The notes under the pieces were generated by a model, which saw nothing but the letters and a program-made list of their open reading frames with translations, was not told the origin of the DNA and ran no database searches. From positions 19,667 through 63,879 of the forward strand of contig PAZY01000013.1 in the NCBI GenBank assembly GCA_002715765.1: a stretch of DNA of 44,213 nucleotides. The letters are read 5' to 3'. Positions 1-44,213 of this stretch are shown piece by piece. Within the stretch, counting starts at the first letter, position 1; the number at the start of each line of letters is the position of its first letter. This DNA is from Rhodobiaceae bacterium. GTDB lineage: Bacteria; Pseudomonadota; Alphaproteobacteria; Parvibaculales; Parvibaculaceae. A program made the translations under genes and the position numbers.

Positions 1-1590
1 GCGATCCGGCTGCGCCAATTGGCCATGAAAGAAGATTTCGACCTTTCGGTCTGTGTGATCGAAAAAGGGTCGGAAATAGGCGCTCATATTCTCTCGGGCG
101 CGGTGATGGACCCGATTGCTCTTAATGAGCTTATTCCAGACTGGAAAGAAAAAGATGCGCCAATCAACACGGAAGTGAATGCAGACCATTTCCTGTTTCT
201 GGGTCCGTCAGGTTCCATTCGCCTGCCGAATTTTCTCATGCCGCCGCTCATGTCAAACCATGGCAACTATATTGTGAGCCTTGGCAATGTGTGCCGTTGG
301 CTCGGTGCGCAGGCAGAAGAACTGGGTGTTGAAATCTATCCGGGCTTTGCGGGTGCGGAAGTTCTCTACAACGAAGACGGCTCGGTACGCGGTGTGGCAA
401 CCGGTGATATGGGTGTCGGCAAAGAGGGCGAACAAAAAGACACGTACATGCGCGGTATGGAGCTGCGCGGCAAGTACACGCTCTTCGGCGAAGGCGTGCG
501 TGGTTCGCTCTCGAAAGAACTGATCCGTAAATTCAAGCTCGATGAAGGCCGCGATCCACAGAAATTCGGGATCGGTATCAAAGAGCTTTGGCAGGTTGAC
601 CCTTCCAAGCACAAAAAAGGGCTGATCCAGCATTCATTCGGATGGCCGCTCGGCGATCGCACCGGGGGCGGGTCTTTCCTTTATCACTTTGACGATAATC
701 TCGTGGCTGTCGGTTTCGTGGTTCACCTGAACTACAAGAACCCGCACCTTTCTCCGTTTGAAGAGTTCCAGCGCTTCAAAACGCATCCAACGATTCGGGA
801 TACGTTTGAAGGTGGAAAGCGCATCTCTTACGGCGCGCGGGCGATCACCGAAGGTGGCTATCAGTCCGTTCCGAAACTTGCCTTCCCGGGCGGGGCTCTG
901 ATCGGTTGTTCGGCAGGTTTTGTAAACGTGCCACGTATCAAGGGAAGCCATAATGCGATGGCAACCGGCATGATGGCAGCCGAGGCAGCCTTTGAAGCCG
1001 TGAAGGATGGGCGCCAGGCAGACACATTGTCTGCTTACGAAGAAGCCTATGTTGGCAGCCATGTCGAAAAAGACCTGAAGCGGGTTCGCAACGTGAAACC
1101 GCTCTGGTCCCGCTTCGGCACTATCATCGGTGTGGGCCTCGGTGGCATCGACATGTGGATGAATCAGCTCGGTATCGGCCTGCCATTCACGCTGAAACAT
1201 GGCAAGAAAGACCATGAGACGCTGAAGCCGGCGGCTGATTGCAAACAGATTGATTATCCGAAGCCAGATGGGAAGATCTCTTTCGATCGCCTTTCGTCTG
1301 TGTTCCTGTCAGCGACAAATCATGAAGAAGATCAGCCGGTCCACTTGCGCCTGACCGACGCGTCTATTCCGATTGAGCATAATCTGAAATTGTTCGACGA
1401 ACCGGCACAGCGCTATTGCCCGGCCGGCGTGTACGAAGTGATGCGCGAAGATGATGGATCAAATCCGCGCTTTGTGATTAATGCGCAAAACTGCGTCCAT
1501 TGTAAGACCTGTGACATCAAGGACCCGACCCAGAATATTAACTGGACGGTGCCGGAAGGGGCTGGCGGGCCGAACTACCCGAATATGTGA
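1..1590 (+). CDS. Electron transfer flavoprotein-ubiquinone oxidoreductase, 5' end cut by window
   Basis: Inner-membrane-associated FAD/iron-sulfur enzyme that passes electrons from reduced electron-transfer flavoprotein to ubiquinone, linking acyl-CoA and amino-acid dehydrogenases to the respiratory chain. The frame is open from base 1 with no start, and the first residues (AIRLRQLA) look like the end of an N-terminal FAD-binding segment, so only a few tens of residues seem to be missing. The protein has the family's GAHILSGAVMDP segment near its start. It ends with the 4Fe-4S ligands: a Cys in YCPAGVYEV, then the cluster NCVHCKTCDIKDP, with the usual short tail ending in NYPNM. No frameshift is visible. 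A hairpin follows the stop by 8 bases. Identification is firm. Confidence 0.95.
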   Translation, partial: AIRLRQLAMKEDFDLSVCVIEKGSEIGAHILSGAVMDPIALNELIPDWKEKDAPINTEVNADHFLFLGPSGSIRLPNFLMPPLMSNHGNYIVSLGNVCRWLGAQAEELGVEIYPGFAGAEVLYNEDGSVRGVATGDMGVGKEGEQKDTYMRGMELRGKYTLFGEGVRGSLSKELIRKFKLDEGRDPQKFGIGIKELWQVDPSKHKKGLIQHSFGWPLGDRTGGGSFLYHFDDNLVAVGFVVHLNYKNPHLSPFEEFQRFKTHPTIRDTFEGGKRISYGARAITEGGYQSVPKLAFPGGALIGCSAGFVNVPRIKGSHNAMATGMMAAEAAFEAVKDGRQADTLSAYEEAYVGSHVEKDLKRVRNVKPLWSRFGTIIGVGLGGIDMWMNQLGIGLPFTLKHGKKDHETLKPAADCKQIDYPKPDGKISFDRLSSVFLSATNHEEDQPVHLRLTDASIPIEHNLKLFDEPAQRYCPAGVYEVMREDDGSNPRFVINAQNCVHCKTCDIKDPTQNINWTVPEGAGGPNYPNM

Positions 1591-1598
1591 TGAATGTG

Positions 1599-1627
1599 AG
1601 AGGGGAATTTCAATGAAATTTCCCTCT
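1599..1627 (+). terminator. Probable intrinsic terminator after ETF-QO
   Basis: A 13-bp inverted repeat (AGAGGGGAATTTC / GAAATTTCCCTCT, one G-U pair, 3-base loop) is followed by TTCGT. It lies just after the ETF-QO stop codon. The T-tract is short, so termination is likely but not certain. Confidence 0.6.
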
Positions 1628-1754
1628 TTCGTATCCATCGTCTCGGAATTTGGGTTAGGGTCAATGCATCGCGAGCTGATTTGCGATGATTGGCGGTGCC
1701 CGTCCGGGACAAACCGCCGAGATGGCGAAAGGTTAACCCTCCAAGGTGGTCCAG

Positions 1755-3497
1755 GTGATTAAGTCGGCAGTGATCAGGCGTCTTTGGACACGGAGTGCGG
1801 GGGGACGCCTTCTCTCACTTATGCTCATAGTGGGGCTCAGCGCATGTGCTGCGGGCGACTTTGGTGCCAGTCAGCGCAACCCGGAATCTCTATACGGCAA
1901 TTATCTGGCGGGCCGCTATGCAGGTTCGCTGCGGGATATGGACGCGGCAGCGAGCTATTACGAGCAAGCACTGGCCGAAGATCCCGAAAATCCTTTCATC
2001 ATTGAAAGGGCTTTTCTGCTGTCTGTCACGGCCGGCAATGTACCGGCGGGGTTACGCTTTGCACGACAGATTATCGAAACTTCACCCGACAACAGAACGG
2101 CCCGGCTTGTCCTGGCCTTGTCGGAACTGAAGGCCGGACATTACGACCAGGCAATCAGCGAAATTGATGCTGCTGCGCCAGGGCCCTTTACCGCACTCGT
2201 GGGAACGCTCGTCAAAGCGTGGGCCGAGGCTGGTCGCGGAGATGTAGAGGCCGCCGGTGCAATTCTCGATAGTTTTCGGGATCGCCCCGCCTTCGACCTC
2301 TTCCGTATCATGCATGAGGCGATGATCGCCGATTACATGGAAGACGCGGGTAAAGCCCGCACAGCTTATATCCAGTCTCAGAATGCAAGTAGTGGGGCAA
2401 GCCTTCGGATTGTTGAGGCCTATGGCCGTTTTCTGGAGCGTCAGGGGGACGTGGATCTGGCCCGTGAGATCTACAATAATTATGCGCGCCTCGCACCCAA
2501 CCACCCGATCATCCAGGCGTCACTCGCGCGCATTGAGGCAGAGCAAACGCCTTCACGTCTGGTCTCTTCGCCGCCCGAGGGACTGGCAGAGGCTCTCTAC
2601 GGATTGTCATCAGCGCTTGCGCAGGAAAGTGGTATCGACATTTCGATCCTTTATATCCAGTTGGCACTTTATCTCCGGCCTGATTTTGATGTGGCCCGAA
2701 CGCTGCTCGCGGATCTTTATGAGCGCGCTGACCGGTTGGAGGATGCGGTAGCCACTTATGGTGTGGTGCCACGCAACTCCCCGCTTTACGAAAATGCGCA
2801 GATACAGATAGCGGTTAATCTGGACCGAATGGATCGGCCGAAAGATGGCGTTGCACGTTTAAAGGCTTTGGCGCGGGCTTTCCCCGCCTCGCTGGAACCG
2901 CTAACGGCTTTGGGGGACATATTGCGGGGGCGGGAGGATTATGAAGCCGCCTCCATTGAATACAGCAAGGCGATTACATTGGCCGGGGAACCGTCTCCGC
3001 GCACCTGGACCATCTACTATGCGCGCGGCATGTGCCTGGAGCGTTTGAAGCGATGGGACGAGGCTGAAAAGGATCTCAAGCTCGCGTTGAAACTGTCAAA
3101 TGAGCATCCGCTGGTTCTCAATTACCTCGGCTATTCCTGGATAGAGCAGGGCGCAAATCTTGATGAAGCCATGGCGATGATCCAGAAAGCGGTGGATCTG
3201 CGTCCCGACGACGGTTTCATCGTGGACAGTCTGGGATGGGCGCATTACAGGCTTGGCAATTTCGAAGCAGCCGTAACGCATCTGGAGCGTGCGGTGGAGT
3301 TACAACCCGAAGATCCGACAATCAACGATCATTTGGGAGATGCCTTCTGGCGGGTAGGTCGGAAAATTGAAGCCCGCTTTCAGTGGCTGCACGCCCTGGA
3401 GCTGGACCCGGAGGCAGATCTTGCTGCCGCCATTCAGGAAAAACTCGAAAGTGGGCTCGGTCCAACGCCTGAGCCGGACCGCGCTGCCGGGCTGTGA
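1755..3497 (+). CDS. TPR-repeat lipoprotein
   Basis: Probable outer-membrane or periplasmic lipoprotein built almost entirely of tetratricopeptide repeats. With the chosen GTG start it has 580 residues. An N-terminal basic stretch and hydrophobic segment lead to a lipobox LSAC with the lipidated Cys at residue 31. TPR-like units (for example DAAASYYEQALAEDPENP, and the last ones AAVTHLERAVELQPEDPT and ARFQWLHALELDPEAD) run to the C-terminus. I chose GTG 1755 because AAGGTGG lies 5 bases upstream; GTG 1746 is possible but lacks a ribosome-binding site. The stop codon directly abuts the ispE ATG, so the two are co-transcribed. A TPR protein beside ispE is a recurrent alphaproteobacterial arrangement, but its function is unknown to me. 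Confidence 0.85.
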   Translation: MIKSAVIRRLWTRSAGGRLLSLMLIVGLSACAAGDFGASQRNPESLYGNYLAGRYAGSLRDMDAAASYYEQALAEDPENPFIIERAFLLSVTAGNVPAGLRFARQIIETSPDNRTARLVLALSELKAGHYDQAISEIDAAAPGPFTALVGTLVKAWAEAGRGDVEAAGAILDSFRDRPAFDLFRIMHEAMIADYMEDAGKARTAYIQSQNASSGASLRIVEAYGRFLERQGDVDLAREIYNNYARLAPNHPIIQASLARIEAEQTPSRLVSSPPEGLAEALYGLSSALAQESGIDISILYIQLALYLRPDFDVARTLLADLYERADRLEDAVATYGVVPRNSPLYENAQIQIAVNLDRMDRPKDGVARLKALARAFPASLEPLTALGDILRGREDYEAASIEYSKAITLAGEPSPRTWTIYYARGMCLERLKRWDEAEKDLKLALKLSNEHPLVLNYLGYSWIEQGANLDEAMAMIQKAVDLRPDDGFIVDSLGWAHYRLGNFEAAVTHLERAVELQPEDPTINDHLGDAFWRVGRKIEARFQWLHALELDPEADLAAAIQEKLESGLGPTPEPDRAAGL

Positions 3498-4367
3498 ATG
3501 TCTGCCATCCTTGAAACGGCGAACGCCAAGATAAACCTTACCTTGAAAGTGTTGGGCAAGCGGGCGGATGGGTATCACCTTCTCGAAAGTCTGGTCGTTT
3601 TTGCCGATGTTGCCGACCGCCTGACCTGCGCGGAGGCCGACTATCTCTCCCTGGAATTGTCTGGCCCCTTCGCGTCGGCCCTTGAAGGCGAAAGCGACAA
3701 TCTCATCCTGGAGGCAGCACGGCGCATGGCGGTGGAAATGGACCGCACGCCAAATCTTGCCTTCACGCTCGAAAAGAACCTGCCCGTCGCAAGCGGCATT
3801 GGTGGCGGCTCGGCTGATGCCGCCGCGGCCATGCGCACGCTGGCGCGGCTTTGGGGGGACCCGGAGAGCTCGCTGGCAGACATCGCCTTGAGCCTTGGGG
3901 CAGATGTACCGGTCTGCCTGCGGAAGAAACCATCCCTTATGTCCGGCATTGGGGAGGCGCTGCAACCCCTTCAAACCATGCCGGAGCTTGATGCCATTCT
4001 CGTCAATCCGGGCGTCGCCGTGAGCACGAAAGAGGTGTTTAAGGCATTGGGCGCAAGCCAGGGCTGGGATATGGACAAAACGACGGAAGCGCCATCATTG
4101 AAGACCAAGCGCGATGTGCTGGACTATCTCATGGCCCATCCGAATGATCTGGAGGCACCTGCAGTGCGCGTGCAACCTGCTATTGCCGACGTGCTGAACG
4201 CCATTCGTGAGACAGAGAATTGCCAGTTCGCCCGCATGAGCGGGAGCGGCGCGTCATGTTTTGGGCTTTATGACAATCCGTTTGATGCCGCAGAAGCAGC
4301 GGCGGCGCTAAAAGAAACCCATCCCGACTGGTGGATAGTGGCGACCAGGTTTAAGGGCACTCAATAG
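3498..4367 (+). CDS. ispE: 4-diphosphocytidyl-2-C-methyl-D-erythritol kinase
   Basis: GHMP-family kinase that phosphorylates the 2-hydroxyl of CDP-methylerythritol in the MEP pathway to isopentenyl diphosphate. The 289-residue length is normal. Residues 9-13 (NAKIN) carry the catalytic Lys, the glycine-rich ATP loop PVASGIGGGSADAAA is at 96-110, and the catalytic Asp is in GADVPVC (about residue 136). A C-terminal GHMP motif RMSGSGASCFG is present. The ATG follows the TPR gene stop with no gap. The 3' end overlaps the convergent polyprenyl synthase by 7 bases, which puts two isoprenoid genes tail to tail. Confidence 0.95.
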   Translation: MSAILETANAKINLTLKVLGKRADGYHLLESLVVFADVADRLTCAEADYLSLELSGPFASALEGESDNLILEAARRMAVEMDRTPNLAFTLEKNLPVASGIGGGSADAAAAMRTLARLWGDPESSLADIALSLGADVPVCLRKKPSLMSGIGEALQPLQTMPELDAILVNPGVAVSTKEVFKALGASQGWDMDKTTEAPSLKTKRDVLDYLMAHPNDLEAPAVRVQPAIADVLNAIRETENCQFARMSGSGASCFGLYDNPFDAAEAAAALKETHPDWWIVATRFKGTQ

Positions 4368-5380
4368 GCACGGCTGATACAGAAATCGACAAGGCCAGCC
4401 AGTGCATCACGGCGTTCAGAGCTTGGGAAAATGCCCAACGCATCCCGCGCCATATCGCCATAATGACGGGCGCGAGTGACGGTGTCTTCAATGGCATTAT
4501 GCCTGGACATGAGATCAAACGCGCGTTCGATATCACCTTCCTGCTGGTCCCCGTCTTGCAGCGTACGGCGCCAGAATGCGCGTTCCTCGTCGTCGCCTCG
4601 ACGAAAGGAAAGCACAACAGGCAGGGTGATCTTCCCTTCGCGGAAATCATCCCCCACATTCTTGCCAAGTGTGGCCGCTTTACCTGAATAGTCGAGCGCG
4701 TCATCAACAAGTTGAAATGCAATACCCAGATTGCGACCATAGCTCTCCAGCGCTGCCGCTTTCTCGCCGTTCAGTCCGGCAACAACCGCGCCGATTTCGG
4801 TTGCGGCGGCAAAAAGGGCGGCGGTCTTGGCGCTGATCACTTTGAGATAGGCATCTTCCGTGGTGCTTGTATCTTTTGCAGTGGCGAGCTGCATGACTTC
4901 GCCTTCAGCAATGATGGAGGCTGCTTCACTCAGAATTTCCAGCGCGCGGAGAGACTTGGTTTCGACCATCATTTTAAAAGCCCGGCCCAGCAGGAAGTCG
5001 CCCACGAGAACGCTGGCCTGGTTGCCCCAGATGAGGCGGGCTGTCTTTTGTCCGCGCCTGAGATCGCTCTCATCCACCACATCATCATGCAGCAAAGTGG
5101 CGGTGTGCATAAATTCAACCGAGGCGGCGAGCCGAACATGGTCCTCACCTGTATACCCACACATCCGGGCACAGATAAGGGTCAGCATGGGGCGCAATCG
5201 TTTGCCGCCACTGTCGATCAGGTGGGTCGCAAGATCCGGGATCATGGAGACATCCGAGCCCAGTCTCGACAGGATCAGCTCGTTGACGGCTTCCATATCC
5301 TCTGCAACCAGCCGTTGCAGATTGCGGACCGCTTGCTCACTGTTTTGGCGCTCATTTTCGAGCGGGACGACAACACCCAC
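4361..5380 (-). CDS. Polyprenyl (octa/decaprenyl) diphosphate synthase
   Basis: Trans-prenyltransferase that elongates farnesyl diphosphate with isopentenyl diphosphate to make the ubiquinone side chain. With the GTG start at 5380 it has 339 residues and begins MGVVVPLENE, like family members; a purine-rich GGGGG sits a few bases upstream. The first aspartate-rich motif DDVVD is at 99-103, followed by LRRG, and the second, DDALD, is at 226-230. GGKRLRP at 58-64 binds the substrate diphosphate. Chain length cannot be read from sequence; alphaproteobacteria usually make Q10. It converges on ispE with a 7-base overlap and no terminator between them. Confidence 0.92.
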   Translation of the reverse strand: MGVVVPLENERQNSEQAVRNLQRLVAEDMEAVNELILSRLGSDVSMIPDLATHLIDSGGKRLRPMLTLICARMCGYTGEDHVRLAASVEFMHTATLLHDDVVDESDLRRGQKTARLIWGNQASVLVGDFLLGRAFKMMVETKSLRALEILSEAASIIAEGEVMQLATAKDTSTTEDAYLKVISAKTAALFAAATEIGAVVAGLNGEKAAALESYGRNLGIAFQLVDDALDYSGKAATLGKNVGDDFREGKITLPVVLSFRRGDDEERAFWRRTLQDGDQQEGDIERAFDLMSRHNAIEDTVTRARHYGDMARDALGIFPSSERRDALAGLVDFCISRAY

Positions 5381-5573
5381 AAGGACCCCCAGGCGAATAA
5401 CGGAAAATCGAAAAACCGGCGCGAAACCGACCACTTATGTATGTCACAATAGGTTCTCGCACGCGGCGCGGCAAGTGCGGCCCAGCGCCGCTGCCAACCG
5501 GATCCCGGGAAATACCCCGGTCGGGAGAAAAACCTGTGTTGAAAAGACCGTGAACGCGAACAGGAGAGGAAAT

Positions 5574-5804
5574 ATGAAAGAGATTCTGAGGACAAATGAT
5601 GTGGTTTTCCTCTCCTTTTTGGAGTTCCGGCTGCGGGAAGAAGGTATTGAACCTTTCGTCATGGATACAAATACGAGCATTGTGGAAGGTTCAATCGGTA
5701 TTCTGCCGCGACGATTGATGGTCGTGGATGATGATTTTGATCTGGCAACCGCTATTGTCAGCAAAGCCCGGGAAGCAGATGGCAACAGCACAGATGAGCA
5801 ATAA
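5574..5804 (+). CDS. DUF2007 domain protein (putative signal-transducing protein)
   Basis: A 76-residue soluble protein matching the DUF2007 pattern: an N-terminal MKEILRTNDVVFLSFLEFRLREEGIEPFV segment resembling a short beta-alpha unit, then ILPRRLMVVDDDFDLATAIV. A strong ribosome-binding site AGGAGAGGA ends 3 bases before the ATG. The biochemical role of DUF2007 proteins is not established. It overlaps the following methyltransferase and is probably co-transcribed with it and the S49 peptidase, divergently from the polyprenyl synthase. Confidence 0.85.
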   Translation: MKEILRTNDVVFLSFLEFRLREEGIEPFVMDTNTSIVEGSIGILPRRLMVVDDDFDLATAIVSKAREADGNSTDEQ

Positions 5805-6585
5805 CGGGTTTGTAGTGATGAACCAGGCAGATCTGAGCGATGATGGTTTCCTGGGGTGCCGGTTACAGATCTTGCAGCCAGCCAAAGGTTATCGGGCAGG
5901 CATAGACGCTGTCATGCTGGCGGCGTCCGTCGATGCAAAGCCGGGCGAACGGGTGCTCGACCTGGGTGCCGGGGTGGGGACAGCGTCTCTCTGTCTCGCG
6001 CACCGCCTGGCTGACATTGCGGTGACGGGTCTTGAAGTGCAGGCAGATCTGGTGGTGCTGGCACAGGAGAATGCCAGGCGGAACGGACTGGCCGCACGCG
6101 CTACCTTCGTTGAAGGGTCCGTCGCAGAGAAAGCAGCTTCCCTCGCAACAAAGGAGATCGCATACGGATCTTTTGATCACGTGATGACCAATCCGCCCTT
6201 TTACGACGAAGAAAAGGTGTGGCCTTCTCCTGATGCAGTCAAGGCGAAAGCCCATGCATTTGATGAAGTGAACCTTAAAACCTGGGTTGAAGTGGCATGT
6301 GCGATGGCAAAGCCCAAAGGGACCGTGACCTTTGTGCATCGCGCGGACGCGCTGCCGGACCTTCTACTCCATGTTGGAAAACGTCTTGGGGACTTGACGG
6401 TTTTGCCTCTCTGGTCGCGGCAGGGAGAGGACGCAAAACGTATCCTCCTGCGCGGCACCAAGGGATCAAGGGCACCCTTTACAATGATGTCAGGCTTCAC
6501 TTTGCACCGCCGCGAGGGGGGCTTCACAGCGGAAGCCGACGCTATTTTGAAGGAAGGTGGCGCTTTGCCTTTCAAGATCGCTTGA
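5779..6585 (+). CDS. tRNA1(Val) A37 N6-methyltransferase-like SAM methyltransferase
   Basis: Class I SAM-dependent methyltransferase of the TrmN6 (YfiC) type. It has SAM motif I VLDLGAGVGTASL at about 59-71 and the amino-methyltransferase motif NPPFY at about 138-142, which marks exocyclic-amine (N6-adenine) methylation. LQPAKGYRAGIDAVML near the N-terminus is typical of the family. The likely target is A37 of a tRNA, by homology only. Starts at 5779, 5794 and 5818 are all in frame. I chose 5779 because GGAAG precedes it; each of the first two overlaps the end of the DUF2007 gene. Length 268 residues, intact. Confidence 0.85.
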   Translation: MATAQMSNNGFVVMNQADLSDDGFLGCRLQILQPAKGYRAGIDAVMLAASVDAKPGERVLDLGAGVGTASLCLAHRLADIAVTGLEVQADLVVLAQENARRNGLAARATFVEGSVAEKAASLATKEIAYGSFDHVMTNPPFYDEEKVWPSPDAVKAKAHAFDEVNLKTWVEVACAMAKPKGTVTFVHRADALPDLLLHVGKRLGDLTVLPLWSRQGEDAKRILLRGTKGSRAPFTMMSGFTLHRREGGFTAEADAILKEGGALPFKIA

Positions 6586-6615
6586 GTACGGCCCGAAAAG
6601 GCTTATGTATGGGCT

Positions 6616-7536
6616 ATGGCTAAAAGAGAACGCAGAAAAAAACTTATCAAAACCATTCCTCACAAAGGGCTGCAGGAACGATTGTTGGCCTGGATTGATC
6701 CAGACATCGCAATCGTGCCTGTGTTGCGCTTGGGTGGGGTTATTTCCGCTTCAGCCTCTCCGTTGCGAGACGGGTTGAACCTTGCCGGGATCGCGGGGGA
6801 TCTGGAGGCTGCTTTTACCCAGCCCGGTGCGAAGGCGGTTGCCCTCGTTATCAATTCTCCGGGGGGCTCGCCAGTGCAGTCCTCGCTGATTTTCAAACGT
6901 ATTCGGGCGCTGGCAAATGAACATGAGCTCCCCGTTTACGCCTTTGTGGAAGATGCGGCGGCGTCAGGTGGTTACATGATTGCCTGCGCAGCAGATGAGA
7001 TTTATGCCGACGAACATTCCGTCATCGGGTCGATCGGCGTTGTGAGTTCCGGATTTGGATTTACAGGCTTGATCGAAAAACTGGGTGTTGAGCGTCGCGT
7101 CCACACATCGGGCGAGAGCAAATCCATGCTCGACCCGTTCAAACCCGAAAACCCGGCAGACGTTGAACGGCTCAAGGCGTTGCAGGCGGAGGTCCACAAG
7201 GGTTTCAAAGACCTGGTGAAAGCATCACGCGGGTCGCGTCTGAAGGAAGAAACACCGGGCCTGTTTTCCGGCGAATTCTGGGTGGCAACCCAGGCCCTGC
7301 CTTTTGGTCTGATCGACGGTATCGGAGATATCCGGGGCGTTCTGCGGGAAAAATTCGGGGAAAAGACCAAATTGCGCCTGGTTGGTGGCCCGCGCCCCTG
7401 GTGGCGCCGGAGAGCCTCTATCGCGAGCGAAATGTCCGGACTTCAGGGGATGAGCAGCCCCTTTGGGAGGGATTTTGCGGGCGATCTGCTGGCCAGCCTT
7501 GAGACCAGATCCTTTTGGTCACGATTTGGCCTTTAA
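6616..7536 (+). CDS. S49 family serine peptidase (SppA/SohB type)
   Basis: Signal-peptide peptidase-like protease with a Ser-Lys dyad. The nucleophile is Ser117 in AAASGGY and the base is Lys169 in SGESKSMLDPF; the 52-residue spacing matches the SppA family. INSPGGSP at about 80-86 forms the oxyanion region. The 306-residue length fits the short form with a single catalytic domain. The N-terminus (MAKRERRKKLIK) is basic with no clear signal peptide, so it is either cytoplasmic or weakly membrane-associated through the SWIDPDIAIVPV-like segment. It starts 30 bases after the methyltransferase stop and is probably in the same operon. Confidence 0.92.
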   Translation: MAKRERRKKLIKTIPHKGLQERLLAWIDPDIAIVPVLRLGGVISASASPLRDGLNLAGIAGDLEAAFTQPGAKAVALVINSPGGSPVQSSLIFKRIRALANEHELPVYAFVEDAAASGGYMIACAADEIYADEHSVIGSIGVVSSGFGFTGLIEKLGVERRVHTSGESKSMLDPFKPENPADVERLKALQAEVHKGFKDLVKASRGSRLKEETPGLFSGEFWVATQALPFGLIDGIGDIRGVLREKFGEKTKLRLVGGPRPWWRRRASIASEMSGLQGMSSPFGRDFAGDLLASLETRSFWSRFGL

Positions 7537-7585
7537 ATCGTATAAACTCAAAGCTTGATAAATCAGATTCAAGCGAGGGGTCGTT

Positions 7586-7783
7586 ATGAATGAAATTGTC
7601 ATCGCGAGCCTGGTTATGGCGGGGGTGCTGGGCGCGGCAAAGCTTTTGAAGAAGTTTCAGGCTGCGGCGCGCACCCGGATTGAAGAGCAGGTCCGCGCCC
7701 CGGAGCCGCGTGACCTTGGCACCCTGACCCGCCGGTCAGATGGCAGCTTCGCACCTGATAATCAGGCAGGCGGCGCATCCTGA
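7586..7783 (+). CDS. Small single-pass membrane protein, function unknown
   Basis: A 65-residue protein with an N-terminal hydrophobic helix (EIVIASLVMAGVLGAAKLL, about residues 3-21), then a basic stretch and a polar tail containing LGTLTRRSDGSFAPDN. CGAGGGG 6-12 bases before the ATG is a fair ribosome-binding site. Small proteins with this helix-plus-basic-linker plan and an RxxDGxFxP-like end are common between the S49 peptidase and glyQ in alphaproteobacteria. I know no function. It lies 49 bases after the peptidase gene and may share its transcript. Confidence 0.65.
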   Translation: MNEIVIASLVMAGVLGAAKLLKKFQAAARTRIEEQVRAPEPRDLGTLTRRSDGSFAPDNQAGGAS

Positions 7784-7800
7784 TCTTTATCCGCGGGCTT

Positions 7801-7896
7801 TTAGCTCAATTTGGCGGATTTCTTGACCATTTCACGGGTGAGGGCTAGGTTGCGCGCGCTGCCAACCAACATGTCCCGGTCGATTGCGGGGCGCAT
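7801..7896 (-). CDS. Possible 31-residue microprotein
   Basis: A short minus-strand frame (MRPAIDRDMLVGS through KKSAKLS) lies in the gap between the small membrane protein and glyQ. An AGGGA stands 8 bases before the ATG, and codon use looks like that of neighbouring genes. The open frame continues upstream across the 5' end of glyQ, which weakens the case. No family recognised; it may be chance. Confidence 0.2.
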   Translation of the reverse strand: MRPAIDRDMLVGSARNLALTREMVKKSAKLS

Positions 7897-7956
7897 GTCC
7901 GGTCCCTGGTGGCTCGTCCCAATTGCCGCTTTGGCTTCAAAAATTGAGTGCCGTAC

Positions 7957-8859
7957 ATGACCAGCCCTAAAGGCCGGAACAGGTCTTTCCAGTCCCTCAT
8001 TCTGACCCTCCAGCAATATTGGGCGGATTATGGTTGCGTGATCCTGCAGCCTTATGACGTGGAAATGGGGGCGGGCACATTTCACCCGGCAACCACTTTG
8101 CGGGCTTTGGGGCCAAAACCCTGGGAGGCCGCTTTTGTGCAGCCCTCGCGTCGCCCGACGGATGGCCGCTATGGCGAGAACCCCAACCGCTTCCAGCACT
8201 ATTATCAGTTTCAGGTCATTCTGAAGCCAAGCCCTGAAAATATTCAGGAGCTATATCTCCAGAGCCTTTATGAGCTGGGCATCGACCCGAAGAACCATGA
8301 TATTCGCTTTGTCGAGGATGATTGGGAAAGCCCGACATTGGGTGCCTGGGGTCTGGGTTGGGAAGTCTGGTGCGATGGCATGGAAGTCTCGCAATTCACC
8401 TATTTTCAGCAGGTCGGCGGCATTGAATGCGACGTCGTCGCCGGCGAGCTGACCTATGGTCTGGAGCGCCTGGCCATGTATGTGCAAGGCGTCGACAATG
8501 GTTATGAGCTCGATTTCAATGGCCAGGAAGGTGACCGGAAGGTGACCTATGGTGATGTCTTCCATCAGAACGAGGTTCAGTATTCGCACCACAATTTCAA
8601 AGCGGCGGATACCGACATGCTGCTGCGACACTTTGAAGATGCGGAAAAGGAGTGCGCCTCACTCCTCGCTTATGAGCCACCATTGGCACAGCCGGCTTAT
8701 GATCAGTGCATCAAGGCAAGTCATGCGTTCAACCTGCTGGACGCGCGCGGCGTGATTTCGGCAACCGAGCGTCAGGCCTTTATCGGTCGTGTGCGCAACC
8801 TTTCCAAGGCGTGTTGCGAGGCTTATCTCCAGTCCCCGCAGGCAGGAGGAGAAAAATAA
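7957..8859 (+). CDS. glyQ: Glycyl-tRNA synthetase alpha subunit
   Basis: Catalytic class II subunit of the bacterial alpha2beta2 glycyl-tRNA synthetase, which activates glycine and charges tRNA(Gly). The 300-residue length is normal. It shows the family signatures [48 protein letters not shown] and the class II motif 3 region [13 protein letters not shown]. The ATG at 7957 is preferred over GTG 7948 because homologues start close to the [12 protein letters not shown] segment; the ribosome-binding site is weak either way. The stop shares one base with the glyS start (TAATG), so the two subunits are translationally coupled. Confidence 0.97.
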
Positions 8860-10988
8860 TGGCTGATCTCCTTCTCGAACTTTTCTCCGAAGAAATTCCG
8901 GCCCGCATGCAAGGTCGTGCGTCGGCAGACTTGCAAAAGCTCGTCATGGATGCACTCGCCGCCGAAAACATTTTCGCTGACGGGGCGAAAGCTTTCGCGA
9001 CACCGCGTCGGTTGACGCTTGCCGTCTCCGGCCTGCCGCTCGCGCAGGAAGACCGCAAGGAAGAACGCAAAGGCCCGCGCACCGATGCACCACAAAAAGC
9101 CATTGAAGGCTTTTTGAAGTCAGCCGGTGTGACGCTTGATCAATGCACCGTGCAGGAAGACAAAAAGGGCAGTTTCTACGTTGCCGTGATTGAAAAGCCC
9201 GGCCGCGCAGTGGAAGAATTGATCGCCGAGATCGTGCCAAATGTGGTGCGGAACTTCCCCTGGCCCAAATCCATGCGCTGGGGCAGGGGTTCCCTTCGCT
9301 GGGTGCGCCCGCTCCATTCCATTCTTTGCACGCTGGACGGGGAAGTGGTGCCGTTTGAAGTTGCTAACGAGCCTGATGCGAGCATCAAGTCCGGCAATGT
9401 GACCTATGGCCATCGCTTCATGGGGCCAGAGGCGATTACCGTCAAAACCTTTGACGATTATGTGGAAAAGCTCGAACGTCAGAAAGTGATGCTCGACCCG
9501 CAAGCGCGCGCCGACCATATTCTGACCGATGCGAAAAACTTGGCTCACGCGCAGAACCTCGAACTGATCGAGGATGAAGCGCTGCTGACAGAGGTCGCTG
9601 GTCTGATCGAATGGCCGACCGTGCTGATTGGCCAGATCGATGATGAGTTTATGTCGGTGCCGCAGGAAGTGCTGACATCGACCATGCGCGCGAACCAGAA
9701 ATATTTTGCACTCCGCGACCCCAAGACAAAGGCCCTCGCACCACGCTTTATCGTCGTCTCGAATATTGAGGCGGAAGATGGCGGCACCGCCGTCGTGAAC
9801 GGTAATGAGCGCGTGCTGCGTGCCCGCTTCGCCGATGCGCGCTTCCTGTGGGAGGAAGACAAGAAACAATCGCTGGAAGATTTTGCGAAGAAGCTCACAC
9901 AAGTGACCTTCCACGCGAAACTCGGCACGGTGGCAGAAAAGGCTGACCGCATTGCCAAGCTCGCAGGCAAATTGGTCGAAGATTTGCCTGAAGCCTCTAC
10001 CGCAGAACCGGCGGAAGTGCTTAATATTGTGGAACGCGCGAAAGTCGCCGGACGTTTTTGCAAAGCCGACCTCGTCTCCGGCATGGTGTTCGAGTTTCCA
10101 GAGCTTCAGGGCTTTATGGGGCGCTACTATGCGCTGAATGATGGTCTAGACGAGGAAGTCGCAGACGCGATTGCCCAGCACTACCAGCCACAAGGCCCGT
10201 CGGACGATGTGCCGCAAGGGGCGATTGCGCAGGCTGTAGCACTGGCAGACAAGCTCGACACGCTGGTGGGCTTCTGGGCGATTGATGAAAAACCAACCGG
10301 CTCCAAAGATCCGTTTGCCCTTCGTCGCGCGGCGCTCGGTATCATTCGCATTATTGTCGAAAGCAGTTTGCGTTTGAAGCTCGGGGACGCGATCAGTCTC
10401 GCCCTGGAGTTGGTTGCACGGCATGGAGAACTGCGCAGTTCTCTTGACGGCATTGTTGTGCGTCGAGATCTCCTTTCCTTCATTGTTGATCGTTTCAAAG
10501 TCTATCTGCGGGATCAAGGCGTTCGCGACGCTCTCGTCGATGCGGTCTTTGCATTGGAGGGGCAAGACGATCTCTGGCTCGTCGTCCGCCGCGTAGAGGA
10601 CTTGGCCGACTTCCTGAAAACCGATGATGGGGCAAACTTGGCGGCTGGCTACAAGCGCGCTGCAAACATTCTACGTATTGAAGAGAAGAAGGATGGCAAG
10701 CCTTACCAAGGCGCGCCGGATGTCTCTCTCTTTGTGGACGCGGAAGAAAAGGCGCTGGCGCAGGCGATCAAGGCCGCGCGGCAGGCTGCTTCAAAGGCAG
10801 TAGAGGCAGAAGATTTCGTGTCCGCGATGGCGGCGCTCGCCAGCTTGCGCGGGCCTGTTGATGCCTTCTTTGAAAAAGTCACCGTGAATGCGGACGACGC
10901 GAAGCTTCGCGAGAATCGGCTTAAACTCTTGGCTGAAATTCGAACGGCCCTCCATGAGGTCGCTGATTTCTCCAGGATCGAGGGATAG
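8859..10988 (+). CDS. glyS: Glycyl-tRNA synthetase beta subunit
   Basis: The beta subunit of heterotetrameric glycyl-tRNA synthetase, needed for tRNA binding. It begins [18 protein letters not shown], the family N-terminus, and contains WPKSMRWG and [12 protein letters not shown], with a C-terminal DALR-like helical anticodon-binding region. The 709 residues are near the usual length of about 690-700. A perfect AGGAGG lies 9 bases before the ATG, inside the end of glyQ, and the start overlaps the glyQ stop. No internal damage seen. ppdK follows after 35 bases, probably in the same transcript. Confidence 0.96.
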
Positions 10989-11023
10989 ACTTCGATCCGG
11001 ACCCAACTGAAAGCGTGATGTGA

Positions 11024-13693
11024 ATGACCGGTTCAACGAAATGGGTTTACGGCTTTGGTGGTGGCACGGCAGAGGGTGATGCAAGCCTGCGGGACCTTCT
11101 GGGCGGCAAGGGTGCCAATTTGGCAGAGATGGCTAATCTCGGTCTCCCGGTGCCACCGGGCTTCACCATTTCAACGGATGTCTGCACAAGCTTCTATGCG
11201 AACGAGCGCCAGTATCCGGCTGATCTGGAAGCGCAGGTAACAGCAGCACTCTGCGCTGTGGAGAAAACGGTTGGAGCCGCCTTCGGCGACGCGGCCAATC
11301 CGCTTCTCGTCTCCGTACGCTCTGGTGGCCGTGCGTCCATGCCCGGCATGATGGACACGGTTCTCAATCTGGGTCTCAATGACGAGACAGTGGAGGGGCT
11401 TGCTATCAAGGCCAACGACGCGCGCTTTGCCTATGACAGCTATCGCCGCTTCATCCAGATGTATTCCGATGTGGTGCTCGGCGTTGATCATCACAATTTC
11501 GAGGAGATTCTCGAAATCTACAAGGAAGAGAACGAGTACTATCTCGACACGGATCTGGATGCCGATGACTGGCGTACCATCGTCCAGCAGTTCAAGGAAC
11601 GGGTAGAGGAGGAGCTTGACGAACCCTTCCCGCAGGACGTGCATGGCCAGCTATGGGGCGCGATCGGTGCCGTCTTCGGCTCATGGATGAACGCGCGCGC
11701 GACCATCTATCGCAAACTGCACAACATTCCCGAAGAATGGGGCACGGCCGTCAACGTGCAAGCCATGGTTTTCGGCAATATGGGGGATACCTCAGCAACC
11801 GGTGTCGCCTTCACGCGGAACCCGTCCACCGGCGAGCGTGCTTTCTATGGTGAGTTTCTGGTCAATGCGCAGGGTGAAGACGTTGTGGCGGGCATTCGTA
11901 CTCCCCAACACCTGACAAAGCTCGCACGGGAAGAAAGCGGTGAAGCTGCTCTTTCCATGGAAGAGGTGATGCCCTCTGTGTTCGATGAGCTTGTGGAGAC
12001 TTACAAAAAGCTCGAAGGGCATTACCGCGACATGCAGGACCTGGAATTTACTGTCCAGGAAGGCAAGCTCTGGATGCTCCAGACACGCAATGGCAAGCGC
12101 ACCGCGAAAGCAGCGATCAAAATCGCGGTGGACATGGCGAGCGAAGGCCTGATCTCTGAAGAAGAGGCTATCCTGCGCGTCGATCCGGCATCGCTCGACC
12201 AATTGTTGCACCCGACCATTGACCCGTCCGCACACCGTGATGTGCTGGCAACGGGGTTGCCCGCATCACCCGGTGCGGCCTCGGGCGAGATCGTCTTCTC
12301 ACCTGAGGAAGCTGGTTCGCTGAAGGCGCAAGGCCGTGATGTCATTCTTGTACGGGTGGAAACAAGCCCGGAAGATATTCATGGCATGCATTCAGCCGTG
12401 GCGATCCTCACGTCGCGCGGCGGCATGACCAGTCACGCGGCAGTGGTGGCGCGCGGCATGGGCAAGCCCTGCGTCTCCGGCACCAATGCACTCAAGATCG
12501 ACTACCGCGCAGAGACGATGACGATCCTCGGCGAGACCTTCAACAAGGGGGATGTCGTTACCGTGGACGGGTCCACCGGGCAGGTTATGCGTGGTTCGCT
12601 TCCCATGCTCCAGCCGGAGCTGTCAGGTGATTTTGGCAAACTGATGGAGTGGGCGGACAAGGTGCGACGCATGAAAGTGCGCGCCAACGCTGAAACACCA
12701 GAGGATGCCCGCGTTGCGCGCGAGTTCGGTGCGGAAGGTATCGGTCTCTGCCGTACCGAACATATGTTCTTCTCCGACGATCGCATTCTGGCAATGCGCG
12801 AGATGATTATCGCGGATGATCTGGGCGGGCGCCGCAAGGCACTTGCCAAAATCCTGCCCATGCAGCGGGAGGATTTTCGGCAGCTCTTTACAATTATGAG
12901 CGGCCTTCCGGTGACCATTCGCTTGCTGGACCCGCCTTTGCATGAATTTCTTCCGCATACAGAAGAAGAGATTGCGGAGGTGGCAGAGGCCGCAGGCCTG
13001 TCTGCCGATAAGATGAGCAAGCGCTTGGCGGAGCTGAAAGAAACCAACCCTATGCTCGGGCATCGTGGATGTCGGCTTGGTATTACCTACCCGGAAATCT
13101 ACGAGATGCAGGCCCGCGCTATTTTCGAAGCCGCTCTTGTGGCTGCGGAAGAAACCGGTGCTGCCGTTATTCCGGAGGTGATGGTACCGCTTGTCGCGAG
13201 CCGGGCAGAACTTGGCTATCTCAAGACGCGTATCATCGCGATTGCGGAAGCTGTCTCAAAGGAGAAAGGGCAGCCGCTCGACTATCAGGTCGGTACAATG
13301 ATTGAACTACCACGTGCAGCACTCCGCGCTGGTGAGATTGCCGAGGCAGCAGAGTTTTTCTCTTTCGGCACCAATGACCTTACACAAACGACCTACGGCA
13401 TCTCGCGGGATGACAGTGCCAACTTCCTCAAAGATTACCTGGGTAAAGGCATCGTGCCGGCAGATCCATTTGTCTCGCTCGACCAGGAAGGGGTGGGGGA
13501 GCTTGTGCAGATTGCAGCAGAACGCGGCCGTGCGACGCGCGCAGATATAAAACTCGGAATTTGCGGGGAGCATGGTGGGGACCCGGCGTCGATCCAGTTC
13601 TGCGAGACGACGGGCCTCGATTACGTCTCCTGCTCGCCATACCGGGTGCCCATTGCACGGCTCGCCGCCGCACAGGCCACGCGGACAAGCTGA
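11024..13693 (+). CDS. ppdK: Pyruvate, phosphate dikinase
   Basis: Interconverts pyruvate, ATP and phosphate with phosphoenolpyruvate, AMP and pyrophosphate, and so can serve gluconeogenesis or glycolysis. At 889 residues it is full length. The order is N-terminal ATP-grasp domain (WVYGFGGGTAEGD and GGKGANLAEM at the start), the swivelling phosphohistidine domain with GGMTSHAAVVARGMGKPC (catalytic His471), and the C-terminal TIM-barrel with Cys847 in GICGEHGGDP. The ATG has only a weak ribosome-binding site. It follows glyS closely, an arrangement common in alphaproteobacteria. The 580 bases downstream carry no convincing gene. Confidence 0.96.
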   Translation: MTGSTKWVYGFGGGTAEGDASLRDLLGGKGANLAEMANLGLPVPPGFTISTDVCTSFYANERQYPADLEAQVTAALCAVEKTVGAAFGDAANPLLVSVRSGGRASMPGMMDTVLNLGLNDETVEGLAIKANDARFAYDSYRRFIQMYSDVVLGVDHHNFEEILEIYKEENEYYLDTDLDADDWRTIVQQFKERVEEELDEPFPQDVHGQLWGAIGAVFGSWMNARATIYRKLHNIPEEWGTAVNVQAMVFGNMGDTSATGVAFTRNPSTGERAFYGEFLVNAQGEDVVAGIRTPQHLTKLAREESGEAALSMEEVMPSVFDELVETYKKLEGHYRDMQDLEFTVQEGKLWMLQTRNGKRTAKAAIKIAVDMASEGLISEEEAILRVDPASLDQLLHPTIDPSAHRDVLATGLPASPGAASGEIVFSPEEAGSLKAQGRDVILVRVETSPEDIHGMHSAVAILTSRGGMTSHAAVVARGMGKPCVSGTNALKIDYRAETMTILGETFNKGDVVTVDGSTGQVMRGSLPMLQPELSGDFGKLMEWADKVRRMKVRANAETPEDARVAREFGAEGIGLCRTEHMFFSDDRILAMREMIIADDLGGRRKALAKILPMQREDFRQLFTIMSGLPVTIRLLDPPLHEFLPHTEEEIAEVAEAAGLSADKMSKRLAELKETNPMLGHRGCRLGITYPEIYEMQARAIFEAALVAAEETGAAVIPEVMVPLVASRAELGYLKTRIIAIAEAVSKEKGQPLDYQVGTMIELPRAALRAGEIAEAAEFFSFGTNDLTQTTYGISRDDSANFLKDYLGKGIVPADPFVSLDQEGVGELVQIAAERGRATRADIKLGICGEHGGDPASIQFCETTGLDYVSCSPYRVPIARLAAAQATRTS

Positions 13694-14275
13694 CCTCCTA
13701 ATCTGAAAAGCCTGAAAAATATAGGGTCAAACCGGGTCCCGATCAGGGGATTGTGAGCATGAGTGACCCGAAATCGGACACGGGCGGCGGGGCGCGACCC
13801 TCTGTCGCGCCTTCGGTCAGGCTCTGATTCTCCCGTCATCAATGCGTCGGAAAAAACCCGGCGACACCTGAAGATTCCCAAGGATTTCCCTCGGTTTTCG
13901 AAAGCCACGGGTGGGCTTGTGGTGAATAAATGATGAAGAATGCCCTCCGCCGTTAACCTTAAAAATGCATAAATCCACTCTGTTTTGGCGGCATTCTGTG
14001 CCTATTTATTCAATAATAACAAAAGGTTGCTTCAAAAACGCCAGCTGTGGCTATGCCGCCATTGTCTGGGCAAAACGTTTATGATATCCCCCAGCAGCTC
14101 GGACGGCCTGAGGAGGCCGACCGCTGCGGGGACGGGTGTCAGTGTGACCCAGAATGGGTGGCACAGACGTTGCTGGGTAGAGGCGAGACCGCTTGTGTTT
14201 GAAAGCGGGCAGACTGAAACAAGGCCGGTAGGCAAAGAAAGCTAGCCGGGCAGGACGAAAGAACGGACCGCAGCG
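13694..14275. other. 582-bp intergenic region between ppdK and sleB-like gene
   Basis: No convincing gene. It holds a perfect 8-bp hairpin (GGCGCGAC / GTCGCGCC, 13791-13811, 5-base loop) without a T-tract, a 22-codon frame overlapping that hairpin (13759-13827, GGGGA 8 bases upstream), an AT-rich stretch at about 13920-14030 containing GTTAACC at 13952-13958 (a CtrA-like half-site), and a small hairpin CGGCCT / AGGCCG at 14104-14119. The AT-rich part is the likeliest promoter region for the cell-wall hydrolase. A longer frame at 13985-14245 has no family resemblance and unlikely composition. Confidence 0.5.
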
Positions 14276-14977
14276 ATGAAAAAGCTCGCACAATGGCTCG
14301 ACTTGGGAAATTTTGTTCGTGAACCGGCACATGCACTGGTCGGGCTTGCGACAACGCTCGCCATTGTGAGCTCAATCTGGGTCAATATCGCAGACACACA
14401 TCTTGATCCCATCTCCGGCAACAGGGGTAATCGTTTGATCCTCTCCAGCCTGAGCAATGCCGAGCTGATGGACCGACCGACCAGATTGTCGGAGCTAGCC
14501 CTCATCGAAGAGCGTTCAGGTACAGCCGCAACGTTGATCCGCGCTGTGGGTGATAAAGCGCATCGGCTGCAACAGGAGCGTCGTTGTCTGGCAACGGGGC
14601 TGTATTTTGAAGCGCGTGGCGAAAGCTATGAAGGTCAGATGGCCGTTGCGGATGTCATCATGAACCGCGTGGCCTCTGTGGACTATCCAAACACCGTCTG
14701 TGGTGTCGTGTTCCAGGGGTCTTACCGTCAGACAGGTTGTCAGTTCTCCTTCACCTGTGATGGGGCGTCCGACCGGCCACGTGATCTGCGGGCCTGGCGT
14801 CTGGCAGACAGGCTCGCATCTATCGTGACAATGAGAAATGCCCGTGAACGCCTGGTGGCGGAAAACGTGTTGTTCTATCACGCTGATTATGTGGAGCCTT
14901 ATTGGGCTTCCAGCATGGTGCGCGTGGCGAAAATTGGCCGTCACATTTTTTATTCGCGCACCAATTCCGCATCCTGA
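14276..14977 (+). CDS. Cell wall hydrolase, SleB family
   Basis: Predicted peptidoglycan hydrolase of the SleB/Hydrolase_2 type. The N-terminal 40 residues include a hydrophobic segment (ALVGLATTLAIVSSIWV) that is probably a membrane anchor or uncleaved signal, so it acts in the periplasm. The catalytic domain spans about 100-233: CLATGLYFEARGESYEGQMAVA with the conserved Glu pair, VIMNRVASVDYPNTVCGVVFQ, then CQFSFTCDG and a C-terminal FYHADYVEPYWA. Its closest function by homology is a lytic transglycosylase-like amidase, though only spore-forming bacteria use SleB in germination. 233 residues, intact, with a weak ribosome-binding site. It stands alone in its transcription unit. Confidence 0.88.
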   Translation: MKKLAQWLDLGNFVREPAHALVGLATTLAIVSSIWVNIADTHLDPISGNRGNRLILSSLSNAELMDRPTRLSELALIEERSGTAATLIRAVGDKAHRLQQERRCLATGLYFEARGESYEGQMAVADVIMNRVASVDYPNTVCGVVFQGSYRQTGCQFSFTCDGASDRPRDLRAWRLADRLASIVTMRNARERLVAENVLFYHADYVEPYWASSMVRVAKIGRHIFYSRTNSAS

Positions 14978-14999
14978 GCCTGAAACTGATTTGCCCGTG

Positions 15000-15013
15000 T
15001 TGACGCAGATCAA
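15000..15013. promoter_or_regulatory. FNR/FixK-type box in a convergent intergenic region
   Basis: TTGACGCAGATCAA fits the TTGAY-N4-RTCAA consensus of the FNR/FixK/Anr/Dnr family exactly. It lies 23 bases after the cell-wall hydrolase stop, and the next gene is convergent, so there is no obvious target promoter. A 51-codon frame starting MGVITIVVEDDGGTS (15022-15177) begins just after it but is too close to be a normal class II target. Confidence 0.5.
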
Positions 15014-15236
15014 TGTGGGGCATGGGCGTGATCACTATCGTCGTAGAGGATGACGGCGGGACGTCTTTGGTGCTCGCATCAAGCGATGTACCTCATCGGC
15101 CGACCACCCCGAGGTGCACTTTCCCCCGTCATCACACTTTCCTGCTCCGATGGTTTTCCGCTCCAATGGTTTCCTGATGTGATGCGCCCGCTTCGGCCCC
15201 AGATCCCGAGCCCATACGAAGTTCGCGTTGCGGGTA

Positions 15237-16034
15237 TCAAAAGCCCGATGATTCCTTGATCCTGCGGCGGACATAGCCGGGAAAGATACGCGCAAGCTTG
15301 TCGAGTATGCCGATCTGCTTGGTGCCGAAATAGTGGAGCTCTTCGCCATGTGCCGCCCGCCAGACAAGTTTGGCAATGTCGTCGGCACTGTGGGCAATCC
15401 CCATCTGTTTCAGGCTGTTCGACTTATTTTCCTGATTTTGCACCATGCCCGTATCGACATAAGAAGGCAGAACGTCACTGACCTGAATGCCGTATTTCTC
15501 AAGCTCGATGGAAAAGGCCTCCGTGAGCGCCCGCACGGCATGTTTGGAGGCGGAGTAAACGGCAAGCTCTGGCATGCCATACACAGCGGAAGCAGAAGCC
15601 ATGGAGATAATGCGCGCTTCTTTGAATTTCTTTGCGGTCGTCTTCAAAGCATCAAGAGATGCATCAACCCCATTGACGACGCCGTTGACGTTAATGTCGA
15701 TGATCTTGTGGTGCGTGGAGAGGTCGATCTCCTCAAAATGCCCCATCTTCAAAATGCCGGCACAATTGAACAAAACGTCCATACGCGCGCCACTTGCACT
15801 CAGAAAAGTTGCAACAGCCGCTTGAAAGCTTTCAGGGTTGGTGACATCAAGCTCGCCCATCGTGACAGAGCCGGCGCCGTGAACGGCAATAAGCTCTTCC
15901 GACAATTGGGCAAGCCCTACCGTATCCAGGTCATAAAGACCGACAAACCAGCCCCGGCGAATAAAATGCCGGGCAGTGGCACGGCCAATGCCCGCCGCTG
16001 CGCCGGTGATAAAGATTGCACGCTTTTCGTTCAT
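15237..16034 (-). CDS. Short-chain dehydrogenase/reductase (first of a tandem pair)
   Basis: NAD(P)-dependent oxidoreductase of the classical SDR family, 265 residues. It has the nucleotide-binding TGAAAGIG at 11-18, an NNAG-like segment (NCAGI), Ser in MASASAVYG and the catalytic YSASK. Substrate cannot be predicted. Its C-terminal tail (PGYVRRRIKESS) is basic, possibly for membrane contact. It starts 4 bases after the neighbouring SDR stop, and the two share motif spacing, such as YGMP(E/G)xAVYS and KHAVxxLTEA, so they are paralogues. It lies last in the presumed nadABC-SDR-SDR transcription unit. Confidence 0.85.
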   Translation of the reverse strand: MNEKRAIFITGAAAGIGRATARHFIRRGWFVGLYDLDTVGLAQLSEELIAVHGAGSVTMGELDVTNPESFQAAVATFLSASGARMDVLFNCAGILKMGHFEEIDLSTHHKIIDINVNGVVNGVDASLDALKTTAKKFKEARIISMASASAVYGMPELAVYSASKHAVRALTEAFSIELEKYGIQVSDVLPSYVDTGMVQNQENKSNSLKQMGIAHSADDIAKLVWRAAHGEELHYFGTKQIGILDKLARIFPGYVRRRIKESSGF

Positions 16035-16038
16035 GCTT

Positions 16039-16884
16039 TTATTCTGCGGCCGCCGCAGCCTTCTTTGCTTCTTCTATAAGCGCTGCAACGGAGCCTTGTG
16101 ATGCGATGCCCGCCCGTGTTCCCTCTGGGTCCATGGCGGAGGCCTTGTCGAGATCCCCAATTTCTTCCGGGACAAACCAGTGCAGACGATCCGGATTGTC
16201 GTGATAGGAGGCCCAAACAGCCTTTGCGACCTCAATAGGCTGGATCAGACGGAACATGCCCTCTGTCGGCGCGTTGGTTTTGGCAGCGTCAGGCAGGATC
16301 GGTGTATCGATCAGGCCGGGCAATGTGTCCGCGACCCGAACGCCAAAGCGGCTGAACTCCACCGAGAGTGCTTCTGTCAGGCCCTTCACTGCGTGTTTGG
16401 TGGCAGAATAGACGGCGATACCGGGCATGCCATACGTGGCCGAAGAGGAGCTGGTGGTAAAACACAATGAATTCGGCGTTGCTTTAAGCAATGGCGTTGC
16501 CAGATGAATGCCGTTCAAAACGCCAATAAAATTAATGTTCACGACAGCAAGGACATCTTCAAACGGTTGCTCATCGAAGAAACCACCCTTGCCAATCCCG
16601 GCATTGTTGAACAGAAGGTCAAGCTTCCCCCCGGTGGCGGCCGAAAACTCTTCGAGCGCTTTGGCGTAGTCGGCCCTGTCCGTCACATCAAGCACCCGGG
16701 TCAGGCAGTTTTCAGCTCCAAGTTCCGCTTCGAGTGAGACCAGACCCGCCTTGTTGACGTCATATGCCCCGACAAACCAGCCGCCTTTGGAGAAAAGCCG
16801 GGCCGTCTCCAGCCCCATGCCGCTTGCGGCTCCCGTAATGAAAATTGATTTTCGTGTTCCCGCCTGCGCTTCTGACTTGGCCAT
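16039..16884 (-). CDS. Short-chain dehydrogenase/reductase (second of a tandem pair)
   Basis: Classical SDR, 281 residues, with the cofactor loop TGAASGMG, NNAGIG, the catalytic Ser in TTSSSSATYG and YSATK. The ATG at 16884 is chosen because GGGAGG lies 5 bases upstream; a longer frame starting 7 codons earlier lacks a site. The C-terminus is unusual: a roughly 35-residue extension ends in an Ala/Lys/Glu-rich tail, EEAKKAAAAAE. It is the upstream member of the tandem pair. It starts 89 bases after nadC ends, so read-through from the nad operon is likely, though a functional link to NAD synthesis is only inferred. Confidence 0.85.
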   Translation of the reverse strand: MAKSEAQAGTRKSIFITGAASGMGLETARLFSKGGWFVGAYDVNKAGLVSLEAELGAENCLTRVLDVTDRADYAKALEEFSAATGGKLDLLFNNAGIGKGGFFDEQPFEDVLAVVNINFIGVLNGIHLATPLLKATPNSLCFTTSSSSATYGMPGIAVYSATKHAVKGLTEALSVEFSRFGVRVADTLPGLIDTPILPDAAKTNAPTEGMFRLIQPIEVAKAVWASYHDNPDRLHWFVPEEIGDLDKASAMDPEGTRAGIASQGSVAALIEEAKKAAAAAE

Positions 16885-16973
16885 GAAAGCCTCCCTGAAT
16901 GTCAATTTTTATGGCGACATCTTAAGGGCAGAAAGTGCGGCCTGTCGAGAAAACTGGACCGGAGTCTAAAAAC

Positions 16974-17846
16974 TCAAAGGACGACCGCGTCATAGTCGAG
17001 GCCAATATCGAGGCAAGGCGCGGAATGTGTAATCCACCCGACGGAAATATAGTCGACACCGCTCGCCGCAATCTCCGCCGCTGTCTCCTCTGTCACCCGA
17101 CCGGATGCATCCAGGACCGCGCGACCCTGGTTAAGCTCGACCGCCCGCTTCAAGGTTGCGGGGTCCATATTGTCCAGCAGGATGACTGGCACACCGAGTT
17201 TGAGTGCCTCCTCAAACTGCTCCAGCGTATCCACTTCCATTTCGATCTGGACCATGTGACCGGCCTTGGCACGGGCACCGTCTATCGCGGCTGCGACGCC
17301 ACCCGCCATGGCGATGTGGTTGTCCTTGATCAGGATCGCATCGTAGAGGCCGAACCGGTGATTGACACCGCCGCCCGCCCGCACCGCATATTTTTCAAGA
17401 GCTCGCAGTCCGGGAGTGGTTTTGCGGGTGCAACAGATCCGGGCGCTGGTGCCGGCAACCGCGTCAACAATGCGTGCGGTGGAGCTGGCAACGCCGGACA
17501 AATGGCCCAGAAAGTTAAGCGCCACTCGCTCACCCGTAACAATCGCACGCGCGTCACCCTCAATCACGGCAATCACATCACCGGGCTCAACCCGGGATCC
17601 GTCCGGTTTGCGGACAGAAATTTTCATGTTGGGGTCCATCAGCCTGAATGCAGTGCGAGCGGCGTCCAGCCCCGCGATGACCCCCGGCTGGCGTGCGCGC
17701 AAAACAACCCGTGACTGGGTGCCTGCAGGAATGGTTGACTGGCTCGTAATATCGCCTGCGTCGCCCAAATCTTCCTCCAAAGCGGCTCGCACGGCGCGCT
17801 CAACAATGAAAGACGGCAAAGGGTGAAGATCGTTTAACTGGCTCAC
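16974..17846 (-). CDS. nadC: Nicotinate-nucleotide pyrophosphorylase (quinolinate phosphoribosyltransferase)
   Basis: Converts quinolinate and PRPP to nicotinate mononucleotide, the third step of de novo NAD synthesis. 290 residues. Family signatures include [58 protein letters not shown] and ILIKDNHI, which supply the phosphoribosyl and quinolinate contacts. The start is a GTG overlapping the end of the nadB reading frame (GTGA), so translation of nadC would normally be coupled to nadB. The ribosome-binding site AGGA is 9-10 bases upstream, inside nadB. The premature stop in nadB could therefore lower nadC output. Confidence 0.96.
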
Positions 17847-19462
17847 AAGGCATGTCCTTGATGGGGAAGAGAAGAAGGCGTGTCGAGCACGGTCTGGGCA
17901 ACAATATTTGCTTCATCAAGCGTAATGAATGTCCGGTGTTGCCGCGCGACATCTGTCTGCGGGTAGTCCGCCCGAAAGTGCCCGCCGCGACTTTCCTGTC
18001 GTTGCAGCGCAGCGACTGTAATGAGTTTTGCAGCGGTCACCATATTGACCAGAGAGGGGGCCGTACCGACCGCTCACTCAATACGCAGGATTTCGCGCAG
18101 AGCGTGACGCAGCCCCGTCTCCTCACGCACCACACCGACATAGTTCGTCATCAGCTGCCGAAGCTCTTTGATAATCGGAGAAGGTGGCTGTTGTCGTGGA
18201 ATGGCTTTCATCATTGGCATGCGCGGCACGTCATGGCTGGGTTCAACAGTGCGAAGGATATCAAGGGCAATGCGTGCTCCGAAAACAACCGCTTCCAAAA
18301 GTGAATTGCTGGCAAGGCGGTTCGCGCCGTGCGCTCCGGTTGAAGCGACTTCACCACACGCCCACAGGCCGGGAAGGGAAGTATGTCCGTCCGCGTCAAC
18401 CAGTACGCCCCCCATATGGTAATGCATGGCCGGGGCAACGGGTATGGGCTGCCGGATGGGGTTGATATCCATTAATTGGCAATTGCCATAGACGGTTGGA
18501 AAGGCGGTTGGAAAACGGTCGCCAACGGCGTCTCGCGCATCCAGATAGGCTTTGCCGCCTTCCTGAATAACCCGGGCAATCGCCCGCGCAACGATATCGC
18601 GTGGCGCCAATTCCGCATCATCGTGGACGGCCTTCATGAAGCGCATACCGGCTTCGTCAATCAGTGTGGCACCCGCACCACGCAAGGCCTCGGTCGCCAG
18701 TGGTGCCGGGTCACGCGGGCCGGTAATGGCCGTCGGATGGAACTGCACAAATTCCGGATCCGCAATGGTTGCCCCCGCTCGCGCCGCCATGGCAAAACCC
18801 TCGCCGCGAGAGGTGAGGGGATTGGTTGTTACCGCGTAAAGCCCACCGGACCCGCCGCTGGCAAGAACAACCGAGCGTGCTCGCAGCAAAAGGGGGGAGG
18901 GCAGCATGTCCCCTGTCGGGCGGACAAAGACCCCGGCCACGCGCCCGTCTTCAACAGCAAGTTCGTAAGCAGAGAAGCCTTCAACGATATGGATAGACGG
19001 GGTTGCCCGCACGGCCGCGATCAATGCTTCCATGATGGCACGCCCGGCCCGGTCTCCTTGCACATGCACGATCCGGCTGCGGCTGTGTGCGGCCTCAAGG
19101 CCGACAGTAAGCCTGCCTTCAAGGTCACGGTCAAAAGGGACACCAAGTGAAAGCAGGTCTTGAATGCGGGCTGGCGCTTCCTCCGCCAGAAGCTGTGCAA
19201 TCTCGGGGTCAACAATCCCGGCACCGGCCTCAATGGTGTCTGCTGCATGTTCTTCCGGTGTATCACCTTCGGAAATCGCCGCAGCAATACCACCTTGGGC
19301 CCATGTCGACGAAGCCCCGTCCCCGATCGGAGCTTCAGCCAGCACGGTCACGGGTCGGGGAGCGAGCTTGAGTGCGGTAAAAAGACCTGCAAGCCCTGCA
19401 CCCACAATAAGTACATCGCCGGCATTGACGATATGGCCTCCTGTCTGGTGCGTCTGGCTCAT
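17843..19462 (-). pseudogene. nadB: L-aspartate oxidase, interrupted by in-frame TGA
   Basis: FAD-dependent oxidation of aspartate to iminoaspartate, the first step of quinolinate synthesis. The reading frame runs 539 codons from ATG 19462 (GGGAG 6-7 bases upstream) to the nadC overlap. Codon 463 is TGA (18074-18076), after the peptide REILRIE. The same frame then continues AVGTAPSLVNMVTAAKL and AALQRQESRGGHFRADYP, the normal NadB C-terminal helical domain, ending at a GTGA overlap with nadC. Everything before the stop is intact: FAD loop [34 protein letters not shown] and [16 protein letters not shown] (Arg) to TGA change would explain it. It is a recent nonsense mutation, a base-call error or a read-through site; a 462-residue product lacks the C-terminal domain. 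Confidence 0.9.
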
Positions 19463-19500
19463 GGGTTTCTCCCGATCTATCGACTTTGCCGCCTGCAAAT

Positions 19501-20571
19501 TTATCCCGGCAGATTAATCATCCGTTCAACGGCTGCGCGGGCACGCGGCGCGATCTGCGGGTCAACAACAACTTCGTCCTTCATGTAGAGCAGGCTGTCG
19601 AGAATTTTTGGCAGCGTGATTTTCTTCATATGCGGGCAAAGATTGCAGGGCCGAATGAAATCAACATCAGGGACTTCGGCTGCAACATTGTCGCTCATTG
19701 AACACTCCGTCACCATCATCACTTTCGGCGGGCGGTTGGTCTTTACCCAATTGATCATGCCGGATGTTGAACCTGAGAAGTCGGCTTCGTCCAAAACTTC
19801 CGGTGGACACTCAGGGTGTGCAATGATCGAAATTCCGGGGTGAGCGGCGCGATAGTCCCGAAGTTCCTGCGGTGTAAAACGCTCGTGTACTTCGCAATGA
19901 CCCTTGTATGTGATGATTTTCACATTGGTTTGACGCGCAATGTTGAGCGCCAGATATTCGTCCGGCAGACAAATTACTTCAGGTACACCCAGGCTTTCCA
20001 CAACCTGCACAGCATTTGATGATGTGCAGCAGATATCCGTCTCCGCCTTCACATCCGCTGATGTATTGACATATGTCACCACCGGTATTCCGGGATATTG
20101 CAGCCGGAGTTTACGAATGTCTTCGCCGGTAATGGATTCTGCGAGCGAACAGCCCGCACCGGCATCGGGAATGAGAACGGTTTTTTCGGGGCTCAGCAGT
20201 TTGGCCGTTTCGGCCATGAAGTGCACACCGCACTGGACAATAACGTCAGCGTCCGTCTTTGCGGCTTCACGGGCCAGCTGCAAGCTGTCGCCGACAATGT
20301 CCCCTACGCAATGAAAGACCTCGGGGGTCATGTAATTATGCGCGAGGATGACGGCGTTGCGTTCCTTCTTCAGATCATTAATCGCCTTTACGTAAGGCGC
20401 AAAAAAAGGCCACTCCACTGGTGGGATAACATTCTTGACCCGCTCGTAGTAAGGCGCCATCTCACGGGCAACCTCCGGCGTGTACTCCAGTTCAGGGCGC
20501 TCAAGCGGTTTGTACGCGGGCAGGCTTTGCGCTGTTTGGGCACGTGTCTCGATTTGAAGGTCGGCAGTCAT
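19501..20571 (-). CDS. nadA: Quinolinate synthase
   Basis: 4Fe-4S enzyme that condenses iminoaspartate and dihydroxyacetone phosphate to quinolinate. 356 residues. Cluster ligands are Cys114 in QCGVHFMAE, Cys in DICCTSSNA at about 181-182, and Cys312 in [18 protein letters not shown] near residue 77 and [17 protein letters not shown] are further signatures. AGGAGG stands 5 bases before the ATG. It is the first gene of nadABC, and the upstream region carries a sigma70-like promoter overlapped by one of two related palindromes, so it is probably repressed by the NadQ-like protein encoded upstream. Confidence 0.96.
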
Positions 20572-20588
20572 GGATGCCTCCTTTCGTT

Positions 20589-20611
20589 CTTTTGCTCATT
20601 TTGAGCAAAAG
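20589..20611. promoter_or_regulatory. Candidate NadQ operator 1 (downstream)
   Basis: Perfect inverted repeat with 10-bp arms CTTTTGCTCA and TGAGCAAAAG around TTT, 18 bases upstream of the nadA start codon. Its 15-bp core TGCTCATTTTGAGCA is matched 12/15 by a second site at 20652-20666. It lies about 35-55 bases downstream of the predicted transcription start, where a bound repressor would act as a roadblock or loop anchor. Assignment to NadQ is by context. Confidence 0.75.
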
Positions 20612-20650
20612 TAGGGGTCAAAAAACACCGGCAAAGCCGATCTGATGCTT

Positions 20651-20679
20651 ATGCTACTATTGAGCATTACCGAGGTCAA
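20651..20679 (-). promoter_or_regulatory. nadA promoter with overlapping candidate NadQ operator 2
   Basis: Reading on the minus strand there is a -35 TTGACC (complement of 20674-20679), a 17-base spacer and a -10 TAGCAT (complement of 20651-20656). The degenerate operator core TGCTACTATTGAGCA (20652-20666) covers the -10 and part of the spacer, the classic position for repression. No start site has been mapped. Confidence 0.6.
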
Positions 20680-20742
20680 GCAGTTTCGGCGGTAATGAAG
20701 AGCCCTGAAAAAAGTAGATCTTCACAAGAAGCAGTCACAAAA

Positions 20743-21777
20743 TCAGGTGTTTGCACGCGTTCTGGTGGGGGCAAGCTTGAGGCCGGGAGCGGGGCGTTCG
20801 CTAAAAACTTCCCGCCGAAAACGGAAGAGTTCTGCCGGTCGGCCGCCGGTGCGGGTGCTCATACGACCGGTTTTTTCCACCAGACCTGCTTTTTCAACCA
20901 ACCGACGGAAATTCTGTTTATGGACATGCAGACCAAGCAGTGCTTCGCCGGTGCGCTGTAGTTCATAGAGCGTGAAAGTGTCATCCATCAGCTCAAACAC
21001 AACGGGACGGTATTTGAGCTTGGCACGCAGGCGGCTCATCGCGGTGGCGAGAATGCGACGATGGTCATGTTGCATTGGAAGGCCGAGTTGAGGATCGTTT
21101 GCACGCCCCAGGGCAATCGCATTGGACCGCCCGTCACGTGCGGCCTCGCGCACAAGCCCGGCTTCGTAAAGCAGCTCGTGTCGCTCAAGCACGGTTTCCT
21201 CGTCCCAGTTCCCGTCATCAGACCCGAAGATGAAGCGGACCCGGTCGGCGCGCCGCCCGCGTGATAACTCATCGCTTGTTGGGTCAGGTTTTCTTGCGGC
21301 CCAATCAGTCAGAAGCGGCATGATCACCCGGTCAATGATCGCGGGCTTGCCGTCACGCCAGTCTTCCCATGGGAAATACTGATACCAGCTTCGCCAGAAC
21401 ACGCCGTCGCGCTCTTCGCCCCCCCGGGTCAGTGCGAGATAGCCGACAGACACTATGTGTTCAATCTCGTCCAGCACTTCCTGTGCATGGCGCCCGCGGT
21501 CGCCGAAAGTATAAAGCTGTTCGACATAGCCCAAGCTAAGCTGTGTTTGTTCCTGCACCCAGCTTCTCAACCCGATTTCCATCGTTCGGTGTTTGAGAGG
21601 ATCAAACGGGCCGAAGGGAAGTGCATCCCAGACCGCAGGGTCCTCGTCTTTGGCCCCCGAGGGACGCACAGCCAGAATTTCGGGCGACCCGTCAGCAACA
21701 CGCACAATGGCTGCGTTAAGGTCGATCACAACTGGTTTGTTGTGCCGGTCTGGGAGGCCTCTGTTTGCGGACGGCAT
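20743..21777 (-). CDS. nadQ: Nudix-domain transcriptional regulator of NAD synthesis, NadQ/NrtR-like
   Basis: 344-residue regulator with an N-terminal Nudix-fold domain and a C-terminal winged helix, matching the NrtR/NadQ architecture in which the Nudix domain senses an NAD-related ligand. The Nudix helix region (about residues 55-90) lacks the canonical REUXEE catalytic core, so it is probably ligand-binding only. The C-terminal part (FTLYELQRTGEALLGLHVHKQNFRRLVEKAGLV then TGGRPAELFRF) matches the NrtR DNA-binding domain pattern. AGGAGA precedes the ATG by 10 bases. Position directly upstream of nadABC and two palindromes in the gap support the NadQ call; the symbol is from family knowledge, not a search. 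Confidence 0.8.
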   Translation of the reverse strand: MPSANRGLPDRHNKPVVIDLNAAIVRVADGSPEILAVRPSGAKDEDPAVWDALPFGPFDPLKHRTMEIGLRSWVQEQTQLSLGYVEQLYTFGDRGRHAQEVLDEIEHIVSVGYLALTRGGEERDGVFWRSWYQYFPWEDWRDGKPAIIDRVIMPLLTDWAARKPDPTSDELSRGRRADRVRFIFGSDDGNWDEETVLERHELLYEAGLVREAARDGRSNAIALGRANDPQLGLPMQHDHRRILATAMSRLRAKLKYRPVVFELMDDTFTLYELQRTGEALLGLHVHKQNFRRLVEKAGLVEKTGRMSTRTGGRPAELFRFRREVFSERPAPGLKLAPTRTRANT

Positions 21778-21912
21778 GAGTGCCTGTCTCCTTGATGGGT
21801 GGCTTGTGCAAGGGCGAGGGACCCCAACCCTGAGCCCCGATATTTCCAGCAGGTGGAGTGTTGGATGGTTGGAAGCCAGCTTACGTGATTCTCTGGCATT
21901 TTTGTGATGGGA

Positions 21913-22527
21913 CTATTTCGCGTCTTTTTCCTTTAACAGGATAGTAAAACGCTTCAGAAACCGGGCCTGGGCAACAGCAGGGGGGAGTGGCTTCAGTTTG
22001 ATGGGGACAAGCCCCTTAGGTCGTCCAAACAGGCTTGCAGCCTCCTGATCGGCAAACCCGGCGAGCTGTGTCGCTTCCAGGAATGCAGATGCATGGTCTG
22101 CTCGCTTGATCAGCGCCTCGACATTCTTGGGCAGGTCTGCCGGCAAGCCAAATCGCAGATGGATCGCCTTTTCCAGTCGATGCTCAAAGGATTTGTAATC
22201 ATATCCGAGTGCCGCTTTGAAGGGGCTGATCATATCACCGATCACGTATTCAGGTGCATCATGCAGAAGGGCGGCAAGCCGCCATCGTGCAGGCCAGCCA
22301 GGACGGAACTTCCCGCAGATTTCTTCGACCAGGACAGAATGTTCGGCCACGGAAAAAGCTTCGTCACCTGTGGTCTGCCCGTTCCAGCGTGCAACCCGCG
22401 CAAGCCCGTGAGCAATGTCCTCAATCTCCACATCGAGTGGAGAAGGGTCAAGCAGGTCCAGCCGCCGCCCGGACAGCATGCGCTGCCACGCCCGAGGGCT
22501 GGTTGGCTTCTGTTTGGGTGAAGGCAT
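21913..22527 (-). CDS. HD-domain phosphohydrolase (YfbR-like)
   Basis: Predicted metal-dependent phosphohydrolase of the HD superfamily, about 204 residues. Conserved metal-ligand motifs are AEHSVLV (His), LLHDAPEYVIGDM (His-Asp pair) and a later D in IKRADHAS, the pattern of 5'-nucleotidase YfbR and relatives. RAWQRMLSGRRLDLLDPSPLDVEIEDIAHGLARV before the core is typical of an alphaproteobacterial subgroup. ATG 22527 is preferred over an upstream in-frame start. The gene is divergent from the Lon-like protease and 135 bases upstream of nadQ on the same strand; a role in nucleotide turnover linked to NAD is only inferred. Confidence 0.8.
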   Translation of the reverse strand: MPSPKQKPTSPRAWQRMLSGRRLDLLDPSPLDVEIEDIAHGLARVARWNGQTTGDEAFSVAEHSVLVEEICGKFRPGWPARWRLAALLHDAPEYVIGDMISPFKAALGYDYKSFEHRLEKAIHLRFGLPADLPKNVEALIKRADHASAFLEATQLAGFADQEAASLFGRPKGLVPIKLKPLPPAVAQARFLKRFTILLKEKDAK

Positions 22528-22734
22528 GCAGCACACGGTCCCTAAAATCAAATGAAGCGAAAGCCTAGTGACGGGATCAGCGAATGTCGAGTGAGCTCTT
22601 CTTGTAGTTGCGCTTTGATTTGTGACAAGCTGACAGAGGCGGTTTCGGTCTATGCCTGCCTTGATCTTTTGTTAGGGAATGAAGAGCATCAAACAGCAGC
22701 AAATCAAGATCCTCAAGAAGGCACGAACAGAGAA

Positions 22735-25212
22735 ATGAGCCCTGTGCAAAAACCTGAACCGCTGAGCCCGGACCTACTCTACCGAAATTGTGATGTTTCA
22801 CAGTTCGAGTTCACAACCACAGCCGAATTGCCGGACACGCTAGGCCTGACAGGACAGGAACGCGCGCTGGAAGCGATTGAGTTCGGTGTCGCGATGGCGA
22901 GGACGGGTTACAACATATTTGCCTTGGGCCCATCCGGGGCGGGCAAGCGCGAAGCCGTGACGCGGTATCTGGAAAAAGTCGCCAGCACTAAACCTGCACC
23001 GAGCGATTGGGCCTATGTGAACAATTTTTCAAGCCCCAACAAGCCGATCGTCTTGCGCATGGGGGCAGGGCGGGCGGCCTTGCTGAGCAATGGTGTCGCC
23101 GCACTCATTGATGATCTTAAAGGGGCAATCCCGGCTATTCTTGAAAGCGAGGAATATAAAAAGCGCCTGATGTCGATTGATGCTGAATATTCACAACATC
23201 AGGGCCAGGCATTCGAAACGCTACGCCTTCGGGCAGAGGCCAAAAATATCACACTTTTGTCGACACCTTCCGGTTTTGCTTTTGCGCCGCTGCGCGAAGG
23301 TGAGGTGATGAAGCCGGATGAGTTTAACAAATTGCCCGACGAAGAGCGGGAGCGGATCAAGAACACAATCGGCGAGCTGGAGCAGGAACTGGCGCGGATT
23401 TTCCAGCACGTCCCCGGCTGGGAAAAAGATCGTCGCGAGCAGGTGCGGGAGCTAAACCGGGAGGTCTCGGAAAACGCTGTCGGTCGTTCCATACGAGATC
23501 TGGCCGCTTTGTTTGAAGGAAACGAGCCGGTACGCGTCTGGCTGGATACGCTTGAAGCCGATCTTGTCGAGAATATTGGACTGTTTACTCTGGATGGAGA
23601 GGAGCAGGCGGCGCTGCAAACACAATCCGGCCCGATGGGCATGGGAAGTGCTGATCTCTTTCGTCGCTACCAGGTGAACGTGATTGTGGACAATCGGGCG
23701 GGGCAGGAAAGAGAGCCCGAAAATGGCAATGCTGACAGTGATTTTATCGGTGGCGGCGCGCCCGTGATCGTCGAAGAACATCCAACCTTCACAAACCTGA
23801 TCGGGCGTATCGAGCATGTATCCCAGATGGGGGCCCTTCTCACGGACTTTGGTCTGATCAAGGCGGGCGCGCTTCACCGTGCCAATGGTGGTTATCTTTT
23901 GCTTGATGCCAATCGCATTTTGCGCGAGCCTCTCGCGTGGGATGCGTTAAAGCGGGCCTTGCGTACAAAACGCATCGCTCTGGAAACACCGGGAGATTAT
24001 CTCAGCCTGGTCAGTACCGTGTCGCTGGAGCCGGACACGATCCCGCTGGATGTAAAGGTCATCTTGTTCGGTGACAGGTTGCTTTATTACATGCTGGCGG
24101 ATGCGGACCCGGAGTTTGGGGATCTGTTTAAAGTCGCGGCTGATTTTGATGATCAGATTGATCGTGATGCCGAGAGTGATCTTCTGTATGCGGGGCTCAT
24201 AGCGACAATCTGTCGTAAAGAAGACATGCTGCATCTAACGCCTGATGCGCTTGGCCGTGTCATCGAGGAGAGCGCAAGGTATGCCGAGGATGCTGAAAAA
24301 CTTACCCTCGAACTGGAGCCGATGGCGGATCTGGTTCGGGAGGCTGATCTTTACGCACGGCAGGAAGCAGCCTCCGCGATTGACGCGCGTCACGTGCAAA
24401 GAGCCGTCGATGCACGGATCAGCCGCAATGACCGTTTGCGGGAGCGAAGCCTGGAGACGATCACCCGCGAAATCATCATGATTGATACCGAAGGCGAGGT
24501 GGTCGGGCAGGTGAACGGATTGTCCGTCCTGAGCCTGGGGCAGGCCAGTTTTGGCCGTCCCAGTCGCATTAGCGCGCGCGTACGTATGGGCAATGGAAAC
24601 CTGGTCGATATAGAGCGCGAGGTGGACCTTGGCGGTCCCCTTCATTCAAAGGGTGTAATGATCCTGAGCGGGTTTCTGTCTGCCCATTTTGCGACGTCCA
24701 TTCCACTCTCACTTTCTGCGTCCCTCGTGTTCGAACAATCCTATGGCGGCATTGACGGAGATAGTGCGTCGGCCGCTGAGCTGATTGCGCTTTTATCATC
24801 TTTGAGCAAACTGCCTGTCGCGCAGAATTTTGCGATAACCGGTTCGATCAATCAGTTTGGTCAGATACAGGCGATCGGTGGAGTGAATGACAAGATAGAG
24901 GGCTTTTTCGATATCTGTGCCCGGCGCGGGCTCACCGGCGATCAGGGAGTGCTGATCCCCCATGCCAATGTTAAGCATCTGATGCTCCGGCGCGATGTCG
25001 TCGATGCGGTGGAGCGTGGCGTGTTTGATATTTTTCCTGTTGAAACGATCGAAGAGGCGGTTGAGCTCATGATGGGTCGCCCGGCGGGACTGCGCGATGA
25101 AAGAGGTGCGTTCCCGGACGGGTCCGTCTTTGAAAGGGTGGAAGTCCAGCTCACAAAATTTGCGGAGACCCAGAGAGCCTTCAGTTCAGGTGACAGGGGG
25201 CGGCGCGGATGA
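22735..25212 (+). CDS. Lon-like ATP-dependent protease (LonB/YcbZ type)
   Basis: 825-residue AAA+ protease of the Lon-like family (COG1067). It has Walker A GPSGAGK near residue 65, a long insertion with predicted coiled coil (about 150-250), a hydrophobic/AAA core with GGYLLLDANRILREPLAW, and the C-terminal protease domain with the Ser-Lys dyad Ser677 (GGIDGDSAS) and Lys720 (GGVNDKIEGF), 43 residues apart as in Lon. No N-terminal Lon substrate-binding domain. The ATG at 22735 has only a weak ribosome-binding site. The stop overlaps the next ATG (ATGA), so the USP-like partner is translationally coupled. Confidence 0.93.
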   Translation: MSPVQKPEPLSPDLLYRNCDVSQFEFTTTAELPDTLGLTGQERALEAIEFGVAMARTGYNIFALGPSGAGKREAVTRYLEKVASTKPAPSDWAYVNNFSSPNKPIVLRMGAGRAALLSNGVAALIDDLKGAIPAILESEEYKKRLMSIDAEYSQHQGQAFETLRLRAEAKNITLLSTPSGFAFAPLREGEVMKPDEFNKLPDEERERIKNTIGELEQELARIFQHVPGWEKDRREQVRELNREVSENAVGRSIRDLAALFEGNEPVRVWLDTLEADLVENIGLFTLDGEEQAALQTQSGPMGMGSADLFRRYQVNVIVDNRAGQEREPENGNADSDFIGGGAPVIVEEHPTFTNLIGRIEHVSQMGALLTDFGLIKAGALHRANGGYLLLDANRILREPLAWDALKRALRTKRIALETPGDYLSLVSTVSLEPDTIPLDVKVILFGDRLLYYMLADADPEFGDLFKVAADFDDQIDRDAESDLLYAGLIATICRKEDMLHLTPDALGRVIEESARYAEDAEKLTLELEPMADLVREADLYARQEAASAIDARHVQRAVDARISRNDRLRERSLETITREIIMIDTEGEVVGQVNGLSVLSLGQASFGRPSRISARVRMGNGNLVDIEREVDLGGPLHSKGVMILSGFLSAHFATSIPLSLSASLVFEQSYGGIDGDSASAAELIALLSSLSKLPVAQNFAITGSINQFGQIQAIGGVNDKIEGFFDICARRGLTGDQGVLIPHANVKHLMLRRDVVDAVERGVFDIFPVETIEEAVELMMGRPAGLRDERGAFPDGSVFERVEVQLTKFAETQRAFSSGDRGRRG

Positions 25213-26060
25213 GTGAGGAACCGGAAAAACGCAATGATAGCGGACAAGAAGAACCGCAGTCTGCTCACAAAATCCTTGTGGAAGCCGATACACTTACGCC
25301 TGAGCCTCAAGCCATCCAGTTTGCCGCACGCATGGCCGGTGTCCTCCATGCAAAACTTGCAGGCTGTTTCGTGGAAAATCAGGCTTTGATGGATCTGGTC
25401 GCCCTTCCCTTTGCTTCGGAAGTATCGTTTGGGGGAACAGTAAAACCCTTCGAACGCGGACGTCTGGAGCGGGAATGGGAGGCGCAGGCCAAACAGGCGG
25501 AAACGGCATTTGCCGCCGCTGCCAGTGCAGCTGGTTTGGCCTGGTCGTTCGAGGTGCGGCGGGGAAAACCAATTTTTTCGATGTTGGAGGCAGCGGCGCA
25601 GGAAGATGTCGTCGTCCTTAATCCGGGTGCGCGCTTGACCCCTGTTGGTGAACTGGCACGGGCTGTGCGCGCGGCAACAGCCGACATTCATGCTGACGTT
25701 CTTTTGACGGGCAGAGGGGCGAGAGGGAGTGCAACCCGTCGCGTCACAGACACCGTGCCCCGCGGCACGCTGGTGGCGCTGGACGACATGACCAGCCGCG
25801 GTGAGGCCTGCTGTGCGATGGCCCAGGACCTTGCAGACCGTGCGGGTATGAATTTCATCCCCCTGCGCACAGGGGCGAGCAGTCTGGCTGATGTCGTCGA
25901 TCTGGTGCGCCAATTGGCCCCCAGTCTTGTGATCGTGAATGCCAGTTCTGCTATTTTCTCGCAGGACGAGAGTGTCACAAAATTATCAATCGCTGCGGGA
26001 TGCCCGGTTTTCCTGTTGGGGTCGGAACGAAAACGCCCACAGGCGGGGTCCGGGCGATAA
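25209..26060 (+). CDS. Universal stress protein-like protein coupled to the Lon-like protease
   Basis: 283-residue soluble protein. The N-terminal half resembles a USP fold (HKILVEADTL, ARMAGVLHAKLAGCFVENQALMDLVALPFASEV), with the FVExxxLxxLxxLPFA pattern of stress-protein relatives. The second half repeats a weaker alpha/beta pattern ending VIVNASSAIFSQDESVTKLSIAAGCPVFLLGS. I see no GxxGx9G(S/T) ATP-binding loop, so nucleotide binding is doubtful. The start overlaps the protease stop by four bases, so it is probably an adaptor or regulator made with the protease. Function unknown. The FNR-type box begins 4 bases after its stop. Confidence 0.65.
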   Translation: MSEEPEKRNDSGQEEPQSAHKILVEADTLTPEPQAIQFAARMAGVLHAKLAGCFVENQALMDLVALPFASEVSFGGTVKPFERGRLEREWEAQAKQAETAFAAAASAAGLAWSFEVRRGKPIFSMLEAAAQEDVVVLNPGARLTPVGELARAVRAATADIHADVLLTGRGARGSATRRVTDTVPRGTLVALDDMTSRGEACCAMAQDLADRAGMNFIPLRTGASSLADVVDLVRQLAPSLVIVNASSAIFSQDESVTKLSIAAGCPVFLLGSERKRPQAGSGR

Positions 26061-26063
26061 TAT

Positions 26064-26077
26064 TTGATCTGTGTCAT
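26064..26077 (+). promoter_or_regulatory. FNR/FixK-type box upstream of the USP gene
   Basis: TTGATCTGTGTCAT matches the TTGAY-N4-RTCAA consensus at 9 of the 10 fixed positions; only the last base differs. Its centre is about 67 bases upstream of the double-USP start codon; a class II start site would fall near 26112, 26 bases before the ATG. Low-oxygen or nitric-oxide control is inferred from the box alone. Confidence 0.6.
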
Positions 26078-26137
26078 GGGCGTTGGACCTCCAAGCATGT
26101 AGGCTTGCTTAAGTGAATAGCAAAAGGAGGTCGGCCA

Positions 26138-26998
26138 ATGCCTATTCGGAAAATTCTCGCCCCCGTACAAGGGACAGACACGGACAAGCTGGTTTTAAAT
26201 GCAGCTCTTGCCATCGCGAAGACGTTCGGTGCGCAGGCGCAGGCCATTTTCGTGCGACCGGATCCAAGCGAGGCTCTGCCCTATCTGGGAGATGGTGTCT
26301 CCGGGCAGGTGATTGAAGACTTGTTGCAGGCGGCGAAGGAAGGCTCGGATGCTGCTTCCGCCAAAGCCCTGAAGAATCTTGAGGATGGTGCGCAGGCGGC
26401 CGGGCTTCCTGTTGTCTCCGACACTTCTCCGCTGCCGTCGGTCCGTTTTATGGAAGTGACGGGACGCCAGGACCTTGTCGTGTCCGAGGAAAGCCGCCTG
26501 TCTGATCTGGTTGTCTTCGCCGGCGCTGACGCAAGCGATGGTATCGCGGGCGGAGAGGCGTTGGAAGCCGCGCTCTTGAGCGCGGATCGCCCTGTGCTGA
26601 TCGCCCCCAAGGCGGCGGCAAAATCCATTGGTACCTCCATTGTGATTGGCTGGGATGGCAGTATGGAAGCCTCCGCGGCTGTCTCCGCCGCTATCCCGTT
26701 TATCCAGCGCGCAGACAAGGTCACCATCTTGCGGATCGATGAAGACGAAGATGATATCCACGCGACCAGAATGCTGGAAACCTATCTGGCCCTTCATGGT
26801 GCCAAACCGGAAAGCCGCACCGTGGAGGCAATGGGACGTCCGATCGGTGAGGTGTTGCTTGAGGAAGCTGCAGCTGCCGGGGCGGATTTGCTGGTGATGG
26901 GTGGTTATGGTCGCAGCCGTCTTAGCGAGTTTTTGTTCGGGGGCGCGACCCGTCACGTCCGGGCCCATGCCAGTGTACCTGTCTTGATGGCACACTGA
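26138..26998 (+). CDS. Double universal stress protein (tandem USP domains)
   Basis: 286 residues in two USP domains (about 1-140 and 145-286). The C-terminal domain is the well-conserved one: it ends VMGGYGRSRLSEFLFGGATRHVRAHASVPVLMAH, which includes the GxxGx9G(A/S)T ATP-binding loop. The N-terminal domain, starting MPIRKILAPVQGT, lacks that loop. AGGAGGT lies 6 bases before the ATG. It follows an FNR-type box, consistent with USP genes being induced under oxygen limitation in related bacteria. The next gene starts 43 bases downstream and may share the transcript. Confidence 0.88.
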   Translation: MPIRKILAPVQGTDTDKLVLNAALAIAKTFGAQAQAIFVRPDPSEALPYLGDGVSGQVIEDLLQAAKEGSDAASAKALKNLEDGAQAAGLPVVSDTSPLPSVRFMEVTGRQDLVVSEESRLSDLVVFAGADASDGIAGGEALEAALLSADRPVLIAPKAAAKSIGTSIVIGWDGSMEASAAVSAAIPFIQRADKVTILRIDEDEDDIHATRMLETYLALHGAKPESRTVEAMGRPIGEVLLEEAAAAGADLLVMGGYGRSRLSEFLFGGATRHVRAHASVPVLMAH

Positions 26999-27041
26999 CT
27001 TTCACACCGTTTGAGCAACAAAATTAAGCGAGGACATTTCG

Positions 27042-27416
27042 ATGGCTCTTTTCCGTATCCACATGAACGCCGCCCGAAGTGAAGTCTTTCCAAATGGAAG
27101 TGACAAGCATGGGTATGATTTTGTTGCGCCGCTGGATGGGGACAGTCTGCTTGATCCGGAAGCATGGAAGGCACATGCCAAGGATTGCTGGGTGCGCCGT
27201 TTTTGGGCAAATGAGCCGGAAGAGCGGGGCACGCTGCGTCATATCGGTAAAGGATGGGTGATCGACTATGATCCCTCAACCACCGACGACAATGAGCCTT
27301 TTTTCAAGCTGGATAAGCACAAGCTTGAGGTGGGTGAATATTTGTCTGTCAAGGAAGCAGATGGTGATCTTGTCACCTTCCAGATTGTTTCGGTTCAGCC
27401 CTACTTGAAGGGCTGA
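27042..27416 (+). CDS. Conserved protein of unknown function
   Basis: 124-residue soluble protein starting MALFRIHMNAARSEVFPNGS, with a KHGYDFVAPLDGDSLLDPEAW segment, CWVRRFWANEPEERGTL, HIGKGWVIDYDPST and a C-terminal LEVGEYLSVKEADGDLVTFQIVSVQPY. I recognise this pattern from uncharacterised alphaproteobacterial proteins but know no function or Pfam name. It has no signal peptide or membrane segment. It follows the double-USP gene by 43 bases and may be in the same low-oxygen or stress unit. Its last codons and stop form half of a 12-bp hairpin that also serves the convergent KAS III gene. Confidence 0.7.
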   Translation: MALFRIHMNAARSEVFPNGSDKHGYDFVAPLDGDSLLDPEAWKAHAKDCWVRRFWANEPEERGTLRHIGKGWVIDYDPSTTDDNEPFFKLDKHKLEVGEYLSVKEADGDLVTFQIVSVQPYLKG

Positions 27417-27420
27417 ACCG
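27391..27420. terminator. Hairpin between convergent genes, overlapping a stop codon
   Basis: Perfect 12-bp stem CGGTTCAGCCCT / AGGGCTGAACCG with a 6-base loop. It contains the final codons and TGA of the unknown gene and lies 25 bases before the end of the convergent KAS III gene. No T-tract on either strand, so it is a candidate bidirectional 3'-end element rather than a clear intrinsic terminator. Confidence 0.5.
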
Positions 27421-27444
27421 GAAAGCCGGCGCAAGATCCAGGCA

Positions 27445-28572
27445 TTATGCAGCCAGACGGCGAACGATAACGCTGCCGGCGGAATAGCCTGCACCAAAGC
27501 TGCAGATGACGCCGATATCGCCTTCACTCATATCATCGCTGAACTGGTTGAAGGCGACGATGGAACCGGCAGAACTCGTGTTCGCGTAATATTTAAGGAT
27601 ATTGGGGGATTCCACTTCGCTGGGTTCATGTCCCAGGACTTTCTTGCCGATAAAATCGTTCATGTTCTTGTTGGCCTGATGGAGCCACAAGCGTTTAAGG
27701 TCAGTCGCATCAATCCCGTTCTCACCGACATGGTCAAGAATGAGCTGCGCCACCATGGGCACAACTTCCTTGAACACTTTACGGCCTTCCTGAACAAAAA
27801 GCTTGTCTGCATCCTGCGCCGTCTCTGGTGCAGTCCGGTTGAGGAAGCCAAAATTGTTGCGGATATTGTTTGAGAATTTGGTGATCAGTTTCGTGCCCAG
27901 CACTTCCCAGGCACCGCCAACTGTACAAGTGTCATCACGTTCAATCACAATGGCTGTGCAGACATCGCCAAAGATGAAGTGACTGTCGCGATCACGGAAG
28001 TTGAGATGGCCGGTGCAAATTTCCGGATCCACTACGATGACGCAATCCGCACCGCCGCTGATGACCATGTCATGCGCGGCTTTCAGACCAAACGTTGCGG
28101 ATGAGCAGGCAACATTCATGTCAAAACCGAAACCCTCGATACCCAGCAATTCCTGTACCTCGACAGCTATTGCGGGGTAGGGACGTTGCAGGTTGGAGCA
28201 TGCGACAAGTACGGCATCAATATCTTCAGGCGTCTTGTTGGCGCGCGCCATTGCCTGCTTGGCCGCGGCAACTGACATTTCTGCCAGAATGGAAGGTTCG
28301 TCGTTAGACCGTTCCGGCAGGCGAGGGCACATGATTTCCGGGTCGAGAATCCCTTCCTTGTTCATCACATAACGGTTCTCGATGCCGGACGCTTTGACGA
28401 TGAATTCGCTGCTGGACGGATTCAGTGGCGCAATAGTTCCTGCCTCAATCTCAGCCTTGTGCGTCTGATTGAAGTTTTCGACATAAGTGTTGAACGATGC
28501 CACCAACTCATCATTGCTGATTGAATGAGGGGGCGTAAAAACCCCGGTTCCACTAATGACGACTTTTGCCAC
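27445..28572 (-). CDS. Beta-ketoacyl-ACP synthase III-like protein
   Basis: Thiolase-fold condensing enzyme, 375 residues, longer than E. coli FabH (about 317). The catalytic triad is complete: Cys156 in NVACSSATFG, His298 in LWLHQANKNM, Asn331 in YYANTSSAGS. It would condense an acyl donor with malonyl-ACP in fatty acid or lipid synthesis; the primer specificity is unknown. The insert after residue 30 (NFNQTHKAEIEAG) marks the long subgroup seen in many proteobacteria. GTG 28572 is chosen since AGGTGGG lies a few bases upstream. It is transcribed alone, and converges on the unknown gene. Confidence 0.87.
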   Translation of the reverse strand: MAKVVISGTGVFTPPHSISNDELVASFNTYVENFNQTHKAEIEAGTIAPLNPSSSEFIVKASGIENRYVMNKEGILDPEIMCPRLPERSNDEPSILAEMSVAAAKQAMARANKTPEDIDAVLVACSNLQRPYPAIAVEVQELLGIEGFGFDMNVACSSATFGLKAAHDMVISGGADCVIVVDPEICTGHLNFRDRDSHFIFGDVCTAIVIERDDTCTVGGAWEVLGTKLITKFSNNIRNNFGFLNRTAPETAQDADKLFVQEGRKVFKEVVPMVAQLILDHVGENGIDATDLKRLWLHQANKNMNDFIGKKVLGHEPSEVESPNILKYYANTSSAGSIVAFNQFSDDMSEGDIGVICSFGAGYSAGSVIVRRLAA

Positions 28573-28762
28573 GCTGCCCACCTGTTTTGTCTGCCTGTTC
28601 GGGGATCCGGACTGAATGTCAGCAAATCGGCCCGTACGGCACGTTGGAATTGATTTATAAAAGCGAAAATAGTGGAGCGGGCGGGAACTGGCTACTTTTT
28701 TGGCAAACTCCCGTCAGGAATGGTTGATTTTCCGAAAGGTAAAATGCGCGTTGGATAAAAAG

Positions 28763-29359
28763 ATGGACGATTTGCAAACCGTCTTGGCCCACATACGCAG
28801 GCTTCTGGAGGCTGGTTTAACTGCCAATGGTCATGGCTTTCGACTACCGATCATGGCGAGTGTTGACCGTGAGGGAAAGCCGTCGGCGCGGGCGCTGATT
28901 TTGCGACACGTGGATTTTGAGGCGCGGGAAGTTCGCCTTCATACCGACAGCCGCACCCGAAAAGTGGAAGAAATTGGCGCATACCCCTACGTCATGCTGG
29001 TCTTCAACGATCAGGTGGCGAATGTGCAGGTTCAGTTGAAAGGCTGTGCTTCCCTGCATCAGGATGATGTCTATGCCGAAGACGCATGGACAGGGGCAAG
29101 CCGGTCCAGTCGCCGAGCTTATCTCACGGAAGCAGGGCCGGGAAGCAGCATCAAGTACCCGGCGTCCGGGTTGCCAGCGGACGTCGCCGCGATAGTTCCT
29201 GATGAAGCCAGACTGCGCCAGGGGCGTCATCATTTTACCGCGATCCGGATCTGTTTTGATGAAATCGAATGGCTTTTGCTCGATGGAAGTGAGAATCGGC
29301 GGGTGGCGTTCAGGTTTGAGGCCGACAGTGGGTGGGTCGGAAACTGGTGCGTGCCCTGA
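28763..29359 (+). CDS. Pyridoxamine 5'-phosphate oxidase-like flavoprotein
   Basis: Split-barrel FMN-binding protein of about 198 residues. The N-terminal FRLPIMASVDREGKPSARALILRHVD and VRLHTDSRTRKVEEIGAYPYVMLVF segments match the PNPO FMN-binding fold, and the C-terminal FDEIEWLLLDGSENRRVAFRFE resembles the family's dimer-forming end. True PdxH keeps a conserved R/H pair for PLP near the C-terminus that I cannot confirm, so substrate is open and it may not make PLP. The start is uncertain: ATG 28763 fits the domain, while a longer in-frame start at 28700 has no support. Confidence 0.75.
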   Translation: MDDLQTVLAHIRRLLEAGLTANGHGFRLPIMASVDREGKPSARALILRHVDFEAREVRLHTDSRTRKVEEIGAYPYVMLVFNDQVANVQVQLKGCASLHQDDVYAEDAWTGASRSSRRAYLTEAGPGSSIKYPASGLPADVAAIVPDEARLRQGRHHFTAIRICFDEIEWLLLDGSENRRVAFRFEADSGWVGNWCVP

Positions 29360-29382
29360 GCGGGGTCCCGCGACCTTGAAGA

Positions 29383-29973
29383 CTATTTTTTGCCGCGATC
29401 AGCCAGTGCAGCGCATTCGTGGTGGCGAAAACAGCTCGCAAAATGATCGTTCACCATGCCTACAGCCTGTGCAAACGCGTAAACAATCGTTGGTCCACAA
29501 AATTTGAAACCGCGTCGTTTCAACTCTTTGGAGAGCTTCTGGCTCATTTCAGTTTGCGCGGGTACGTCCTTTATGGACTTGAACTTGTTCTGCACCGGCG
29601 TGCCATCGACAAAGTCCCATATGAAGTCTGAAAAACTGCCGTCCGTTTCCATAATTTCAAGATAAGCTCGGGCATTGCCGATCGTGGCTTCAATCTTGCC
29701 ACGATGACGAATGATACCTTCGTCCTGAAGCAGTTTTTCGATCTTTTTCTCGCTGTATCGCGCAATCTTTTCCGGGGCAAAATCATCGAACGCACGACGG
29801 AAATTATCCCGTTTCTTCAGGATCGTTATCCAGGAAAGGCCAGCCTGAAATCCGTCGAGCTGTAATTTCTCAAACAGCGCACGATCATCCCATTCAGGCA
29901 CGCCCCATTCTTCATCGTGATAGGCAAGATAGATCGGGTCGTCTGTGGGCCAGCTGCAGCGCTTGAGTGTCAT
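29383..29973 (-). CDS. tag: DNA-3-methyladenine glycosylase I
   Basis: Removes 3-methyladenine from alkylated DNA in base-excision repair. 196 residues, near the usual length. The zinc-binding residues are visible: the N-terminal Cys (KRCSW) and His (LAYHDEEWGVP), and the C-terminal His/Cys (DHFASCFRHHECAAL). FEKLQLDGFQAGLSWITILKKRDNFR is the conserved helix-hairpin region. The ATG overlaps the ygfZ stop (ATGA), so the two are translationally coupled. It converges on the PNPO-like gene with a 23-base gap. Confidence 0.93.
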   Translation of the reverse strand: MTLKRCSWPTDDPIYLAYHDEEWGVPEWDDRALFEKLQLDGFQAGLSWITILKKRDNFRRAFDDFAPEKIARYSEKKIEKLLQDEGIIRHRGKIEATIGNARAYLEIMETDGSFSDFIWDFVDGTPVQNKFKSIKDVPAQTEMSQKLSKELKRRGFKFCGPTIVYAFAQAVGMVNDHFASCFRHHECAALADRGKK

Positions 29974-30866
29974 GTGTTTTCGTCCGATGCATTGTCGTCA
30001 TCTGCCCCCTCAAGCATCGGGAGCCAGTGCGGCCAGAGATAGTCGATATCCGTACCATCAACGTCGAGCGGTTGGTTCAACCTGTCCAGCCGCAGTAACG
30101 CGAGACCTTGCGCCCCGCGTGCGGAATGAATTTCTCCCGCCTGTCTGTCCCCCGCCATGATAATTTTACCGGCCGGCGGCATCTTTCCAGCGGTGCGAAC
30201 CGGGAGCAAACGTTTGCGGATTTTCCCCTGCCGATAGGTGCGCGATGTGACTTCCTGGCCGACAAAGCAACCTTTGTGAAAGTCGATAGCGTGCAGGAGG
30301 TCGAGACCTGCTTCCATCGGAAACGTACGCTCTGAGTGCAGGTCCGCGGCGGCCGGCACACCAAGTTGCAGCCGGAACAGGTCATAGTCAGCAGGTGTCG
30401 CATCTTCGCCAGTAAAAGCGGACAATGCAGGCACGGCGTCGCTCTCGGGTAATAGAAACCGGTAACCCAGTGCTGGCAAACGAGGATCTGCAAAAATAAA
30501 CCCTTCGCGCGTGTCGGGACGGGCGGGCAGTGACTGGTTGTCATCGTCTGACCAGCCCGCAGCGACGGACCATTCGTCTCCCAGAAGCGTGAGATCCACT
30601 TTGGCGCGAAGTTTGTAGAATGCCAGTCGCCGAAGGAGTTGCGGCGCGGCATCTGCATCGCAGTCGACCAAAAACCGCATCCCATCTTTCAGTAGAAAAA
30701 AATCAAACAGATATTTCCCCTGCGGTGTCAGCAGAAGCGTGTATTGCGCATGCCCGTCTTCCAGCGCTTCAACATTGTTGGTAAGCAGGTTTTGCAGAAA
30801 ATCAGTCGCATCAGGCCCGCTGATTGCGAAAACAGTTCTTTCCGGCAAGAGGCACTTGTGCGCCAT
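29970..30866 (-). CDS. ygfZ: Folate-dependent Fe-S cluster/tRNA modification protein YgfZ
   Basis: GcvT-fold, tetrahydrofolate-binding protein (IbaG/YgfZ family) that supports activity of some Fe-S enzymes such as MiaB. 298 residues. The signature K-G-C-F-x-G-Q-E (KGCFVGQEV, about 196-203) holds the redox-active Cys. It begins LLPERTVFAISGPDATDFLQNLLTNNVE, the family N-terminus. The stop overlaps the tag ATG by four bases, forming a two-gene unit. The upstream 205 bases, shared divergently with the GT9 gene, hold an inverted repeat at 30988-31023. Confidence 0.92.
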   Translation of the reverse strand: MAHKCLLPERTVFAISGPDATDFLQNLLTNNVEALEDGHAQYTLLLTPQGKYLFDFFLLKDGMRFLVDCDADAAPQLLRRLAFYKLRAKVDLTLLGDEWSVAAGWSDDDNQSLPARPDTREGFIFADPRLPALGYRFLLPESDAVPALSAFTGEDATPADYDLFRLQLGVPAAADLHSERTFPMEAGLDLLHAIDFHKGCFVGQEVTSRTYRQGKIRKRLLPVRTAGKMPPAGKIIMAGDRQAGEIHSARGAQGLALLRLDRLNQPLDVDGTDIDYLWPHWLPMLEGADDDNASDENT

Positions 30867-30987
30867 TGGACCACCCTCTGTCTTGCACCATTCTTACAAG
30901 GCCATAGATGTAGGGCTCAATGACGCCCCCCGCAAGCGTCAGCGTTCACTCAAGCCGATCATTGTTGCTTCTGGCCGGACAAGGTGG

Positions 30988-31023
30988 GGTACCTGCCTCT
31001 CTGTCTCCCTCTTGGCAGGTGCC
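30988..31023. repeat. Inverted repeat upstream of the GT9 gene
   Basis: GGTACCTGCC and GGCAGGTGCC pair over 10 bp (one G-U) around a 16-base loop, 49 bases before the GT9 start and 122 bases upstream of ygfZ. No T-tract. It could be a regulatory hairpin in the GT9 leader or a protein site; function unknown. Confidence 0.4.
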
Positions 31024-31071
31024 GTGGAGCCACCTATAAGTGAGGTACCACGGGACATCGGACCAAATCTC

Positions 31072-32049
31072 ATGAAGGCTCTGTTCATCACGTCGAACCG
31101 GATTGGCGACGCCATTCTGTCCACGGGACTGCTTGGCCATCTGGCGGAAGCGTATGACAACCCCGAGATCACGGTCGCGTGCGGTCCGGTCGCCGCGCCG
31201 CTGTTTGCCGGGGCACCCGGTGTGGTCAAAGTCCACACCATGCGCAAGGAGAAATGGGGAAAACACTGGTTACGTCTCTTGCGCGGGGTTTTTACCACCC
31301 GGTGGGACATTGTTGTGGATTTGCGAGGGTCCGCCACGGCCTACATACTATGGACCCGTAAGCGTTATGTTTTGCGTCCCGATCACACGCGGCCGCGTGT
31401 TGAACACATTGGGAGTGTGATGGGCTTGACCCCGCCGCCCTCTCCGTGCTTGTGGCCAAGTGAGCTGGAACGAGCGGCTGCCAGAAAGCGCCTGCCCACG
31501 GGGGAGAAAGTGCTGGCAGTAGGGCCAACAGCTAACTGGCCCAAGAAAATGTGGCCGGTGGAAGCCTATCTCGACCTGGCCCTCAGGCTGACCGGCAAAG
31601 GAGGCGCTTTGGAAGGGGCCAGGATCTTGCTGACGGGCGGCCCCGGAGAACAAGAACAGGTGCAGGCGTTTTATGACCGTGTACCAAAGGATCAACTGAT
31701 TGATGAAATTGGGGCGAAACTGCTCAGCACTTATGCTCAGTTTGAGCGTGTCTCTCTCTTCATCGGTAATGATTCTGGCCTGATGCATCTGGCCGCGGCA
31801 GCAGGCGCACCAACACTTGGCCTTTTTGGTCCAACCCGCGATGACCTTTATGCCCCATGGGGCGAGAATGCATCTTTTGTGCGTGGACCGCGTTCTTATG
31901 CGCAAATCATGGCCGATCCGGACTATGATTTTCATTCGCCAGCAAGCGAGATGGCAGACCTGACGGTAGAGGCGGTGGAACAAGCCGCCATGGCGTTGCT
32001 CAATCGGACAGAGAAAAATCAGGAGAAAAGGCGTGAGCCAGACATTTGA
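31072..32049 (+). CDS. Glycosyltransferase family 9 (heptosyltransferase-like)
   Basis: GT9 enzyme of the ADP-heptose:LPS heptosyltransferase type, 325 residues, probably acting on the inner face of the cytoplasmic membrane in LPS core synthesis. N-terminal ALFITSNRIGDAILSTGLL and the C-terminal FIGNDSGLMHLAAAAGAPTLGLFGPT are the family signatures; VGPTANWPKKMWPVEAYLDL is the donor-binding loop. The real acceptor is unknown. The ATG at 31072 is chosen because upstream in-frame sequence has no family resemblance. Its end overlaps the dihydroorotase-like GTG start by 17 bases, an unusually long overlap that suggests co-translation. Confidence 0.88.
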   Translation: MKALFITSNRIGDAILSTGLLGHLAEAYDNPEITVACGPVAAPLFAGAPGVVKVHTMRKEKWGKHWLRLLRGVFTTRWDIVVDLRGSATAYILWTRKRYVLRPDHTRPRVEHIGSVMGLTPPPSPCLWPSELERAAARKRLPTGEKVLAVGPTANWPKKMWPVEAYLDLALRLTGKGGALEGARILLTGGPGEQEQVQAFYDRVPKDQLIDEIGAKLLSTYAQFERVSLFIGNDSGLMHLAAAAGAPTLGLFGPTRDDLYAPWGENASFVRGPRSYAQIMADPDYDFHSPASEMADLTVEAVEQAAMALLNRTEKNQEKRREPDI

Positions 32050-33373
32050 TACGATTTTCGCGGGCGGCACGATCGTCAATCATGACGGCACAGGGCTGGG
32101 TGATGTCGGTGTCAAGGACGGGCGGATTGCCGCCATTGGTGATTTGTCTCAGGCAAGCGCCGGTGAGCGGGTGGATGTCTCCGGCCTGCACGTATTGCCC
32201 GGTGTTCTGGATACGCAAGTTCATTTGCGGGAGCCGGGTGCTGAGCATAAGGAAAACCTTGAAGCAGGCGGCAGGGCTGCTGTGCTCGGTGGTGTGACGG
32301 CTGTTTTTGAAATGCCTAATACAAAACCGCCAACATCTGACGCACCCGCATTGGCAGAGAAGGTGCGACGGGCCAGCAATCGCATGCAGTGTGACTTTGC
32401 GTTCTACGCAGGTGCCACCACAGAAAATGCGGACATACTGGGCGACCTTGAGCGAGAGACAGGGTGCTGTGGTGTCAAGATATTCATGGGGTCATCCACC
32501 GGCAATTTGCTGGTGCCCGATGACGATCATGTGCGCGCGGTCCTGCGCAATGTCTCACGCCGCGTGGCTGTGCATTCTGAAGATGAGTATCGCCTGCGTG
32601 AGCGTAGAGAGCTTGCTGAAACAGGCAATGTGTTGACCCATCCCGTCTGGCGGGATGAGGAGACGGCCATCAGATGCACCAATCGCTTGCTGCGCCTGGC
32701 CAGGGAAGAAGGCAAACGTATTCATGTGCTGCATGTCACAACTGCGGACGAAATGGATATTCTGGCTGCAAACAAGGATATCGCTACCGTCGAAGCCACA
32801 CCGCAGCATCTCACATTGGCTGCTCCGGACTGTTATGAAGAAATGGGTACACGTGCGCAGATGAACCCGCCCATTCGCGATGCTCGTCATCGGGCAGGGC
32901 TTTGGCGCGGTCTGGCGGCGGGGATTGTTGATATTATCGGGTCAGATCATGCACCCCATACTTTGGAGGAGAAAGCACAAGCCTATCCAAAGTCACCTTC
33001 CGGCATGCCCGGTGTACAAACGCTGGTGCCGATCATGCTCAACCATGTGAACGAAGGGCGTCTGTCTTTGGCGCGTTTTGTGGACCTGACGTCCCATGGA
33101 CCCAATCGCGTGTTCGGCCTGTCCGCCAAAGGACGGCTGGCGGTGGGCTATGATGCGGACCTGACAATCGTGGACATGAAAAAGTCCCGCAAGATTGAGG
33201 ATAGCTGGATCGCGTCCGTCAGTGCCTGGACCCCTTTCGATGGGATGACGGTGACGGGCTGGCCGGTCGGCACCATTGTGCGTGGACGCCGCGCGATGTG
33301 GGAAGACGAAATTCCGGGCGCGGCAGAAGGGCAGCCGATCCGTTTTGTGGACACCTTGCCAAGAGGGGCGTGA
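32033..33373 (+). CDS. Dihydroorotase-like amidohydrolase (PRK09060 type)
   Basis: Metal-dependent cyclic amidase of the dihydroorotase/allantoinase superfamily, 446 residues. It resembles dihydroorotase across the whole length: GVKIFMGSSTGNLL (carbamylated Lys), AVHSEDE, HVTTADE and GSDHAPHTLEEK supply metal ligands. At the usual DxHVHLREPG position it reads DTQVHLREPG, so the first His ligand (residue 62) is Gln; a named subfamily carries this variant. It is not in a pyr operon, and its neighbour is a glycosyltransferase, so the substrate may differ from dihydroorotate. GTG start after GGAG; overlaps the GT9 gene by 17 bases. Confidence 0.8.
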   Translation: MSQTFDTIFAGGTIVNHDGTGLGDVGVKDGRIAAIGDLSQASAGERVDVSGLHVLPGVLDTQVHLREPGAEHKENLEAGGRAAVLGGVTAVFEMPNTKPPTSDAPALAEKVRRASNRMQCDFAFYAGATTENADILGDLERETGCCGVKIFMGSSTGNLLVPDDDHVRAVLRNVSRRVAVHSEDEYRLRERRELAETGNVLTHPVWRDEETAIRCTNRLLRLAREEGKRIHVLHVTTADEMDILAANKDIATVEATPQHLTLAAPDCYEEMGTRAQMNPPIRDARHRAGLWRGLAAGIVDIIGSDHAPHTLEEKAQAYPKSPSGMPGVQTLVPIMLNHVNEGRLSLARFVDLTSHGPNRVFGLSAKGRLAVGYDADLTIVDMKKSRKIEDSWIASVSAWTPFDGMTVTGWPVGTIVRGRRAMWEDEIPGAAEGQPIRFVDTLPRGA

Positions 33374-33380
33374 GGCCATC

Positions 33381-33402
33381 CACGTGACGGAGTGGTCACG
33401 TG
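33381..33402. repeat. Inverted repeat after the dihydroorotase-like gene
   Basis: Perfect 8-bp arms CACGTGAC / GTCACGTG around a 6-base spacer, beginning 8 bases after the stop codon. Each arm itself contains the CACGTG palindrome. No T-tract, so a transcript-end hairpin or protein-binding site are both possible. Confidence 0.45.
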
Positions 33403-33425
33403 TCTCAAGGAAATCAGCCAATCAG

Positions 33426-33452
33426 GGAAAATGGCCGGAAGGCCGCTTTTCC
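33426..33452 (+). terminator. Candidate hairpin terminator
   Basis: GGAAAA-T-GGCC, loop GGAA, GGCC-GC-TTTTCC forms a bulged stem ending in TTTTCC, between the dihydroorotase-like gene and acuI. The TTTT run lies in the stem's outer arm, so it is a plausible but not clear terminator. Confidence 0.4.
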
Positions 33453-33586
33453 TTCGCGGTCGCTTGACCCCGCGCGTATTTTAGGGTGGGTTGAGCGCCA
33501 ACACCTATTCAACACACGCGAAAATGGCGTGGTCCGCTTCAAAAAGGGCCGAAAACAGCCAGAACGCAGAAAAACAGGGACGAAAC

Positions 33587-34579
33587 ATGAGCGATACATT
33601 CCGCGCGATCCAGGTCTCCAAAACCGACTAAGGTCAAACATCGGCCATCGTCGATCTGACAGAAAATGATCTGATGGAAGGAGACGTAACGATCGAAGTC
33701 TCTTACTCGACGATTAACTATAAGGACGGCCTGGCGATGACAGGCGCGGCACCTGTCGTGCGCACCTGGCCGCTTGTTCCCGGGATCGATTTTGTCGGGA
33801 CCGTCACCAAGTCCGAACACGCTGACTGGAAAGCAGGCGATCAGGTTGTGCTGAACGGCTGGGGTGTCGGCGAAACACATTTCGGCGGGTATGCCGGACG
33901 GGCGCGGGTCAAGGGAGACTGGCTTGTACGCTTGCCGGACGCCATTTCACCAGAGCGCGCCATGGCCATTGGTACAGCCGGTTACACCAGCATGCTCAGC
34001 GTGCTGGGACTGGAGCGCCAGGGAGTGAAACCGGATGATGGTGATATTCTTGTAACCGGTGCCGCCGGTGGCGTGGGCTCCGTTGCAATCGCACTGCTCG
34101 CCAAACTGGGCTACCGCGTGATCGCATCAACAGGTCGTGCGTCCGAGGCTGACTATCTGAAGGCGTTGGGTGCAGCGGACATTATTGACCGTAATGAATT
34201 GTCTGAACCAGGGCGTCCTTTGGGCAAAGAGCGTTGGGCTGGTGCTGTGGATGCGGTTGGTTCTCACACACTCGCCAATGTACTCTCCATGACAAAATAC
34301 GGTGGCGCCGTCACTGCCTGCGGTCTCGCACAGGGTATGGATTTGCCAGCATCAGTGGCGCCATTCATTTTGCGCGGTGTCCAGTTGATCGGCATCGACT
34401 CCGTGATGGCACCAAAAGCAAGGCGCCAGGAAGCGTGGGACCGTCTCGCGAAAGATCTCGATCTTGCAAAACTTGATGCGATGACAACAAAAATCGGTCT
34501 TGCCGATGTTGCGACATTTGCCCCACAGATCCTTGCAGGTCAGGTGCGTGGTCGTGTTGTTGTTGATGTAAACGCATAA
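33587..34579 (+). pseudogene. AcuI-like acryloyl-CoA reductase with in-frame TAA at codon 15
   Basis: Medium-chain NADPH-dependent reductase of the YhdH/AcuI type, which reduces acryloyl-CoA to propionyl-CoA. The frame starts MSDTFRAIQVSKTD with AGGGA 6 bases upstream, then has TAA (33629-33631), and continues [33 protein letters not shown] to a normal C-terminus. The rest is intact: [21 protein letters not shown] and the NADPH loop [23 protein letters not shown] or CAA to TAA change would explain it. Restart at ATG 33674 would lose 29 residues of the N-terminal strand region and has no ribosome-binding site. It lies 22 bases before the fcs-like ligase. Decayed gene or base-call error; a read check decides. 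Confidence 0.85.
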
Positions 34580-34601
34580 CGTGCCGGAAGGAGACAGACG
34601 T

Positions 34602-36449
34602 ATGGACATGCCAGCCTTCCGACACGTGAACTATGTCGAGCGCCGCGTGGATATTGATCGTCGGGCAGACGGCAGCATGGTGCTGCGGAACCCACACCCG
34701 ATCGGTGATCCAGCTTCCAACATGATTGAGCCTTTGCGCAAATGGGCCGGCGAGCGGCCGGACCGTATCTGGCTAGGCAAGCGTAAACCCCCGCAGCAGG
34801 GCCAGGCATTTGGTGATTGGGAAACTGTGACTTATGCGCAGGCCAATGCCCGCGTCAATGCACTGGCGGAAGCTATGCTGCAAAAAGGGATGGATCAGCA
34901 AAATCCGCTCGTCATTCTTTCGGGCAACTCGATCGAACACGCCCTCATGACGTATGGTGCAATTCTGGCAGGTGCACCCGCGGTGCCGGTGTCCCCCAGC
35001 TACTCGCTGATGAGCAGTGACCACGAAAAACTCAAATATGTTTTTGATCTCATTCAACCCAGAATGGTTTTTGTGCAGGACACCCGTCCGTTTGAAAAAG
35101 CACTGGCCGCTCTCGACCTGACGGGGATCACGGTGGTTGCCTGCGAGGGGCCGTGTGATGTCACCTATACAGATCTGCTTGAAACGGTCCCCACCCATGC
35201 GGTCGAGGAGAGTTACAAGAACCTCAATTGGGATATGGTCTCAAAATACCTTTTCACATCCGGCTCAACCGGCATGCCGAAAGCTGTCATTACCACACAC
35301 CGTATGCAGTGTGTGAACTCGGTCATGGGCGAAAATCTCATCATCAAAGATGAAAATGAAGAACCACCGGTTTTGTTGAACTGGCTGCCGTGGAACCATT
35401 GTTTTGGGGGCAACGCCGTTCTGAACAATCTCCTCACATCCGGTGGAACACTTTATATCGATGGGGGGCGTCCGGTGCCGGGCGGCTTTGAAGAAACACT
35501 TCAGAACCTCCGCGAAATTGCGCCCACAACCTATTCAAATGTTCCTGCAGCGTACGGCATGCTTGTTCCAGCTTTGGAGCAGGATGAAGTGCTGGCCAGG
35601 AATTTCTTCTCGAGAGTGAAGTTTCTTGCTTACGGTGGGGCAGCGCTCGCTCAGGACCTCTATGATCGGTTGCAGACTGTGGCGGTGCAGACAGTTGGTG
35701 AACGGTTTATCTTCTCCTCCGGCTATGGCGCGACAGAAACAGCACCAACCATCATGAATGTGCATTGGGCGACAGAGCGGATGGGGCTGCTGGGCCTGCC
35801 GCTTCCGGGGATTGAGATCAAGCTGGTCCCGACCGGTGACAAGCTCGAAGTCCGGGTGAAGGGCGATTGCATTACACCGGGTTACTACAAAAACGAAGCC
35901 AAGACGTTGGAAGCGTTTGACGAAGAAGGATTTTACAAGCTGGGCGATGCCGCCAAATTTGTAAATCCGGACGATCCGTCGGAAGGGCTCGTTTTTGACG
36001 GCCGTGTTGTGGAAGATTTCAAACTCTCAACAGGAACCTGGGTAAGCGCCGGTCGTTTGCGGGTGCAGGCGGTTGAGAGCGGGAAGGGGCTTTTGCAAGA
36101 TGTTCTCGTTGCAGGGCTCGACCGGGAATATATTGGCATCCTCGGTTTTCCGACCGTACCGGCCTGTCGCAAATGTGCAGGTGAGGCGGAACTGCCGGTT
36201 GAAGAGCTGGTCCGCCACCCGAAGGTTCTGGAAACCCTGGCTGAAGGGTTACGTGCTCATAACCAGAAAAACCCGGCGTCCAGCACACGGCTGAAACGCG
36301 CTCTGTTGATGGTGGAGCCACCAAGTGTGGACAAGGGCGAACTGACAGATAAAGGTTACATCAATCAGTCGACAGCCTTGTCACGGCGCGCTGATCTGGT
36401 GGAAAAGCTCTACGCAGAGCCCGCAGGAAACGATGTCGTTGTCCTTTAG
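34602..36449 (+). CDS. Feruloyl-CoA synthase-like acyl-CoA ligase
   Basis: ANL-superfamily AMP-binding enzyme, 615 residues, of the feruloyl-CoA synthase type (PRK08180-like), which activates ferulic, coumaric or related aromatic acids with ATP and CoA. ATP-binding P-loop LFTSGSTGMPKAV, the PWNHCFGGN region, SSGYGATETAP and the LxxGRxxDxxK-like region replaced by FDGRVVEDFKLSTGTWVSA are visible. AAGGAG lies 8 bases before ATG 34602. True substrate is unknown: no feruloyl-CoA hydratase or vanillin genes lie nearby. It may form a unit with the AcuI-like gene, which starts 22 bases before its ATG at the end of that frame. Confidence 0.82.
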   Translation: MDMPAFRHVNYVERRVDIDRRADGSMVLRNPHPIGDPASNMIEPLRKWAGERPDRIWLGKRKPPQQGQAFGDWETVTYAQANARVNALAEAMLQKGMDQQNPLVILSGNSIEHALMTYGAILAGAPAVPVSPSYSLMSSDHEKLKYVFDLIQPRMVFVQDTRPFEKALAALDLTGITVVACEGPCDVTYTDLLETVPTHAVEESYKNLNWDMVSKYLFTSGSTGMPKAVITTHRMQCVNSVMGENLIIKDENEEPPVLLNWLPWNHCFGGNAVLNNLLTSGGTLYIDGGRPVPGGFEETLQNLREIAPTTYSNVPAAYGMLVPALEQDEVLARNFFSRVKFLAYGGAALAQDLYDRLQTVAVQTVGERFIFSSGYGATETAPTIMNVHWATERMGLLGLPLPGIEIKLVPTGDKLEVRVKGDCITPGYYKNEAKTLEAFDEEGFYKLGDAAKFVNPDDPSEGLVFDGRVVEDFKLSTGTWVSAGRLRVQAVESGKGLLQDVLVAGLDREYIGILGFPTVPACRKCAGEAELPVEELVRHPKVLETLAEGLRAHNQKNPASSTRLKRALLMVEPPSVDKGELTDKGYINQSTALSRRADLVEKLYAEPAGNDVVVL

Positions 36450-36459
36450 GGCAACGACA
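36434..36459 (+). terminator. Hairpin at end of the acyl-CoA ligase gene
   Basis: Arms TGTCGTTGTCC / GGCAACGACA (one bulged T) fold around the TAG stop codon in the loop. No T-tract, so a 3'-end stabiliser or weak terminator. It separates the ligase from the LysE gene. Confidence 0.4.
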
Positions 36460-36513
36460 CATCAATGACACGAACAGTCGTTGAAATGATAAGAGGATGA
36501 AGCCGGAGCGTTG

Positions 36514-37158
36514 ATGGATTTTCTTTCTCTTGTCGCAAGTGGTCTGGTCGTGGGGATTGTTGTTGCGGCCCCCATTGGCCCGGTCAACCTCATTTGTATT
36601 CGGCGGGCTTTACGCTTTGGGATGGCAAACGGTATTGCCTCCGGCACCGGTGCGGCGATCGGTGATGGCGTATTTGCCATTATGGCTGCCTTTGGGGTCA
36701 CGGCAGCAATCGCTTTCGTGCAAACCTATGCGCTATGGCTGCAATTGGTTGGCGGATTTTTTCTGATCGGGCTTGCCGTGCGAACCTGGTTTGACCACCC
36801 AAGCCTTGATGCCAAACTGCCGGAAGGCTCTCTCGGTGCACTGATGCCGGTCGTGGTATCAACATTTGTCCTGACCATCACCAACCCGGCAACCATGCTG
36901 GGATTTCTTGCGATTTTCGGCGGTATTGCAGATTTTGCGATCGGTGATGAGGATTACGTGCGCGCCAGCATCCTGGTGGCGTCCGTGATCGGCGGTTCGG
37001 CCCTATGGTGGGTGATCATCTGTTCAATTGCCTCACGTTTCCGGGAGCGAATGACAGATAACGCACTCGTCATCTTGAATCAGGTTTCTGCTGGTATCAT
37101 CTTCCTGTTTGGATTGGCCGTGCTCGTGCGCCTTGTGGTGGAACGTCTTGCGGTCTGA
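36514..37158 (+). CDS. LysE/RhtB family transporter
   Basis: Predicted inner-membrane exporter of amino acids or small metabolites. 214 residues with six hydrophobic segments spread along its length, beginning with FLSLVASGLVVGIVVAAPIGPVNLICIRRAL, whose APIGPVN(L) motif is the LysE-family signature. FVLTITNPATMLGFLAIFGG is the second conserved region. Start ATG 36514 has GGAG 5 bases upstream. Substrate cannot be told. It follows the ligase by 64 bases on the same strand, and precedes the ABM gene by 27 bases. Confidence 0.9.
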   Translation: MDFLSLVASGLVVGIVVAAPIGPVNLICIRRALRFGMANGIASGTGAAIGDGVFAIMAAFGVTAAIAFVQTYALWLQLVGGFFLIGLAVRTWFDHPSLDAKLPEGSLGALMPVVVSTFVLTITNPATMLGFLAIFGGIADFAIGDEDYVRASILVASVIGGSALWWVIICSIASRFRERMTDNALVILNQVSAGIIFLFGLAVLVRLVVERLAV

Positions 37159-37185
37159 ACTCAGACAGAGGTAGGGGGCGTTCAC

Positions 37186-37488
37186 ATGATTATCGTCAAT
37201 GGAAAGATCGAAACAGGTACAGCCGAAGATATCGAACGGGTATCGGCAGCATTGAGAGCCCGCATGGAGCGGACCCGACAAGAGCCGGGTTGCATCGATT
37301 ACAGCTTTGCCATCGAGGTCGGGGCACCAAACGTGATGCACGTTCTGGAGAAATGGGAAAGTGAGGACGCACTCAATACCCATTTACAGGTACCCGACGA
37401 AGCCTTCTCACAAGCCATCGCGACTGCCAACGTGAAATCTGCATCAATCATTGCCTACACGGCAACCGGTGAGCGTGTTCTGCGATAA
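37186..37488 (+). CDS. Antibiotic biosynthesis monooxygenase (ABM) domain protein
   Basis: 100-residue single ABM domain of the ferredoxin-like fold. MIIVNGKIETGTAEDIERV, then RQEPGCIDYSFAIEVGAPNVMHVLEKWESEDALNTHLQVP matches the family (EPGCxxYxF and WxSxxAxxxHxxxP). Members include cofactor-free quinone oxidases and heme-degrading enzymes, and many are uncharacterised. It may act on a product of the neighbouring aromatic pathway. It ends at base 37488, directly next to the end of the convergent tetR gene, with no gap for a terminator. Confidence 0.85.
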   Translation: MIIVNGKIETGTAEDIERVSAALRARMERTRQEPGCIDYSFAIEVGAPNVMHVLEKWESEDALNTHLQVPDEAFSQAIATANVKSASIIAYTATGERVLR

Positions 37489-38130
37489 CTACCTGTCTGA
37501 AGGCTGCGATGACGGGGCGATGAGAAGTGGTCCCGTCAACAACGCAAAATCTGCTGCCGCCTGGTCTGGGTCTGGCAGCGTCGACGCTGTCAACAGCCGG
37601 AACATGGTGCGCATGGCAATCCCGGCCAGTGCCTCAACCAGAAGATCGGCCGCCATGTCACCGCGAATTGTTCCATCCTTCTGTCCTTCGACCACAAGCT
37701 TCTTCATTACAGCCAGCTGATCGCTTTGAATGAAGTCCGGTTGCGAGACAAAGTAGGCGGAAGGGATGTTGAGGAAGACAATACGCGCAATGGGCACATG
37801 TGAAAAATAGAAGCGGAAGAAGGCTCGTCCAACCGCGCTAAACCGCTGAGCCACACCTCCGCCGGTGAGGGAAGCAGCCTCCATACTGGCCGTTAAACGG
37901 TGCATGTCCGGTTCAATCGCGCAGATCAGCAGAGCATCCTTGTTGCCAAAATGCTTGTAGAGGGTTTTGGGGGTCACGCCCGCACGCTCGCAAATGTCAC
38001 GCATGCCCACATCGTGAAAAAGTGCGCCCGCAAACAGGTCCACAATCACACGCCGAATGGCTTCCCTTTTGGCAGAGGAGAGCTGGCGCTTGTCGTCTGG
38101 CATGTGCGTCTTTTTACTTGCTGTTTGCAT
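37489..38130 (-). CDS. TetR family transcriptional regulator
   Basis: 213-residue repressor with a TetR helix-turn-helix at about residues 24-64 (LFAGALFHDVGMRDICERAGVTPKTLYKHFGNKDALL) and a divergent ligand-binding C-terminal half. The target is probably the divergent TauD-like gene and itself, because a 17-bp palindrome lies in the 68-bp gap between them. The effector is unknown. Start ATG 38130 gives MQTASKKTHMPDDKRQ; a second in-frame Met is 9 residues downstream. It converges on the ABM gene without overlap. Confidence 0.92.
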   Translation of the reverse strand: MQTASKKTHMPDDKRQLSSAKREAIRRVIVDLFAGALFHDVGMRDICERAGVTPKTLYKHFGNKDALLICAIEPDMHRLTASMEAASLTGGGVAQRFSAVGRAFFRFYFSHVPIARIVFLNIPSAYFVSQPDFIQSDQLAVMKKLVVEGQKDGTIRGDMAADLLVEALAGIAMRTMFRLLTASTLPDPDQAAADFALLTGPLLIAPSSQPSDR

Positions 38131-38156
38131 GGGCAGAGTTTAGCTTTCTAAAAAAA

Positions 38157-38173
38157 GGAAAACAATGTTTTCC
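38157..38173. promoter_or_regulatory. TetR operator candidate
   Basis: GGAAAACAATGTTTTCC is a perfect inverted repeat (8-bp arms, 1-base centre) in the 68-bp gap between the divergent tetR and dioxygenase genes, 26 bases from each start codon. Both spacing and length suit a TetR dimer, which would repress both promoters. Strong by position; binding not tested. Confidence 0.7.
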
Positions 38174-38198
38174 AAATAAGTTGAACGGGGAAAATGAC

Positions 38199-39191
38199 AT
38201 GACTCAGGGCTTTAGGTCGTTTCTGGAACAGACGCTGCATTATTTTGATCGCCCGCATGAAGCGGCGCTGACCCGGCCTCTGGACGTGCCGGCAGCCTGG
38301 GTCGGCAAAGACATGCCGCGGTTAGCCGACATGGCTTATTCGCTTTCCGCCGACGAAGTGGCTGAGCTTGATGCCGCGTTGGCATTTGCGCAAGAAACAG
38401 GCAAGGCGCAGAAAGACATGGTTGCCGCTGACTTCCCGCTACCGCGCCTGGAGCCCATGATTGCCCGGTGGCGGACTGAACTGAAAGAGGGCCTCGGGCT
38501 GCAGGTCGTCTGCGGTGTGCCGGTGGATCGGTGGAGTGAGGAAGAAGCAGCATTGTTCTTCTGGTGTCTCGGTCTCCACCTTGGCCGACCTGGCGGGCAG
38601 AACCCGAATGAAGACCTGCTCGGTCATGTTCGTGATACCCACGCAAGCAAGGCAGACCCGATGGTCCGTCTCTATCAGACATCAGCCAACATTGATTATC
38701 ATTGTGATGCGGCCGATGTCGTCGGACTCCTTTGCTTGAAAAAGGCAAAAACCGGCGGGAAAAGCCGCATTGTGTCATCGGTGTCCGTTTTCAATCGATT
38801 GGTTGCAGAGCAGCCGGCGCTTGCCGCGCGCCTGTTCGAACCGTTCTATCTCGACTCGCGCAACGAGACGAGGGAAGGGGCGTCGGGGGCTGTGCCTATC
38901 CCGCCTTGTCGATATGCGGACGGTAAACTGCGTACTTTTTATCATGCCGATTATTTCCGCTCTGCCGTTCGCCACGCGGACGTGCCGGCTTTTTCGCAAC
39001 AGGAACAGGCGTGTCTGGATCGATATGAGGAAATTGCGAGTGATCCGGATCTATATCTGGATATGGAGCTTGAGCCCGGCACCATACAGCTTCTGTCCAA
39101 TCACACGAACCTGCACGCAAGGACGGAATATGAAGACCATGATGAGCCTGCCGAACGCCGCCATCTTTTGCGGCTTTGGCTGTCACTCTGA
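38199..39191 (+). CDS. TauD/TfdA-like Fe(II)/2-oxoglutarate dioxygenase
   Basis: 330-residue non-heme iron dioxygenase of the TauD/TfdA family. The iron ligands fit: H168-x-D170 in YHCDAADVVGLL and the distal His306 in LHARTEYED, followed by an Arg (about 321) in RRHLLRLWLSL that would bind 2-oxoglutarate. The N-terminal part contains LQVVCGVPVDRWSEEEAALFFWCLGLHLGRPGGQN, typical of the family. Substrate unknown. ATG 38199 has GGGGA 8 bases upstream. It is divergent from tetR and followed, after 155 bases, by the ThDP enzyme, so a TetR-controlled catabolic unit is plausible. Confidence 0.83.
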   Translation: MTQGFRSFLEQTLHYFDRPHEAALTRPLDVPAAWVGKDMPRLADMAYSLSADEVAELDAALAFAQETGKAQKDMVAADFPLPRLEPMIARWRTELKEGLGLQVVCGVPVDRWSEEEAALFFWCLGLHLGRPGGQNPNEDLLGHVRDTHASKADPMVRLYQTSANIDYHCDAADVVGLLCLKKAKTGGKSRIVSSVSVFNRLVAEQPALAARLFEPFYLDSRNETREGASGAVPIPPCRYADGKLRTFYHADYFRSAVRHADVPAFSQQEQACLDRYEEIASDPDLYLDMELEPGTIQLLSNHTNLHARTEYEDHDEPAERRHLLRLWLSL

Positions 39192-39346
39192 CCTGCTCAA
39201 GGTTCGTATTTAAGTTGGCCTGATCCCATAGGACCGAGAGGCTGATCTTGGTAAGATCGTGGCTATAGAATATCATTATTGCAAAAAGCGAATAAACAAG
39301 TCGGGCGTAGCGTCAGACGCCGACAATTGATGATAGGAGGATGCGC

Positions 39347-40891
39347 ATGAACGGCGCTGAAAGTCTGGTTCGCACGCTTGTTGATTCAGGTGTTGAAGTT
39401 TGTTTCACCAATCCCGGCACATCCGAAATGCATTTCGTTGCAGCTCTCGACAAGGTGGATGGCATGCGCGCCATTCTCGCCTTGTTTGAAGGGGTCGTAA
39501 CCGGTGCTGCGGACGGTTATGGCCGCATGGCCGAAAAGCCTGCCGCGACCCTCCTGCATTTGGGGCCGGGCCTCGCTAACGGACTGGCAAATTTGCACAA
39601 TGCGCGCCGTGCTGAAACGCCGCTGGTCAACATTGTCGGCGATCACGCAACCTATCATGCGCAATATGATGCACCACTCGCCTCTGACCTGAAAGGTTTC
39701 GCCTCGCCAGTGTCGGGCTGGTATCACTCATCTGCCTCTCCCAAAACGGTGGCAGCAGACGGTGCACGCGCTGTACAGGCGGCGATGTCAGCCCCGGGCC
39801 AGATCGCTACGCTTGTTCTGCCCGCAGACACAGCCTGGCTTGATGCGGATGGGCCAGCCCCCGCATTGCCAAATGCGGGCCCCGCTGCCGTGTCCGGCGA
39901 TACGGTTGATCGCATTGCCAGACTGCTAAAGAGCGGAAAAAAATCGGTGCTGCTTATTAGAGGGGCTGCGCTCAAGGAACGCGGCCTTAAGGCAGCAGGG
40001 CGCATAGCGGCTGCAACGGGTGTTCGGTTGATGTGCGACACGTTCACTGCCCGCCTCCAGCGGGGTGCAGGACGGGTGATGCTGGATCGTCTGCCCTATT
40101 TTGCGGAGCAGATAGAAGAAACCATGGCGGGAACAGAACAGCTCATTCTCGCTGGCGGAAAGCCCCCTGTGTCATTCTTTGCTTATCCGGGCAAGGCAAG
40201 CTGGTTGACGCCGGATGGTTGCGACATCGCTTATCTGGCACATGCACATGAAGATGCGACGGCGGCGCTGGAAGCACTGGCGGATGCGCTCGGCGCACCG
40301 AAGGAACCCATCAATGTCGCCAGCCTGGAACTGCCGGATCTGCCAAATGGCAAACTGGACAGTTTCACAGCAGGACAAGTGATCGCCCGGCTGTTACCGG
40401 AAGGGGCCATCATCTCGGACGAAGCGGCCACCAGTGGCATCGGGCCAGCGATCTACACCACGACAGCTGCGCCGCACGACCATCTGTCTCTGACGGGGGG
40501 CGCAATCGGGCAGGGTCTTCCTCTCGCAACCGGTGCGGCTGTTGCCTGCCCGGACCGGAAAGTGGTCTGCCTCCACGGCGATGGGGGCGCGATGTATACG
40601 CTTCAGGCACTCTGGACGCAGGCTCGCGAAAAGCTGGATGTGACGACCGTCATTTTTGCCAACCGGTCTTACGCGATTTTGAATGTGGAACTGATGCGGG
40701 TCGGGGCAGAAAATCCGGGCCCGAAAGCGCTATCAATGCTTGATCTCCATAACCCGGAACTGAATTGGGTTGAACTTGGTCGCGGTATGGGCGTGAACTC
40801 AATGCGGGCGGAAACAGCAGAAGAGTTTGCGGAACAGTTCGCAGCCTGCATGAAGGAAAAGGGGCCTCACCTCATTGAGGCGGTGATCTGA
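39347..40891 (+). CDS. ThDP-dependent acetolactate synthase-like enzyme
   Basis: Thiamine diphosphate enzyme of the acetolactate synthase large-subunit/benzoylformate decarboxylase superfamily, 514 residues. It begins MNGAESLVRTLVDSGVEVCF and TNPGTSEMHFV, typical of a catabolic subgroup (PRK07586-like). The ThDP activator Glu48 (ALFEGVVTGAADGYGRM) is present, and the metal-binding GDG at 411-413 leads to the later FANRSYA. It lacks a regulatory subunit gene nearby and is not in an ilv operon, so acetolactate synthesis is doubtful; substrate unknown. The AGGAGG fits ATG 39347 better than ATG 39341. Confidence 0.8.
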   Translation: MNGAESLVRTLVDSGVEVCFTNPGTSEMHFVAALDKVDGMRAILALFEGVVTGAADGYGRMAEKPAATLLHLGPGLANGLANLHNARRAETPLVNIVGDHATYHAQYDAPLASDLKGFASPVSGWYHSSASPKTVAADGARAVQAAMSAPGQIATLVLPADTAWLDADGPAPALPNAGPAAVSGDTVDRIARLLKSGKKSVLLIRGAALKERGLKAAGRIAAATGVRLMCDTFTARLQRGAGRVMLDRLPYFAEQIEETMAGTEQLILAGGKPPVSFFAYPGKASWLTPDGCDIAYLAHAHEDATAALEALADALGAPKEPINVASLELPDLPNGKLDSFTAGQVIARLLPEGAIISDEAATSGIGPAIYTTTAAPHDHLSLTGGAIGQGLPLATGAAVACPDRKVVCLHGDGGAMYTLQALWTQAREKLDVTTVIFANRSYAILNVELMRVGAENPGPKALSMLDLHNPELNWVELGRGMGVNSMRAETAEEFAEQFAACMKEKGPHLIEAVI

Positions 40892-40924
40892 GCCTCTTGA
40901 TCCGAGCTTATTGAATAACGCAGC

Positions 40925-40968
40925 AAAAAAGGCGGCTCTCGCTGATCACACAGGATCGAAGAGCCGCC
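40925..40968 (-). terminator. Intrinsic terminator for the minus-strand gene
   Basis: GGCGGCTCT / AGAGCCGCC (40931-40939 / 40960-40968) forms a perfect 9-bp GC-rich stem; on the minus strand it is followed by TTTTTT (the A-run before it on plus). It ends the 97-residue gene transcript and, more weakly, the convergent ThDP enzyme. Confidence 0.8.
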
Positions 40969-40991
40969 CTTGTTGTGGAATTGAAGGCCTA

Positions 40992-41285
40992 TTAGTGGCG
41001 CGTCTGATTGAGCGTAAACTCGCCCTGGCGCACACGATCACGCAGACCATCCGCCAACTCCGCGACTGATTCTTCCCCATACGTCTCCACCATGTCGGAG
41101 AATGCGGCAAAGATCGCCGTGTTGGCGAGGACGTCAGGATCTACGCCCTCGGCGAGCGCATCATCCCAGGCATCAAGGAAAATTTGTAGCGCAATCCGGC
41201 GCTGCTCATCATCATTTGGCAGCGGGAAGTCAAATTCCTCATCATCAGAGAGAGCATCCAGAGGCGTGTCGCGGGTGTCGGCCAT
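40992..41285 (-). CDS. Small acidic conserved protein of unknown function
   Basis: 97-residue, strongly acidic protein starting MADTRDTPLDALSDDEEFDFPLPNDDEQRRIALQIFLDAWDDALAEGVD. The rest is a helical region with ADLxxGLRDRVRQGEFTL. No transmembrane segment or signal, and no family recognised. The ATG at 41285 is chosen over a longer in-frame stretch with no resemblance. It is followed by a strong terminator on its own strand. Function unknown. Confidence 0.65.
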   Translation of the reverse strand: MADTRDTPLDALSDDEEFDFPLPNDDEQRRIALQIFLDAWDDALAEGVDPDVLANTAIFAAFSDMVETYGEESVAELADGLRDRVRQGEFTLNQTRH

Positions 41286-41470
41286 GAAGGCTAAGGCCTT
41301 TCTTGAACTGGTGGTCCGTCCCGACCACACATAGGAACCAAGCGCGCGTCTCAATTTGAGACAGGCGATAGACCCCCCTTTTAACACATGCAGGCGCTTT
41401 GTCCTCCCAGAACTTCAGGCAAAGGTTAACGTATCATGCTCAAAATCGGATTTTTTCTGAAAAACAGCTC

Positions 41471-41923
41471 TTATCCGCGGATCCGGGCGGCAAGGCGCTC
41501 CGTCAGTGCAGCCCCTTCGTCAAGTAAACGGGTGGCATCTGTTCGCGCCTGGCCGGTGCAACGGGTGTAGGCGAGCCGATATTGGTGGTAAGCGCGGTTA
41601 AAGCGGGCAATCAGCAATTCTTTAAGCGCAGCATCCGGGGCTTCGAGTTTGAGAAGTTCCTGCATTTTTCCGCGCCACAATTGACCTTCATTCGCATTGC
41701 AGACCTCGCGAATGTGATGGACCGCCCCCAGAATCTCCGACAGGCGAACCAGATCAGCCTCGCTTGCTGTGCTGCGGGTTGCTCCCATAGCCGCAGGCAT
41801 GAGAACCAGAAGGGTCAGCAGCACCGCCGCCCCCGCCAATATGGCACGACCCAGCTCGATTGTTCCAATAGAGGACAGGTTGATGAGCTTTTGCTGCCGA
41901 TTTCGCACATAATCTATAATCAT
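41471..41923 (-). CDS. TIGR02301 family conserved protein
   Basis: About 150-residue exported protein. An N-terminal hydrophobic stretch (RAILAGAAVLLTLLVLMPAAMGA) is a probable signal peptide. The mature part has the TIGR02301 pattern: LSEILGAVHHIREVCNANEGQLWRGKMQELLKLEAPDAA, then ARFNRAYHQYRLAYTRCTGQA with two conserved Cys that may form a disulfide. Function unknown, restricted to alphaproteobacteria. The start is uncertain. A minus-strand terminator (T-tract reaching 41955) argues for ATG 41923 over an in-frame start at 41956. Confidence 0.8.
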   Translation of the reverse strand: MIIDYVRNRQQKLINLSSIGTIELGRAILAGAAVLLTLLVLMPAAMGATRSTASEADLVRLSEILGAVHHIREVCNANEGQLWRGKMQELLKLEAPDAALKELLIARFNRAYHQYRLAYTRCTGQARTDATRLLDEGAALTERLAARIRG

Positions 41924-41954
41924 GCCCGAAGAGCTGCATAAAACGGGCCGAAAC

Positions 41955-41981
41955 AAAAAAAGCCGCCCGTGGGGGAGCGGC
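41955..41981 (-). terminator. Intrinsic terminator after the SDR gene
   Basis: On the minus strand GCCGCTC pairs with GGGCGGC (7 bp, one G-U) around a 6-base loop, followed by TTTTTTT. It ends the SDR gene (stop at 42007) and separates it from the TIGR02301 gene. Confidence 0.75.
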
Positions 41982-42006
41982 GTTTCTCTGGTGCGTTACT
42001 GGCAGA

Positions 42007-42789
42007 TCAGAAAATGGAATAACCACCATCGATGATCATCGTTGTGCCGGTCGTGTAGGATGAAGCGTCACTTGCAAGGAAGACCGACATGCCGCCAAAG
42101 TCAGCGGGCTCGCCCCAGCGGCGGATAGGCACACGCGGGATGACTTTTTCAGCAAAGGCAGGGGCCGCCTGCGCGTTGGCTGTCATGTCGGTCGCAATCC
42201 AGCCTGGCAGAATGGCATTCGCACGAATGTTGTAACGGCCATACTCACTGGCGCAAGCACGGATCATGGAGATGACGGCCCCCTTGGTCGCGGCATACGC
42301 CTGGTTGCGTGCGGCCCCTTCAATGGCTGCGAGACTAGCAATGCCGACGAGTGAACCACCCTTGTCTCCATCCTTCGCACGCTCCACCATATGGCGCGCA
42401 CTTTCGCGCAGTGTCCAGAATACACCGTCGAGATTGACAGCGAGCGTTTTGCGATAAATGTCAGTGCTCATATCAACGAAGGATGGCGACCCGAAGCCAA
42501 TGCCGGCATTGGCGACGACATTGTCGATACGGCCCAGCTCTTTCACCGTGGCGAGGACGCCGTCCACAACTTCCTGCTCGTTCGATACGTCTACCCGCCG
42601 TGTGATGATTTTCGTGCCATGTGCCTTTAGGGCCTCGGCGGCCTTCGCATTTTTTTCTTCATTCGTGCCCCAGATCGCAACATCAGCCCCCGATGCCGCA
42701 AGTGCGTCTGCCATACCAAGGCCAATGCCGCCATTGCCGCCCGTCACGAGCGCCACTTTGCCTGTAAGATCAAAAGGTTTGTAAGTCAT
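42007..42789 (-). CDS. Short-chain dehydrogenase/reductase
   Basis: Classical SDR, 260 residues, resembling 3-oxoacyl-ACP reductase or 2-dehydro-3-deoxy-gluconate dehydrogenase types. TGGNGGIG is the cofactor loop, VANAGIG the NNAG-like motif, Ser in VGIASLAAIEG and catalytic YAATK; the C-terminal SSYTTGTTMIIDGGYSIF matches the family. Substrate unknown. ATG 42789 has GGGGAGA 4 bases upstream. It stands alone, not related closely to the tandem SDR pair at 15-17 kb. Confidence 0.88.
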   Translation of the reverse strand: MTYKPFDLTGKVALVTGGNGGIGLGMADALAASGADVAIWGTNEEKNAKAAEALKAHGTKIITRRVDVSNEQEVVDGVLATVKELGRIDNVVANAGIGFGSPSFVDMSTDIYRKTLAVNLDGVFWTLRESARHMVERAKDGDKGGSLVGIASLAAIEGAARNQAYAATKGAVISMIRACASEYGRYNIRANAILPGWIATDMTANAQAAPAFAEKVIPRVPIRRWGEPADFGGMSVFLASDASSYTTGTTMIIDGGYSIF

Positions 42790-42892
42790 GTGTCTCCCCA
42801 TTATTGGAATGTTGATGGGCACACTATAGCACTGCCGTACATCTGCACGAGCTCTCTCTTCGTTGTTGCGAACGCGTCAAGGCAAGGATGCC

Positions 42893-43576
42893 TCAGTCGA
42901 ACAGGGCGTCAACATCGTCCTGTGTGGCACCCGCACCACTTTCCGCCGGGGCAGGCTCGGGCGTTGTGGTTTGCACGGATGTTGAAGCCGGGTTGCTGGT
43001 TTCAACTTCAATCTCTGCCAGCATCGCATCAATCTCGTCCTGCCCGGACGTCAGGGCACGCCCGTGAATCACCGCGCTGGCAACATCCACATAGCGCTGC
43101 ATCTTTTTGGATGTCGTTGCGACAATGTGGCGAACCCGGTCAAGGTCCTCGGTTTTCATTGCGTCTTGAATGCGCGTGAGTGTGGTGAGAACGGTATGGT
43201 TCATCTGGGCGACAAGCTGATCAAACGGTTCGCGGTAGCGGCGCGGTGCATTCTCATACGCAAAAGCGGCGAGAGCTTTGTCCTGAAAGGTGGAATCCGC
43301 GAAGTGATCTTCATAAGCTTTTGGCTGCCACTCCAGGGCGTCATCCAGACATTCAGGCATATCCGGCACAATTTCGAGAAGCATGACAATCTCGTTGAAA
43401 TGATTGAGATAATCTGTAGCCAGCAACGTGTCGGTATGGATGTTCTTTCCCTCCACGAGACGACGCAACGTCCGCGGAAAGCCGATGCCATCCGCTGGTC
43501 GTTCAATATCGTCTCGGATGGTCTGGATCCGGACTTCCTGAGTTTTCGTCAGCGATTTTGTTCCGGTTTCCGCCAC
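42893..43576 (-). CDS. Conserved protein with tandem C-terminal FliM/CheZ-like CheY-docking motifs
   Basis: 227-residue, mostly helical protein of unknown family. The middle (LLATDYLNHFNEIVMLLEIVPDMP and FAYENAPRRYREPFDQLVAQMNHTV) resembles uncharacterised alphaproteobacterial proteins. The C-terminus has two copies of a motif like the CheY-binding peptide in FliM (xQAEIDALL) and the CheZ tail: QDEIDAML at 179-186 and QDDVDALFD at 219-227, joined by a Thr/Pro/Ala-rich linker. This suggests binding to a CheY-type response regulator, but a CheZ phosphatase role is not shown. GTG 43576 is chosen because GGGGGA is close upstream; a TTG start at 43606 lacks a site. Confidence 0.6.
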   Translation of the reverse strand: MAETGTKSLTKTQEVRIQTIRDDIERPADGIGFPRTLRRLVEGKNIHTDTLLATDYLNHFNEIVMLLEIVPDMPECLDDALEWQPKAYEDHFADSTFQDKALAAFAYENAPRRYREPFDQLVAQMNHTVLTTLTRIQDAMKTEDLDRVRHIVATTSKKMQRYVDVASAVIHGRALTSGQDEIDAMLAEIEVETSNPASTSVQTTTPEPAPAESGAGATQDDVDALFD

Positions 43577-43696
43577 GCGTCCCCCGTTCGCCCCATAGTT
43601 GAACAATCACACACTTGCCAGTTTTACGCGGCAGACCTTGATATTTCGTTGCGCGACAGGCGGGATGAAGGTGCGAGAAACCCCCAGTTTTCCTAG

Positions 43697-43715
43697 AAAA
43701 ATGACGTATCCGTCA
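43697..43715 (-). terminator. Intrinsic terminator for the ABC permease gene
   Basis: TGACG / CGTCA around GATA (minus strand), with the stop codon inside the hairpin, followed by TTTTTCT. The plus side also reads GGTTTTTG, so it may act both ways, including on transcripts from the left. Confidence 0.65.
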
Positions 43716-44213
43716 GGTTTTTGACGCTCTTTGGGCCTGAACCAGGTTCACCAGACTGGCAACCAGGAAAAGTCCCATAGCCCCGACAACGATCGCGGGG
43801 CCCGACGCCAGATCGAAGCTCAAGGAGCCAAACAGCCCCAATCCAACACTGAGTGCCCCGGCAAAGGCGGCGAGAACGGCCATTTGCTCAGGCGTGGACG
43901 CAAACCGACGGGCCGTTGCGGCCGGAATGATGAGAAGCGCGGTGATCAGCAGAACACCAACGACCTGCATGGCCATCGCGACGGTCACTGCGAGCAGAAG
44001 ACTGAAAAACAGGCGGGTCCGAAACGGACTGATGCCGTCCGCCTGCGCAAGCTCCGGATCAACCGTAACAGCGAGCAATCGTCGCCAGACAAGGACAAGA
44101 CCGGTCAATACCAACACGGCCCCCAGATAGATCAGCGAAACATTGTTCCACGAGAGGGCCAGTACGTCCCCGAAAAGATAACCCAGCAGATCCACGCGCA
44201 GATTTTCCATCAG
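43713..44213 (-). CDS. Zinc/manganese ABC transporter permease, 5' end cut by window
   Basis: Integral membrane subunit of a ZnuB/MntB-type metal importer (family 9). The visible 166 residues are the C-terminal part, with 4-5 hydrophobic segments: VSLIYLGAVLVLTGLVLVW, LFFSLLLAVTVAMAMQVVGVLLITALLIIPAATARRFA, and the final helices ending in NLVQAQRA. The motif ALLIIPAATAR is conserved in this family. The frame remains open through the last base, so the start is outside the window. It ends inside a terminator hairpin. Metal specificity cannot be told from this part. Confidence 0.9.
   Translation of the reverse strand: MMENLRVDLLGYLFGDVLALSWNNVSLIYLGAVLVLTGLVLVWRRLLAVTVDPELAQADGISPFRTRLFFSLLLAVTVAMAMQVVGVLLITALLIIPAATARRFASTPEQMAVLAAFAGALSVGLGLFGSLSFDLASGPAIVVGAMGLFLVASLVNLVQAQRASKT

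Follow-up and report, generated by a model that had tools for sequence, protein, structure and literature searches.

A terminator-like hairpin at fixed spacing from a NadQ operator in alphaproteobacterial nadA leaders

How is nadABC shut off at a locus where two operator-like sites, and not one, separate a regulator gene from nadA, and what is the role of the sequence between them? The question was raised by the 171-bp gap between nadQ and nadABC in a stretch of 44,213 nucleotides from a Rhodobiaceae bacterium (contig PAZY01000013.1), which is referred to here as the window.

The nadQ-nadABC gap, its operators and promoter

All genes flanking the gap are on the minus strand. nadQ (20743-21777) is followed by nadA, quinolinate synthase (19501-20571, PF02445, 9e-113; the A of the ATG is 20571), nadB, L-aspartate oxidase (18074-19498, NF005701, 3e-200; longest open reading frame, the true start probably lying further in), and nadC, quinolinate phosphoribosyltransferase (16974-17846, TIGR00078, 1e-98). 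A Shine-Dalgarno sequence of nadA, AGGAGG, was found by inspection at 20577-20582. On the other side of nadQ are an HD-domain/YfbR-like gene (21913-22551) and a LonB/LonC-like AAA protease gene (22552-25212; PF13654, Lon_C), the latter divergent from nadQ; together they occupy 21913-25212.

The initial annotation had described the upstream gene as a Nudix/winged-helix regulator. Its 344-aa product was matched by phmmer to PDB 7q91, 'NADQ transcription factor' (E = 2.2e-85, query residues 51-339), one of the solved NADQ structures 7q91-7q94, with homology spanning most of its length. Pfam placed an NrtR-type winged helix (NrtR_WHD, PF21906, 1.1e-19) at residues 260-320, and no Nudix model was found in the product at 1e-3, so that only the winged-helix half of the description was visible by Pfam. 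The NCBIfam NtrR/NrtR equivalog NF050029 scored 65 bits, below its cut-off of 400, and matched the C-terminal part only, in keeping with the NadQ layout of an NrtR-related C-terminal winged helix and an N-terminal domain unlike that of NrtR. By homology, the regulator upstream of nadA is NadQ (COG4111), a known family. According to passages of PMC5343134, NadQ was named by comparative genomics, from the motif ttATRCTCannntGAGYATaa and linkage to nadABC. A published characterization calls it, by title, 'ATP-responsive' (Minazzato et al. 2022, cited in PMC11452294), whereas the initial annotation had presumed feedback by NAD.

The proximal operator is a perfect palindrome, CTTTTGCTCA-TTT-TGAGCAAAAG, at 20589-20611 (core 20593-20607), with 10-bp arms and a 3-nt spacer as first annotated. 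It lies just before the nadA ribosome-binding site, and its edge is 17 bases from the ATG, not 18, the only error in the earlier observation. The distal operator, TTATGCTACTATTGAGCATTA, is at 20649-20669; its core TGCTACTATTGAGCA (20652-20666) is identical to the proximal core at 12 of 15 positions, and the centres are 59 bp apart, also in agreement with the annotation. When the specified positions of the published motif were counted by hand, the proximal operator matched 16 of 18 and the distal operator 15 of 18. The exact core TGCTCANNNTGAGCA has one occurrence in the 3.65-Mb genome; this and the other genome-wide site statements are based on pattern searches. When the 171-bp gap was dinucleotide-shuffled, 0.005% of the shuffles had a perfect degenerate core, and 0 of 20,000 had a perfect site together with a second site.

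The promoter that had been proposed under the distal site, TTGACC (20679-20674) and TAGCAT (20656-20651) separated by 17 bp on the minus strand, was recovered by the promoter scanner and is conserved in relatives. The nadA-proximal half of the distal site also serves as the -10 hexamer. The transcription start is predicted near 20644, and from this consensus-predicted start the proximal operator core begins at about +36.

Retention of the sites follows the presence of NadQ. Two sites were found in 49 of 57 nadA leaders near NadQ genes versus 3 of 3131 control windows; for a site with at most one mismatch the counts were 51 of these 57 leaders and 2 of the 3131 windows. Among genomes drawn evenly over the class and having a readable nadA leader, a site preceded nadA in 32/33 with NadQ versus 0/14 without it (p = 4e-11). 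The palindromes are thus conserved upstream of related nadA genes, and the description of the sites as NadQ-like operators was borne out. In the close relatives and several other lineages the distal site is asymmetric in a conserved way, reading TRCTCAnnnGTAGYATAA or near it: the second half has lost TGAG and gained TAG, giving the -10 hexamer TAGYAT, and TTGAC lies 16-18 bp upstream of it in nearly all leaders with a TAGYAT distal site. The asymmetry is explained by this double use of the downstream half, and the three mismatches that make the distal site look weak are therefore largely a conserved feature. Judged from these sequences, the distal site is a promoter-operator compromise.

Within the window no NadQ site was found upstream of nadQ. 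Of the complete local feedback circuit that the initial annotation had envisaged, NadQ, its sites, their conservation and the promoter overlap stand, and the loop is one without visible autoregulation.

Two further possibilities for the pair of sites were rejected. Looping between the operators is contradicted by their spacing, which is without helical phase (R 0.04-0.07). A second promoter at the proximal operator was set aside because inspection revealed no -10 hexamer in register there and the Shine-Dalgarno sequence abuts the operator in several relatives.

Hairpin and T-run between the operators

Between the two operators, and missed by the initial annotation, is a terminator-like hairpin, ATCGGC-TTT-GCCGGT (20627-20641, minus strand), which was identified with the scanner and by folding and has counterparts in relatives. 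A T6 tract (20620-20625, minus strand), a U-tract in the RNA, lies 3' of it, and the hairpin with GT6 spans 20641-20620. A G+C-rich stem with a T-run directly 3', the pattern of an intrinsic terminator, is therefore present in the window and is kept in relatives. Two properties of the window hairpin count against termination. It is short, with four G-C pairs and a folding energy of -7.4 kcal/mol, and terminators are not usually found where it sits, downstream of the nadA promoter and no more than 20 nt from the predicted start.

The position of the hairpin relative to the proximal operator was constant. Two sites 55-140 bp apart were present in 58 leaders, and in 50 of these the end of the best hairpin lay 18-21 nt before the proximal core, versus 9% in dinucleotide shuffles. 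The spacing script missed the window and one relative (L002), whose stems are below its length limit; the same spacing was found there by inspection. A perfect-complement scan gave a sharp peak 19-20 nt from the proximal core, and the T frequency in relatives was 0.71-0.92 at -18 to -14 from that core. A strict hairpin plus T-run at an offset of 17-23 nt, any operator being counted, was present in 52 leaders; at control offsets from the last operator it occurred in 0/94 at 30-36 nt and 0/94 at 40-46 nt. The operator-operator distance ranged from 55 to 131 bp in leaders with the constant hairpin-to-operator spacing. Thus the 3' arm of the hairpin is fixed relative to the operator, and the 5' arm and the promoter are not.

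Consensus folding based on MAFFT was unsuccessful, since loop lengths differ and the arms were misaligned, and the offset and swap tests were used instead. The 17 leaders with uncommon arms self-pair, and their arms pair with those of other leaders in 6% of swaps. Changes in the arms keep the pairing, and the computation shows compensatory changes in the hairpin.

The hairpin was present in 26 and absent in 29 of 55 lineage representatives chosen regardless of it. It occurs, for example, in Sinorhizobium meliloti (pSymB), Shinella, Bradyrhizobium and Microvirga; in S. meliloti and Shinella a single operator is present, downstream of the hairpin. A comparable hairpin was mostly absent from the nadA leaders of genomes without NadQ, with one long-loop exception. 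Hyphomicrobium and relatives (L021-L040) keep the hairpin and the 20-nt spacing but frequently have an eroded T-run; in several Hyphomicrobium leaders this pattern is not accounted for by intrinsic termination alone. In two-site leaders C is strongly conserved from -9 to -7 relative to the proximal core (81% at -8; window 20614-20616) and could pair with the Shine-Dalgarno region.

Presence of the hairpin went with the position of the operator. Of 42 hairpin-bearing leaders, 40 had the operator core no earlier than +33 relative to the predicted start; in most hairpin-free leaders it was at -21 to +6. In the even draw, operators at +30 or later were accompanied by a hairpin in 12 genomes and not in 2, and operators before +30 in 0 and not in 11 (p = 2e-5), with positions that are rough because the promoters were picked by consensus. 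Some leaders (L107, L110, L064 and L066) have a far-downstream operator yet no hairpin, and fit poorly with the model that follows.

A possible two-stage block and other readings

A two-stage NadQ block of nadABC, with initiation blocked at the distal operator and a roadblock coupled to a terminator at the proximal one, is given by us slightly less than an even chance. We infer that NadQ binds both sites in response to a ligand. On the distal operator it would cover the -10 hexamer and prevent initiation; on the proximal operator it would halt any polymerase that escapes the distal block. Some 20 bp separate the hairpin and U-tract from the proximal operator downstream, so that the active centre of a NadQ-halted polymerase would be positioned on or beside the U-tract with the hairpin just emerging, and the polymerase would be released together with an abortive leader of 20-30 nt. 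Once the repressing signal drops, both blocks would open and nadABC would be transcribed. Coupling to RNA polymerase is suggested because a fixed offset links an RNA hairpin with a downstream DNA position, the arms change while their pairing is kept and a T-run comes next. In intrinsic termination the RNA is released 7-9 nt past the stem, and the leading edge of RNA polymerase is some 14-18 bp ahead; a polymerase that has run up against a protein on the proximal operator would therefore be on or near the U-tract.

The repressor part of this scheme is already known, and the operator-coupled terminator would be the new part. That a metabolite-controlled repressor, bound downstream of a promoter, makes an efficient terminator of a weak leader hairpin, by keeping polymerase over the U-tract, in alphaproteobacterial NAD synthesis including that of Sinorhizobium, is put forward tentatively, as a proposal that may well be wrong.

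The hairpin could instead be a weak leader terminator or insulator that is always active and reduces basal or stray transcription without interacting with NadQ, beside ordinary double-operator repression. NadQ and its operators are of a known kind, intergenic terminator-like hairpins are common, and nadQ is usually directly upstream in the same direction; we regard this as a rather unlikely but serious reading. It leaves unexplained the 18-21 nt spacing to the operator where the promoter distance varies, the retention of the hairpin beside divergent neighbours, and its absence when the operators sit on the promoter. The neighbours in question, a gene for an FkbM methyltransferase in L012 and one for an acyl-CoA dehydrogenase in L098, are both divergent from nadA, and they bear equally on the hairpin as a terminator of nadQ. 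This is disfavoured as very improbable, the hairpin being downstream of the nadA promoter, even though nadQ immediately precedes the leader, on the same strand, in the window and in most relatives.

A post-transcriptional role, either as a 5' stem that stabilizes nadABC mRNA or in a fold with the operator hairpin that hides the Shine-Dalgarno sequence, appears improbable. The operator palindrome does fold strongly as RNA (-12.1 kcal/mol, z -5.3), the minimum free energy structure of the leader pairs CCCC with the AGGAGG region, the C before the proximal core is conserved as described above, and the Hyphomicrobium hairpin persists where its T-run does not. Yet the spacing is tied to the DNA operator and not to the 5' end or the start codon, symmetry around the operator becomes weak past five or six positions, and an mRNA-stability stem needs no T-run. 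We consider it extremely unlikely that the nadA promoter lies elsewhere with sites for another regulator, or that the two-site pattern is due to chance; the start is predicted only, and consensus promoter matches alone are weak evidence, but the co-occurrence of the sites with NadQ, their frequency relative to control windows and the conserved -35/-10 pair over the distal site all speak against it.

A known riboswitch or Rfam leader RNA, including the NAD riboswitches, was rejected, as Rfam gave no match at E values up to 1 in 20400-20900 and none at gathering score in the window. No leader peptide and no alternative anti-terminator was identified in the nadA leader.

Related systems and further sites

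The locus shares with the NadQ regulon (COG4111; PMC5343134; PDB 7q91-7q94) the homology of the regulator, the motif, the linkage to nadABC and, as far as the passages of PMC5343134 used here go, the occurrence in alphaproteobacteria and some beta- and gammaproteobacteria. Those passages are silent on overlap of the -10 hexamer with an operator, on a hairpin and on a fixed spacing. Our literature search, which Minazzato et al. 2022 lay outside, returned no account of the nadA leader and no roadblock-plus-terminator system; parts of the architecture may be reported in that paper.

Roadblock repressors (LacI, PurR, GalR, CcpA and CodY; PMC4132739, PMC10310618) have a site downstream of the start, as is predicted for the proximal operator, at which elongation would be stopped. 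The passages of these two papers attribute the freeing of the stalled polymerase to Mfd or Rho and do not describe a roadblock paired with a hairpin and U-tract, whereas in the nadA leader a hairpin and U-tract at a fixed distance would release the polymerase. A LacI roadblock about 30 bp from the start is reported to leak, and the authors suggest that retained sigma possibly hinders release by Mfd (PMC4132739). A built-in terminator would therefore have a purpose; it could be an Mfd-independent answer to a leaky near-promoter roadblock.

The proposed mechanism also resembles termination by RNA polymerase I assisted by Reb1 or TTF-I, in which a DNA-bound protein pauses the polymerase over a T-rich release element just upstream. 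The proteins are unrelated, and that system ends transcription units without metabolite control. Leader attenuators and NAD riboswitches resemble the nadA leader in that a biosynthetic operon has a terminator-like hairpin in its leader, whereas here control would come from a DNA-bound repressor.

If the model is correct, a repressor can gate a terminator by stalling polymerase in register, beyond hiding a promoter, and the reported weakness of roadblocks near the promoter would be solved. It would supply a searchable rule for other repressors (hairpin end, about 20 bp, operator), a likely shut-off route for de novo NAD synthesis in many alphaproteobacteria and, in bacteria, a counterpart of the roadblock-assisted termination known for RNA polymerase I. 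The S. meliloti leader, with a downstream operator only, is a testable case.

Other arrangements of NadQ sites were also seen. In eight leaders (L104, L110, L113, L116, L119, L121, L139 and L143) the starts of the two sites are separated by only 22-27 bp, the pair generally covers the promoter, and the hairpin and T-run at fixed spacing are absent. In L064 and L066, NadQ loci of the gammaproteobacterium Wohlfahrtiimonas, a distant nadA type (34-35% identity) is preceded by two perfect sites that lie about 190 bp from each other, without a hairpin. In Hyphomicrobium and relatives the distal site is a long palindrome with arms of up to 17 bp (L037) and has no TAGYAT -10 hexamer in it.

Further genomic targets were rejected, the other near-perfect sites being in a coding region (31733) or beside genes with no visible NAD role. 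At 31733-31749 of the window, ATGCTCAGTTTGAGCGT has one mismatch to the NadQ-type pattern and lies inside a glycosyltransferase-like coding region, probably by chance. In L076 (about 1501-1517; G000:C28:86186-86202), ATTCTCAATTTGAGTAT is located just upstream of a TetR-type regulator gene and near an NTF2-like gene, both named from their translations, and is more likely an operator of the adjoining TetR-type regulator than a NadQ site.
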